DNA from: Geosiphon pyriformis
Lineage: Eukaryota; Glomeromycota; Glomeromycetes; Archaeosporales; Geosiphonaceae
NCBI GenBank assembly: GCA_016748015.1
Contig: JAAOMT010000040.1
Coordinates: 570,028 to 634,027, forward strand
Reading direction: 5' to 3'
Length of the DNA: 64,000 nt
The notes below the pieces were generated by a model. It ran no database searches. It saw only the letters and a program-made list of their open reading frames with translations, and was not told where the DNA came from. How positions within the stretch are numbered: position 1 is the first letter of the stretch; every line of letters begins with the position of its first letter. The position numbers were made by a program, and so were the translations under genes. This document shows, in pieces, positions 1-64,000 of this stretch.

Positions 1-1729
1 TAACTAATAAAATTAATAGTAAATTCATATAAAAAAAAGGTGAGTATAACTCTTTCTTTAACTTCTTTTTTAATCTTTTTGGCTGAAAATTTGGCTTAAA
101 GCAATAATAAAAACCACTTAAGTTAATATTAAGAAAAAACAGTTTTTAATAATATAAGTATTGTAATAACTCTGAGCTTCAAATAATGCTAATGCTGAAA
201 ATTTAGCTCTAAAACAATAATGAAAACCAATTTAAGTTAACATTAGGAAAATGTAATTTTCAATAATATAGACATTGTAGTAATTTTAAGTCTTAAATAA
301 TATTAATACTAAAAATTCAGCTCTAAAACAATAATAAAAACTAACTTAAGCCAATATTAAAAAAATACAATTTTTAATAATATAAACACTATAATAACTT
401 TGAGTCTTGGATAATATTAATATGCTACATAATATGCCAATCTTATTATTGGCTATTAACTAACTCAAATTTATGTAAAAATATATATACATATCTTTAT
501 AATCTTTTAATATTTTAAAAAATCTGTTTCTAATATTTATTCTATTATATTGTCAACTTATTAATTTAAAATTAATTATTGTTTATTGAAAGTTCTAATT
601 GTCATTAATATAATGAGCAGTAATGAAAACAAAAACTTTATTATTGGGAGATATCCAAAAATTTGATGTAAAATTTTTTTAAACTTGATAGTATTTAAGT
701 ATGTTTATTATGTTATAAGTATGAATAAAAAAAAATATATATTTCATAATAAAAATAGTATTTATTCTTAAATTTGTCTACCCAAAACATAAAGTTCTAT
801 AACTCTATTTTTAATTGCATTAGCATAAACAGATTGAAAAGTAAAGTTTAAATATTAAAATATTTCAATTAATTCAAAGTTTTCCATTATAAGAAGTAAT
901 TGCTGACAGTTGATAAGCTAAATAATAATTATGTCATAAAGTTTTTTATTATTAATATTAATAACAATTATTACAAAAAGTTAGAACAGTTTTCTAGTTA
1001 GATTGGCCAAAAATTATAAAAAAAATAGCAATTTTACTTGTTGAAATATTTTTTCAATTAACTTATAATTTTTCTCAATATTTTGTTTTTTCTTATAATA
1101 TTTTTTTATTGTAACATATATTGTTTAGTAAAAAGCCTTTAAATAGTACTATAAAAGTTTGGTAATGTCTGTAGTTCTACAAAAAAATGGTTTATATACA
1201 CATTTTAAGACTGTATATTTAACTGTTTTTTTTTGGTCTATTTAAATTTATCAAAATAGTTTTATACTTTACTCTAAAAACTATGTTTACCAAATAAATT
1301 AATATTTAAATTATTTGAATTATCAAATTTATTATTTTAAATTTTAAATTTTCAGTAATATTGAATAATATTAACAATAAATTTATTTTGGTAAGTTGAA
1401 AAGTAGAGTTATTATACATACATAGTTTTATATACTTTTTTAACTAATTATAATAATTAAATAAAGTAATAATTGATAAACAAGTAATACAAATTATATT
1501 TTTTTTTAATTTTATTGAACCAAATTTAGACTTGTTAAAAAGATTTAATATTAAACTTAAACTAAAAAATTGGTTTGATTTAAGTTCAGTTTGTAATTTA
1601 AATCGAATTTAAATAACATCCAAAGTTTAGTTTGATTCAGTTTAATTAGAACTTTATTGAAAAAGCTATTTTACAAGATTATATTAAATTATTTGGTAAT
1701 TAATAAAGAACTGATTTTAGAACTTGAAA
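1..1729. other. AT-rich gene-free stretch
   Basis: No open reading frame, RNA gene or element end is supported here. Near 60-420 a weak repeat of about 120 bp recurs three times (phrases like 'ctctaaaacaataat', 'aataatataaacact'), so the left edge may be a decayed tandem array. CpG is almost absent, as in the neighbouring transposon relics. Confidence 0.5.
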
Positions 1730-4700
1730 ATATTAAGACTAAGATTAACATAATTATAAAAAGTTGGACCAAGAAGCAAACAATTCTTAAATTATTGCCT
1801 AAATTTTGGGCTAATTAGTATATTTTTTTAAGCTATATAAATAATAGTGCTTTTTCAAATATTATAAATGTTATTGGCTTCAAAAAATTGGTTTGAATAA
1901 TCAAAATTCTGCCAGATAAGAAAACTGCAGATCTAAATAGCATTTCAAATAAGTTATAAAAACATTATAATAATAAAGTTCTTAGGTGTTTTTTGGTTCT
2001 TTTAAACTTATGTTTGATTTTAAATATAATTTAACTTTATAAAAAAAAGCTTGAATTTTAATAATATTTAAGTTTAATAAATAGAAAAAAACTTAAACAA
2101 ATATTTAGTCTATTATTCTAATTAAGACAGCTAGAAAAGTTTTTTCTAAGATCTTTTTAAATCAAATTTTATTTGCCTATAGCAAATTTAGTGTTTTTTG
2201 TAAAAATAACTTTTCTGTTTAAAAAAAACTTTAATGCAGTCTCCTATTTTTGCTATTAGTTTAATAATTGAAGATATTGTTACAGATAATTATTTGAAGT
2301 ATTAAAATAAATAACAAATCTATAACTTGATACTTAATAGTTAATAATATTATTGATAGTTTTTAAAAGTTTTGGTATTTGAAAATTTTGGTTAAGTTTT
2401 TTGTATAATAAACAGAGATTTACTTAGTAGTTGTTTTTTCGAATTTTTTTTTTAGTAGAGATCAGTTTAATTTGATATTGTGTTTTTATGATAAGTTATC
2501 TTTAAGTTTTCACCTTTATTTTCGGGTTTTTTATTAGTTTATTTTTAATATTAATATCTTAATGCTTAATCTCTTAAACAATTAGTATACAAAACAAAAT
2601 AAAGAAAAAAAAATAAAAGAAAAATAAAAAATTAATATTTTATTAATAGCTATGATTAAGAGTTATTGGTCTAATATAGTTAAATAGCAAATACTATTAA
2701 CATAAGTTGTTAATAAAGTCGAAAAATAATAATGTTAATTTAATAAAGAGAATAACATAAATTAGATAATAAAATAATAATTTTATTTAATATTTAGATG
2801 ATTCTATTTTAAAATATAGAAAACTATTTTTTAAAAAAAGAGTATGTTATAAATATTTATTGTTAACTAATTAAAAACTTGTCTGAATATAAATTGGATA
2901 AATTGTTAAAATTTTCATACTTTTTATACTTTTGATATTACTGCTATATATATATAATTCTTATTATACAAGATCTTATATATTTTTACTTTTTTTTATA
3001 CTACTTTCTAAAACTATGCTTATTTTTAAGCAATATGCCATAATTTTTTGCAAATATACATATTTCTAAAAATATGCTTATATGTTGAATTCTATTTTTT
3101 TATTTATTTTTCTATAAATAACAATATCTTAAAAAAAACAGAAAAATTTGGTTGGTTTTATAAAACATATATAAAACATATAATTCTGTTGAATAGTACT
3201 ATTTAAAAACTAGTTTATAATATATCAAGATGTATAAGAGATTATTAGTTTCTTTAATAATATTTATAAAAACAAAATAAATAGAATAATAATAAATTTT
3301 GGCCTTACAAATAGATATTGGATATATAATAAGCTAAATTAAAATAAAATATTCTCTTTTTTCTTTGGAGAATTTTTTATAATCTTCTTTTGTGTAAGAT
3401 TAAAAAACATAAACATTTATATAAATATTAGATTAATATTAAGTTTATAACCAAAACAGACAAAGTGGAAATTAAAGAAAAAAAATTTTTTTTTATACAA
3501 TTAGTGCTTTTATTAATAATACTATTTAAATTAAAATAGATAGGCTTTTATACAATATATATTAGATATTGTTAGTAAATTTTTTTTAATTAATAATATC
3601 TCAATTAACAATAATAAAACAATGACTATTTTTATTAATTAAAAAATTAAAGATGCTTTTTTAAGAATTAGTGATTTGCTAATTTCAATTGCTAAAAATA
3701 ATGTATTGTATAAATATTTGTGAATTTTTTTGTTAACAAACAGATTTTTAAGTCTAGTTTAGGCAAAACTTAATCTAATATCAGATTTTTTTTAAATATA
3801 ATGTTAAAAAAAACTGTTACAAATAAGCAGTTTTTATATTTAGTTTTGGCTGTTTTGCAGTTTATAATTGGTTATCAATTATAGTTTAGTTTTATTTTTT
3901 TTGGAGTTTGTTGTTAATAAAATGTTTTGGTTAGAAAAAATCTTAAAATAAAAGCTGACTTATTCTACAATTTTTTTAATAAAATACTGTATTATTTTTT
4001 ATTATATAATTTAAAGATATTTAAACAAATTTAAGCCAAAAGAAAGATTGTTTTAACTATTATATTTGCAAATATTACTGGTGTTCTTGATTAGCTTTTT
4101 AATTACAGATTTTTGGATCTTTAAGTTTTAGGCTAAAGTTTTTTGAATTTTTTATAGTATTTAATCAGATTGTAAGTCAGTTTATTTAATAATTTTTTGG
4201 TTAGAGTAGTGTATATTTTTTTAAACAATAGTTTTTTATTAGTAAATAATTTGTCTTATGTATTTTCAGTCTTGACAAGTTTTTTATGTTAAGAGTATTA
4301 AGCGGTTTATTGTACTTTAATAAAATTAATTCTTTAAAAAAATTTGGTGTGACTTTTTGTAATAGACTTTTAAATAAATAGAACAGAATTATGGATTAAA
4401 AAATATTTTATTAATAGAAAAGATTAGATTCTAAAAGACCTATGTTTTTTTTAGTTTATGCTAATATTAAAGTTTTTGCATAATGCTAACCTTGTGCTGG
4501 CCTTTTTTGGTATGATTTTTAAATCAAAAAACAATAGTGTTTTATTAATAGATAAGTTTTTGACTTTAAAAGAACATTTACATAAAGTTTAGTTAAATAC
4601 AATTAATATATATACTGATAATTCTTTTAAAAATTTAGGTTTTTTTGCTGTTATTAATAAAACTGCTTCTTATTTTTTTGAAGTAGATTTGAAAGTTGAA

Positions 4701-5970
4701 ATCAAGATCCATGAGTTGTTATTTTTAACACTAATTGAATTGCAGGTTGTTGTTTTGTCTTTAAAATATGTATCTTTTTCTTATGCTATAATTGTATATC
4801 TAAATAATTAAGCTGTTATAAATACATGCATTTTGAAGTTAGAGTTTTTAGGTTCTGATTTTTGCAATTATTGTTGAATAGAAAAAATTATATTGTAAAT
4901 TTGATTAAAGATAAAAATCTTTTAATAACTTAGTTAAAGATTAAAAAAAATTCAAAAATTTTAAACAATATTTGTGCTGATGTTTTGGTGAATAAAACTG
5001 TTTATTTTTTTCTGTTGTTCTTTAACAATGTACATAAATGCTTTATTAAGACTAATAATTTGATTTTATTTGATAATGCTTGTTATTTTATTTAAGATAA
5101 ATATAGTTTAATAAGTTATATCTAATAAAAAGCTAAGCTTGGTTTTAAGGTAATAAATAAATCTTTAATTCAGAAAATTAATTAAATTTAAACTATTATG
5201 ATTTGATATTTGACTTTATATATGTTTTTAAACTTTACTAATAAGACTTTGGCTAATTTGTATATATATTTTATAAAAGCAGTTCACAAAAAACTGTCTA
5301 TTATAGTTAAAAAGAAGCTTTATAATAGAAACTATTCGAAAATTTTGTGTCTATATTATAAGAAAATTAAATTTTCCAATTATATATTTATATGTTCAAA
5401 AAATACTAATTTTTACAAAAAAATAATATTTAATCAGATTGCAATTTAGAAGTCTTTGATAAAATTATATGTTTTATTATCTTCTATAATACTAAAATTT
5501 TTTTTTTATGTTTATTAAATATTAAATTTTATGCATTTTTTTATAAAAGTTTTGTGCTTAAAAATTGGTATTATAAAGCTGTACTGGTGTTTAATAATTA
5601 AAAAGAAGCTATTTGGGTTTTGGTTAAATTTATGAATAGTTTGAATAAGCATTATTATTTTGAATTGTAAAAATTTAAGTCTAAATACAAAGCTAATATA
5701 AAAAAATATGGTTTGGTTAATAATATTAAAATAGTGCTTAATAAGTCTTGCAATTTGGTATTGGATTTGTTAAATAAAGTGGTTAAATTAATTGGTATTA
5801 AAAAATTATTTAGTGTTAGTTTTGGTTTTTATAAGTTTTATTTGTTTTTTTAAGTCTAAATAGCTAAGTTACTATTTATATAAGAGTTTAATATTGTCTT
5901 AATTGGTTTAAATAACTGGTTATATGTAATAAAAATATAAATTACATTTAACTAAAACTTCTAGTTTTGA
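1730..5970 (+). mobile_element. LINE retrotransposon relic, heavily C-to-T eroded (copy 1)
   Basis: Conceptual translation on the plus strand, interrupted by many stops, follows the order of a LINE ORF2. An RT-like segment lies near 2,125-2,290 ('KTARKVFSKIFLNQ'). A connecting region lies near 4,095-4,250 ('RFLDL' then 'VLG'). An RNase H-like block lies near 4,600-4,830 ('IYTDNS', 'LIELQVV', 'VYLNN'). A zinc-knuckle-like C-terminal part lies at 5,210-5,449 ('LCLYY' where the related copy has 'VCLFCG'). The same order occurs, better preserved, in the copy at 24.7-26.4 kb. Almost every departure is C-to-T or G-to-A, and CpG is nearly absent. Exact ends are unclear; no poly(A) tail or target duplication was recognised. 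The element is dead. Family assignment is by recall of Glomeromycete LINEs. Confidence 0.72.
5210..5449 (+). pseudogene. LINE ORF2 C-terminal fragment (within copy 1)
   Basis: This 79-codon open stretch is the longest surviving piece of the eroded LINE. Its pattern 'FTNKTLANLY' then 'YFIKAVHKKLSI' aligns by eye with 'FTSKWVAGFW' then 'YFIKALYHQLSI' in the LINE at 25,550-25,640, and 'YNRNYSKILCLYY' with 'YDKSYPSVVCLFC'. It is not an independent gene. The cysteine and arginine codons expected from the younger copy have become Tyr, Lys or Asn, as CpG deamination on both strands would produce. Confidence 0.75.
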
Positions 5971-6528
5971 TTTTGTATACTAAATAACAATTAAATTGTA
6001 TTTATTAAACTTTAATAAAAAAAATTATATTTATAAAAATATTTTAAAATGCTTTTTTAAAAAAATTATTTAATAAAAAATTAGAAATTAATGATATTAT
6101 AAAAAAAAGATTAAACATAATATTTATTGCTTAAAAAAATTAACAAATTAATAAATTATATAAGTTAAAATATTTTTTATAATATAATAGAATAATTATA
6201 ATTAAAAGTTTATTAAATAAAAATATGTTTCAATTAAAATTTTTTTAAATATATATTAATTACATATATAAATAAAAATATTATAATTTTTTTTATTAAA
6301 AAATATATTTAATTAAATTTTAATTTTTAATATTAGTTTTATAATTAAAATAAAATTATAAAATATAAATAATTTTATTTATATACAGTTTATAAAAAAA
6401 TAAAATATGTAAAAATTATAAAATTTTTAAATTATTTTTGGCTAATATAATAAAAAATTTTATAAATTACAAAACTTTAATATATAAAATTAAATTTACT
6501 ATTATTATAGTTAAAACTTTTACTTTTT
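5971..6528. other. AT-rich spacer
   Basis: Nearly pure A/T sequence between the end of the LINE relic and a duplicated AT-rich block. I see no gene or element end in it. Confidence 0.5.
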
Positions 6529-6880
6529 ATTTTATTTATTTAATTATAATTAATTATATGTATTAATTATTAATATTATTAATTAACCATCTTATTTTTA
6601 AAATAGTTATTAATATAATTATTAACTTGATTAATAATTTAATTATTGACTTAGTTATTAATTTAATTATTAATATAATTATTAATATTATTATAATTAA
6701 ATATATTATTTTTTAGCTTTTATTTATTAATTTAGCCATAATTAATTACATATATTAGTTGTTATTATTATTAATTAATTATTTTATTTTTAAAATTAAT
6801 TATTAATATAATTATTAACTTGATTAATAATTTAATTATTAGCTTGATCATTAACTAAATTATTAATAAGATTTTGATTT
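6529..6880. repeat. Tandem duplication of a ~190 bp AT-rich unit
   Basis: Two adjacent copies begin 'ttttatttattt' at 6,529 and 'ttttatttatta' at 6,718. They share in order 'aattataattaat', 'ttattttt', 'aatataattattaacttga' and 'aataatttaattatt'. Some of the downstream sequence (about 6,880-7,000, ending 'aatttgtataattgttaa') recurs right of the nested transposons near 14,490-14,610 ('aatttgtgtaattgttag'). Confidence 0.6.
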
Positions 6881-7486
6881 AATTATTGATTTTTTTTAAA
6901 AAATATATAAGTAAAATTTTTTAAAACCATAAAAAAAGCATTTATACTTAAATTAATATAATATATCTTAATTTGTATAATTGTTAATTTTTATAAAATA
7001 TATTAAATAAATATTTACTAAAAAGTATAATTAATATTTAATATTAAATTCTAAAAATACTAATATAAAGCATAGAATTATATTAATGTATTGTCTTTTG
7101 TTAATAGTATAAATTATCTCTTTACTTTCAAATTTTTTTATTATTTTTGAAAAAAATAGTAACTGAAATATTTATAAGACTGATTTTCTATATTAAATTT
7201 TTACTAATTTAATTTGTTTATTAAAATTAAATTATCTTTTTAATTATAGTCAAACCTAAAATAATTCATGTTAAGATAACTTATAATCTGTGATAAGTCA
7301 TAGTATTTTAAATTTACCAATTTAGTAATTAAAAAATTCTTATATTTATAATTCATAATTTTTTACTATCAGTATAAATTATCTTAAATGTTAGATTTAG
7401 TTTAAATTTTGCTAATTCTGGTAAAATTGCAGTAAAACAAACTAATATTTCTATAATTAAAAATGCTATATAATAATATAATATTA

Positions 7487-7735
7487 CAGTAAACTCTCTC
7501 TATAGTCCCTCTGGTTATAGTCACTATCTTCTTATAATTACATTTTTTTAAAAACCAAAACCATTTATATATAATATTATCTCCTTATAGTCACTTTTAT
7601 TATATATATCTTCTTATAGTTTCTATCCTCACAAATATGATAGCAGAATATAAGTAATTTCTACTTTCTATAGTCACACTATAATCATATGATATTAAAT
7701 ATGAACATCAAATATCATCTCATATTTAATCAAAT
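7487..7735. repeat. Left subterminal region with iterated TATAGTCAC motifs
   Basis: TATAGTCAC occurs exactly at 7,516, 7,586 and 7,669, with near matches at 7,501 (TATAGTCC) and 7,615 (TATAGTTTC). Similar TATAGTCC and TATAGTTATCAC motifs lie at 11,677 and 11,693 near the right end. Short iterated motifs inside the TIRs are typical transposase-binding arrays in some DNA transposons; that role here is inference. Confidence 0.55.
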
Positions 7736-8702
7736 ATGTACAGTCAGGGAGATTTCCTAATTGTCAATAGAAATCATTTTTTTATGGTAATAAAAAAATT
7801 AGAGAAGTTTTTGGAAACAATTGTAGAACACTAAACAAAATTTCTCAAATATTACAACATTCAATTACTCTTCTTTATAAGCCACCACTGCCATTAGAAA
7901 ACAATGACAGAATTATTATATCTGGCTTGTTGTTTGTGGGTATTATAAGAGTTTTAATAATAGTTGACATATAGTACAGTACTGCTGCTCTTGGTGCTTT
8001 AGAAACTAGTGGTGCTTCAGAGGCTAATAGTGCTTTGAAGGCTGTTGCTGCAAGTATCAATAAAGTTACTCTGAATCAAACTTTGGCTAACAAGATTATT
8101 TTTTCTCCATATTAAGAGAAGGAATTAACAGATCTACAAGCAAGAATAATGGCCCAATGGGATTCTTCAGGAACAAATTTGTTAATAGGACATTGCTTGA
8201 GCAAATCAACTAAGAATGGAGTTTGAATTTATCTTTTCTTAAGAAGAAAAATATAACCAGTAATAAAATTCAGAGCATGAAAATTCCGATATATACCCAA
8301 TAAATACATTTTCACACCAACTTTGACATCCTTGATTAAAAAAAAGCTTTATACTAGCAATCATATTCATCATTTAACCAATATTTAGTATTAGCAAGCA
8401 AAAGTTTGACTAATAGTTTTAAAAATGTATTAAAAATCAACTTTTTTGAGGCAAATAAATTCATGTTGAATGCTTTTCATAATCCAAACATAATCATGCA
8501 GAATAGAGATTTGAACTTAGACTCAACATATCATGTTTTAAAAATGCCAATTATAAATGGTAATGCATCCAACCCAAGGTAAACAAAACTGTACACAATA
8601 CAATATATTTCTAATTTCTTGAAGGTATTTATTAGGCTGTCACACAATTAACTTACTAAGCTTCGAAAACATAATCACTTAAAAGAGGTATTAGAGAGTT
8701 AA
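7735..8702 (+). pseudogene. Passenger coding region A of the inner transposon, unknown function
   Basis: I do not recognise this protein. Frame 1 reads coding-like from about 7,735 to 8,220 with residue strings such as 'SALKAVAASINKVTLNQ' (around 8,030) and 'ELTDLQARIMAQWDSSG' (8,115-8,173). Frame 3 continues from about 8,240-8,400 to a stop cluster at 8,700 ('SKSLTNSFKNVLKINFFEA', 'NAFHNPNIIMQNRDLNLDS'). A single frame change therefore lies between 8,220 and 8,400. In-frame stops (TAG, TAA, TGA) are consistent with C-to-T or G-to-A changes. The balanced amino-acid content inside such AT-rich DNA argues for a real former gene of roughly 300 residues. Its end is only 33 bp from the end of convergent region B. 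The start codon is uncertain. No catalytic motif was seen. Confidence 0.5.
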
Positions 8703-8735
8703 TAATAGGTAATAGTTGTGATTTTATTAACAGAT

Positions 8736-9849
8736 TTACATTTTTTGATGATCTGTTTCTTTATTTGTTACTGGAATTGGTTTTTAAGTACCTAACAATG
8801 TTTTTTTAATTTGCCTTGCTTTAAAAAAGTCTATTCTTTTTATCTGTGCAATTTCACTGAATTTTTTTATTTCTTCACTTAATATCTATTCATGACTAAT
8901 ATAATGAAAAACACAATTAGAGACATTTGGATTTACAAACTGTGTCTTTCTTATCTGAACTCGAAATCAATTTGATTCAGCAATAAAGCTAGGATGTGTA
9001 TGAGACCTGTATATTTTACTTTTAGAATATTCAATGACATTAAAAAAGTTAGTATGTAATCTCTCAAATTTGATACAGTTATGTGCTGCAATTTCCCAAT
9101 GCCATTGTGAAGATATAGAAGGAATTAATGATTTGAGCATTTTGTTAATTTCTTCAAGTATTGCATCATGGTCTTGATGTTGATTTGAAAGTTTAGATTG
9201 AGAAATTACAATTCTTTCTTGAATCAGCTTACAAACTTCAAGCTTCAATCATAGCCATTGTTTTTTATCAGCAATTTCAATTGATTGGTAAATAGGATGG
9301 CACCGAGCAGACCAAATTGGTATAAACATTTGTTTAGCTGCGAGTCTTAATAAAGACCTATTGAAACAAACTCCAGTGCGAAAGTTAATAAGTGCTTGTA
9401 AATAAAAAAAGACTTGTTTATACTTTAATCTGAATGTGAGATCTGTTTCATTTTGGACACATTCTAAGTAACCTTCAACAAATGAATTTTTCTTAGAAAC
9501 AACATATGGCCACATTAATTTGGAAGTCATTACATGTCTATATATATTACATATTGAATCTCATGACTTATAATGATCAGAATATTTTTTAAAAAACTGC
9601 AGTTGACTTTCACTCTGATATCTCTGACATTGTGCAAAGTATTTTATATCAATATTCTAATTGATATAGGCATTGCTGTGTTTGGAGAGCTTGACAACAT
9701 GACATTGTGCTATTTTCTATGTAATTATGCAAGTATGTGGAGAATCAAATTGACAGCCTTTATTATTGATAATCAGTTGGGGGTAAGAGACAAAAAGTAT
9801 TACAGATGCATTATCAAAATTAGGTTTTTTTTTACTGAGAATTTGTCAT
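8736..9849 (-). pseudogene. Passenger coding region B of the inner transposon, unknown function
   Basis: One continuous minus-strand frame runs from 9,821 to a TAA at 8,738-8,736 (362 codons) with seven internal stops but no frameshift. A possible ATG is at 9,849, joined only if the A9 run near 9,830 carries an indel. Recognisable blocks are 'FDNASVILFVSYPQ' (about 9,815), 'HSNAYIN' (about 9,675), 'FAQCQRYQSESQLQFF' (about 9,630), 'YLQALINFRTG' (about 9,390), 'RLAAKQMFIPIWSARCHPIY' (about 9,340) and 'ISSQWHWEIAAHNC' (about 9,110). The sequence is reminiscent of a repeated but unnamed Glomeromycete protein; I cannot give a function. All stops are explicable by one transition from CAG/CAA/CGA/TGG. 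It is divergent from the transposase, whose ATG is about 200 bp away. Confidence 0.6.
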
Positions 9850-10046
9850 TTGCACTTAAAATTCTACAGTTGGATTAAAATCTTTATTTTTATAATTTGG
9901 CCACTTTTTATAATCTGAGACACCTCATATGACATGAGACACTTCACATGTCCAATTAGATATAAGGCAAAATAATGTTTGAGACATAACAGATATATCA
10001 ATGCATTATAAAAACAAAATACAATAAAAAGTATGTTCTTATTAAC

Positions 10047-11606
10047 ATGCCAAAAAACACGAACCAAAAGTAAGCAGCAATCTCCTTAGAGACTAAAAAG
10101 GCTCTCTGCTAGTACAAACTAGAGCATCTTGACTACTCAGCAAATAGACTTATCAAAATATTTAATCTAAAGGTTAACTGCTCTACTGTAACAAAGATAC
10201 TAGCAAAATCAGACTGATAGATTGAAAAGAATATATCTAGCAACTCTGGTCAATTAACAAAGAACAAAAAAAAGATGTTTCCAAAGATAAATGATGCACT
10301 GGGAGAATAAATGCTTGAAGCACTAGCTATCAACTGCATTCTTATTGGAAAAATTTTACAAATAAAAGCCCTCAAGTTTGCTGAAAAGTTTCTGGAAAAA
10401 AATAATTTTAAAGCATCAGATAGTTGGTTAGAAAAGTTCAAGAAATGTCATAATTTGCACCACATTAAGATGCATGGTGAAGCAAACAGTGCTCCTTTAA
10501 AAATTTTACCAGAGGAATGAGAGAAACTACATGAGATTATCAATGAATATGATCTAAATAATGTTTACAATGCTGATGAGACAACATTATTCTTTAGAAT
10601 GCCACCAAATGCAACTTTGGCAACAAGATCTACCTCTGGCACCAAGCATGATAAGAGTTGAATTACCATACTTTTTGCTTGTAATGCAACAAGCAGTATC
10701 AAGTTGCAGCCTTTAATTATTGGTAAAGCCGCAAAGCCACAATTTTTTCACAATATTAATATGAATGCACTTCCAATCACTTATCATTACAATATAAAAG
10801 CATGAATGCGAACTAATATTTTTAGTAAATGACTTAATTTATTAAATGAAAAAATGTGTCACAAGAAAAAAAAGATTTTGCTATTGTTTGATAATGCTGG
10901 TTCTCATGGTAGAGAATCTTTCATATTATCTAATATTATGATTAAATACCTACCATCTAATACAACATCCCATTTGCAACCATTAGATGCAAAAATTATT
11001 GCATCTTTTAAGACACAATACCAAAAGTTGTTTTTTTTCCATCTTATTAATCAGTATGATGGCAAGATTCCAATATCAACAGTAACATTAAAGGATGCAG
11101 TTGACTTTCTAATTGATGCATGGTCAACAGTAACAACAACTACAATCCAAAACTATTGGCGTTATACAGGAATTCTGAATAATAGTCAAATGCCAGCCCA
11201 TCTATTAGATATTAAACAAGAACTTCTATAAGAAGTACAAGTTTTTATTAACCACGTTAATATTGATAAACTATTGGCAATAGACTTCATTAATATTGAC
11301 AAGTTTGAATCATTATTCACTTATGCCTCAAAGGATGAAATTGTGGATCTTATTAACAACAAGTATAGTGGAAATTTTAATGCAAATGAAGATTTAGAAA
11401 GTGAAAATGAAGATAAACCTTTGCCTTTGCTATCTACACATCAAGGTAAAATTGCACTTGAAGATACATTGCACTATTGTGAAGAGCAGTATAGTGAAAA
11501 AGATGATTCAGACTTTTTTAAAACTTTAAGAACATTAATTTGTAATACTGTTCTCAAAGTTCAAGAAGAAAAAAAACAGTTGCAAATAAATAGCTTTTTT
11601 AAATAA
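10047..11606 (+). pseudogene. Pogo/Tigger-type DDE transposase of the inner element (ten nonsense changes)
   Basis: This transposase would bind the element's TIRs and cut and paste it. From ATG 10,047 one uninterrupted frame of 519 codons ends at TAA 11,604-11,606 with ten internal stops and no frameshift. Order: N-terminal psq/CENP-B-like helix-turn-helix (residues about 10-55, 'LIKIFNLKVNCSTVTKIL'); a second CENP-B-type HTH (about 85-150, 'KALKFAEKF' then 'SDSWLEKFKK'); DDE domain with 'YNADET' (about 175), 'LLLFDNAGSH' (about 277) and 'LPSNTTSHLQPLDAKI' (about 302-320), so all three acidic residues survive; then an acidic tail. Length is normal for the family. Stops are TAA, TAG and TGA, nearly all one transition away from Gln, Arg or Trp codons. 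Unable to make full-length protein as it stands. Confidence 0.85.
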
Positions 11607-11763
11607 AATATATATAATTGGTTATTATATTATGCATGTAATATATAGATCATGTGATAAGATATAGATCATTTTTTATAGTCCTATCTCTCTATAGTTA
11701 TCACAAATGTGCTGACTAAAAGATATGATTATAAAGAGAGTTCGCTGTACTTACTTAACAAAG

Positions 11764-12575
11764 TAATTATTAATTGTGTAAGTAATCAAGTTAGAGTTCT
11801 GAATTGTTCTAAGTTTTAAATTATCATTAATTATATGAGTAATCAAGTCAAGATTTTGATTTGTTCTAAGTTTTAAATTATTATTAATTTTATAAGTAAT
11901 TAAGTCAAAATTTCAAATTGTCTTAAGTTCTAAATTATCATGAATTATATAAGTAATTAAGTTGAAGTTTCAAATTGTTTCAAGTTCTAAATTATTATTG
12001 ATTGTATGAATAATTAAGTTAGAGTTTTGAATTATTTAAGTTTTAAATTATTACTAATTTTGTAAGTAATCAAGTTAGAATTTCAAATTGTCTTAAGTTC
12101 TAAATTATTATTGATTATATAAGTAATTAAATTGGAGTTTCAAATTGTTCTAAGTTCTAAATTATCATTGATTATATAAGTAACTAAGTCGAAATTTTAA
12201 ATTGTTTCAAGTTTTAAATTATTATCTATTGTATAAATAATCAAAATGAAGTTTTAAATTGTTCCAAGTTTTAAGTCAAAGTTCTAAATTGTTCCAAGTT
12301 CTAAATTATTATTAATTGTATGAATAATTAAATCAGAATTTTGAATTGTTCTAAGTTCTAAATTATTATTAATTGTATAAGTAATTAAGTTAAAGTTTTA
12401 AATTGTTCCAAGTTTTAAATTATTACTAACTTTGTAAGTAATCAAGTTGAAGTTTTAAATTGTTTCAAGTTCTAAATTATTATTGATTGTATGAGTAATC
12501 AAATTAGAGTTTCAAATTGTTTTAAGTTTTAAATTATTATCAATTATGTGAGTAATCAAGTCGGATTTTTAAATT
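11764..12575. repeat. 57-bp tandem (satellite-like) array, about 14 degenerate units
   Basis: The unit reads approximately 'attattaattgtataagtaa' followed by 'tcaagt', 'agtttcaaattgtt' and 'aagttctaaatt'. Successive unit starts lie about 57 bp apart (for example 11,766, 11,823, 11,880). One unit near 12,240-12,300 is partly deleted. The array starts 15 bp right of the inner transposon and ends just before the outer transposase, so it belongs inside the outer element. Differences between units are mostly C/T or G/A. Confidence 0.8.
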
Positions 12576-12601
12576 AGCTTTATTCTAATTGTACTTTTTT
12601 T

Positions 12602-14200
12602 TTGTTTTTTGATTCTATCATATCTAATAGCAAAAAGCATGCTATCTTTTCAGTTTGTGTTTTACAAAGTTGTAAAAATATTACACTTTATAATAAGCTT
12701 ATAGTGCTTGATTGGTATCATGCAAATAATAAAAACCAATTAAAAACTGCAAAGCATTTTAAAGAAAACAGTTTTCTATACATAAAACAGTCTTTAGTTT
12801 CAGCTTAGATCAAAATAAACCAAATTTTTGTGCATAAACAAATATAATACATAATTTAACTAGCAAGTATATATGTATAATATATAATTTTGACTTTAAT
12901 AAAGCATTTGTTATTTTTGTTTAAAAAACAGAATTACATAAAATAATACTTACTACAAATATAATTCGAACTACTAATATAAAGTTCTATAATTAATTAG
13001 ATATTTCAAAAAATAAGTACTAAAAACTATTTAATAACTGGCTTAAAAACTTTAAAGACTATGTTAGATTATGTTTATTTTACTTTTATGGTAATATATT
13101 ATTAGCCAATATTAAGCATATTAAAAATAAATAAGTATATATAATTATATTTCTTACTGATTAAAAGTTATACAATATTTTCAACATAAATAAAACTGTA
13201 CTATTTTATGCTATATTACCAAATTAAAATCTTATTACAATATTATGTCATGATATTAAATAATCAAAAATGCAACTAATATTTGTCTTTATAATCAATA
13301 TTAATAGAATTAAATATTTGTTATTACTTATTATTAATTATGCTAAATGTTTACACTGTTTTTAAAAAAAACAGAAAAGCAACTTGGTTTTTAATATTAT
13401 TTAAACACTTATGTTTAAATGACTAATAATATTTTTTAACAATAGTTTGTTAATTAAAACTATTAACTACATAAAAAAAACCAAAACATATTGTTATTAG
13501 TAGACAATTTTGCTGGTTATAACTATTTTATGAAATTTATTACAAATATTCATGTAGAACAGTTTGTATTTAACTTAATAGCACATATTTAGCCTATAGA
13601 TACTGGAATTATTCATTGTTTTAAGGCATATTACTGTTGCTATTTTTTTTGTCATATATTGAATTTTTTTGATGATAATATTGATAATATTTATACAATT
13701 AATTAATTTCAAGCAATGTGTTTAATTTATAAGACATAAAAAAATGTTTCAAATAAAACAATTGCTTATTTTTGGCACAAAGTTGGTATTTTTTTAATCA
13801 ATACAAATAACAACTTTTAGAATAAAACTACAAACTTAGAAATAATAGCTAATTAGAATTAAAAAATAATATTAGAAAAAATTAAAGATTGTTACAAAAA
13901 GTTCAATTGTATATAGCCAAATTATATATACTTACCAATTAAAAAGTTAATAAATCTATCTAAAAAAAATGATACAATTACTTTAGAACATTTAAATAAT
14001 AATGAAATTGCAAATTATATTATAACAAATTATAAAACAAAGCATAATAACTCTGATGAAAAACAAAAGATACAGAAAATAATAAGTATTAAGGATATAT
14101 TAACTGCTATTACAAATCTTAAACAGTTTATAGAGCTTGAAAATAGCAAAAAATTTTATAATACAATTAGTAAGTTTGCTTATATTAAATATATACTTTA
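12602..14200 (+). pseudogene. Decayed pogo/Tigger-type transposase of the outer element
   Basis: The N-terminal open stretch 12,602-12,808 carries a Brinker/psq-like HTH ('NKLIVLDWYHANNKNQ', 'KTAKHFKE'). A first catalytic block near 13,174-13,210 reads 'NIFNINKTVLFYA', where the family motif is D-E-T, so Asp and Glu have become Asn and Lys, both G-to-A changes. The second block near 13,491-13,530 ('LLLVDNFAGYNY') keeps its Asp. The third near 13,590 ('PIDTGIIHCFKAYY') keeps its Asp. The three blocks lie in different frames, so at least two indels separate them. The C-terminal part near 13,650-13,800 resembles the transposase tail ('NNIYTIN'-like, 'TIAYFWHKVGI'). Clearly dead, and more degraded than the inner transposase. 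Confidence 0.75.
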
Positions 14201-14435
14201 TAAAAAAATGTAAAATAAACAAAAACAAACAACTTTTACAAGTTTTTTTAATATTGTATAAGCTAATTAAAGATTTTTATAAGAATATGCAAATAAATTT
14301 ATTTTTTAATAATATTATATTTATTATTATTATATGTATATTATATATATTTAAACTTAAAAAAATCCATAATCTGTAATAATCTATAGCAATTTATATT
14401 CACTAAAAGTATGAATTATTTTAAGTTTGACTGTA

Positions 14436-17400
14436 TTTTATTACTATATAATACTATTTTTTTGTTCTCTGTTAGCTTATTAATTTAATTATAATAATAT
14501 CTTTTTAATAATATATAAATAAAACCTTTTAAAATTATAAAAATTTATTTACAACAAAGATCAATAAATTAATATTAATTTTTTTATTTTTTTAATTTGT
14601 GTAATTGTTAGTTTTTTAATAATATATGAATTGGTTTTTATTAATTAATTAAAAACAAAAATAGAGCAATTATAATATTAAAATATTTTAAAAAATAGAA
14701 AAAAACTTGGTTTTAAGAACTTAGTTTTTAATTAATATACTTTTTTTATTAATTTTTTTGTTTCTTAAAAAAACTGTAAAATAATTAACAAATTTTGTTA
14801 TAATTAATATTTTAATTGGTTTAAAATTTTTTTTATTGTTTTACAAATAATTTAATTAAAAACTTTAGTTTAAAATATATTATAAAAAATATTATAACAT
14901 ATTTTGATAATATAAAAATAAATCTAAATATAAACATACATAATTTAATGGTTTTAATTTTAATTAAGCTATATATTATTATTTTTATATTAAATATAAT
15001 ATTAAATTTGTGTAATATAAAATTGTGTTAAATAATTAAAGCTGTTATTAATATAAATAGATTTAAATTACATGATATTAAATCTAATTTTACAACAAAT
15101 ATTGAATAAAAAACATCGTATTACTAATTTTGTAAAGAAAAAAAATTGATTTTTAACCATAATCAAAATAAATAAACATTTAAATATTGTATAAAATAAA
15201 ATAGTAAATATTATAATAAATAAAACTTTTGGTTTTAGGTTTTTGTTATTTTCAAACATTTGAAAAAATATGTGGAGATTTTAGATAATTAAATATTTTA
15301 AACAATATTAAGTATTTTATTAAAAAAATTATAATATAATTAATTATACTTATTAAAAAATTAGTTTAAAATCTAAATATATTTGTGTTTTTTTGGTTAA
15401 AAATATTAATTAATCGCAAACAGCTTTAGTTTGATATTTAAACTCTTATTTTTGGCCTGGTTTTATTAGTAAAACTTTATAAAAATTATTTAAAACCAAT
15501 TGTTAATTGCAATTAAAAAGATGTTATAATTTTTTATATTTAAGTATATTATATATTCATTGTAATAATATTGAGTTTTTAATTATTTATTTGTGTACAC
15601 AAAATATTTGGAAATTAAAAAAACTATTTTACATAAGCAATTAATTCTGTAAAAATTTTTGGTAAATGTTAAAATTAATTTGTTTTTAGTATTTTAGTTT
15701 TTATATATTAATATTAATAACCAGTTTTATATAACTATTTGTAAAATATTTGTGGCTAAAAGTTGGTTTAAAAAATTATAAAATTTTTTAGAAATGTTAA
15801 AGTAACAAAATTTAAGCTGGTCAATTTTTATTAAAATTTAATTTTTAAACATAAAAAAAATTTGTATTTTTAATATTAAGTTAAAAATAGAATATAAAAA
15901 AAAGCTTGATTGGTCTTGTTAATTTAGTATTTAATAATGTATAAAATTCTGTAATTGCATTTTCTAATAAGTATGTATAAAAAATAAACGTTTTTAAAAA
16001 CCAATTAATTTGTTTTAGTTTTAAAGATAGTTACTTATTTTTTTCAGATTAGCCAGAAATGTTTAGTTATATCAAGTATAAAATATAGCTAAGTAACTAT
16101 TATGTATAAAAAGTACATAAACTATATTTAACTTATGTAAAGCTTATATTTAGATACAAAATAAGTTAAATAGGTAACCATATAAACATTCAATTTATAT
16201 ATTTTTAATCTCAATAAATTTTTTTTAACATAATGTTAAATAAATTTAAAGCTATACAATACTTGTTTGGTTTTTTTGATGAGTTGAAATAAACAAATTT
16301 TTGTATTATATTCAATATATAAATTTGAATTGAATATGAGACATGTTTTTTATATTTGTTCACAATTAATAATGTTTTATTATATAATTTTTCTATTTTA
16401 AAGTACTTATCGTTTAACAGAGTACCTAATAAATATTAATTAATTTTTAAGTTTACACATTATTGTAGTTTTTTATATAATATTAATTATGTTAAAAATA
16501 CTGCGATAATTTATTTTCAATTAAAAAAACTAAAGATGAGCTATAAAATTATTCTGCTTTTGAAACAAAAAGTATTTTTAATTAATTAAAAACTTGCTTG
16601 TTTTAGTTCAAAATAAAAACCATGGTATTATGATTTTTAAATTAAAATATGATATGAATCAAACAAAAAATTTTTTATATTAAATAATCAGCAATAAAAT
16701 TAATAATAAAAAAGATGCTATGTTAAAACAATATAAGTTAGACAAAAAACTCCAACAGCAAAAATTAAAAATTAAATCAAAGATGTAATTATAAATGCAG
16801 TTGAACATTTTACTATGGAAAAGTTATTTGCAAGAAAATTGCTGCCAAAATTGTAAAACAGAATAAAGATTCCAAATAATAAAGGTGAAACTGCTACAGA
16901 AAAATTGACAAAAAAATAATACGACTTAAAGTTAATAAAGGCAGTAAAAACTTTATATTAATTAGATAAAAAAAATCATTAGAAGTTAAACTAGCAGAAA
17001 CAAAATGATTTAAACTATTGTATAGTTACTGAAATTTTGGTATAAAAAATAAAGTGCTGGAAATACTTGCTGAACCACCAAAAAGTATAAAAACATTTTT
17101 CTGAATAGTATAAATAAGACAAAAATATTTGAAATTGAAGATTTTGCATAAAATTACTCGACAGAGTACGCTTTAAAGCTATCTAAACTAGCCAGAGAAT
17201 GTATAGTTTAGGATAATATTACAAATAGCTCATTTCCAAACTTAAAAAATGGAGTGAAAACTTTGAAAATTACAAAACTCATTACCCTTTTAAAAACAGC
17301 GAGAAAAGATTTAAAATGTGTAAACTGTCTTTTAACCATAAAAAAAAACTTTTTTTTATACATTAAATAAACATAAAGGATATTTAAATAAACAACTTTC

Positions 17401-18640
17401 TCAAGCAATTCAGAAATCTTTAAATGAACTGTACTGAAATATTTTACCAAAACACTATTAATTAAATAAGAGTAAAAAAATTTATTATAAATCTTTTAAA
17501 TAATATTTCAAATTTTTAGTTCGGTTTGTTTAATAATATTCGGTATTTTATTTTTCTGTAAAATAAATACAAAAAATAATTATAATATTATATTTAAAGC
17601 ATTATTTAAAAAAGTCTTATGTAATAAAAAATCATATATTATTTTTTTTACAAATTATATTGAAAAATTTTCAAGCAAAATAAAAATTGTTAAAAAATGT
17701 AATATTAATAAGTATTATTATATTTGTAAAATAAGAAGTAAAAAATATAATTCAAGAAATTAGCTAAAAATTACTATAAATCAATATATCAAGCAATTTG
17801 TAAAACATTAACAAATAATTTAATTAGCAAACTATTTTAAAGAATTTTATTGCTTGTAATTAAACACAAAAAATCAAATAAGTTTAAAAAGATTTACTAA
17901 GAATAATTAGTTGTAAATCTTTTTTTCTAAACACAATTATTTAACAATATAATATACTTTTTAACAAAATTAAAATTGAATAAAATAAATAATTTTAAAT
18001 TCAAAAAGCAAAAAATCATGATTAAAACTGTCAATTTAACTATATAAATTTAAAACCAATTATTTATAAAAAAATTTAACATTTAGAAAATAATAAATTA
18101 ATAAAACCAATTTTGGTATTTATAAGATTCTTTAGCTTAATAATTTCTTTACTTTGGCTGTCATATAAACAATCATTTGAAATTAATTGTATTAAACATT
18201 ATTACAAAACCTTTCATCAAAAATAAATAAAATATTACCATCTTTAATATTGAAACCAAAAAAAGGATGTTTCCAATAAATTGCTCTAATTGAGTTTTTC
18301 AAAAAACAACAATTAAGAAACTTATCAGTTAATTTTGAAGCAAAGTAATTACCAATTATCTTTTTTAAACATTCCTTAATTCTGATAATAAAGAATTTTA
18401 TTCATTTTATCATGTTGATGTAAATTTATCAAAGAAATTCCCAAATTCGAAGTTTTTGTCAGAGATTCGACTTTTTACAGCCAAATAAATTGTGACTGAG
18501 CGTTTGATACCGAAAGTGGGGAAACAAAAAACTTCTAGGAAATATTTATCTGGAGAAAAAAGCTTCTCACCAAAGTCTCTGATAAACCAGAAGTATAGCA
18601 AAATCTCAAAAGCAAGAATCTTATTTAATTTAATTGTGAA
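14436..18640. other. AT-rich, CpG-poor region with unidentifiable coding-like fragments
   Basis: Very AT-rich throughout. About 14,490-14,610 resembles 6,880-7,000 left of the transposons (a shared AT-rich dispersed repeat). Between 16,780 and 17,450 short coding-like plus-strand pieces occur ('KAVKTLY', 'EYALKLSKLARECIV', 'KTARKDLKCVNC') split by stops and frame changes; probably another eroded element, family unknown. No other gene, TIR or RNA was supported. Confidence 0.45.
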
Positions 18641-20364
18641 CTAACTTAATTTTGCTTTGCTATTGTGAGTTTTAGGGATATACTTGAATTACACACCTAA
18701 CATTGTTTGGCAAGCCTAATGTTATTCCTTTTTGCAGATCCCCAACTTTAAGAAATTTTGGCACAAGACCAGTTTGCCGCTTCAATTGAACATTACATCA
18801 CATCACATTACATATTTATACTTCCATCTCCTTTCATCATAAGATTCGCTTCACTTTAAAGTATTCATGACAGAATATTTAATCCAAATAATCTTTCCTC
18901 TTTACAGCTATTGCTCCGATATTCTTGATCTATCTCAAATCTTATATAATGAGTATTCGATTATCAAATATCGTTTCTAATGAAATTCATTTGTTTGGTT
19001 ATTGGGTTTTGACGCCTTCAAAGGATTTTATGGACTTGATTTTTAATATTGTATCACATTTTTCTTTCCAAGGAAACTTTTAACATCTTATGTTGTGATC
19101 ATGATTCCACAAAATGAGGAAATTGGATTTAGAATTCAAGGTCCACAAAAGGGAGTAACTCGTTAACCCATTGTGATGTTCGGACTGTAGTAAATGCATT
19201 AAATTCAAATAATATGTAAGCTTGAAGAGAAATAAATATCTTTATTCAAATACAATTCTGTGTTTTTGATAATTTTCTAAATTCTATCGGTTAATTATAT
19301 AGCGAAAGATATTTTAAATTTGAAAATTTTACTAGGAGAGATTTCAATAATTTATACTTATTATAGTGGATTAGTGAAGGTGAGGCTTGAATCCCTTTTT
19401 CCGAACAAAATTTCTTCTGCCTTATTAGAATTTAATGACTGTTCAACGAATTTGATAAATTGTCTCCACTGCAAAGTTGAAAAATTTGAAATCAACCTTT
19501 ATGAATGGATTGTAAAACATTAATAATAGGCAATACTAAGCATTGCTATGTAACGCCTACCTGATCACTGTAGGACCAAGGCTCCATCAAGCAATGCCCA
19601 GAGGAAGATCCCCCGAGCGCAATTTTCATCTCTATCATAATCCCACAATTCCGGCAGTTGTACACTTTGTACCCTCCGATTCTTTGGATGTTGCCAAACT
19701 AACTACAAGTCTTAGATGTGTAAGCTTCTTTCTAATTAATAACACAGACCTCTAATACCTCAGCTTTGCTGATCAGGGGTTATCGAAAGCGATAATGCGC
19801 CCAACAAAGGATTTTCCGGACAGTTTTTCCTGTAATCTTTCTTTCTTGCGATTCACCATGTCCGACACTTAAAAAGGAAGAATGACAATTGCATCGAATT
19901 TACGGATAAAGAATCTAATTGATTTCCTGTGAATTACACTTTGCAGATGTATAACTTTTCGCCGCTTCCGAAAATCACTTTATGGAGTCGCCAGGCCATT
20001 TTATTCTTACGTTTTAAGGAGGATGCATATGAGATCATCCAAGTACTTGGAAATGCGATTTATACGTCCATTATAATGTTCGTCAATCTTGTCTACACCT
20101 TTTGTGGGAGAGTACTATGTAAAAGGTGCACGAACGCCAGAATCAATAGAGCTTGCATGAACAGAGCCATCCGCTTGGGATTTACAGAATTTTTGCGTCT
20201 CATATACACAAGCAAACTTCCATTCATTAATTTTGCGAGAGTACGTGAGGTTGCATCTTGTGAGGAACGGGCCACCTATTATTATGCCTCTTTTTTTCGA
20301 ATGAAGAGGCCAAAAAGCACGCTTATCAATATCCAGAATGGTGATAGGCTTATAAAGGTCGATT
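18641..20364. other. GC-balanced island, coding status unresolved
   Basis: Base composition changes sharply near 18,640: CpG becomes common. Overlapping open frames exist on both strands, for example 147 codons on plus (19,929-20,372) and 111 codons on minus (20,450-20,115), but none has a domain I recognise, and codon periodicity could not be decided by eye. Spliced transcripts are possible. I therefore annotate no gene here. Confidence 0.35.
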
Positions 20365-21035
20365 TCAAATAATTCTGTGGACTGTTTGTCGCAGATCTTT
20401 TTGATATCGAAATGATAGAAAGTGTGCTGATAGACCTTCCCGATTCCCATTACGCTTGATTACTTCTTCCCTAGCAATCAATGCTTCATCGATTGCCTCC
20501 ACAATTATATATTCACGGACGCTTTACAGTGCATAGCCCCAAGAGACACACAACAGTTTGCATAAATCTGTCCTTGCCCCATATTGCAGTTTTTTGGGTT
20601 TCTCGTCTCGGTGTTCATTAACGTCTTTTCCTGCCCGAACATCTGTGTAAATAGTGTACGGGTGAGAGTTTTTTCCATCTTCTGATGTTTGCGACGAGCT
20701 GCTGTCGCTTATCCCTTGCGTTTTTCGCCTGTTCTGGCCTTCTCGTCGATAGCTGGCAGCTCTCTTTCCCTGGATGTGGGAGATAAAGACTGGGTTGATG
20801 GCAACAAGGTCTTGGAAAAGTTCATGCTCGTCGGAGGTCAAATCGTCGAAGAGAACCACGAGTTTTGCAGGATGGAGGAAAAAGATATATTGGCAAAGTC
20901 TATTACGGCAGGTGACCGCAATTTCCATTCCGTGCCTTGTTCGTTCCAATAGGGTCTTAAGTCTCGATTGTTTGAAATTAATACCTGACCCGATATCGTT
21001 GAGGGGTTTGTAGATTGGAAATCGAGAGAGGAGGA
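20365..21035 (-). pseudogene. Broken minus-strand reading frame, unknown protein
   Basis: Open from about 21,035 ('FPIYKPLNDIGSGINF', 'LKTLLERTRHGMEIAVTC') through 20,527, one TAA at 20,526-20,524, then open again in the same frame ('VREYIIVEAIDEALIAREEV') to TGA at 20,367-20,365, about 223 codons. The first ATG lies at 20,949, but coding-like sequence extends upstream of it, so the true start or an upstream exon is unknown. The protein is mixed in charge, with a Ser/Gln-rich hydrophilic stretch ('SDSSSSQTSEDGK') in the middle. No domain recognised. The TAA is one transition from CAA (Gln), so this may be a recently inactivated gene, or a gene with an unrecognised intron. Confidence 0.4.
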
Positions 21036-21179
21036 GTTATTTTGTCGCTCGAGATCTTTCTGCTTTACACTAGAGAATGAGAATAGAGGTGGTGGTGGTA
21101 TCAGCATTTTGAGAATTAGCTCAAATAATTGTAATTTTACAAATAGTGCTGCGCAGCTTCATGATCTTCTATGACGAAT

Positions 21180-21336
21180 TCATGCATGATGCATCATGCA
21201 TCATGATTCATTCGTCACACTGGTATAAAAATAAATTTTTGTGGTCAAAAAAATTACCCTAAAAGAATGATTTATTCGTTACACTGGTATAGAAGATAAA
21301 ATTTTTGCGGTCAAAAAAAATTACTCTAAAAGAAAG
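21180..21336. repeat. ATGCATGA-type short repeat followed by a 64-bp tandem duplication
   Basis: 21,180-21,204 is a near-palindromic run of 'catgatg/catgcat' units. Immediately after, two copies of about 64 bp start at 21,205 and 21,269, sharing 'gtcacactggtata' / 'gttacactggtata', 'atttttg.ggtcaaaaaaa' and 'tta.cctaaaagaa' patterns. The copies differ mostly by transitions. Confidence 0.65.
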
Positions 21337-24060
21337 ACTAAACAAAATAAGACTGAATAAAAGGACAAAGAAACACATTATTTGTTACAAAGGCAGAAGC
21401 AAACATTCCAGAGCTCATTAATTTGATGAAGTCATAAAGCAGAAAATTGAGTCAGGGATCTGAAGAAAGCTTGCTAGTGACGACATTTAAGCCCTACAAA
21501 TTTATCCTTGGTATGTTTCCTTTGCGGGAATTTGAGGAACTGTAATGCTGGAACATGGTGTTTTCTCGTTCCTTTATCATATCATAGAATATTCAAAACA
21601 CACTAAATCAATACAAAGCGTCATTTTCCGATCCTAAAACTGACTGGCATATTATATGCTGTGCATGTATCACTCTGTCCAAAAAATTTTCGCTTTCTCT
21701 CAATTCACAAAAAAATTTATTGTAAATATTTTCTTTTAATCTACATCCAGTCTGCGATTTGAACCCATATATTGTTTTCTATATAAGCTCACAAGTGCGA
21801 AAATTTGCTTACCCAGAAATTAAGTCATCTATGGACTTTTCATTTACACTTACCCCCATTTTATTTTATAGCCTTTGCGTACTTTATAAAACTTTCTTTG
21901 ATCTCATCTCACTTTAACATTTTTAATCTGTGCACTATGACAATTTTACCAGTACTGCAGAAAAAAGAATAAATTTGTAGGAAGAAACTGGCCAAATCGC
22001 TTTTCGCTGAAAAGAAATTTCCACGGCATTTCGTCGATCGCTTTGAAACTCATGGATGGAAGCTTTTTGTTTTTTTGACATCCATACACAATTTATTTCC
22101 AGTGAACGTCAACACTGGTCGATATTGCTGTTAAATCTGCAATCTCGACTCCAACGGGCAAAATCAACACTTTTTTTGCTGGTTTAAGAAATCTTTTTCT
22201 CTGCTCAGTGTGTGTTAATTTCACACTCGGATGCTCGTCACTGTGTTTTTTCTATTCTCGCTTCATTGCGGGATAAAAGAAAACTATTTTTTTAATTATA
22301 GGCCTTTTTTTAGTTTTTTATTAAATTTGTGATGAGATGAAAAATCCTTGGATCAATTTGCCCCTAGAATTTCTATCCCTGGGCGGGACTTTTCGGGTAT
22401 GATTTCTTGCTTAAAAGAATGGGGACGGACTGTATTTAATTTTTATTTTTATACTATCTGAGTATTATTGCATATACAACTTGAAAGACGTAAATAAAAC
22501 ATATTTGCTTATTAGTATTAAATAAAAAATATTGATGAATGAGGTAATGACGCAATATTTGCCTCAAATAATACCATTCTTCATTCTAAAAAATTAAAAG
22601 ACAAATAAACTCAAATTGACACTAGGTGTAAGACTCCAAGATTTTTTGACCCTTCTTTTCATAATCAAAGCCTTTTTCATGCAAGAATAATGAAATTGGG
22701 AGCTTTCGTCAAATCAAACACTGAGTAAACCCATTCTGACTTTTCTTGAAACTCAAATACCTTCTTCGGCAAAAAAAAAGTTGATTTTGAATACCGATCA
22801 ACCGTCAAAAGACTTTAGCTTTGTTACTGCTGATAAAAGATCCATCTTTAAAAAAACAAACTTCTCTAGCTTTTAGATGTTCATTAATTATAAGATTAAA
22901 TTCTCATTTAAGCTCGCTTTTTAACTATTTTAATCATAAATATTATATAAATAGGGCCACTTTGATAAACTCAAAGGGATTAAAATAAATATAATAATAT
23001 TATTATTTAAGACAACTCAGGATGTAACAGATATTTTTACTCATTTTGGGCAAAGTTACAAAAATCAATTATAATCAATTCAAATTATTCAATTTTAAAT
23101 GAAAGAAAGATTTTTTTTTCCAAATGAGTGTTTTACATCTATTTTAAATATTTTTCAGAATATTTTGTGATTAAATAATCAGCTTTTTAATGATCTAATT
23201 TAAAAATTTAATAAAACTATTTTTAATTACAATCCACCATTTTGTATTATCTTTATCAAATACAATTAAATATTTAATTGTTAAAATGTTCCAATTTAGA
23301 TTACATGATATAATTTAACATTTTAGTAATGTTTTTGTCAATTTCAAATTTGAAATAATCTTTGAAAGAATTTCAATTTCAATTGAATGGACTTGTTGTT
23401 AATTATTATTAAATTTCTTATTCATTATAAAATTTTTAATAAGGTTGATAAAATGCTAAAATTGTTTTATTTTTAATTATTAATATTAATTTTATTATTA
23501 TTTCAATAGAATTTACTTATTAATTATTTTTAAAAAAAATACTTTAATATTAGATTTTGAGTAAAAATGAGTTTAAGAAATATATAATTAAATTTATTAA
23601 TTAAAATTTGAAGTTGAAAATATCTTAATTTTAATATTTTATATTGTATTATTAACTATTTAACAAATCAAATAATAATTATGACCACCGATATTTTTGG
23701 AAACAGAAAATTTAACACCTAAATATTATCAATATATTGTTACAAATTAATAATAAAACTTACAAAATAAATATTGTTAAATAATAGATATATATATTTT
23801 AATAAAAAAATTGGAATAATAACAATAAAAAATCAAATAAATATTTTGTTTTAAAAAGTATAATTTTTAAGATTAAAACACGTTGTACAATAATTTAAAA
23901 ATCAAATATAAATAATAATAAATAAAAAGTAGCATTAATATTATATGACTTAATTAATTTTTTTTTATTTTTAAAGCTTTAATTTTTGTTTAATGTTTAA
24001 TGTTTAATAAAACTTTTGCGAGTTTTTTATTAAGTAAAAGGGAGCATTTTAACAAATGAA

Positions 24061-24145
24061 GATATTGTGGCAAAGTCAATAATTTGTAATGGGTTGTGAT
24101 AATAAAATATAAAAAATGTCATTTATTCAAGTGAGAAAATAACAT
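24061..24145 (+). repeat. Dispersed repeat, copy 1
   Basis: Shares 'tggcaaagt.aataatttgt', 'aat.ggtt.tgataa' and 'attcaagt.agaaaat' in order with 32,408-32,490, same orientation. Nature unknown; perhaps the end of a non-autonomous element. Confidence 0.55.
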
Positions 24146-24339
24146 ATTTTTAAAGATTTGGGTTTTAAAAAAATTTTATAATTAAATTCAAGTCAAAATT
24201 ATTTAATAATTAATTAATAGTTTAAAAAATTCTGAAAATGAAATTTTTTTTTTATGTATTATTTTAATAAAAATTAATTCAGTGTTTTTATGCTATTATT
24301 TTTATTGTATTGTTATATATTAAATTTTTTATGTAGCAA

Positions 24340-24377
<38 letters not shown>
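24340..24377. repeat. (ATT)n microsatellite
   Basis: Uninterrupted ATT trinucleotide run of about 13 units. Confidence 0.9.
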
Positions 24378-24726
24378 CTATTTATTAACTTGATTATTGA
24401 ATTTTTATTAGTTATATAAACAAAATTTTTTAAAGCTTTAAAAAATATATTTTACACAGTAGAACAATTCAAATCAAAAAGCAATTTAAACAATATTTTT
24501 TAAATATTAATAAAAACAATTTTTAATGTGATTTGTGATAAAAAAAGTTTCTTAAATTTTTAGCTGTTGAAATATATTAAAAAATATTAAGTTATTTATT
24601 CTATTTATTAAAAAAAAAAAGATTTTCACATTTGAAAAAAAGTATAAATGATTTGATTTATTTAAAAAAATATTTATCATTTGAATAATAATAAAAATTA
24701 TTTATCAATACCAAAGTAGGACTATT

Positions 24727-26360
24727 TTTGATTGAAAAACCTTCAGACAGTAGAAGCAGTTGGACTCACGTGGTCTAGTTTCTGCCTGGTTTGAGCTTTC
24801 TGTTCAATTTCTTGGTGGTGTGTCTTCTCTTTTTGTCTGTTCCTCACCTTTGAACAATGACAGCTCTTCAGATATTTTTCAGTCTCGTGAGTTTGGTGCT
24901 ATTAGTGCCAATTTGTTGTGTTTTAATGTTGATCACCTTTCTGTGTATATGGATGAATCTTTGAGTGGTTTGGGGACTGTTAATATAAAAGCTGGGGCTG
25001 CTGTTTTCTTTAAGAATATTGGTATGAATTTGGATATGAAAATGTCTGGTTTGATGTCTTCTATCTTAACAGAGTTGTAGGCCATTGCTTTAGCTCTTGA
25101 GTGTGTTTTTCCTTCTTACTCAATTGACTTGTTTTTAGACAGTCAAGCTGTTTTGGACACTTGCAAATTGGAATTGGATTTGGTTCATTTGGATTTTAGA
25201 AATTGGTATTGGATTGAATGTTGTCACATTGTAAACATCATTCATCATAAAAATTTGAATGTTAATTGGTATAAGATCAAAGATTATTTGAGTGTTTTAG
25301 ACAATAAGTGTGTGGATGAGTTGACCAGAGCTACGGCTTTCTATAGTTGGCATCTGCCCCATTCTATCAATAAATGCTATCTTAGGGTTGGTGGTGCTGT
25401 CATTTCTGGTAATTCTAGACATTTTTTTTGGGATGTTTTTTGGTCAGTTCATCGTGCACATTGGAAAATTGGTTCTGGTTTACAAGTGGTGATGGATAGT
25501 CTGCATGCAGATATTAATTGGTTCAGATTATTGCTGGTATGGCATCCAAATTTTTACATGGCTGCTGGCTTTACTAGCAAGTGGGTTGCTGGTTTTTGGA
25601 CATATTTTATAAAGGCATTGTACCATCAGCTCTCTATTGCCATGTGTAAACAGCTTTATGATAAGAGTTACCCTAGTGTGGTGTGTTTGTTTTGTGGTGA
25701 TGTCAAAGTCTCGGACCATGCTTTTTCTTGTTTGTTTAATGCTGATAATTATGCTTGGTTGTTAGACACTTATGTATCAGCTTGGGGAGTGTGATCTGGT
25801 CTGGGTCATTCTTCTTCAGGTGTCTCACAGCTGTTGTTCACTTGTGTGTCTAACATTTTGGTTAGCATTGCTCTGTGCAAGAGTTTTGTTTTCAAGGATT
25901 GGTTTTATGAGTCTGTTTCTGTTTTCAAGAATTCCAAAATGGCAAATCAAAACATTGTGGCCTTTGTGCATGAATTTAGTCTTGCTTTTTAGGTAGATAT
26001 TTGGTTGGTTCATGCCAAGCACTGTGTTTTTATGGAAAAAAATAGACTTATTTCTCATGATAAATCTGTTTTTATATCAATTTCTGGGCTTCTTTCAGTG
26101 CTGTCAGCTGGCATGATTGGGTTACTGGGTGTAACAGAGGTGATTGGTGTTGGTTTCAGTTTTTGTAAGTTTTGTTTGTTTTTTTCAGGCATAGGTAATG
26201 TAGTTTCTGTTCATATAGGTATATAGTGTTGTTCTGATTGGTTTGAGTGGCTAGTCACGTGTAGAAAGTGCATGATTTACACCTAGTTTAGATCATTTGT
26301 ATAATGTATTGCACTAGGCAGTGTTTGGACTTCACTTGTTAAATGTTAATAAAAAAAAAA
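24727..26360 (+). mobile_element. 5'-truncated LINE insertion (copy 2) with poly(A) end
   Basis: Plus-strand reading from about 24,727 contains only the C-terminal third of a LINE ORF2 (RNase H-like domain plus zinc-knuckle region), followed by about 130 bp of 3' sequence and an A10 run at 26,351-26,360. 5' truncation and a 3' A tail are hallmarks of LINE target-primed insertion. A target duplication could not be confirmed. Much better preserved than copy 1: one frame throughout, three stops. It sits in otherwise very AT-rich DNA and is visibly more GC-rich than its flanks. Confidence 0.8.
24760..26226 (+). pseudogene. LINE ORF2 C-terminal part: RNase H-like domain and CCHC-like knuckle
   Basis: RNase H would degrade the RNA strand during retrotransposition. 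The frame runs 489 codons with TAG at 25,078-25,080, TGA at 25,792-25,794 and TAG near 25,990. The RNase H acidic residues are visible: D in 'VYMDESLSG' (about 24,950), E in 'SILTEL' (about 25,070) and D in 'FLDSQAVLD' (about 25,135), followed by 'VDELTRATAF' (about 25,314). A Cys-x2-Cys...His...Cys knuckle appears at 'VCLFCGDVKVSDHAFSC' (about 25,683-25,733). The motif YTDGSL has become YMDESL, and many expected Arg codons read Trp, Cys or His, the trace of CGN-to-TGN/CAN changes. No frameshift seen. Confidence 0.8.
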
Positions 26361-27173
26361 TTTTTTTATTAAAATCTCTTCACTTCTCTCCTTCCCATAA
26401 TTACAGCAAAAAATCATAAATGTTTTTTTTTGTTTAAAATCTAAAACACATCAAAAAAATCCAAATTTTTGTAATAATAAAATTTTATATATTCTAAGAT
26501 TATTATTATTATTGACATTAAAATTTGATATAATGATAATTTTATGATTATTAAAAATGATTCCTTTCATATTTTATGTATACCAATGACTAAAATTTTT
26601 AGAAAATCTGTTTTGCAAGATCATTTCACAGGACAATTTTCGGACTTTACTTATGAACTTATTTCTTTTTTTTTGTATATTAAATTAAATATTAAAAATT
26701 TTTTGACGATCAATCTTTTTATCAATATCATCACAACTATTTCCCCATAAGTAAAATATTGGTATTTCTCCATAAATACCCTAATGTTTTAACTAGAATT
26801 TCTAGAGGGTTACAAGAGTAGAAACTTCTTAAATTGGGCAGTAAATAGGTTTAAAAAAAATGGAAATCAAAAATTACAAAAATTACTCTCTTTAGAGGTG
26901 AAATCTGGGGTAAAAACGAATTGAGTTTTTTATTAAAATTGACCAAAAAAGAATTAAAATTGATCAAAACGAATTGATTTTCCCATTAAAATTGATCAAA
27001 AAATGATTTTAAAAGGTTAAATTTTTTTGGCATATAATTTTCATTTTCTCTCTCAATCACAGATAACCAAATTCATTTGTTTTTAATGTCTGATTAAAAT
27101 CCCAACAGGTTACCAGATGAAAGGACTGGCAATCAAGTCGAAAGATGAATTAAAATGTTTTTAGATGATGAAA

Positions 27174-27216
27174 ATCGAGTTATCTTTACCCGGTAAATCA
27201 TCATATAACTCGATTC
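27174..27216. repeat. Perfect 11-bp inverted repeat
   Basis: Arms AATCGAGTTAT (27,174-27,184) and ATAACTCGATT (27,206-27,216) around a 21-nt loop. Function unknown. Confidence 0.6.
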
Positions 27217-27649
27217 CCGTTTAGCTGGTGACACGGTAGGAGAATCCAGATGACAAATAGAATTTCTATTCACTCACCACAATCAAAAGTTTATATTTAA
27301 AAATGGTTATTGATTTTCGGCTTCAAAACAAAAAGGATAAATTTTTGGCAAAGATCGATTGATATTCCCTGGCAGATGTACTATATTCTAGAAAGAAACA
27401 AAACAATAAATAGCAATAAAAGAATTTAAAAAATACAAATAAGCCGATTTACTAAAAAAAATCTAGTCTATTTAGTTTAGATTGGCTAAACTAAGGAGTT
27501 GGGACAAGTTTCCTTGGATTAAAAAAGATGAATAATCCTGGAAGGGTAATGTGATGAGTAGACGGTATGAAGATAAAGAGCGATCAAAAAAACTATTTTA
27601 TTCCATTTTGTGATCCCAAATTTCACACCCCTCATTAAATAAGTGAGTG

Positions 27650-27725
27650 AAAGTGAGTAAGTAAGTAAGTAAAGTAAGTAAGTAAGTATGTATGTATGTA
27701 AGTAAGTATTTAAATAAATAAGCAA
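27650..27725. repeat. AAGT/ATGT tetranucleotide repeat
   Basis: Run of AAGT units shading into ATGT and AAAT units. A second tetranucleotide run (GAAT, about six units) lies at 27,809-27,833. Confidence 0.85.
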
Positions 27726-28625
27726 AAAAAAAAGCAAATAAAAGGATTTCATTTCTCTAAACTGATGGTTTTTATTTGGTGTCTGCTAATCGCGAGATTT
27801 CAATATATGAATGAATGAATGAATGAATGGAATAAATCCAATCAATCAATCAAAGAGAAAAAAAAACATCATCCCCATAATGGCATGTTTGGTATGACGA
27901 AATGATGTGATCACTAACACACTACTTAATTATGTTAATCATGTGATTAGTGACGTCAGGAAATTATCCGACGCGCCGAAATTCTTTTCATTTTTGTAAT
28001 GGTGTGACAAGAAGTCAGATGTTACCTAAAATTCATAGAATGATACACGCCAACAATCATCAATCCGGTACCTGAAAACCTGTTTTAAAATTATAGTTGA
28101 TGATAAAATATAAAAAAATTTTTAAGAAAAATTTCGAGAGTGGGAAAGAAGGTTAAAAATAAATTTTATTTTATTTTAATTATTACTACAATATAATTAT
28201 TTTTACAATGTCTAGCTCCGGAATTTGAATCACTTTATGTTACTAATGTTTTCAAAGGTTTTTTTTTAATCGTTGTTTGTTTACATACGCCAAAAAATTA
28301 TTTTATTCTCATAAAATTTGTTTATTTTTCCTCCTCTTTAAAAAAAATTTTTTTTTAGGGAATTCCATAATTCTGTGAACAATTATCCTTTAAAGAATTA
28401 TCTTGAAAGTGTTTGTTTGTATTTTGGTTCTTTCTTTCTTTCTTTCAACTTTTGCCTCTTTTTTAATGATAAGTTTATTATTATTCGAAAGTAAACAAAT
28501 TTCATAATATCATGTAACAAATTTATCACTTGCTTTTTATGCTGAATAAAAAATTTTTTATTCTTTTTGTTACGCGAATCGATAAAACCTTAAAAACCTT
28601 TCAAAGTTCGCACGGTTTTTTTTTC

Positions 28626-28800
<175 letters not shown>

Positions 28801-29117
28801 TATCACCAAGAAATTTGTACATTTTTGCTTACAAAGAAAGATTTAGATTATAGCTCATGCTTTTCCGTGAATATCATCGATCAAGTTTGAATAAATTTTT
28901 GCTGATGTTTCAGGTTTTGAACTGGAAAATTCTTGGTGATGCAATGTTTGTATTGTTAAATGAGAAAAAGGAGAAAATGAGGGGAAAGAACATATTTCAT
29001 CGGCCCCGAGTAATTCCCAGAAAGCATATATGAGTTTTTAAGGTTTTATGAGAAGATTAAAATAGCCGAGATTACTTTTTTAATTGTGTTTTTTAACAAG
29101 ATTCCCAGACCTTTTTC

Positions 29118-29200
29118 AACAACAACGACAACAACAACAACAACAACATCTTTGTCGTCGTCTTCATCGTCGTAATCATAATTATCATCATCATCATCGA
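29118..29200. repeat. CAA and ATC/GTC trinucleotide runs
   Basis: A CAA-rich run (29,118-29,150) followed by TCG/TCA-rich units (to about 29,200). Confidence 0.8.
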
Positions 29201-29784
29201 GACGGAAATCTATGAAAAACGCGATCAAATCAACGGATTATACAATTATATTGATTTGTCATGAAAGACCAATATTTACATTTCAAGTTAAAATGACTAG
29301 AAATTTTATTCTCACATAATCTATCTTTTTTTTTTAAATAAAAAAATTGATTTCTAGACCAAAGAACTTTAAACTTTAAAATAGAAAGTTGAATTACGAA
29401 ACAAAGATCCAAGGAAAAACATTTTTTATTTAGATTAACTCATTGAACTGATATAGATTATTTAATCATCAATCATCAATTATCAATTATCAATGATTAG
29501 GAGTAAATCAAAATATGTTTGTCATTAAGTCAATTTATTGAATTATTTTTACCTTAAATTAGGCTAAGCTTTTTTAAACATGATTTTTTATTTTATTTTA
29601 TTTTATTTTCAATTCTCACCTGTGACCTTTTTGTACAACCTTATTACGCCAATAAAAATTTTTTTCCAAGCACAAAAATTCCATATTGTTTTGAAATTTT
29701 TCTGTCAAAAGAACAAAGAATTTTAGAAGATTTAAAAAGGGTTAAATGAAAATAAAGTTTATTGAAAACTCGTCAAATTATTAT

Positions 29785-29791
29785 ATTATTA

Positions 29792-29836
<45 letters not shown>

Positions 29837-29845
29837 TATTATTCA
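29785..29845. repeat. (ATT)n microsatellite
   Basis: Interrupted ATT run of about 18 units. Confidence 0.85.
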
Positions 29846-30224
29846 TTATTTGGTCGATTAATTGTTTATATATATAATAGTTAAAAATTGATTGTGCTTT
29901 GTTTAATATTATTAATTCGTGTCAAATTTTTTTTGATTGTTATGCATTGTATGAATGTATCAATTATATTTTTACTTTATTATCATAATTATTTTTTCTT
30001 GCACGCATTTTTTTACGCGGTAAAATATGAGCCCGAGAAAAAGTGATTAACAAGAAATGGTTCAGGGGGATAAGTCATACCATTTTATTTTATTTTATTT
30101 TCTTTTCTTTATACAAAATATTTTTCATCTTCTCAAAATGAAGATTTTTTTTCCGAAAAGTATCAATTGCTTACATTAAGAAATTTTCATGATAGAAAAT
30201 AAGTAAAATAACAAGTAAAATTAC

Positions 30225-30315
30225 AACAGAAACAACAACAACAACAACAACAACAATAACAACAAACACAACAACAACAACAATAACAACAACAATAATA
30301 ATAATAATAATAAAT
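30225..30315. repeat. (CAA)n to (TAA)n compound microsatellite
   Basis: CAA units dominate to about 30,290, then TAA units. Confidence 0.85.
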
Positions 30316-30465
30316 TATTTAAAAACAAGGAACGTTTTATCCCAAAAACATAAATGTAGTATCACTCATTTATTAATATTCTGTATTTTCGTAATTTAGA
30401 TTTCGAGCAATTTTTTCTCACTTAATTACCTAATATTTTTGATAAGGAAAATAATTTACTTTTAT

Positions 30466-30603
30466 AACCTTCCCCTTCTTCCCCTTCTCCTTCCCATTCT
30501 CTTTCACCTTCTTCCCCTTCACCTTCTCCGTTCCCCCTTCACCTTCACCTTCACCTTCTTCCCCTTCACCTTCTCCTTTCCCCCTTCTTTCCCCTTTCTT
30601 CTA
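30466..30603. repeat. Polypyrimidine tract (CCTT/CACCTT-rich)
   Basis: Nearly 140 bases almost entirely C and T, composed of 'ccttcaccttc'- and 'ttccccttc'-like units. Such purine/pyrimidine strand asymmetry can adopt triplex DNA; that is inference. Confidence 0.8.
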
Positions 30604-30969
30604 AATTAGTCCTCAAACAATCAGCCTACTCATTCTTTTTAAAAGTTGATCAACTTTTTATCGTACCTATCCGAGAAGTTTCTTATAGAATTTTATAAAA
30701 ATGGGCTAATTTTTGTTTATATATTTTTTGAAATTAAAAAATAGTCGTTTTTATTCTTGTGGTATGATGTGATACATGTATAATGTATCCAATATATAAA
30801 AAAATATTCAACTTCTGCTCTAATTGAAATTTGAATTTGAATTTGAATTTTGATTCTTTTTTTTTTCTTGATTTTTAGAATTTAAAATTTTCTTCTTTAT
30901 AGTTATTAAAAAAAACCGTTGTAACACGCGTACACACTAAACTAGCTACATACTTTTATAGGCCACAAT

Positions 30970-30987
30970 GTGATGATAATGATAATA

Positions 30988-31025
<38 letters not shown>

Positions 31026-31050
31026 AGTGATGATGATGATAATGATAATA
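30970..31050. repeat. (GAT)n microsatellite
   Basis: GAT/AAT trinucleotide run with about ten perfect GAT units in the middle. Confidence 0.9.
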
Positions 31051-32089
31051 AATATTACAATGCAAAAACTACATGTCCCGAAAATTTTTTTTTGTAAAAA
31101 ATTTAAATTACTAATCTATAATTGAATTCATTCTCTCTCTTTTTTCCCTTTATTTATTCCCGATTATTTTGATAAACTTTTATCCGAAAAATTACAAAAT
31201 GATATTAAAATTGTAACGCTGTTGAGCAATCAAATTTTAAATTTTAAATCATACTTTTAATGTCTCATAATTTTTGTGAAAATTGGCATGGAAAAACGCG
31301 GGAATACCATGACATATTAATTGTACTGTAACATGGTGTTTTTGTTGATATAAACCGCATGATTTGCGTGCGGCAATAACCTCAATTTGTTCAACAAACA
31401 AAAATTTTAATGATCGACTTGGCTTTCCTTACATGAAAAAACAAACAAGAATTACTGTTACTAGAAACTTTGCATATTGGCACGATGTTGGCGGGCGATG
31501 ATTTTGGCGTGGTGCCATTCTCAATTTCCATTTGTATGATTTATGTCCTCCGTTTTTTTTTTAACTTTTATGGTAACTGATTACTGCATGGTTTCCTCCT
31601 TATGGCTTAAACTTTAATTTATTTGGCCGGTGATCTTCTGTTTATAAATCAAATTCAGTAAAAAGACTAACCTTTAATGGTATAGTTAATGTAGATTCTA
31701 ATTCTCTTTCGATAATAATTAGTTTTTATTGCTCGTCACGTTCCAAGTCGTTCGTTATGTTTCTTTTTAATTTTAGATTTTCTTTGCGTCTGTGTATTAC
31801 AAAAAATCAAAAAAGCAAATGAAGTTCTTTAAAAAGAACGAAATTTTTTGAATACCAGTTTCACCTTTCATGCTTAAATGAAATGAAATTTTTAAAAATT
31901 GGAATATGTAATCACAGTCTAGATTTTAAAAAAATCAACAAAAAATGTATTTTCATTAAATTTTGTTACTAGATTCATTTATTTAATTTTAATATAAAAG
32001 TTATTCTAAAAAAATTTACTAAATAATATGTATTGTTAAAATTATTTAAAATAAGTTTAATAAATACATATACCAAATTATTGTTTTTA

Positions 32090-32092
<3 letters not shown>

Positions 32093-32182
<90 letters not shown>

Positions 32183-32183
32183 T
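32093..32183. repeat. (AAT)30 microsatellite
   Basis: About 30 uninterrupted AAT units. Confidence 0.95.
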
Positions 32184-32407
32184 TAAATTATTTGCCAAAT
32201 TTTTATAAAAATAAAATATTATTTTAATTAAAAGTTTGGATTTTATTAAACATTGAAATTTTTTTACTTTTATATTATTAATTTTTTAAAAATACTTTGA
32301 TAAAAACATTAAAATAAATCAAAAAAATGAAATACATATACTTAAATTAAATTATAATGAAATAAAGTTTTATTGATCAAAATACTTGAGGTAAAAAAAA
32401 AGAGGGG

Positions 32408-32490
32408 TATTTTGGCAAAGTTAATAATTTGTAATAGGTTTTGATAAAAGATTTTAAAAAAATGGAATTCATTCAAGTAAGAAAATGATG
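32408..32490 (+). repeat. Dispersed repeat, copy 2
   Basis: Second copy of the repeat at 24,061-24,145. Both copies are followed or preceded within a few hundred bases by ATT/AAT microsatellites. Confidence 0.55.
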
Positions 32491-33089
32491 TCTTATTATT
32501 CTTGCACGCGAAATTTATTTTTGCTGCATTTTATCACAATACACTATTTCCCACAATACTTTATTCGCAACAATACCGTAATTCATCAAATACCCCTTTT
32601 TACCTTATAATTTATAGTGTTTTTTAAAAAAAAATTTGGGATATTTTAATAACATAAATAAATCAAATTTTACAATTTTATATTAATAATTTTATTTTTA
32701 AAATTCGAAAATTATAATATCAATTGCGTATTTTAATAAATCATGAAAATAATCATTAATCAATTTATTAATCAATTTATTTATCATTTTCTTTACAATT
32801 TTATGATATATTTTTATGATATATTTTATGATATATTTTATGATATACAATTTAATAAAATCTTTGTGTTATCTTTTATCATTTGTGAAATCAAAAAAAA
32901 ATTATTTATAAAGTTTATTTTAATTCTTATACATAATTTAAACAAAATAAAAAAAAATTTTTTTTTTATATTTTAGATAATATTTAAATCGAAATCAAAT
33001 ATATTAAAATGCTATTTTTTTTTTCAAGTATTTTATTTAAAAATCTATATAGTAATTATGATTATATTTTTACGCAAAATTTTTGTAAT

Positions 33090-33100
33090 CATCATCATCA

Positions 33101-33161
<61 letters not shown>

Positions 33162-33163
33162 GC
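33090..33163. repeat. (CAT)n-(ATT)n microsatellite
   Basis: Four CAT units then about 20 ATT units. Confidence 0.9.
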
Positions 33164-33928
33164 TAAAGTCCTTCCGTAAATTATTATTTTCCAAAAAAAA
33201 AATAAAAAAATCTTAATCGATATTTGTACCAATTTTTTATATAAATTTATTATTAAAATCATAAATATTAATAATATAAAGAATTCTCATTACAAAAAAT
33301 TCATTTAAAAAATCCCATTTTTATTAATTTCTTTTATCAAAATATATATACTTTTTTTTTTATACCCATTATTTTATCCTGAATTTTCTTTTAATCAAAT
33401 GTGATTTGTAGCGTTTTATTTATTATTTATTTATTTATTTATTGTTTATTATTATTTATTTATTTTTTATTATTTATTATTGTTTACCTACCCAAAAAAA
33501 AAAAGGGCTATCATTTCCAATCCGGTGACAAAGTCTAGTGGTGATAATCCCGGGCATTTCTGGTTACAAACAATTCTTAAAAAGGCAATGAATTGTTGTT
33601 TGATTTTCCAATGTGTGCAATCGAGAATGTGCAAAGCTGAGTGTACGAACATCCATTCAAATTTTTTTTTTTTTTTTTAGAGAATGTCAGATAAAGTAAA
33701 GCAGGTATACTTTATTCGTCCCACTTAAACTAAATGATAATATTTATTCTTTTAATTTTAATTTTTTTGTAATAACTTTTTTTATCTGCTGCTGTAGTGT
33801 TCAATGTACAATTTAATACTTGAAAACAAATAAATTTCAAATTAATAAACTTTATTAATATATTATGCATAAACGGAACGAAAATATTAGTAAACTTTTT
33901 ATCTGTACTAGTAGCATGGACGATAAAA

Positions 33929-33982
33929 TATATATATATATATATATATATTTCCAGAATACATCCCTAAACATCAAAAAAC

Positions 33983-34029
<47 letters not shown>

Positions 34030-34048
34030 CCATCATCACCATCATCAT
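33929..34048. repeat. (AT)n and (ATC)n microsatellites
   Basis: An AT run of about 11 units (33,929-33,951) and, 30 bp later, about 20 ATC units (33,983-34,048). Confidence 0.9.
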
Positions 34049-34693
34049 AATCATCGTTTATCATCTTTTTTTCTATTTGATTTTTGGGGCTAAAATCCCA
34101 CAAACGCTACCATCACTACTCCGTCACTGAGACTATTATCAAACTTATCATTGACCACTAGTTGTTGTCTCGTTGGTGTCAAACCATTTTTTCTCTTTAG
34201 GATAAAGTTTTGTTTCTCTTCTTCCTAACATTATTTTTTTTCTCTTAATGCAGCTCTTGCTAATGAAACCTTATTAGAACTTCAACACAAAGATCAAAAT
34301 TTTCAACACCATAAACGAAAATACTTCTTCCCTTTCTCGTCCCTCAATCAATTTTCATTCTTGCATCTCGCCTGAATAAGAAAATAACAATTAAACTTTT
34401 TTCATTTTAATATTACTGGCAGTCTAAAACAATCACTTTATCTTTTTGAAAATTGTTACAATAGAAGAGGATTAGAAACTTACTTTCGTTGCAACTAAAT
34501 AATATTTCAAGTTTTCTTTAACTTGTATATGTCACAGCGCTAAAAAAAATCGTTAGTTCTCTTCAACAACAACAAAAAGTCAAACCAAACTTCCTACTTA
34601 TAAATCACTCGTCAATAGAATAAATACCTTGAATCATCTTTTAAAAATTATTACCTATCTAAAAAAAATTTTCCCACTTCTCTATTCGAGAAG

Positions 34694-34800
34694 TAGTAGT
34701 AGTAATAGTAATAGTGGTAGTAGTAGTAGTAGTAGTAGTAATAGTAGTAGTAGTAATAGTAGTAGTGGTAGTAGTAGTAGTAGTAGTAGTGTAGTATTAG
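34694..34800. repeat. (AGT)n microsatellite upstream of the forkhead gene
   Basis: About 33 AGT units with occasional AAT/GGT variants, ending about 80 bp before the forkhead ATG, so it is likely in the promoter or 5' untranslated region. Confidence 0.9.
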
Positions 34801-34882
34801 TAATAGTGTCATAGAGACTGGAATATTTTGGAAATTTCTAATTCAGAAAATAGTTTGGATTCCAATCCACTCACTCTTGTCC

Positions 34883-37129
34883 ATGGCTTCAGTACCAACC
34901 TTGCCTCCAATAAGTTCTTTTCCTTATGAGAATATTTTACCACCACTCTACTCGACCACAAGCAATAAAAAATTACCTTCAAAATCTCTTCATTATCAAA
35001 ATGAACGAAATCTGCGAAATTCTCAATATTCTTCGTCAACAACTCAATCCAGTTTTTCTTCTATAAATTCTCAAATAAAACAACAATCAACATCTCCTGG
35101 CTCATACACTTCCCTTCTTTCCTCCTCCTCTTCCTCCTCCTCCTCCGCCTCACCACTTTTGAAAAATTTAAATGTGGACTTCATTCAAGAACAGCCTAGT
35201 CTACCCCCGCATACATCTTACCAGTCATCACCAAACTTGCGAATGAGATCCCCTCCAAATCATTTCTCACAGCCTTCATTAAGGTCCCCTTATTCTCCTT
35301 CCTCCTCATTCTCCCAATATCAATCACCTGTCCTCTCATTACCACCAACACCATCACCAACACCAACTGCACTTGTTCATCCAACTTCCTTTCGTCTGCC
35401 ACCATTATCCCCACCGCAGACCGAACAACAATTGCCCTACATTTTTTCACCCCGAATTCCTCCCGCTAATTCTAACTTTTTGATTCAACCGATTCAACAA
35501 CCATCTGCATCAAATCTATTATCTGAACAAACATCATCTCCAACTGTGTCTTTGGAAAATTCGTTTAATCAGCCAGAATTAACAACATCCCCTCGGCATT
35601 CTTTTCAAGATTCAAGGAGTCATTCAACCCAACCTATCATAGCTGAACCATTTGTCACTGTCACCCCAGAATTAAATAATAGACCACCAAGACGAAGACG
35701 TCGTCCTCCTTTTTCCTATTCGACCCTTATCGCTCGAGCTATTCTTGATTCCCCAGAACGTCGGTTAACACTGCGTGAAGTCTATCAATGGATTATGGAA
35801 AATTTTCCACAATTATACAAGCCCGATGATACCGGTTGGCAGGTTCGTGCAACTGTTAAAATCTTACAAAAAATCCTTTTTCATGAGTAATAAAAGCATG
35901 TCATTCCTTTTTTACGAAAAAAGTCTGCCACTGCGTTTATAAATTTGGAAAATATTTTCTACTACTGTGACAATACAGCTAATCCAGTTCCACTTGATTC
36001 CTATTTCTAGAATACGATTCGTCACAATTTGTCTTTGAACAAGTGTTTCAAAAAGGTGCCACGTTCCGATGCTGATTTGGGTCATTCTTCAACCTCATCA
36101 TCTACCGTCAACAAGGGCAAAGGTGGATATTGGACTATCGATCCTGAATATATGTCCTCATATCACAATGGCGTATTCGCTAGAGGTGGTGTACAAAAAC
36201 GAAGACCAGGTGAAGGTCACTCATCGACACATGTTGCTCCCAATGGAGGGGAAGATGATTGTTGTGGGAACGATTCTTATCATGGAGATAGTATGGCTGG
36301 TAGGCTTGTGAAAGTAGAAGATATTGACGGTGAAATTGTTGGAAATCATCAAAATCATCACCAACAAACGGGTCGATACGAGAATATTCGAACCGAGGAT
36401 CGAATATTTTCTACATCTTCTCGCTCAACTGCATTAAGCTCCTCAACATTATCCCAAGGAAAAAAGAACCGATTTCCCAAAAGACAATCTGAATTCGGGA
36501 ACCCTGATGATACCACTACCGTTGGAGTTACTAATATCAACTCACAATTTCTGGATAATGCAGGCAGCGGCCAGTATGTGTTTCATATCACAAATCCCTC
36601 CGATATAAATACTCCTTTACGTTCAATACAAGAACATAGAAACAGAGATCCAGCCTCGACACTAAATATATACAATGAAGGCGTCGTAAATATTAATATG
36701 CCTGAATGGAAGACAAGTAATCGTACTTTAAGCTCGAAAAGATCATATGTGGATGATAATTCAAATTTTAATCAATCACAGTCAAACCGAATAAACTCAC
36801 AGTCAACCTCAATATCTTCTCAACCAAATCGAGCAAATAAACGAAGAAAAAATGAGGAGAAAAATTTAAATCAAGCTTTGAATAATAGGAAACAATCAAT
36901 TCCGTATATTTCTCCAAATTATTCTCCACAATATTATCAACAGCTACCACAACATGCACAAAAACCCTATCAACAGGATTACAATGCGTCAACGATTCCT
37001 TCATTAAAATCTTCGACACCAGGGTCACATTATTTACCACAGGATCATCGATCAGCATCTCAACCATCCACATCTTCTCAACAAATACCACTAAATGCTT
37101 CGATAAAGATTCGTGATTTGTTAAATTAA
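34883..37129 (+). CDS. Forkhead (winged-helix) transcription factor, two exons
   Basis: Nuclear DNA-binding regulator of the fungal forkhead family. Exon 1 is 34,883-35,842 (320 codons) and exon 2 is 36,011-37,129; the 168-bp intron starts GTTCGT and ends CTAG and is phase 0. Predicted length 692 residues. Residues 1-264 are low-complexity Ser/Pro/Gln. The forkhead domain spans about 270-370: basic run and '[13 protein letters not shown]', '[15 protein letters not shown]', 'DDTGWQ' joined across the intron to '[16 protein letters not shown]', then '[12 protein letters not shown]'. The recognition helix W[11 protein letters not shown] is canonical. A 16-20 residue Ser/Thr-rich insert separates 'KVPR' from 'GKGGYW'. 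The C-terminal half is Asn/Ser/Gln-rich and ends 'IKIRDLLN'. ATG at 34,883 is preferred because the frame upstream has no other ATG. Sep1/Hcm1/Fkh subgroup not determinable. Confidence 0.93.
35843..36010 (+). other. Intron of the forkhead gene
   Basis: GT...AG intron (GTTCGT...ATTTCTAG) splitting the recognition helix just after 'GWQ'. Without splicing the frame ends at 35,890, truncating the domain. Confidence 0.9.
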
Positions 37130-38561
37130 GCTTTGAGAACGACTTGCATATGCGATTTTATATACCTGATTTATGAGGTCCCTTGCCATTTTGTTTTTTT
37201 TTCTCTTGAAAATTGATATTCCTTCTCCATTTTCAGGGGATGGTTATTTCATATATAAGACACAGCAATCATGGATCACCAAAATCGTTTGTTAATTAAT
37301 ATAAATACACCGATAAAACCATTATTTTTGCTTTCTGGAAATTTTCCCAACAAATATTAAAAAAAAAATTCTGTACGATTTTCATTGTAAATAGCAATTC
37401 TGTATGTATGCATCCCTACTTTTCTCACCCATTTTCTCCGATGTTTACATTAGAGATTCTGGGTGTGATTATTAAATCTTTCTCGCCTAATATTTTTTCA
37501 GTGTGAAGCGAAATCCCAGCATCTTTTTCTCAGATAAAACTCTGTTGCATTTAAACATCGTTCAGCTTTATATTCTGTACAGTAGTATGGTCTTTGAAGC
37601 TCCACACAAATATTTGTAAAAACTTTTGTCGAGTTGGTTAAAAAGAAACTTGCGGTACACAGAAGAAAAAAATCCAAAATCCTAAATAAATTCACTTCGA
37701 ATTCGTTTCTTTCTGAATACTTCTTTATTTTAATGATCAAGCAAAAAATCAAAAATTCTACAGTAAAATTTTGGGAATATGTTTACTAAAACGATCCGGA
37801 TACTAAATTCTGAATTTCATACTTCACAATCATCTTTGGTTTTATGATCAACGAATGCAACCACTTCCAGAATTGAATGACAATTCGTCAACCATTTTGG
37901 TATGCGAAAAGGTTGCTGATCCGATATTATGCACAGGTTGCTTACCCGATTAATTGAAAAATTTTTTTTTTTAACAAACAAACAATCCGGCACTCTCACG
38001 CAGCCGTGTGTTTGCATCATGAACCAAGATTTGGGTAGAAGAGCCCTTTTTATCGTTAACTTTTCGTCAAAAGTTGTCGAAGATCAAGATTATGTAATGA
38101 CAAGATTCTGGTTTTTTTTGACTTGGATAACGCAGTTAATGTTTAAATATGTTGGGTAAAAAAAATTCTGAAAGTCGAAAAAACATATTTTCAATGTAAA
38201 ATTTGTTTTCCCATTAGATGAAATATCATTCGAGAAAAAAGATTGAATTTATTTTAGTAATCATAAAAGTTTTAAAAAACCCGACATTTTCAAAAGCTCA
38301 CGTAAAAAAAAATCACTTGATCTTATCTGAAAACCGTGATTTTATTGATAATCTAATGAATGTGTGTTTAGCTAATAATACACAAATTTTTATCAAATAA
38401 ATTAAAGTTTATAAGAATTTAAAATAAATTTGTGTTAAATTAACTTATTTTCTGATCTAAATGAGAATTTGTACATTTATATTAATCGCAAGAGGTCTAA
38501 AAATTTTCGTATAACCATCACAAATTCTTATTGCGACATGATCCTAAAACTTTAAAGGGTT

Positions 38562-38605
38562 AAAAACTGGTGATAGAAAATCAATCACCAGTTTTTTTTT
38601 ATTAC
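38562..38605. repeat. Perfect 13-bp stem-loop followed by a T tract
   Basis: Arms AAAAACTGGTGAT (38,562-38,574) and ATCACCAGTTTTT (38,584-38,596), a 9-nt loop, then further T residues. In bacteria this would be called an intrinsic terminator; in a fungal genome it could be a pol III-like end, a small hairpin RNA or chance. Confidence 0.6.
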
Positions 38606-39122
38606 CACTTTTTATTTTTATTTTTATTTTTCTACTTTATTTATTTATTTATTGTTCACTGCCTTTTTTGTCATTTTAGGAATCTCCGTATTTATGATTT
38701 TCTTTTAAAAAAAATTTAGTTATTGTAAATCCCTAAGTTTGTCATTTATGTGTGTGTAATAAGAATAATAACCACACAATTTATGTCATTTCAAATTCCT
38801 TTTAAATTCATTGATTAAGCCTGCTTTTTTTTTTATTTTTTTTATTTTTATTCCACAAAGATTGTAAATTACCTAAACAAGTCTTTGTTCACAAAAATAC
38901 TGTTTGTCAAACTTGGACGGTATTAACAAGAAACCGCGGCAAGAAAGGAGCACGTATGTGAGGTTCTTTGTTGTTGATAATTAAAATAAGAAAATTGTGT
39001 AAATCTAAATAATTTTTGTGTAGGTATTATTTTTATCAAGATTAAACTTCTTTTTTTTTTTTTTTTCAATCTTGCTATATTCAAAACCATAATGTTTTGA
39101 CAGGATCCAAATAATATATTTT

Positions 39123-39127
39123 ATTAC

Positions 39128-39171
<44 letters not shown>
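39123..39171. repeat. (ATT)n microsatellite
   Basis: About 16 ATT units. Confidence 0.9.
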
Positions 39172-39172
<1 letters not shown>

Positions 39173-40865
39173 AAGGTTAGATTTTGAAATACGGTGTTCA
39201 TGAATCTGAGAACAGCTACGATTTATAAAAAATCTTTTTTTGAGAATAGTTAGATTAAAATAAAAATGGACCTTTTACACATTAATAGGTTTTTTGAATT
39301 ATAAAAGTAATTATTTTAAAACTCAAATCTTTTGTAAGAAGTAATTGGTTGTAAAAAGAAAAGGGGAAACTCATCAAAAAGTTTTTCCCTTCTTCATTTA
39401 CACTATCAAAAAACTTTTTTCATCTATTTAGTAAAAAACGTTATTTACCTCAAAAAATTATGGAAACCATATTTATATTTTGATGACCATTTCCCCTTCT
39501 TTTTTTTAATAGTTTCAAAACAATTAGCTGGCTGAATGACCGTGTACTAAAATTATTTTTATCATTTTCAATCTGCCTAAAAATCAAAAAAGTTATTTTA
39601 GGTTATATTATTCTAAAATCAGAATTAGAAATTAGAATTTGATTATAATTCAATAAATGGTGTTCCCCCAATCATCCGAACTTGGGCATTATTTACTAAA
39701 TACTAACCGAATAGGTCATACTTCAATTTGTATATTTTTGTTCATTACTATTCTTTCAAAAAGTATTGTATCAAAGGAATGTTTAATATTCTTCAGGGTC
39801 CTAATTTTAAATTGTTCAGTTTATTTTCTTGCTATTTATTGACATTTTGAATTAATTATTTCAGCACTAACATTCCTCTTCCCACCAAATATTAAAAATT
39901 TCCGGAAATTTTTTAATATATTGTAAAAGCTTGGGAACCGATCCCAAGTCCCTTAGACTCGAATTGGTATTTCAAATATGGTATATTTGTTTTTGGAAGG
40001 TGTGTCCCGACTGTGTTGTTGCCTATTTGTTTGTTTGGTATTAAGTATATTTATTGTTTATTTATTGTTTATTTATTGTTTGTCTCAGAAAGAAGCCAAA
40101 GGGAATGGTTTGTCGCACTTACTAATACCCTTACAAGACTTTTTTTTATTTAATAGGCGAGGGATAATATCTGATTTGTTCTTTATCTCTGATCATCGAT
40201 GACAAGTTTCATGCGAACACATTGAACACCACATGTTAACCACATCTTCTGATCATTCAAAATTAAAAAAAAAGGTATGCATCGACAACTCTTTTTTTTG
40301 TCAAATTATTTAGTCTCGGCTTTGTACAATATTTTTTCATGTCCCAAGTTTATTGATCTGCCTATTGTTTGATGTATGACGACATAATGAAGAACAACAA
40401 TAAACGCCAAAGTGATAATTTTTGGAAGGATTCTTTTTTAAATGTCTTTTTTCTAGAAAATGACAAAATTTCATAATGGGGGGTAAGATAGAAACGGAGA
40501 TGAAAGATGTTCCATTTAAAGCGAGATCTTCAAATAAGTTTCTTAAAATCGTGTGCTCCACTTTTTCTATCTTTTTGCCTTTCGACGCTTAGAATTTGCA
40601 AAGTTGTGCAGTTTTAAAGTGATAATTATCAAAACAGTAATTAAAATTCAAGAAATTTGTGACTGTTTTGCAAATTTAAAAAAATTGATGCACACATAAA
40701 TTTCAATACTAATACACACACATTTTGCCTACATATATTAAAAAAACAAACAAATAGACACTCCTTTTTTTTTATTTTTTATTTTTTAATGTTGTCCAGT
40801 TTAGATGATCATTTCGCGCCCACGACAGTCAATCCCGCGATGCTACTAATCTATACCTCCCGATA

Positions 40866-40867
<2 letters not shown>

Positions 40868-40919
<52 letters not shown>
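40868..40919. repeat. T52 homopolymer
   Basis: Uninterrupted run of 52 T, flanked by unusually CpG-rich sequence (left 'tcgcgcccacgac', right 'tttgcgcgcgcag'). Its length may be unreliable in assembly. On the minus strand it would be a long A tail. Confidence 0.9.
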
Positions 40920-40924
<5 letters not shown>

Positions 40925-41744
40925 GCGCGCGCAGTTTAAGGCGAGCCCAGAAAGACCATCGGTAGATTCATTTTGTTGTCAAGATGAGGCAGATAAGACC
41001 ATGTCCCAAAAAATTTGATTATCTCTCGAAAAGGAAAAAAATAAAACAAACTTTTTAAAGTTCAGAATTTTATCTAAAAAAATGAATGTGGAGTTACCAA
41101 ATATATACATATATGCTGATTTCTAATAATTTAACAATTTTCCTGATTCCCAATCATAACATTTCCCCTGAAGAATTGTCTCCCTGATCTTTTCATGCAT
41201 AATACCAGTTCGAATACAGTCCCAAGTGCAACTGTTGAACGAACACTCGGATAATGTTTATGTTGAAAAAAAAAATTTATTTGGTCTGTGAACTTTTGTT
41301 CTTCTGCAAATATATATTAATTCTTACCTCTCATTTTAAACTTTATCAAATATAAGATGAAATTCTTTCCAAAAATTGTGACTTATAATCAACAAATCAG
41401 ATGATTCAAAAGCAGAAGGATAAGAGGAGAAAAATTTCGATAAAGTTTCTCGAGATTAACTTTATTATGGTTGGCTTCCCATTCATCGATTTCATTTTAT
41501 CTTTTTGCTTTGTGAACAATACAGATCAACAGGAGAAAATCAAAGAAGTATTCCTTTTAGACATGAATGAAAAATGGTAGGATCTCTTGGTGAGTCTACT
41601 TTTAAGTTAATTCAACTTTAAGTGTATATCGATGTCACATTTAATAGGTGGTTTATTAGAGCAAATTATGGCCATAGTATTTCCATGATTTTTTGGAGAA
41701 ACAAGGTTTCGAAGGCGTCATTTTTAAAGACTTTAATGAATTAA

Positions 41745-41778
<34 letters not shown>

Positions 41779-43332
41779 AAATCATTTATTATGCAAAATG
41801 AAAGTTTTCTGCCAAGCACAGGAAAGCAATTAGGTGGGTACCAATGTTTACCTTTACAGTTACTATATCAAAATAATACCAAGGGAATCTAATTTCTTTT
41901 GAATTCAATTGTACAATTTCAAAATTGCAAGTATGACAGAAAACTTGGTAATATGGAATATTCTATATACGAACCTTTCTGTGATCTTAAAAATTTTCCC
42001 TTCAAGTACAAACAAAAGTCTGAAACTTAAATTAACTTTATTAAAAAGTTTCTGTGGGCAAGTATATACAATTATCGCCAAAATCCCTTTGTTAAATTAT
42101 CATAAAGAGGAAAAAGTTGTATCATCTTCAATATATACTCGGATGAAATGTAACATATTTCCAAATTTTGTGGTTGTTTTTTTAATGCTCCACAAAATAA
42201 AGGAAAAACACCAAGGTTACTTAACAGAAATCCATGAATACCGGATTTACTAGTGAATCTCGGAGGTACAACGCCGGGAAGTTTGTACTGAAGGGCAAAA
42301 GGGTCAAATTTTAAATCAAATGGAGTTTAGCTAACACACACCAATATCCCTCGAAAAAATTTGTTTAATGTTGGTGTCAAAAATTTTCCAGTTTGGTACA
42401 TAAAAATCTTTACAATTTTTTGAATTGAAATTTATTTTAAAAAGTTAAAAACTGTGACTCTCAAAATTGTAGCAGGAATTCTAAAATAAATTTTTCTTGA
42501 ATTTTCTGAGAATCGAACTTTCCAGAGGTTCCCAATATATTTTCAAAAATCAATTTCAAAAGAAATTGTTGCATCCACAAATTTGAAAATCAATACTCGA
42601 TAAATCAGGTTTGAGACCATCTTGTTAGGCATTTTTAGCTTATTTTAAGGAAAAAATTAAATTTCTTCTATTTAAAATTCCCTTTTATCTTCTATTCCCA
42701 ATAAATAAACACGCAACTTTGTATTTGCTTTGTTTCATTGAAAAGCAACTAGTCAAAATTTGTCCCCTTGTATCTTCAACTTTTTGATTGCTTCCTAAAA
42801 AAAGTTACATTAGCATTAACCAAATATTATATTACCATGTTTGGAATATCTCATGTATTTTTTTTTTGTTATTAATAGTGAACAAATAGTTTTCAAATAA
42901 ATTAATATAACCTCATCTAAATGGGTTGTAAAAGAAAAACTTAGATTCCTTGTTAACTCGATTTGCCAAAGTGACCACTCTTGATTTTTTTTATATTTTC
43001 TGCATTGGGTTTTTCGTATGTAATAAATTATATATGCAAATATTTTATTTTTAAAAACTTTATTTTTAATTCTAAATTTTTTGAATATACATGCATATTC
43101 AAATTTTCGTTTAATTTCATTTTTATCACACTTTGTTTTTTTTTGTTTTATATTTTGGCGTTTTGTTTATTGGTGATTCAAAACCTTATGGTTTTTTTTA
43201 ATCATGTTTTTAACTTTTTTTGAACCAATAAAAAATTAGTTGAACAAAATTAACTTTTGATTTAAAATAGAAATATACGGTAAAAAATAAGTTTTTTCAT
43301 TTATCTTTTAATTTTAAAACAAAAGAGATTTT

Positions 43333-43417
43333 ATTTTATTATTATTTTATTTTGCTATTATTTTATTTTACTATTATTTTATTTTACTATTATTTTATTT
43401 TACTATTTTAATAATAC

Positions 43418-43454
<37 letters not shown>

Positions 43455-43480
43455 CTATTATTATTAATTATTAATTATTA
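43333..43480. repeat. 16-bp tandem repeat and ATT microsatellite
   Basis: About four copies of 'attattttattttact' (43,337-43,405) followed by an interrupted ATT run. Confidence 0.8.
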
Positions 43481-43547
43481 TTATTATTTGTTTGTAACTT
43501 CTTGAAAAAAATACTAATACAACTTGTTGCCTTTTTTGTTAAAATTA

Positions 43548-43587
<40 letters not shown>

Positions 43588-44011
43588 ATTTATGGTTAAT
43601 AAATAATTTTTTTTGGTTTAAAATTATAGTTTTTTTGTTTATTTGAAATTGATAAATAATACTTAATAATTAATTTAAAAATATTTTTGATTTTTTGAAA
43701 AAAAAAATAATTCTATTTTTAATTATTTAAATTTTTTTTTAATATATATATTAATGTATTTAATCTTATTTTTTGTATATTTTTAAAAGTTTTAAAGTAT
43801 TTACATTCTAATAATATTTTTTATTATTTTATTATTTATAATCTTTATGATTTTATTATTTATTATTTTTTTGTAAAAATGTAATTTTTTAATTTTAAAT
43901 AATCATGTTTTTTATTAAATATTTTTGAGATTTGATATTATAATAATCGTAAAAAAAAAAAATTATGTTATATTATAAATAATTCTTTTATAATATTTCA
44001 AAAAATAATTA

Positions 44012-44042
<31 letters not shown>

Positions 44043-44455
44043 AGATATATGAGTATTTTTGAAATATATATATATATATATATATGAAATTTTTATTATT
44101 ATTGTTGTTGTTTTTGTTGTTGAATCAATAATTCTTTTTATGTTTTTTTTTTATTCATTTTTTTTTAAACTTTTATTTTGTTTCAAAAAAATAAAAATTT
44201 TACAATTTTTTTTATAATTAATTTATTTCGTTATTAAAAATTTACATAAAATTTTTTTTTCAACAATTCAAAATGATATTATAAGATTTGTTTTAAAATT
44301 TTATTATTATTATTATTATTAAACTAAAGATTTGATATAAATAATTTTTGTTAAACAATTAAAAATGTTTTCTTTTTAATAGTTTAACATAATAAAAGTA
44401 AAATTCATTTTTTAATTAATTTAAATTAAATTAAATAAATAAATAAAAATCTTAA

Positions 44456-44487
<32 letters not shown>

Positions 44488-45047
44488 GACAAAGTACATA
44501 ACAAAAAATATTTATCGCACATTTTTTAATTCTAATATGAAAATAAATTCGCAAAAATGGTACAATTTATTTTTTTCCTCAAATTTTTCTAGTTATCTTT
44601 GTCAATTTTTATGAAATTATTTAGTTATAATTTGCCAAATTTAATTTAATTATCAGTTGGAGAATCTTCAGTCAACAATACAAAAAATATATATATATAT
44701 GTTTTTATATCACATAAGTAATAAATTTATTTTTACTTTTTCAAGAATTGGTATTATTTTAAGTAAAAAAAATTAAATTAAATTCCTTTTAAATCAAGAT
44801 CAGGAAATATTGTAAATCTCATTTGGGGAAAAATTATGTTTCAGTGACTCATTTAGATCAATATAATCAGAAAGTAACGATCTTTTGGTAGTGATCAAGT
44901 AAAATAGTATTTCAGTTAAAGATTAAAGCTGCAAGGGTTTTTATTTTCGTTTGATAATATTTCTTTAGTTTACTTTATAGCCTCGATTTACAATGATTAG
45001 CCTAATATTTTCAACGATCAATCACAATAGAATATTTTTGTTGTTGG

Positions 45048-45062
45048 GTAGATATATAAAAA
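45048..45062 (+). promoter_or_regulatory. TATA-like box of the lipase-like gene
   Basis: 'agatatataaaa' about 65-75 bp upstream of the ATG at 45,124, a plausible pol II TATA element by position. Confidence 0.4.
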
Positions 45063-45123
45063 AAAAAAGGGCTAATTTCAACTTAATCTTTTATCCTATC
45101 TCTAAATACTGAGCCCAGTAAAT

Positions 45124-46477
45124 ATGAACTCAAAAAAAGGGTGGTTGATTTTAAGAATAGTTCTTTTGATTACGGGAATTATGGTAATAATAGGAAATAT
45201 CTTGAGCTTTATTTTCCAAGAACCAATAGATATTGTCCAAAATGGGAAAGAAAAGAACGGTATATCCAACAAAAAGCTTAAACGACATTTAAACTCATTT
45301 ACTCAACATATGAAACGGAGGAATTTCTCGAATAAAATTTCAATGCATGATGGACAATCTTTTCACGCTGATAACTCATCAGCATCACCACCCAAAATCC
45401 CAGTAGATGCTAGCGAAATCTTTTTCTTAACCCAGATGGCTCGTTTCGCCAATATGGGTTATTGTTACCCTTCCGCTCCGGGTCGCATAGGCTCTGAAAA
45501 AAAAAACGGTATTATTAAGAAGCTTCTTCATTGGAATTTATTTGATTCAATCATTAAAAAATATTGTTATCGATTTTGAAGCCAATTTTGTTCTTGATCT
45601 TAAAAACCGAAGCTTAATCATATATTTTACTGGTCCTGAGATCCAAGAATCGATTACAAGTTTAGAGCAGCTTGATACACATGACATGGTAGAGGGTTCG
45701 ATTTTGGAATACGAATGGTACGCTGATGTGCAGAAATTGATGTTACCGATTGCTGACGTAATAAACAAAGCCGGTTTAACTTTGAATTCGAAAGAAATTC
45801 AACTTTATTTGACTGGACATGGAATTGGAGGAGGTATTTGAAAATTCCCAAGTAAAGTTTATCTTGTCTTTTAGATTCAATCCCTTAATTTATACTTTCC
45901 TTTGAAAATTTAATTATATACTTAAAAGTCTATGCAGTCTTTGCAGCACTTCTCCTGAAAGAAGTCTTTCTTACATATTCTGCCCTAGAAACAAATAATT
46001 ATTTAAAACTTGATTTTGTCGTGGTTACTTTTGGTCAACCAAGGCTCGGAAACGCCCTTTTTGCGGACTATATTAATCGTATGTTGTTGATCTACCGTGT
46101 TACGCATTCAAACGATTTTATTCCAAATTCTATGCCCCTGTTGCCGAGGGATTATCTTTTCAAACATCATGAAAGGGAGATTTGGATTGTGCCCAAGGAC
46201 TGTGAATGCCCGAGACAAGATTTTGATCAATTTGAATTAGGATATGATGTGTTTAAGTGCTTTGGTTATTGGCCAAATGCCATTCTTAAAGTTGGGGAAA
46301 ATATGGTATGTTTGGGTAAAACTATTCGAATTTTTGAATTCATAAGATGAATTGATTAATTCAATTTTCATTTTTCAGGAATGTAACTCTGGGACTGATG
46401 GTAGAGGAACATCAGTACATTTTGGGCCTTATTTTAATACCACATTCAAAGATTGTCGTGAATTTTTGCCTGGATAA
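45124..46477 (+). CDS. Class-3 lipase-like alpha/beta hydrolase, four exons, nucleophile Ser replaced by Gly
   Basis: Class-3 (fungal triacylglycerol) lipases hydrolyse acyl esters with a Ser-Asp-His triad. Exons: 45,124-45,508, 45,582-45,833, 45,929-46,305, 46,379-46,477; introns of 73, 95 and 73 bp are all GT..AG and preserve frame; 370 residues. Residues 5-30 form a hydrophobic segment (signal anchor or signal peptide), followed by a Lys/Arg-rich linker. The lipase core begins near residue 100 ('ANMGYCYPSAP'), with 'IIYFTGPE' and 'DVVVTFG'-type strand 'FVVVTFGQPRLGN'. The nucleophile elbow reads GHGIGG where the family has GHSLGG: codon GGA at 45,821-45,823 (residue 209). The Asp (275, 'THSNDFIP') and His (292, 'FKHHEREIW') are retained. 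C-terminus 'CNSGTDGRG...VHFGPYF' matches the family end. Likely membrane-bound or secreted, and catalytically impaired unless another residue substitutes. Confidence 0.85.
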
Positions 46478-48149
46478 CTCAATTTATGATTTTGAGGAGA
46501 TTTGATGATTTCGATGTGGTAAGTAAAGAGCGTTTAATAATGTCAAGTTTCCGAATTTTCTTCTTCATTAATTTTGATTTTATCGTTTGAGACACTAAAT
46601 CAGTTAGAAATGATGGTGAAATTTTTTAACTTGCAATAGACTGATATATTTTGAAGCAATTTTATACTGAACTTGGCTCTTGAAATAGAGCAAGCATGCT
46701 TATCTCCCAATATTAGAAAATCCTTTTCGTTTAGAAATATTAAAAGCTTAGGTTTCCAAGCATAGGATCTTTCGGGACTATGGGGGGGGGGTGGTTTTTT
46801 TGAATTTGAATACCTTAAAGCTTCTCAGAAAAAGCGATATATACGTATATTTCCTTAAAAACAATGACTTTTAAGAAGATCTATGCAAATTAATTTATAC
46901 ACCTTTTTTGATTTTGAATTTATATGACTTGAATATTTAATATTATATTATAAATTTTATTCCTGTAAAAAATATGCAAATTTATTTTTATTTTATGAAA
47001 CTTTGAAATTTATTCAATTTGCTTTATAAGGTACCAATAGCTTTATTATCAATCATGAAAATAATTTTTAAAGAAATTCTTTAGTGCATTTACTTTTAGG
47101 AATATCTACCCTTATCCTATATTACCTTTATATATATATTAGCATTTTAATGAAAGAATCTTCTTGAATTCATTTTTGAAAGTGTTCTCGAACCTGATTA
47201 CTTTTTTGAATTTGAAAAATCGGGGAAAACATATCATAAGTTTATTTTAAAGCTTAATATATATTCAATTTCTTCTTCAACTTGATCTGAAAAGTGAGCT
47301 AGTTATATTTGATAATAAAATTTCTTTAATAATTTGATATCATTTCTTGTAAAAAAATATATAATTTTTCCCCATTGAATAAAACATTCCCCATAACTTT
47401 ATATAATGATTATATTATTTTAATATTTAAGTTTACTTGATATTTTTAATTGGTGGTGGTGGTGGTGAAAAAATACAAATAAAAATTTATAAACTTTTGG
47501 AAAAATTAACAAAAAAAAAACCAAGTAAATTTTTATATTCCCAAAGTTCCAAAACATTTTTTTTTCAAGAACATTATAAAAATCTCAAAACATATTTGAA
47601 TTCAACAATGAAAATTTTTTTTTGTTCTCAATCAGGAGTATGCATTATCTCATTTTTCATATGAAATTTTTACAAAATTAGATATAAAGAAAGAAATATT
47701 AGTGACCAATTTCCTGGAACTCAGACTTCAAGACCGATTGATCATTAAAATAATATCATAAAATAAATACAAAAAAAAATTTCATTCCCAGAGAAAGATT
47801 TTTCAAAAATTGTTTATATACATGTAAAGTATATAATAAAAATTGTTAAAAGTACATGTATCTCCAACAAACTTTATTTTTTAATACATTGGTTTCTCAA
47901 AAATTCTGGAAAGTAGGGCAAAGGCTATAATGGTTATCACAAAAAGATTAATATGTTTGCAGAAATTCTTCTTTATCTCTATAAAAAATTACTACTAAAA
48001 CTAGAGAAAAAAAGGGTTTAGACATTTTATTATCAGATAATTCATTTAAAATTACTTGGATAAATGAAAAACTCTACCAATCACTAAACCGATACTCACG
48101 CAATTTCAAAAGCTGATAAACCAAATTTCATCTTAATAATAACTGGAGA
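46478..48149. other. Intergenic region
   Basis: AT-rich; no gene supported. A short (GGT)n run lies at 47,452-47,466. The left part of the Tc1/mariner relic annotated next may extend into its end, but no start or TIR was found. Confidence 0.45.
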
Positions 48150-48720
48150 AAAACTCTTCCTTTAGATGATGATACAGTGTTTCATCTGTTCACAAACACA
48201 AAAATGAAAATTGGTACAAGGAAAATCGACCAATTTCCCAAACCAAAAAGATCATACAAAAATTTTGTATGGGGGTTTTTGTATGAAGGAAAAAATAAGT
48301 TTATTCTGTTTTCGACGTATCATGAATACTAAGTTTTATATTAAAATTTTTGCAAAAACATGTTGGAAAAGTTAATGAAATACTAGGGAAGAAGTGAAGT
48401 TTTCAACAAGATAACGATCCCAAGCATAAAACCCGAGTAGTTAAGATTTTTTATCTTGAAGTCATCTAAATCCTATTTGAAAATCTGTGGACAATTGTTA
48501 AAACTGTGAATTAAAAAAAAAAAAATGTCGTAAAATATGGATACTTTGGAACGATATATGGTTGAAGAATGGAATTTCTTTTCCAAAAAACTATCCTAAT
48601 CAATTTAGGAAATTCAATGTCGCGAAATAATTACATATTAAACTTTATATTAATAAGATTCTGTGTGATCGATTTTTTTTGTCACACACTGTATATCGTA
48701 TAATTGGATGAACAAAACCT
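48150..48720 (+). mobile_element. Tc1/mariner-type transposase relic (C-terminal half)
   Basis: Plus-strand translation in two frames gives the order of a Tc1 DDE domain: first block near 48,165-48,185 ('DDTVFHLF', corresponding to the D-E-T region), 'KNFVWGFLYEGKNKF' near 48,255-48,300, then 'FQQDNDPKHKTRVVK' near 48,402-48,445 (second catalytic Asp), 'ENLWTIVK' near 48,480 and 'WNDIW' / 'EEWN'-like sequence near 48,550-48,575. The right end resembles a TIR ('gtcacacactgta', ending about 48,692), but no matching left TIR was found, so the element is truncated or diverged. Several stops and at least one frameshift; not functional. Confidence 0.7.
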
Positions 48721-48880
48721 GGCAATCAAAACAACATGCAGTTTATCTTTAATAATAAAGCTATCTTTTATAGCCAAACTCAAAATTAGTATACTTTAAG
48801 AATGAAAAATTACAAAGATATGTAAAGATTAACACTTGAGACCATGAATGGGAAATTAACCAAATAATCTATTATTATTA

Positions 48881-48914
48881 GGGGAGGGGATGGGGATGGG
48901 GATGGGGATGGGGA
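48881..48914 (+). repeat. GGGGAT hexamer repeat, potential G-quadruplex
   Basis: Six G4 tracts spaced by A or AT in an AT-rich neighbourhood. Enough G tracts for a four-layer quadruplex. It is short and internal, so it is not a telomere array. Confidence 0.8.
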
Positions 48915-49091
48915 TTTAAATTATATTACAATTTTCAAGATTGGTTTACTTTAGAGTAATTTCCAATCATAAGTTGAATTATAAAAGTGAAAATTTATTA
49001 CTTGCTGAAATTTGGATTATTACCATAAAAAAATCCACCCATTAATAAAACTTATAATTTTCGTAAACTTTATAGGTTATTTCTTTTAAAA

Positions 49092-49643
49092 TCAAGATTT
49101 GGCAATATTTTTTATAGAATTATTCTCGTTATCATCGATATTATTAACTTCTTTTTTAAGTCTTCTCTTTTTCTCTACAGCTTTTCTAGAATAATATCTG
49201 CTATCCCTCCTATTATTTTGTTTGAGCTCTTTATAAATTTTTTCAATTTCTCCTTCCAAATAATTGACTCTATTTTGGAGTTTACGAGATAACGAGACTT
49301 GTTGAATAAGTGAAGCGAGAATGATATTTCTTAGGTAATAATTTGTAGTCATCATGATTGGCGGTAAATGATTATTAGTCATGTTTTTGTCAGGGACAGA
49401 ATGGTTGGGAAGAATGTTTGTAGGAGGAAAATTATATGGGTAATATGGATGTCCTCGAGAAAGGCGGTGAAAATCAGAAAGTTTGAGTTGAGGTAATTCA
49501 ATGGCACCTGAAAAAGTTTGAGGACTAGATGGTGAAATTTCTGATTTTGGGAATGGTATAGAGTTGGAAAAACTTGGTATTGTATAATTTGGAGTTTGAG
49601 AATTTAAATTTTGATTAAGATGAATTTGTTTTGTTGGTTCCAT
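49092..49643 (-). CDS. Hypothetical 183-aa protein with coiled coil and basic tail
   Basis: I do not recognise this protein. Single open frame from ATG 49,643 (context 'gaaccATGg') to TGA/TAA end at 49,092. Residues 1-90 are Pro/Ser/Asn-rich and likely disordered ('LPQLKLSDFHRLSRGHPYYP' is the most ordered part). Residues about 105-145 form a heptad-like amphipathic helix ('LASLIQQVSLSRKLQNRVNY', 'LEGEIEKIYKEL') suggesting dimerisation. Residues 145-170 are strongly basic ('SRKAVEKKRRLKKEV'). A coiled coil beside a basic stretch suggests a nuclear adaptor or an unusual leucine-zipper-like factor, but the basic part follows rather than precedes the coiled coil, unlike bZIP. A TATAAAAG lies about 100 bp upstream and a 'ttttattacag' in between could end a 5'-UTR intron. 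Confidence 0.6.
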   Translation of the reverse strand: MEPTKQIHLNQNLNSQTPNYTIPSFSNSIPFPKSEISPSSPQTFSGAIELPQLKLSDFHRLSRGHPYYPYNFPPTNILPNHSVPDKNMTNNHLPPIMMTTNYYLRNIILASLIQQVSLSRKLQNRVNYLEGEIEKIYKELKQNNRRDSRYYSRKAVEKKRRLKKEVNNIDDNENNSIKNIAKS

Positions 49644-49742
49644 GGTTCAAGTTTCTTTTGATAACTGTAATAAAATAAAATAAAATAAAATTGGGTTTTT
49701 TTTTCAATTATAAAATATTGCGAAATAATGACAACTCACTCA

Positions 49743-49750
49743 CTTTTATA
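49743..49750 (-). promoter_or_regulatory. TATA box of the 183-aa gene
   Basis: TATAAAAG on the minus strand, 100 bp upstream of the ATG at 49,643. Confidence 0.45.
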
Positions 49751-49759
49751 AAGCTCTAA

Positions 49760-50319
49760 TTAGTTACATGACTGACAATTTAAAACCTTTCAAAATCTCA
49801 CGCTATCTGAACAGGCCACTTTTTTTTCAATGGGGTCAATACATTTCTAGCAGTGATCATCACAAAACTTTAATCGGCAGTGTAACCTTGCAGGGAAAAT
49901 CATTTGATAATAATAATAAATATCAACTTTTCTCTTCGGTCTTGTCAAATTGAAATATTTGGTTTCAATCCAACTTTAATTCTGACATAATACAAAATTT
50001 TATTTTTAATTTATACCAAGATTTTTTTATTTTTTTTTTGAAAAACAATCGAATTTTTTTAACGTATAATTAATTAAAGTTATATACATATATATAGATA
50101 GATAGACATATAAATGTTTTATAATTAATAAAAAATTATAAATGTACTTATTATTTTTTGATTCTGAACCAATTAATTCTTAAATAAGGTTATTTATATT
50201 TGTACACTACAGAAATCATTGGAATTAAAAATTAATATAAATACAATAAAAAAAATTTTTTTTTTATTAAAGCTAATTTGTAAAAACCCAAAAATAAATA
50301 ATAATAATAAATAATAATA

Positions 50320-50361
<42 letters not shown>

Positions 50362-53300
50362 CCAAGATAAATTTAGCTATCAATCAATTTTTTTGGATCA
50401 AAGAAAATTTATATCCAAATCTGTTATTCTGTTTGTGACTTAATATGTTGTTCAAGTATTTGTTTTTGTTATAAATACATTTGTGCGCTTTAAATCAAAT
50501 CAATAATTGTTTTTAGAAATATTATTTTTTATTAATTGCTCATCATAATCTAGACGAAGCGATAATTCAGGAAGCACAAAATTTCATATTATTCCGCACC
50601 ATTAATTTGAAATTTTATGTCACATATAAAGGATACTATAATATGTGGTCGGATTTGACAAGCCAAATTGTGAAATCAAAAAACATCTATTCGACTTAAG
50701 TGTATACTCAATACTTTCTATTAAACGTATTTAAAATTATGATTTGTTTTTACTAATAGTAAATATAAATAAATAAATAATATCTACATTCCTAAAATAT
50801 TAATAGTTTCGACTACTGAATTGAAGAGAAGCTAATTGAAAAATTTGAAGTATTTAAATCCAATAGAATTTTATAATAAAAAATCTAAGAAATATTAAAG
50901 TTTTTTTTTTCCAAATAAACACCGAAATTACAGCTCTAATTTGAATTATTGTGACCAAGTAAAAAATTGATCAATTTTTTATTTTTTATTGTTTTTTACC
51001 TTTGAAAGACCAAAAATGGCAACTTTCTTTTATTTTAAATTCATCTTTAATTTTATAGGTGCGAATTTAAGAATAAATATTTGATTAATAAATGTCATAA
51101 GGTTTCAAACCCAATTTGGTTATCGTATGATTTCAAAATCATGCGTTAAACAAAGTTTTGGTATTATGCTAGCCTTTTTAATTAATTGATTTGGTAATTC
51201 TGATCAAAGTTTCTCCCATTTTTATAAATCAATAGATCAGTAAAACAAAGTAATAAATAATTGTTTAGTACATCTCCCATTAAAAAAGAACATCTTTTCT
51301 AAATGAATAAAAAACATTATGAGTAAATTTTTTAGGAATTTAGAATAAGAAGTTTTATTTAATTAATTAAAAAAATCGAATGACCTCGTTAACTTTAAAA
51401 TTTAATAATTTTTATAGACACAATAAATATATTGATATAATTAAGTATAAATTTTTAATTGTATATATAAATTTTCATTTTTTTTTAAAAATATCTAATT
51501 GAATATTTTCAGTCTGTACATATCTCTTTATTTTGCCAAAAGAATAGATAGCTGATATGGTAAACATGATACTAAAATCACCAAATTGTAAAGTCAGAAT
51601 TTTTGTTCCTTATTGCGTCATTGATAATTTGAAAATATTGACTGTTACTTCCAATCTAATCACATTTAATATTTAATCATTTAAAGCCATTAAAAATTTT
51701 ATATTCACTAGTGTTTATTTATACTTTGTAATAAAAAATGATTTTATTCCATCAAGCTCCCAGTAGCAAAATTTTCGTCTTTAAATAGTTTCAAGCTCTA
51801 ATAAACAAAGCTTTTTAAAGAAAAAAAAATTCGTTATTTTAAAAAATTAAAAATTAAGTGGTAAATGTTAAAAGTTTTATTGATATTTCTGACTACTAAT
51901 GTGTGTCTATGTGAACCAAAATATTATTATTTAAGCTGAATTACTTTAGTTAAATCTTTTGAACAGGCAAGTGAATATGGCAATTCTTCATTCAAGAAAT
52001 TTCTAATTTCCTATTTTATTATAGAGTACTAAAATTCATGCTAAAAATGATATAAGATCAATAGAATAAACTTGCTTTTTTGAAAGAAGATTATTTGTAC
52101 ACTTGAATTTATCTAAAGCAATCATCTTTGATAAAGTAATTTTTACAAGTTTATTATTATTATTATTATTAAGTGATTACCTAAAAGCACTATGCTTAAA
52201 TTCTGTGAACAATTTTTTTAGTCAACACATGAGAGTTTCTGTTTTAAATTAGCTTTTATCTAAAAGCTTTGCTCGATATAAATTCTAATGAATAAATTAA
52301 ATATTCCTCTTTGATTGGGCCCACACTTTTACATAATCAAGTTCGAATAGATTTTATTCTTGGACAAATAACTATTTCGCATTAAGAAATAAGTGTTTTT
52401 CAATTCTAAACAAAAATATTGAAATATCGAAATATTGAACGTTTGACTTCATAAATAAATTGCAAATTTTTTTTTAATACATTAAAAAAAATAACAAACC
52501 TTTTAAGATATGTAAAATGAAAATACTAATAGTTATTTTTGAATTTTTTTTTACAAATTTGAAAAAAATTATTTTATATATAACTATTCAAAAAAATTAA
52601 TAAATTAAAAAGCATTTTTTAAGTAATATTAATTTTAATTCAAAAAGTTTTAAGTACAAATAACTGTCGTGATAATTACAAAAATTAAAGACAAAGTAAA
52701 AATAAGTATTTTGAGTTTGAAGTCAAAATAAAAACTGAAAAACTATGATATTATCAAGTATTTTAATAAAATTGAGTATGTTAATTCTGAATAATTTAGT
52801 TTAGAAATTGTTTAAGTAAAAATATTGATGAGCTTTAAATACAGCTTATAATTTTTATTGCTTTTGCAAAAGATTTACGAAATTTTAATATTGCTTTAAT
52901 AATTCAGTTGAAAAGTAAACTTTAAATTCTTACATCCCATTTAAGATTTCGAAATATTTTTTGAGTAAAAATCTTGCTTAAAGAAAATTATTTTTATATT
53001 CTTGAAATGAAGTCTAGTGAAAGAAATTCAAGTTTGGGATTAATATAAAAAGACTATTAAAATGTTATTTCTCAAAAAACGAAAATTTTACAGACCGATT
53101 AATCGCTTTTTGCCGAAAACATAAAAATTAAACTTGAAAAAGCTAATAAAGCCAGAAAATGTAATGAAAAAAGCCATAAAGAGAGCGTTCTGTCATCCAA
53201 AAGCAATCATGATACTTTGTACCTGGAATATCGTGGCATTTCATAAGGGGCGCGTTTTTTAAAAAAGATTGGTTATGTGTAAAACATTTTTGTATTCCCA

Positions 53301-53460
53301 AAAATGTGGCATTAATCAGAGATAAAAAGGCATATTTTAATCAAGTTTTTGAAAAAATGAAATGATGATAGGCTTTCTTTGATTTTAAAAGCATCATTTG
53401 ATAAAATAAAAGTTATATTTTAAATCTTTTCAAAAATATGCATTATAGAAATATGCCATA
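49760..53460. other. Intergenic region
   Basis: AT-rich, no gene supported. Contains an AAT microsatellite (50,297-50,360), an ATAG/ATAT run near 50,090 and an (ATT)8 run near 52,150. The small plus ORF at 49,768-49,953 lacks any family signal. Confidence 0.5.
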
Positions 53461-53464
53461 AAAA

Positions 53465-53480
53465 TATATATATATAAACT
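53465..53480 (+). promoter_or_regulatory. TATA-like box of the secreted repeat-protein gene
   Basis: 'atatatatataaac' about 110 bp upstream of the ATG at 53,589, followed by a C/T-rich start-site-like stretch ('cctcactcttttaaaatcac'). Confidence 0.5.
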
Positions 53481-53588
53481 ACTATTTATTCAACCTACAT
53501 CTATCGAAAATTTTACCTCACTCTTTTAAAATCACTCACTAAAGAATTGAAATCGCATAATTTTCTTGTCTATTTTCTCGTGCCAATA

Positions 53589-54734
53589 ATGGCTTCGAAA
53601 TTTTTTAATCCTCAATTTTTAGCCACCTTAATTTGGAATTTAGTTTATATCATTACATTGTTTACCGAAATAAATGCAGCACCAGCAAACGATAAGCTTG
53701 ATGAACGTGCAGTCCCAGTTATGTCATTCATTGGAGGCTCAGAAATGTTATGCCCTGCGGCATATATGCAACAATTTGGTAATTGTATTGGATGGAAACC
53801 TCCTTGTCCTACATGTGGTATGCAACCATTTGCTTTTGGAGTTATGCCACAACCTCTTCAACAACCCAAAGAACCTGAGCCCAAAGAGCCTGAACTCAAA
53901 GAGCCTGAACCCAAAGAACCTGAGCCCAAAGAGCCTGAACCCAAAGAGCCTGAACCCAAAGAACCTGAACCCAAAGAACCTGAACCCAAAGAGCCTGAAC
54001 CCAAAGAACCTGAACCCAAAGAGCCTGAACCCAAAGAACCTGAATCCAAAGAACCTGAACCCAAAGAACCTGAACCCAAAGAGCCTGAACCCAAAGAGCT
54101 TGAGCCTGAAGAGCCATCTCGAACCCAAATTCCTGGAATACTTCCATTCCATATGCAACCGATATCACCTATTGGTACTTGCCCAGGATGTCATTCCGCT
54201 TGTCCACACTGTGGATTAAGACCAATTATGGTGATTCCATCACCGTCTCCCGAACCATCACCATCACCTGAGCCGGAACCATCACCCGAAGCGTCTCCGT
54301 CTCCTGAATCATCTCTATCTCCTGAACCGTCTCCATCTCCTGAAACATCTCCATCTCCCGAACCGTGTCCATCTTCCGAACTATCTCCATCTTCCGAACC
54401 GTTTCCATCTCCTGAACCATCTCCATCTCCCGAACTGTCTCCATCTCCCGAACCATGTCCGTCTCCTGAACCATCGCCAATTCCTGAACAATCTCCATAT
54501 TCCGAACCGTTTCCATCTCCCGAACCAACTCCATCTCCCGAACCTTCTCCATCTCCCGAACCGTCTCCGTGTGTCCCTCCCTGCCCCCAAACTCCCTGTC
54601 CCGACGGTATTATTGGACTAAATAATAAAGTTGTGGTGGTTGTGTCACAAGCTGAAGAAAAACAAGAGGTTCCACAAAAAATTGGAGAAGAATATGAGCA
54701 CGTTACAGGGAACGAAAGAGTAAATATTGTATAA
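53589..54734 (+). CDS. Secreted Pro/Glu/Lys and Ser/Pro/Glu repeat protein with CPxC modules
   Basis: 381 residues, no intron. I do not know the family. Residues 1-30 are a signal peptide ('LATLIWNLVYIITLF', likely cleaved at 'INA-AP'). Layout: Cys module 1 (residues about 55-80, 'CIGWKPPCPTCG'); about 16 PKEPE pentapeptides (15-bp DNA unit, 53,865-54,114); Cys module 2 (about 198-212, 'CPGCHSACPHCG'); a Ser/Pro/Glu region of hexapeptides such as PSPEPS (18-bp unit, 54,241-54,570); Cys module 3 ('CVPPCPQTPCP'); short acidic C-tail. Such extended acidic/proline-rich repeats are common in fungal cell-wall or extracellular matrix proteins, and the Cys-Pro-x-Cys modules could form disulphides or bind metal. 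Cell-wall or symbiotic-interface role is inference. ATG 53,589 is chosen because it is the first ATG that starts the signal peptide. Confidence 0.8.
   Translation: MASKFFNPQFLATLIWNLVYIITLFTEINAAPANDKLDERAVPVMSFIGGSEMLCPAAYMQQFGNCIGWKPPCPTCGMQPFAFGVMPQPLQQPKEPEPKEPELKEPEPKEPEPKEPEPKEPEPKEPEPKEPEPKEPEPKEPEPKEPEPKEPESKEPEPKEPEPKEPEPKELEPEEPSRTQIPGILPFHMQPISPIGTCPGCHSACPHCGLRPIMVIPSPSPEPSPSPEPEPSPEASPSPESSLSPEPSPSPETSPSPEPCPSSELSPSSEPFPSPEPSPSPELSPSPEPCPSPEPSPIPEQSPYSEPFPSPEPTPSPEPSPSPEPSPCVPPCPQTPCPDGIIGLNNKVVVVVSQAEEKQEVPQKIGEEYEHVTGNERVNIV
53865..54114 (+). repeat. 15-bp coding minisatellite (PKEPE units)
   Basis: About 16-17 copies of 'cccaaagagcctgaa' with silent third-base changes and occasional Leu/Ser variants. 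Open in several frames on both strands because the unit contains no stop in them. Confidence 0.9.
54241..54570 (+). repeat. 18-bp coding minisatellite (PSPEPS-like units)
   Basis: About 18 copies of 'ccatctcccgaaccgtct'-like units with variants that exchange single residues (Leu, Thr, Cys, Phe, Gln). Confidence 0.85.
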
Positions 54735-56035
54735 AGGTTTCGGTAACACTAGGAGGTAACAATAAGAATTTAACCAACGCGATATGATTGCTACAAATAA
54801 TTGAGCTATGATTTAAGCTAATAAAAGTAATACAATATTAGTATTTAATTTTCTTATCATTTTAATGATATTTTTAGGTAAATATAATTTACTTTTTGTA
54901 CAACCTAAGTATACCCTTTTAAATAAATGTTATTTACATCCAAATATTGGTGATAATCATATAGAACTTTTTCCAAAAATTTAGGCGATATATTTTTAAA
55001 AAATCTCTTGAATTTCCAATAAATTTAGCTTGAAATTGGTTTCAATACTATACTTATCAATTTAATGTAATTAGCTTTTAAACAAATTTGAAATTTTTGC
55101 CAATAATTAATGAAAACAATAAATGCAAAGTTTAATAAATAAAATAAATATTTTAAAGAAATTTGTGAAATTGTCATTAACTAATTGATGTGATCCTATT
55201 TGTTAGATTTACAATTTCACTTTCGAATTGAGATAATTTCAATTAAATTAAAATGGTCTTGAAATCTAATATTTTTATTAATAAATATTTGAGTTTATTT
55301 TGTTATTCAAATTATTGCAAAAAAAATAAATAGTGAAATAAACTAATAATGTGTGCTCAGCATTTTTACAATACAAAAAAAAATTTCTTGATTTTCATAA
55401 CTGAAACAAAAGCAAAGAGATAAAAAAACAATCCACTTTTTTATAATAATTAAGAAAGCTACAACCCAAAACACTTTTTAATAACAAGTACAGCTAAATA
55501 AAATGGTTTGAAAGAAATAGTAGTGTTATCGGTCGGGTTTATTACAGATCTTCAGTGCATTTCTTGGATTTGCTCGATCGAGTTATTTATCACTCATTAT
55601 CAAACTTTTTTTTTGCCCATTTGTTTTTCTGTGGGCTCATTGTTTGTATGTTTGCAAGAAATTAAAAAAAACCTTCCGGGTTTCATGTATATATGATGTT
55701 GATCTTTTCTTATTATTAGTTTACCGCGGAAACATACATGCCCAAACAAAATATTGCCATTGTCAAATATGAACTAGAAACTAATTTTTTATTTGTTGAA
55801 AGGTCTTCTCCTTTTCACAGCTACCTGTTGCCTGTTGTCTTTTGAAGTTGCTTGCCGAGTCCCAATTTATGTATATTTTCCACACCTTTTCTGGCGTTTC
55901 CTGTATATAAAATTTTCGTGTTTTCTTTCTTTATTATCACGAGTTCTTATGGATTATACACACCTGGGGCGCGTTTTGCACACACAGCGAATTTAATTGA
56001 CTAGAAAATATATTTTCAAGGGGGGACTTTTTCAG
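54735..56035. other. Intergenic region
   Basis: AT-rich to about 55,450, then more balanced. A hydrophobic stretch at 55,800-55,860 ('LLLFTATCCLLSFEVACR') looks like a signal peptide and may be the first exon of the decayed Kelch gene downstream, but no clean splice link was found. Confidence 0.35.
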
Positions 56036-57140
56036 GCAAAGAATTCTATGGGGATTTCTTTTCCGCTGATCTCGCTGGAATTTCACGTCTTCATCTGATT
56101 CATTCACGTCTATTGATAAGAATGGCACAGAAAACCCTGGAATGTCTCGGGGAAGATCTGTCACCACAAAGGATGAGGAGATTTCAGTTTTTGGTGGTGT
56201 CAGGGTAGATCTAAGCTATAATTTTTTTTCAATTCAAGTTGAAATTGGTTATGATGTGGGCTTAACTTTTTCTAACCTTTCAAACGTTCACTACAGAAAG
56301 ATGACTCGGGTAACATAACACTAGCAAAAGGCTTATTCAACATTGACCTCCCCAGCAATCGTTCTTGGAATGTCATAGATGTTTCCGGGAATACAGCTCC
56401 AGATAGCCGCCGTAACTTTCAAGCAGTGATAAATTCTGTTGACGAAATTTTTGAATTTGGTGGTTCCTCCCAAAAATCAACTCTGGCCACGCGGGGAATC
56501 TTGAGTATCACATGTATAAATATAACACAAGAAAGGATTTTTGGGTAAAGATTCGATGGGATAATCCGAAAAATATTGACACTTCCACTTTGCCTGGGTT
56601 TGATTTTACGGCAACCTTTTTGGAGGATGATACGACAATTATATTTATTTGGGGAAGAAAGCCTAACGGAAAATTAATGGAAATGAATCAGGTTTGCATT
56701 TGACAACAATCTTTTCTTTCCATAATAATTTATTCTTAACCTTATGTATTTGCTTAATCGATGTTTTTAGCTTTGGCTATATAACACCCGGAGAGATGAA
56801 TGGTCTTCACAGGTCGGCGTGATTTTGTTTTTCGATCCAAGACTTTAAAGTTTTAAATAAATTCCTTCTATTTTATAGAATGTATCTGGTGACACTATAA
56901 AACCTCGTGCAGCTCATTCTGCAGTATTAGGTAAGCTTAAACGTTTGGAAAGAAATTAATTTATCTCAAAAATTATCTTCAACTGAATCATTGTGTATGG
57001 TGGTATTGGTGACTCCCCATTGGATACCCAAGACAGCCTCGCGGTTTTGGATATTAGCAGTTGGACATGGTCAAATCCATCATTCAATAATAGCAATCTT
57101 CCCGTCCCATTATTCATACTGAGAGCCAGGATTTAAGATT
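56036..57140 (+). pseudogene. Decayed Kelch-repeat protein gene (convergent with the intact one)
   Basis: Kelch proteins fold into beta-propellers. Exon-like pieces with GT..AG introns: ...-56,204 (ending 'EISVFGGVR'), 56,297-56,691, 56,771-56,812 ('LWLYNTRRDEWSSQ'), 56,879-56,930 ('PRAAHSAVL'), then 'IVYGGIGD' from about 56,995 to a TAA near 57,136. Kelch marks are paired Gly ('VFGG', 'EFGG', 'VYGG') and W/Y spacing. Damage: a frame change near 56,100 (before 'SFTSIDKNGTENPG'), another near 56,490 at a GGGG run ('STLATRG' to 'EYHMYKYNTRKDFW'), no AG acceptor before 'IVYGG', and a premature end after 'LFILRARI'. Introns resemble those of the minus-strand Kelch gene, suggesting an inverted duplicate. 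Sequencing error could explain single shifts but not all. Confidence 0.65.
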
Positions 57141-57392
57141 GATCGAGTGCCAGCAGATCACTTTTTTGCTTCCACAGAACAATCAAATAGTCTCCATTAA
57201 ACTTGCATAAATTTGGTTAAAAATTTAAAAAATGACAATTTATTCAAATATTCTGATAATTGAAAACAAAGATAACGGCGCAGGAATATTTTGTGCTTGC
57301 AGGTTTCAAACCAGCAATTTAATTCAACGAGTGCTTTATTTGGGGATGAAATGGTGTAGGCTATACAAAATGATCTAACAGCTTTAACTAAT

Positions 57393-59131
57393 TTATATAA
57401 ACCTCTCCTTAGCCTCTCTATTTATCACTTGCGTAGAATGTCCGTGGCCATTAATCAAATCGGTTCGCAAATTCACGTGACGTCTGCGTCTGCGCCTAAG
57501 CATAATAAAGGCCACGACAATGCCAATAGCAACACCAATCACCACTAAGCCAATTACAATATATTTAGTTGATAAGAGCTTTGAAGTTTGTTGAGTAGGT
57601 TGTGTCTGTACTGGGGCTGTGTCTGTGTCTGTTGGTGTTGAGTTTGAAATGGTTGGTGTCGGAAGAATTATAGCTGGTTACCCAGGTAAATGGGTCTTTG
57701 CTGATATCAAGAATCCACAAACTATTGCTACCTTTCTGATCTTTATTGTATTCACCTATTGAACATCAATATTCAATAATTTAGATTTCCCAGAATGGAA
57801 ATAATATCAAGTAAGTCAGATTTATGAATCAACATACCAAAAGCTACAATCATTAAATTCTTAAATAAGGTTGCCGAAGGATATCCCGGAGTCAAAATTG
57901 GTGGATTTATAGCAGTTGGTTGTGACCATGTAAATGTCCTAGTATCGAGAATTATGAGGGCCTTTGCGGGATTAAGTGGAACTAAGGAATTGCCTCCATA
58001 TATAATTATGCGATATTCATCTGGTGCTTTAGTGGATAAAAAGAATCGAGTTGAAAAGTGTAAAACTTAAGGATCTATTATCTATTTATTATAAGAAAAT
58101 AAAATTTTACCAAGAATGGCACTATGAGCTGCTCGATTTTGTATATCTGGTAGTCCTTTTGCGGTCTGTAAATAAATTGAATTATTAGAAAATAGAGAAT
58201 GAGGTTCCACTTTTTGAAAAAATTTACTTACAATGGTACGCCAAGGTGATGAGCTTTGACCATCATTTATGTCATATATTAGAATCTGTCAAAAAAACAT
58301 TTTTTCTTTCAAGATTTAATTCCCGAAAGTGAAATAAATTTCAAAATCTTTCATTACTCAACTGAATTGATATCAGCATATGTCGCATTCTTATCCCATC
58401 CTCCAATTATTACAATTTTTGAATCTTGCAACAATGTAGCTGAATAACCATATCTAGTTTCCGGTACATCTATTGGATTATTCTGTGACCACGCATTGGT
58501 ACTCGAGTCGAAAATATACATTTTTTTATCAAGGTAACCAGTTTGATTAACCTTTCCTCCCCAAATATACATTCTTCCTTTATTATCAACAATACTAGGA
58601 ATGTGTGTCCGATTTATTGGACCATTTTCTTCATTTATAGACTTAACTAAAGAAAAATCTGTAGACCCCTTTGTAATGTTTATTGTGAAAAGTAGGGGAT
58701 TGTCTTGCCAAAGTTTCAAGTTATAATACTACAAAATTAGTTATTTGAAGATGTTTTTGATTAATATTGAGATTTTTTCAAAATTAAAACGAAAAAACAG
58801 TGCTTACTCTACCACCGAATAAAAGTAACTTTGCACTTCCGTTTCCACTGTTTTCTATCACGACTGATGAAAAATATCGAAGCGGTGGAAAATTGTCTAA
58901 GCTGTCAATATTTACAAATGGTGGATTAGATGTGGTAAAGTTGACTGAGAGATCAAGATAAAAGTATTGGTTCGTTGTATTATATCCTCCTCCGAAATAG
59001 TAGATTCTATTATCTATTAAATTCGAAGTATGACCATATCTTTCTGATGGAATTATGTATGAATTGACAGATTGAGTGAAATGGGAAGCGGCTAGGACTA
59101 TAAAGAGAACGTATTTTTGAAATTTTTTCAT
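57393..59131 (-). CDS. Secreted/membrane Kelch-repeat protein, six exons, one frameshift before the TM segment
   Basis: A Kelch beta-propeller, likely extracellular. Exons (minus): 59,131-58,808, 58,728-58,363, 58,285-58,232, 58,165-58,111, 58,026-57,838, 57,755 onward. Introns of 49-84 bp, all GT..AG, frame preserved. Residues 1-24 are a signal peptide ('YVLFIVLAASHFTQS'). Six or more Kelch blades show 'RYGHTSNLIDNRIYYFGG', 'LLLFGGR', 'MYIWGGK', 'RYGYSATLL...IIGGWD', 'NRAAHSAILG', 'IIIYGGNS', 'LMIVAFG'. In exon 6 the annotated frame stops at 57,565 after 'YNSSDTNHF'; removing one base at the TCTTCC near 57,664 restores a Pro/Thr-rich linker, a TM helix ('IGLVVIGVAIGIVVAFIM'), a 6-Arg stop-transfer and a short tail ending at TAA 57,395-57,393. 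So either a sequence error, a recent mutation or a secreted form (392 residues). Confidence 0.78.
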
Positions 59132-59540
59132 CTTGATTATTGGAAATTTTTCTTTATGGATATTCTTCTTTTCTCAAGATAGCTTTAAAATATGAAAATA
59201 GGGACAAAGCTTTAGCAAATACAAAGGTGAGAATTTTTGCCATTCTATTTTGTGTTAAATGCACAAGATTTATTTCAAGAAAAATTTAGCGTACAAGGCT
59301 TGCGAAGGAAACACGAAAGTTACATTATAGATGTATTTCCTTCATTGTGTATGTAATGGGTAGGACACAGATCCCTGCATTAGGAATTGTGACATTTTTA
59401 ATTACATGTATTTGAAATTGGCAATATCTCAAGACTCAAAAAGAACATTCTATAGTGGAATGCTTAAAAATTCGAATTTCTAAAATCATTCCATATTATT
59501 TTGCTTCTATCACACATAACTAATCCTTTTTTGGCATCCT
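59132..59540. other. Upstream region of the Kelch gene
   Basis: Presumed promoter of the minus-strand Kelch gene; no clear TATA box. A moderately conserved Tc1 3' remnant may enter from the right, but is not certain. Confidence 0.4.
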
Positions 59541-59965
59541 CATTTTACAGCTGGTACTTGTTTCTTTCGTCAGGCCGGAGTACTCGTCGCCAGTCATCAA
59601 CCATGAAATTTCGATATTTTTTTGCCTAAGCGACTCGGCGTTTTTTGTACGTAGGTGAACACCGTAGTTTTTTGCGTTTAATAATTCATGCTGCCGGAGT
59701 ATAAGCCACTAATAAATGTTGTTGGACTTCAACGGTGGCGAATCATTTTCGGAATGTTATCAGTCGGCCAGCGCTGTATTCATAATGATCGTGGGCAATC
59801 AGGTTTTGGTGTGCCATTGAGGCTCCTGGTTTCTTTTTTATTTTTACAGATGCTTAAGATCGAAGCAACGGCTACCTGCTCTATTGCAGCGATTTCGCAG
59901 ATTGAATATGTTTCTTCTTGTAGTCTATATATTCGCTTGCGTTTTTCTTGTGGAAATCGAGGCAT
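59541..59965 (-). mobile_element. Tc1/mariner-type transposase N-terminal fragment
   Basis: Minus strand from ATG 59,965: 'MPRFPQEKRKRIYRLQEE' then 'YSICEIAAIEQVAVASIL' is a Tc1-type paired helix-turn-helix DNA-binding region, followed by 'GTPKPDCPRSL' (the GRPR-like basic hook has become KPDCPR). After a stop and frame changes, 'VDDWRRVLRPDERNKYQ' near 59,600-59,560 corresponds to the first catalytic block (W-R-x-V-x-x-S/P-D-E). The rest of the DDE domain is missing. Noticeably GC-richer, with many CpG, than flanking DNA, so a younger or unmethylated relic than the one at 48.2-48.7 kb; the two are not joined parts of one copy. Confidence 0.7.
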
Positions 59966-62792
59966 TGAAATAGAAAGTGTTGATTAACAATGTTGCGTGA
60001 GATGAAAAATAATATTTTGTTTATAATCAATGAAGTATTAAAGCATCTATATTTATCTTTAGATCCTTTCGTTTGCTATAATCAACTGAACGCGGTAAAA
60101 ATTTTGAATAGCAAAATCGTTAATTTTAGTCTAACTGTTTAGAGAAAAAGAAATAAAAACTACGTTGAATGTCATTTATTTATTTTAGCGTGTAATTTTT
60201 CGCCATTTTTTTTGTCTTCAGTTTCTTTTGTGAGAAGCTGTATATCAATGAGTCCTTTATGGACATTTTCGATTTAAAAATATTGTACAAAAATTGTGCC
60301 CATGACTACCAAGCTGCAAATTTCTTCGCCAAATAACTGAGAAAGCAATGAGTATGATAGCTAAGGACTTGAGATTTTGTAAAAGCCACACAATAAAAAA
60401 GCAATAAAAGGTTTAAAAGTTTGAAGCCTAATTATTCAGTTTTTATTAAAATATATCAATATCCCATGTAACAAAAGATAAGTCACAGAAACCGTGAACG
60501 GACTTATGGACCATATTTCATTTTATAGTTGTTGAAACTTTTTTATGACTATTTTACATATTTTCTTCGATTAAATTAACATTAAAATTTTGATTCACAT
60601 ACTATGAAATCCTATTTTTGGAGTTTCACTCTTTAAATTGCTAATCTTTTACAGGAGCGAGATTTTTGAAAATATTTTTATCATATTTACCTTTGGTTTT
60701 TTTAATTGTTATTTAGGTGAAATTTCCCAATTCGAATTTTATTAACCCTTTAAAAAATTTTCAAAATCCAATGGTTTGAATTTTTCACTTAAATTTTTTA
60801 AAAAAAATTTCAGACCTTTTTAATTGCAATAAAAAAAAAGTTTTAAGATTTTTATGTGTGTTTATAAGCTTTTTATGACCACTTAAAATTTTAAAGCTAA
60901 AATAGTATAAAGAAAAAAATAAAAAAATGATTTGAAAATAGTTTTGCAATATGTAAAAAAAAATTTCAAATATTTTATTAAGTCACTCAAATCTTCACAT
61001 ATTAACAAAGTTTTTAGCTTTTGACAAAATAAAGCAGATCAATTATTATTGCTGACAAAAATTTAGTTGAAAATATATTTTTTTATAACTTTCCTAATTC
61101 TATGTTTTAATATGGCTCTAATCTTTTGTGTCTAACACTCCCAACACTATGAAAACCAAAAAAAAAACAGTTAATAAACTTAAGAAAATTTTGAATATCT
61201 TTTTTAATACATTTATGTTTTATATATTTTTACTTCGCATATGTGTATGGTTTAGAATGAATAAATAAATTAATTTAGGTACAATTATAATGTTTTAAAT
61301 ATCAGCTTATTTAATATAATTCAGCAGTAAATATAGAAAAAGAATTAGTTAAAGTTTTATGAAAACAATTAATAAATATGACAAAGACAAATTTTAATTT
61401 ACAATAGTAATATTATTAATTTTTTAATTATTAGTAATTAATTGTTTGATTAAATAACTTAATTTTTTTCAAAAGACTTAGCTATTATTGATTCTTGCTT
61501 TCAATTTATTGCAATAATAACTTAAAATTCTATGAAATTTATTACATAAAGTCAACAACAACTAGTTTTATTATAAGAATACATACCAAATATATACAAA
61601 TTTTAAAGTCTGTATTTTTATATATTTTTGCTTTTTATTGCTTTTTAAAGCAAAAAATTATATATAACAATTATAAGATCAATTTTATCATTCTATTTTT
61701 TGAACTATAAACTATAATCAAAATATTAGCTAATTAATAATTTGCTAGCTAGTTTTTTATATAAATTTGCAATTATTATTAATACAAAACTCCGTATTTT
61801 TTTTCTAGAAACAATATTTTCATACTTTTAGTTATTATATTGATAAAATTATTTGAAAAAAATCTTTTAATATCGATATTCTAATTAATTCAAGTTATAA
61901 ATACTACTTACTATTTTAAACAAATGCTTAATAATAAATAATAATATAAAAAAAAGATTAAATAAAAACTTTTTATATTTGAATTAGTTATTATATTATA
62001 TTTATTTTGGGATATCTTTAAAATTAAAGTACACAAATTATTATAAATTCATATTTAAGTTACCTTAATTATACATTCTACAATGTTTGTGACAATGTTG
62101 TTTAGTTTTTTTTGAGTGCTTAAATATATTAAATATTAATCACTATTTTACAAAAATAAATTCAAAACATAAAGTAATCTTTTTTTATGTTTATTTTTTA
62201 AAAAACTACTTTTTTATTAAAGTCTGTTTTTATTCCAGTCTATTTCTTAACAATAAACAAATTCATAACTTTTGACTTTTCTTTAAACAAATTGAAAATT
62301 CCAAAATATGTTAGTTTAATAAATAAAAATTAAAATATTAGCAATTAAATACTTTAACATTGTAAATAACTGTTATATTTCAAAATTTATACATAAATTG
62401 TTCAATTTCTGCTGCATTAAAATATTTATCATAATTTTTTAAAAGTTTTTTCAATTTATTGATGGCTCGAATCAATAAATAGTCAAAGTTGTTTAAATGT
62501 AAACTGACCAAGAAAATAGGGATTTTATCGATCCATATACATATTGATAAAAAAGACATGTATGATATCCTATTAGATAACAAACATGTAAACTGACAAA
62601 TTTGGATCAATTAATATAGATAAAAAAAACCCTATTAATAAAAATTGAAATTGAAATCTATTTACAATCTGCTAAGCTGTTTAAAGTATATTTTTATTAA
62701 AAATCAAAGTTTTTTTAAAATTTTTTTAATGAATACCGCCTGTAAATTTCTTAATTAAATTTTTAAGTATCATTTATTTTACAATGATGATG
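59966..62792. other. AT-rich intergenic region
   Basis: No gene or element supported. Small ORFs at 61,495-61,710 and 62,380-62,610 have no recognisable domain and AT-biased composition. Confidence 0.5.
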
Positions 62793-63251
62793 TTAAATAA
62801 TTTGAACTCTGATATCCCTAGTATTGCAAATGTTCACTTTGTCTGGTTTTGTTGCAGCATGCCCCATGTTTTTATCCAAAACATTTTTCTGTACTATGAC
62901 TTTTTTTTTGAAATTTTCCCGTTTGTGTCCATATAGCCTAAACACCACAATCCGTTGTAACTGAACATAACGAATTAAATCATTCGATTTTACATCGAAT
63001 TGATTAGCATCCCATTTACAAACGCCATATACTTCACATTCAGTGAGAAAAGAACAAGCATAAGGCAAAACAATTTCTTTATTTTGATTTTTGAGGATAA
63101 CCTTTTGAAGGCGAAATAGCGATTGTAAGACTGGTTGCAAAGGATGAACGGTGCTTTTGAGGCTGCTATTCTTTTTCAGCTGCAGTTTGAAATCAACTTG
63201 AGGTTTTTCATCGAGTTTGGAATCTCTGTTATTAACAGTGTTTGAATTCAT
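62793..63251 (-). CDS. Hypothetical 152-aa protein
   Basis: I do not recognise it. Single open frame from ATG 63,251 to TAA 62,793. Residues 1-45 are polar and basic; 46-70 contain 'PVLQSLFRLQKVIL', an amphipathic helix; then 'LPYACSFLTECEVYGVCKWD' with four cysteines in a compact C-x5-C-x5-C pattern; 'LIRYVQLQRIVVFRLYGHKR' is a hydrophobic strand/helix; the C-terminus is basic. CpG content and balanced composition are more gene-like than the flanks. It may be one exon of a larger gene, since a minus-strand exon ends 100 bp upstream. Confidence 0.45.
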   Translation of the reverse strand: MNSNTVNNRDSKLDEKPQVDFKLQLKKNSSLKSTVHPLQPVLQSLFRLQKVILKNQNKEIVLPYACSFLTECEVYGVCKWDANQFDVKSNDLIRYVQLQRIVVFRLYGHKRENFKKKVIVQKNVLDKNMGHAATKPDKVNICNTRDIRVQII

Positions 63252-63352
63252 CGATTTTATTTTTACTGAATCAAAAAAAGGTGTAGAAAAATTTTATTTT
63301 TTGCAAATTTCAGTGAGAAGTTGTATGCGGTAAATATTCTTTTGAAAGAAGC

Positions 63353-63567
63353 TTATTTATTACTTTTCATCCGTTTTTCTTGTGTTATTGATTTAGGAGC
63401 TCTAATAACCGATCTATTTTTGTGACCATTGGTCCCATTTTCAATCGGCGACACTGTGGCTTCTTCAATGTCCACATTGGATGATCGGTCTCTATTATCC
63501 TTGCTAATAAACAAATAAAATTAATTTATTTCTGCTTGATCTACTGGGCACTTGAATTAGACTAACT
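63353..63567 (-). CDS. Possible 3' end of a minus-strand gene (terminal exon plus part of a preceding exon)
   Basis: Terminal exon 63,503-63,353 reads 'DNRDRSSNVDIEEATVSP' and 'SVIRAPKSITQEKRMKSNK' then TAA. It is preceded by a plausible intron (donor GTTAGT at 63,566, acceptor TTATTAG at 63,504) and an upstream exon piece ending 'ITDFLHHHK' (63,567 upward). Further upstream the frame closes, so its start, and whether it is joined to the 152-aa frame, are unresolved. Hydrophilic, unknown function. Confidence 0.3.
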
Positions 63568-63609
63568 CTTTATGATGGTGCAAGAAATCGGTTATTATAT
63601 TAATTATAC

Positions 63610-64000
63610 ATGAAGAATTTTTTCTTCATCTTCATTTTTGCTTAGCAACTTATCCGCAATGAAATAAAAACATGAGCTACGCCCAAAGTTGTTTTGAACT
63701 GCGAATCAAACAAAATGTGTGAAACTACCATGAAACATATTGAGATCCTATTAAGGCAATTAATTGATTTTGAAAGTAGCACTTGATTAAACTTTTAATT
63801 TCGTTTTGGATATTTTTAGTAACATTGAAAAACTTTAAATTTTATCAAAGATTCATTCTTGTTTTATAATAATATCGAAAAGTGTTTATCTGCTATAATT
63901 TTCCAAAAACTATTGAGTAAAATATTTACAAAATTTAGAAACCAAATAAATTTTATCAATTCACAAACTCTGATTATAAATATTAATCACATTTAAGCCT
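63610..64000. other. AT-rich end of the window
   Basis: Nothing supported beyond possible upstream sequence of the minus-strand exon described above. Confidence 0.4.

Follow-up and report, generated by a model that had tools for sequence, protein, structure and literature searches.

Nested and composite DNA transposons are a general phenomenon, and a second protein is known to assist transposition in some other superfamilies. Pack-TYPE transposons are TIR elements with non-transposon coding DNA, according to the available excerpts of PMC8903248 and PMC13317346, and a catalytic spacing of DD29-36D is given for Tigger in the accessible part of PMC8472432. The element described here lies in a 64,000-nucleotide stretch of Geosiphon pyriformis DNA (the window). 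It resembles pogo/Tigger elements of the Tc1/mariner superfamily in its CAGT... TIRs, TA target-site duplication (TSD), Tc5-type HTH plus DDE_1 domains and DD31D spacing, but differs from them in its size of 4.26 kb and its foreign middle, which is a truncated unrelated TIR element here and a Sel1-repeat region in the relatives that we term S-type. As in nested and composite transposons, one element sits within another, the inner broken and the outer still mobile; unlike the usual cases, the composite is itself high-copy (at least 34 end-to-end copies). It also departs from Pack-TYPE transposons in that its main form retains the transposase frame and in that its cargo is another transposon instead of a host gene. 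We are highly confident that the two genes A and B inside this element represent the left part of a second transposon that inserted into pogo, was deprived of its right end and subsequently multiplied as part of pogo. No description of such a pogo/A-B composite was recognised in a literature search of partial texts, which does not show its absence from print.

The element occupies positions 7487-11747 and is delimited by 21-bp TIRs, identical at 17 of 21 positions, and by a TA TSD. At least 33 other places in the host genome match it end to end (query positions 1-6 to 4256-4261) with 88-90% identity, giving at least 34 such copies including the window; this is a lower bound, with 35 of 207 candidates scored. 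One further place, L042, is a 5'-truncated match, and the set compared thus comprised 35 copies (the window plus 34 fetched). End-to-end matching at dozens of places exceeds chance by far. All 34 end-to-end copies have TA at both ends and differing flanks, whereas the truncated L042 lacks the TA pair. TA on both sides in different surroundings indicates that the whole 4.26 kb moved together. The initial annotation is borne out in that TIRs with TA flanks bound the element and that A and B are cargo moved as a unit with a pogo-type element; further full-length copies, for which it had proposed a search, exist in the host genome. The features are as follows, in window coordinates, with strand where applicable:

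7485-7486: TA target-site duplication, left
7487-7507, plus strand: pogo left TIR
7487-7740: pogo left end, common to S-type elements without A and B (element positions 1-254 aligned in L045, L057 and L058)
7705-8253, plus strand: A, first open stretch, 185 codons, its initial codons being pogo sequence; no near-universal stop
7741-7755, plus strand: left TIR of the nested A-B element (CAGTCAGGGAGATTT), intact within pogo
7741-9662: segment from the separate A-B element, right part missing; matches L043rc 1811-2624 and 3160-4274
8358-8579, plus strand: further open stretch of A (74 codons), a probable later exon
8546-8549: site of an extra 535 bp in longer A-B elements; all 35 copies share the joint
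8739-9716, minus strand: B, C-terminal fragment, 326 codons; in the separate element this frame has about 2.5 times the length
9658-9662: probable deletion junction between A-B element and pogo (A-B homology up to 9662, S-type homology from 9658)
9658-10046, plus strand: pogo sequence 5' of the transposase, common to S-type
10047-11606, plus strand: transposase, pogo/Tigger-type, 519 aa if stops are read through, DD31D; assigned by domains, ATG and stop
11727-11747, minus strand: pogo right TIR
11748-11749: TA target-site duplication, right

The transposase frame spans 9990-11603 (plus strand), with 519 aa from the ATG at 10047 onward. With stops read as residues, it matched DDE_1 (3.2e-38) and HTH_Tnp_Tc5 (9.6e-09) in Pfam and has 31 residues between the last two members of the DDxD triad, in agreement with its earlier designation as a pogo-type DDE transposase; CENP-B (1hlv) was a weak match (E 0.012). 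The coding regions were tested by locating stops common to nearly all copies. The strands previously given for A (plus), B (minus) and the transposase (plus) hold as open stretches, although the window copy is broken in all three, with in-frame stops numbering 4 in the first stretch of A, 6 in B and 10 in the transposase. The first stretch of A is stop-free in two of the 35 copies (L023, L038), and no intact transposase or B frame was found among the fetched copies; the fewest transposase stops were 5 among the 35 copies and 4 (C300) among the full-length rows of the matches listed. Nearly all decay is C>T/G>A. As neither the first stretch of A nor the 326-codon B has a near-universal stop, both were probably open in the founder. 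A test for selection on either gene has no power, since codon positions 1 and 2 are not spared by the differences among copies and the B of L043 differs from the pogo-borne B almost entirely by transitions. Some 330 bp separate the start of the open frame of B from the transposase ATG, rather than the 200 bp or so first stated, and B's first in-frame ATG is found only at residue 63 because this B is a C-terminal fragment.

The S-type elements share ends and transposase with the composite but have the Sel1-repeat region in the position of A-B. L045 and L057 align to element positions 1-254 and then again from position 2172, with a different middle between; the A-B segment is absent from both, as read. 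Sel1 was detected in this middle in L057 (E 9.4e-32, stops read as residues) and in one piece of L045 (1.3e-09). Both elements end in TA/CAGT...ACTG/TA, the left break of L045 falling at the TA that precedes CAGTCAGG, and the S-type elements C257, C368 and C389, the last with its transposase deleted, are flanked by TA TSDs. Among 80 merged transposase places, 65 have B beside the transposase, 7 are S-type, and 8 have neither within 1.5 kb; B was found at none of the 7 S-type places. The composite is thus the most numerous form seen, and this transposase is not always accompanied by A and B.

A-B also occurs as a stand-alone element, about 3.9 or 4.44 kb in length, which has a 15-bp TIR of its own, CAGTYAGGGAGATTT, and an A+T-rich 5-bp TSD. 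The TIR is present at both ends in 8 of the 9 copies whose ends were read (transitions allowed), C355 having one other changed base per end. Six of the nine have an exact 5-bp TSD (chance match 0.0036 per pair), that of C355 is one transition off (TATTT/TACTT), and none was found in the flanks of C326 and C399. The CAGT start of the A-B element would suggest a TA/pogo-like element, but the nine end pairs indicate 5-bp TSDs instead. C326, C89, C204 and C117 match L043rc over about 1808-6250, while C268, C355, C399 and C188 (4 of 57 rows) cover the long B frame in a single piece; one long A-B copy was read whole. In the separate element, an ATG in the frame of A lies 28 bp in from the left end, and the extended frame of long B contains a CPxC...CPxC zinc motif. 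The B places number 108: at 65 of them a transposase is present no more than 1.5 kb away, 21 belong to separate elements, and 22 are without a listed partner, as are 20 of the 114 places with A; most of these partnerless places are unread. The underlying cross-tabulation used 115 of 144 rows for A, 108 of 124 for B, 82 of 83 for the transposase, 23 of 42 for Sel1 (those with the Sel1 middle) and 25 of 60 for the separate element (those extending into the long-B part). Omitted A and B rows were mostly low-scoring, many apparently being extra pieces of places already included, and all place counts are lower bounds, as only some candidates were scored.

The junction between pogo and the left end of A-B is present in 34 of the 35 copies, the truncated L042 being the exception, and the right junction in all 35 (transitions and up to three other differences permitted). 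Junctions common to nearly all copies point to one founder. Comparison of the B of L043 with the pogo-borne B columns gave 103 transitions and only 3 transversions over 924 sites, which places capture and burst close in time. We propose that an S-type pogo (TIRs, Sel1-repeat region and transposase) was struck after window position 7740 by a TIR element with A and long B, and that a later deletion, from inside long B into pogo sequence, took the inserted element's right part, including its right TIR and B's N-terminal portion, together with the Sel1 region. A single deletion may have been sufficient, and the product would be the order seen in the composite: pogo end, A plus C-terminal B, transposase, pogo end. 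With outer TIRs and transposase untouched, the composite would have remained mobilisable by the pogo transposase at TA sites, A and B being passengers, presumably without benefit to it, and would so have become the most numerous form seen. The nesting mechanism as such is ordinary. As the nested insertion no longer has its right-hand TSD copy, the case for insertion rests on the left end; no full A-B element inside an S-type pogo was seen in the copies read, an untargeted sample. The S-type could have gained its Sel1 region independently. Of the notion in the initial annotation of a nested element with decayed ends, the nesting stands, but the left end is intact and the right one was lost outright. 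The two observations which that annotation had set against its own reading, same-ended relatives without A-B and an A-B element existing separately between ends of its own, were both made.

It seems improbable to us that a bare pogo, consisting of ends and transposase, acquired Sel1 and A-B in independent events at one site, for example by repair from another template. The same two borders do enclose two different middles, but the left border coincides exactly with the end of the A-B element, so that insertion plus one deletion in a Sel1-bearing form accounts for both borders. Moreover, no bare pogo was seen, although upstream sequence was read at only two of the 8 of 80 places with neither middle: L044, which borders on an abundant repeat, is uninformative on the upstream middle, and L065, with unrelated sequence across the 538 bp read, is uninformative as well. 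At another, C370:190530, B lies about 2.1 kb from the transposase. We consider it very unlikely that A and B are kept as pogo accessory proteins aiding transposition, or are pogo genes at all, as the initial annotation had allowed. The fact that all 34 end-to-end copies enclose them between the same TIRs, the probably open founder frames and the predominance of the composite among transposase places would fit this idea; yet elements with the same ends and transposase moved without A-B (TSDs of C257 and C368, and of the transposase-deleted C389), the B of the composite is N-terminally truncated, and A-B bears its own ends at other loci. Capture of a host gene pair in the Pack-TYPE manner, with no nested transposon involved, is hardly credible even though other members of this pogo family bear Sel1 repeats, a host-type gene, for A-B is itself repeated, with TIRs and, in 6 of the 9 copies read, exact TSDs, and its left TIR is located at the pogo junction.

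Returning to the second transposon that would have supplied A and B, several known superfamilies have TSDs of about 5 bp, a paper on Ginger (PMC2836005) being among the related literature. The separate A-B element shares this TSD length with them, but its B gave no convincing match in Pfam, whether to a DDE domain, an integrase or anything else, and therefore no superfamily can be named for it. Searches for A gave no convincing relative in Pfam or PDB (best PDB E 0.34), nor did those for B in Pfam, PDB, viral contigs or prokaryote genomes, the same outcome as the earlier failure to match either to a named domain. RtcR (0.0031 in 1 of 20 B copies) and DUF2672 (best 0.016, in 8 of 20) were taken as chance matches. 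AlphaFold models were of very low confidence, with mean pLDDT values of 34.7 for long B (single sequence) and 36.7 for the B fragment (20 near-identical rows). Tentatively, the separate A-B element might represent an undescribed DNA-transposon superfamily with long B as its transposase, which entered pogo and of which a truncated copy was spread by the pogo family.

The analysis corrects the attractive reading that two new accessory genes belong to this pogo element, and it illustrates how part of one transposon can be engulfed and multiplied by another of the cut-and-paste type. Its most interesting by-product is the unclassified A-B element, which has TIRs, 5-bp TSDs and a pair of orphan proteins. 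It has also exposed a pogo family carrying Sel1 repeats. In the mycorrhizal fungus Rhizophagus irregularis, Sel1 genes are among the high-copy families, according to the available sections of PMC8647823 and PMC11075540, and the spread of Sel1 genes via transposons becomes a testable question. At least one copy of the family, L058, carries the Sel1 middle with most of its transposase deleted, and in this respect resembles Pack-TYPE elements.

The pogo/Tigger-like composite element at window 7487–11747 carries 21-bp inverted repeats at both termini (17/21 identical) with TA on each flank. The host genome (124.7 Mb, 406 contigs) holds at least 34 end-to-end matches including the element itself, plus one 5'-truncated place (L042), a minimum because 35 of 207 candidates were scored. 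The copies analysed were the window's own, 33 more that match end to end, and truncated L042. Each of the 34 end-to-end copies is flanked by TA at left and right, with differing sequence beyond, so the composite transposed as a whole. Directly behind it in the window lie arrays of a 57-bp tandem repeat (11766–12575).

Open stretches of the composite, a stop being counted only where common to nearly all copies
7705–8253, + strand: gene A, first open stretch
8358–8579, + strand: gene A, further piece
9716–8739, − strand: gene B
9990–11603, + strand: transposase, ATG at 10047
9519–9875, + strand: additional frame of 119 codons

A few further open frames are shorter than 119 codons. Among the fetched composite copies, none has an open frame for B (fewest stops, 4) or for the transposase (fewest stops, 5), and the first stretch of A is free of stops in 2 of 35 copies, some X in the translations representing gaps. 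The transposase contains HTH_Tnp_Tc5 and DDE_1 domains, with 31 residues between its last two catalytic aspartates; neither A nor B has a convincing relative in Pfam or PDB.

Protein searches yielded at least 144 rows for A and 124 for B, several without a transposase nearby. At one such place, L043 on contig C268, the match to the pogo element is limited to window 7739–8546 and 8549–9662, and a separate A-B element spans approximately 1813–6249 of the reverse complement. With L043 as query, other copies began at about 1808 and ended at about 6250. Besides L043, copies were found on C326, C89, C204 and C117, which cover the entire span, and on C399, C355, C125 and C188, which together with C406 form a subgroup without 535 bp at the same place where the pogo-borne copy lacks 535 bp. 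This stretch (L043 reverse complement 2625–3159, in the region of A) is present in some separate copies and missing from others, and each of the 35 pogo-borne copies that were read lacks it. Nine copies with their ends read define the terminal inverted repeat CAGTYAGGGAGATTT, and six of the nine have an exact, A+T-rich 5-bp target site duplication (TAATA, TATTA in three cases, AATTT, AACTA), the probability of a chance 5-mer match in the window being 0.0036; C355 is one transition off, and C326 and C399 have none. The A-B element is an unclassified TIR element with the orphan genes A and long B.

In the separate element, B forms just the C-terminal portion of a longer reading frame; in L043 this frame extends over about 767 codons ahead of B's own stop when 23 in-frame stops are read through. 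Four rows of a further search (C268, C355, C399, C188) span this frame in one piece, so long B is a single frame; an additional open stretch upstream may be an earlier exon. Long B contains a CPAC...CPIC motif (CPxC...CPxC type) and, judged from its place within a TIR element and not from any domain match, is a putative transposase. A zinc-knuckle-like piece lies in the stretch beside L043's element (Pfam zf-CCHC_2, E 0.0016, below the cut-off).

Among the matches listed, 80 merged transposase places comprised 65 with B within 1.5 kb, 7 of the S-type, with a Sel1-repeat middle in place of A-B, and 8 with neither, one of which (C370:190530) has B about 2.1 kb away. The S-type elements L045 (C257) and L057 (C368) share the left end (element positions 1–254, counted from window 7487), continue with about 2 kb of other sequence and rejoin pogo from position 2172; an insertion of about 840 bp splits the transposase of L057. 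Both pogo ends and TA duplications are present in C257, C368 and C389 (L058), the last with a largely deleted transposase. Sel1 repeats lie in the middle: when stops are read as residues, L057 matches Pfam Sel1 at E 9.4e-32, and in L045 one stop-free piece matches at E 1.3e-09, two others being below the cut-off. In the S-type search, 13 of 40 scored places carry such a region: 4 reach from the pogo TIR across the Sel1 middle as far as the transposase, and 9 further ones begin at the TIR and end between query 881 and 1474, C389 being the one read. Breaks at other positions occur as well (C138 at 2347; C354, C105 and C125 at 706–724). An inverted similarity of 37–38 bp (81–84%) links the S-type inner left border (L045 reverse complement 293–330) with window 9895–9931, upstream of the transposase.

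On its left, the A-B segment in pogo is bounded by TA followed by CAGTCAGG, which is the separate element's left terminus and coincides with the point where the S-type sequence breaks off. The right border joins internal sequence of the separate element (homology to 9662) to pogo sequence (homology from 9658), the nested insertion having lost its right-hand duplication. Since the left junction is found in 34 of 35 copies (the miss being truncated L042) and the right one in 35 of 35, a single insertion plus a single deletion could have given rise to one founder. It is very probable that an A-B element inserted into pogo, that one deletion created the right border, and that a single founder then amplified. 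Among the places read, none held the intermediate, a full A-B element inside an S-type pogo. An independent acquisition of the different middles by pogo, i.e., a cargo swap, seems improbable, albeit with some room left by the eight transposase places that carry neither A-B nor Sel1, two of which were read. The composite is not described in the portions of PMC8647823 and PMC11075540 available to us.

When the composite copies are compared with the majority base of each column, around 16% of their C and G sites are altered by C>T or G>A, every other type of change affecting at most 1.4%; the rate is about 50% at CpG and 15–24% in other contexts. Mean pairwise identity of the 34 copies is 0.889 with a mean transversion divergence of only 0.005. 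The window copy and L009–L041 differ almost solely by C>T/G>A in all contexts, resembling methylation-like deamination or RIP-like decay. Copies are affected evenly (17–28% of eligible sites per copy), and strand-coherent tracts of the changes were not found (runs z mean −0.5, range −2.7 to 2.0). Gradual cytosine deamination accounts for this pattern no less well than RIP. In the part of PMC8647823 at hand, RIP signatures are described as not detected in Gigaspora margarita or Mucoromycotina, and CG methylation is reported for Rhizophagus irregularis. Over 924 sites, 103 transitions but only 3 transversions separate the B of L043 from the pogo-borne B columns, so the capture of A-B was recent relative to the burst of composite copies.

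Among the matches listed, 22 of the 108 B places stand without a partner, as do 20 of the 114 merged A places, which have no B within 1.5 kb (e.g., C100:200795, C346:944981); a minority of these partnerless places were read. Some partnerless places adjoin pogo left ends (C314, C235) and some start where separate A-B elements start; A places without B are perhaps short derivatives or fragments of either element.

The Sel1-bearing pogo elements may have served as a vehicle by which Sel1 genes expanded. High-copy Sel1-like genes are noted for R. irregularis in the available part of PMC8647823, and in that of PMC11075540 Sel1 is one of the expanded genes and Tc1-Mariner one of the listed families. 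Elsewhere in the window, a Forkhead domain extends across two open frames at 34877–37129 (Pfam E 1.8e-14 and 0.0004, the latter below the cut-off), which probably belong to a single host gene interrupted by an intron.
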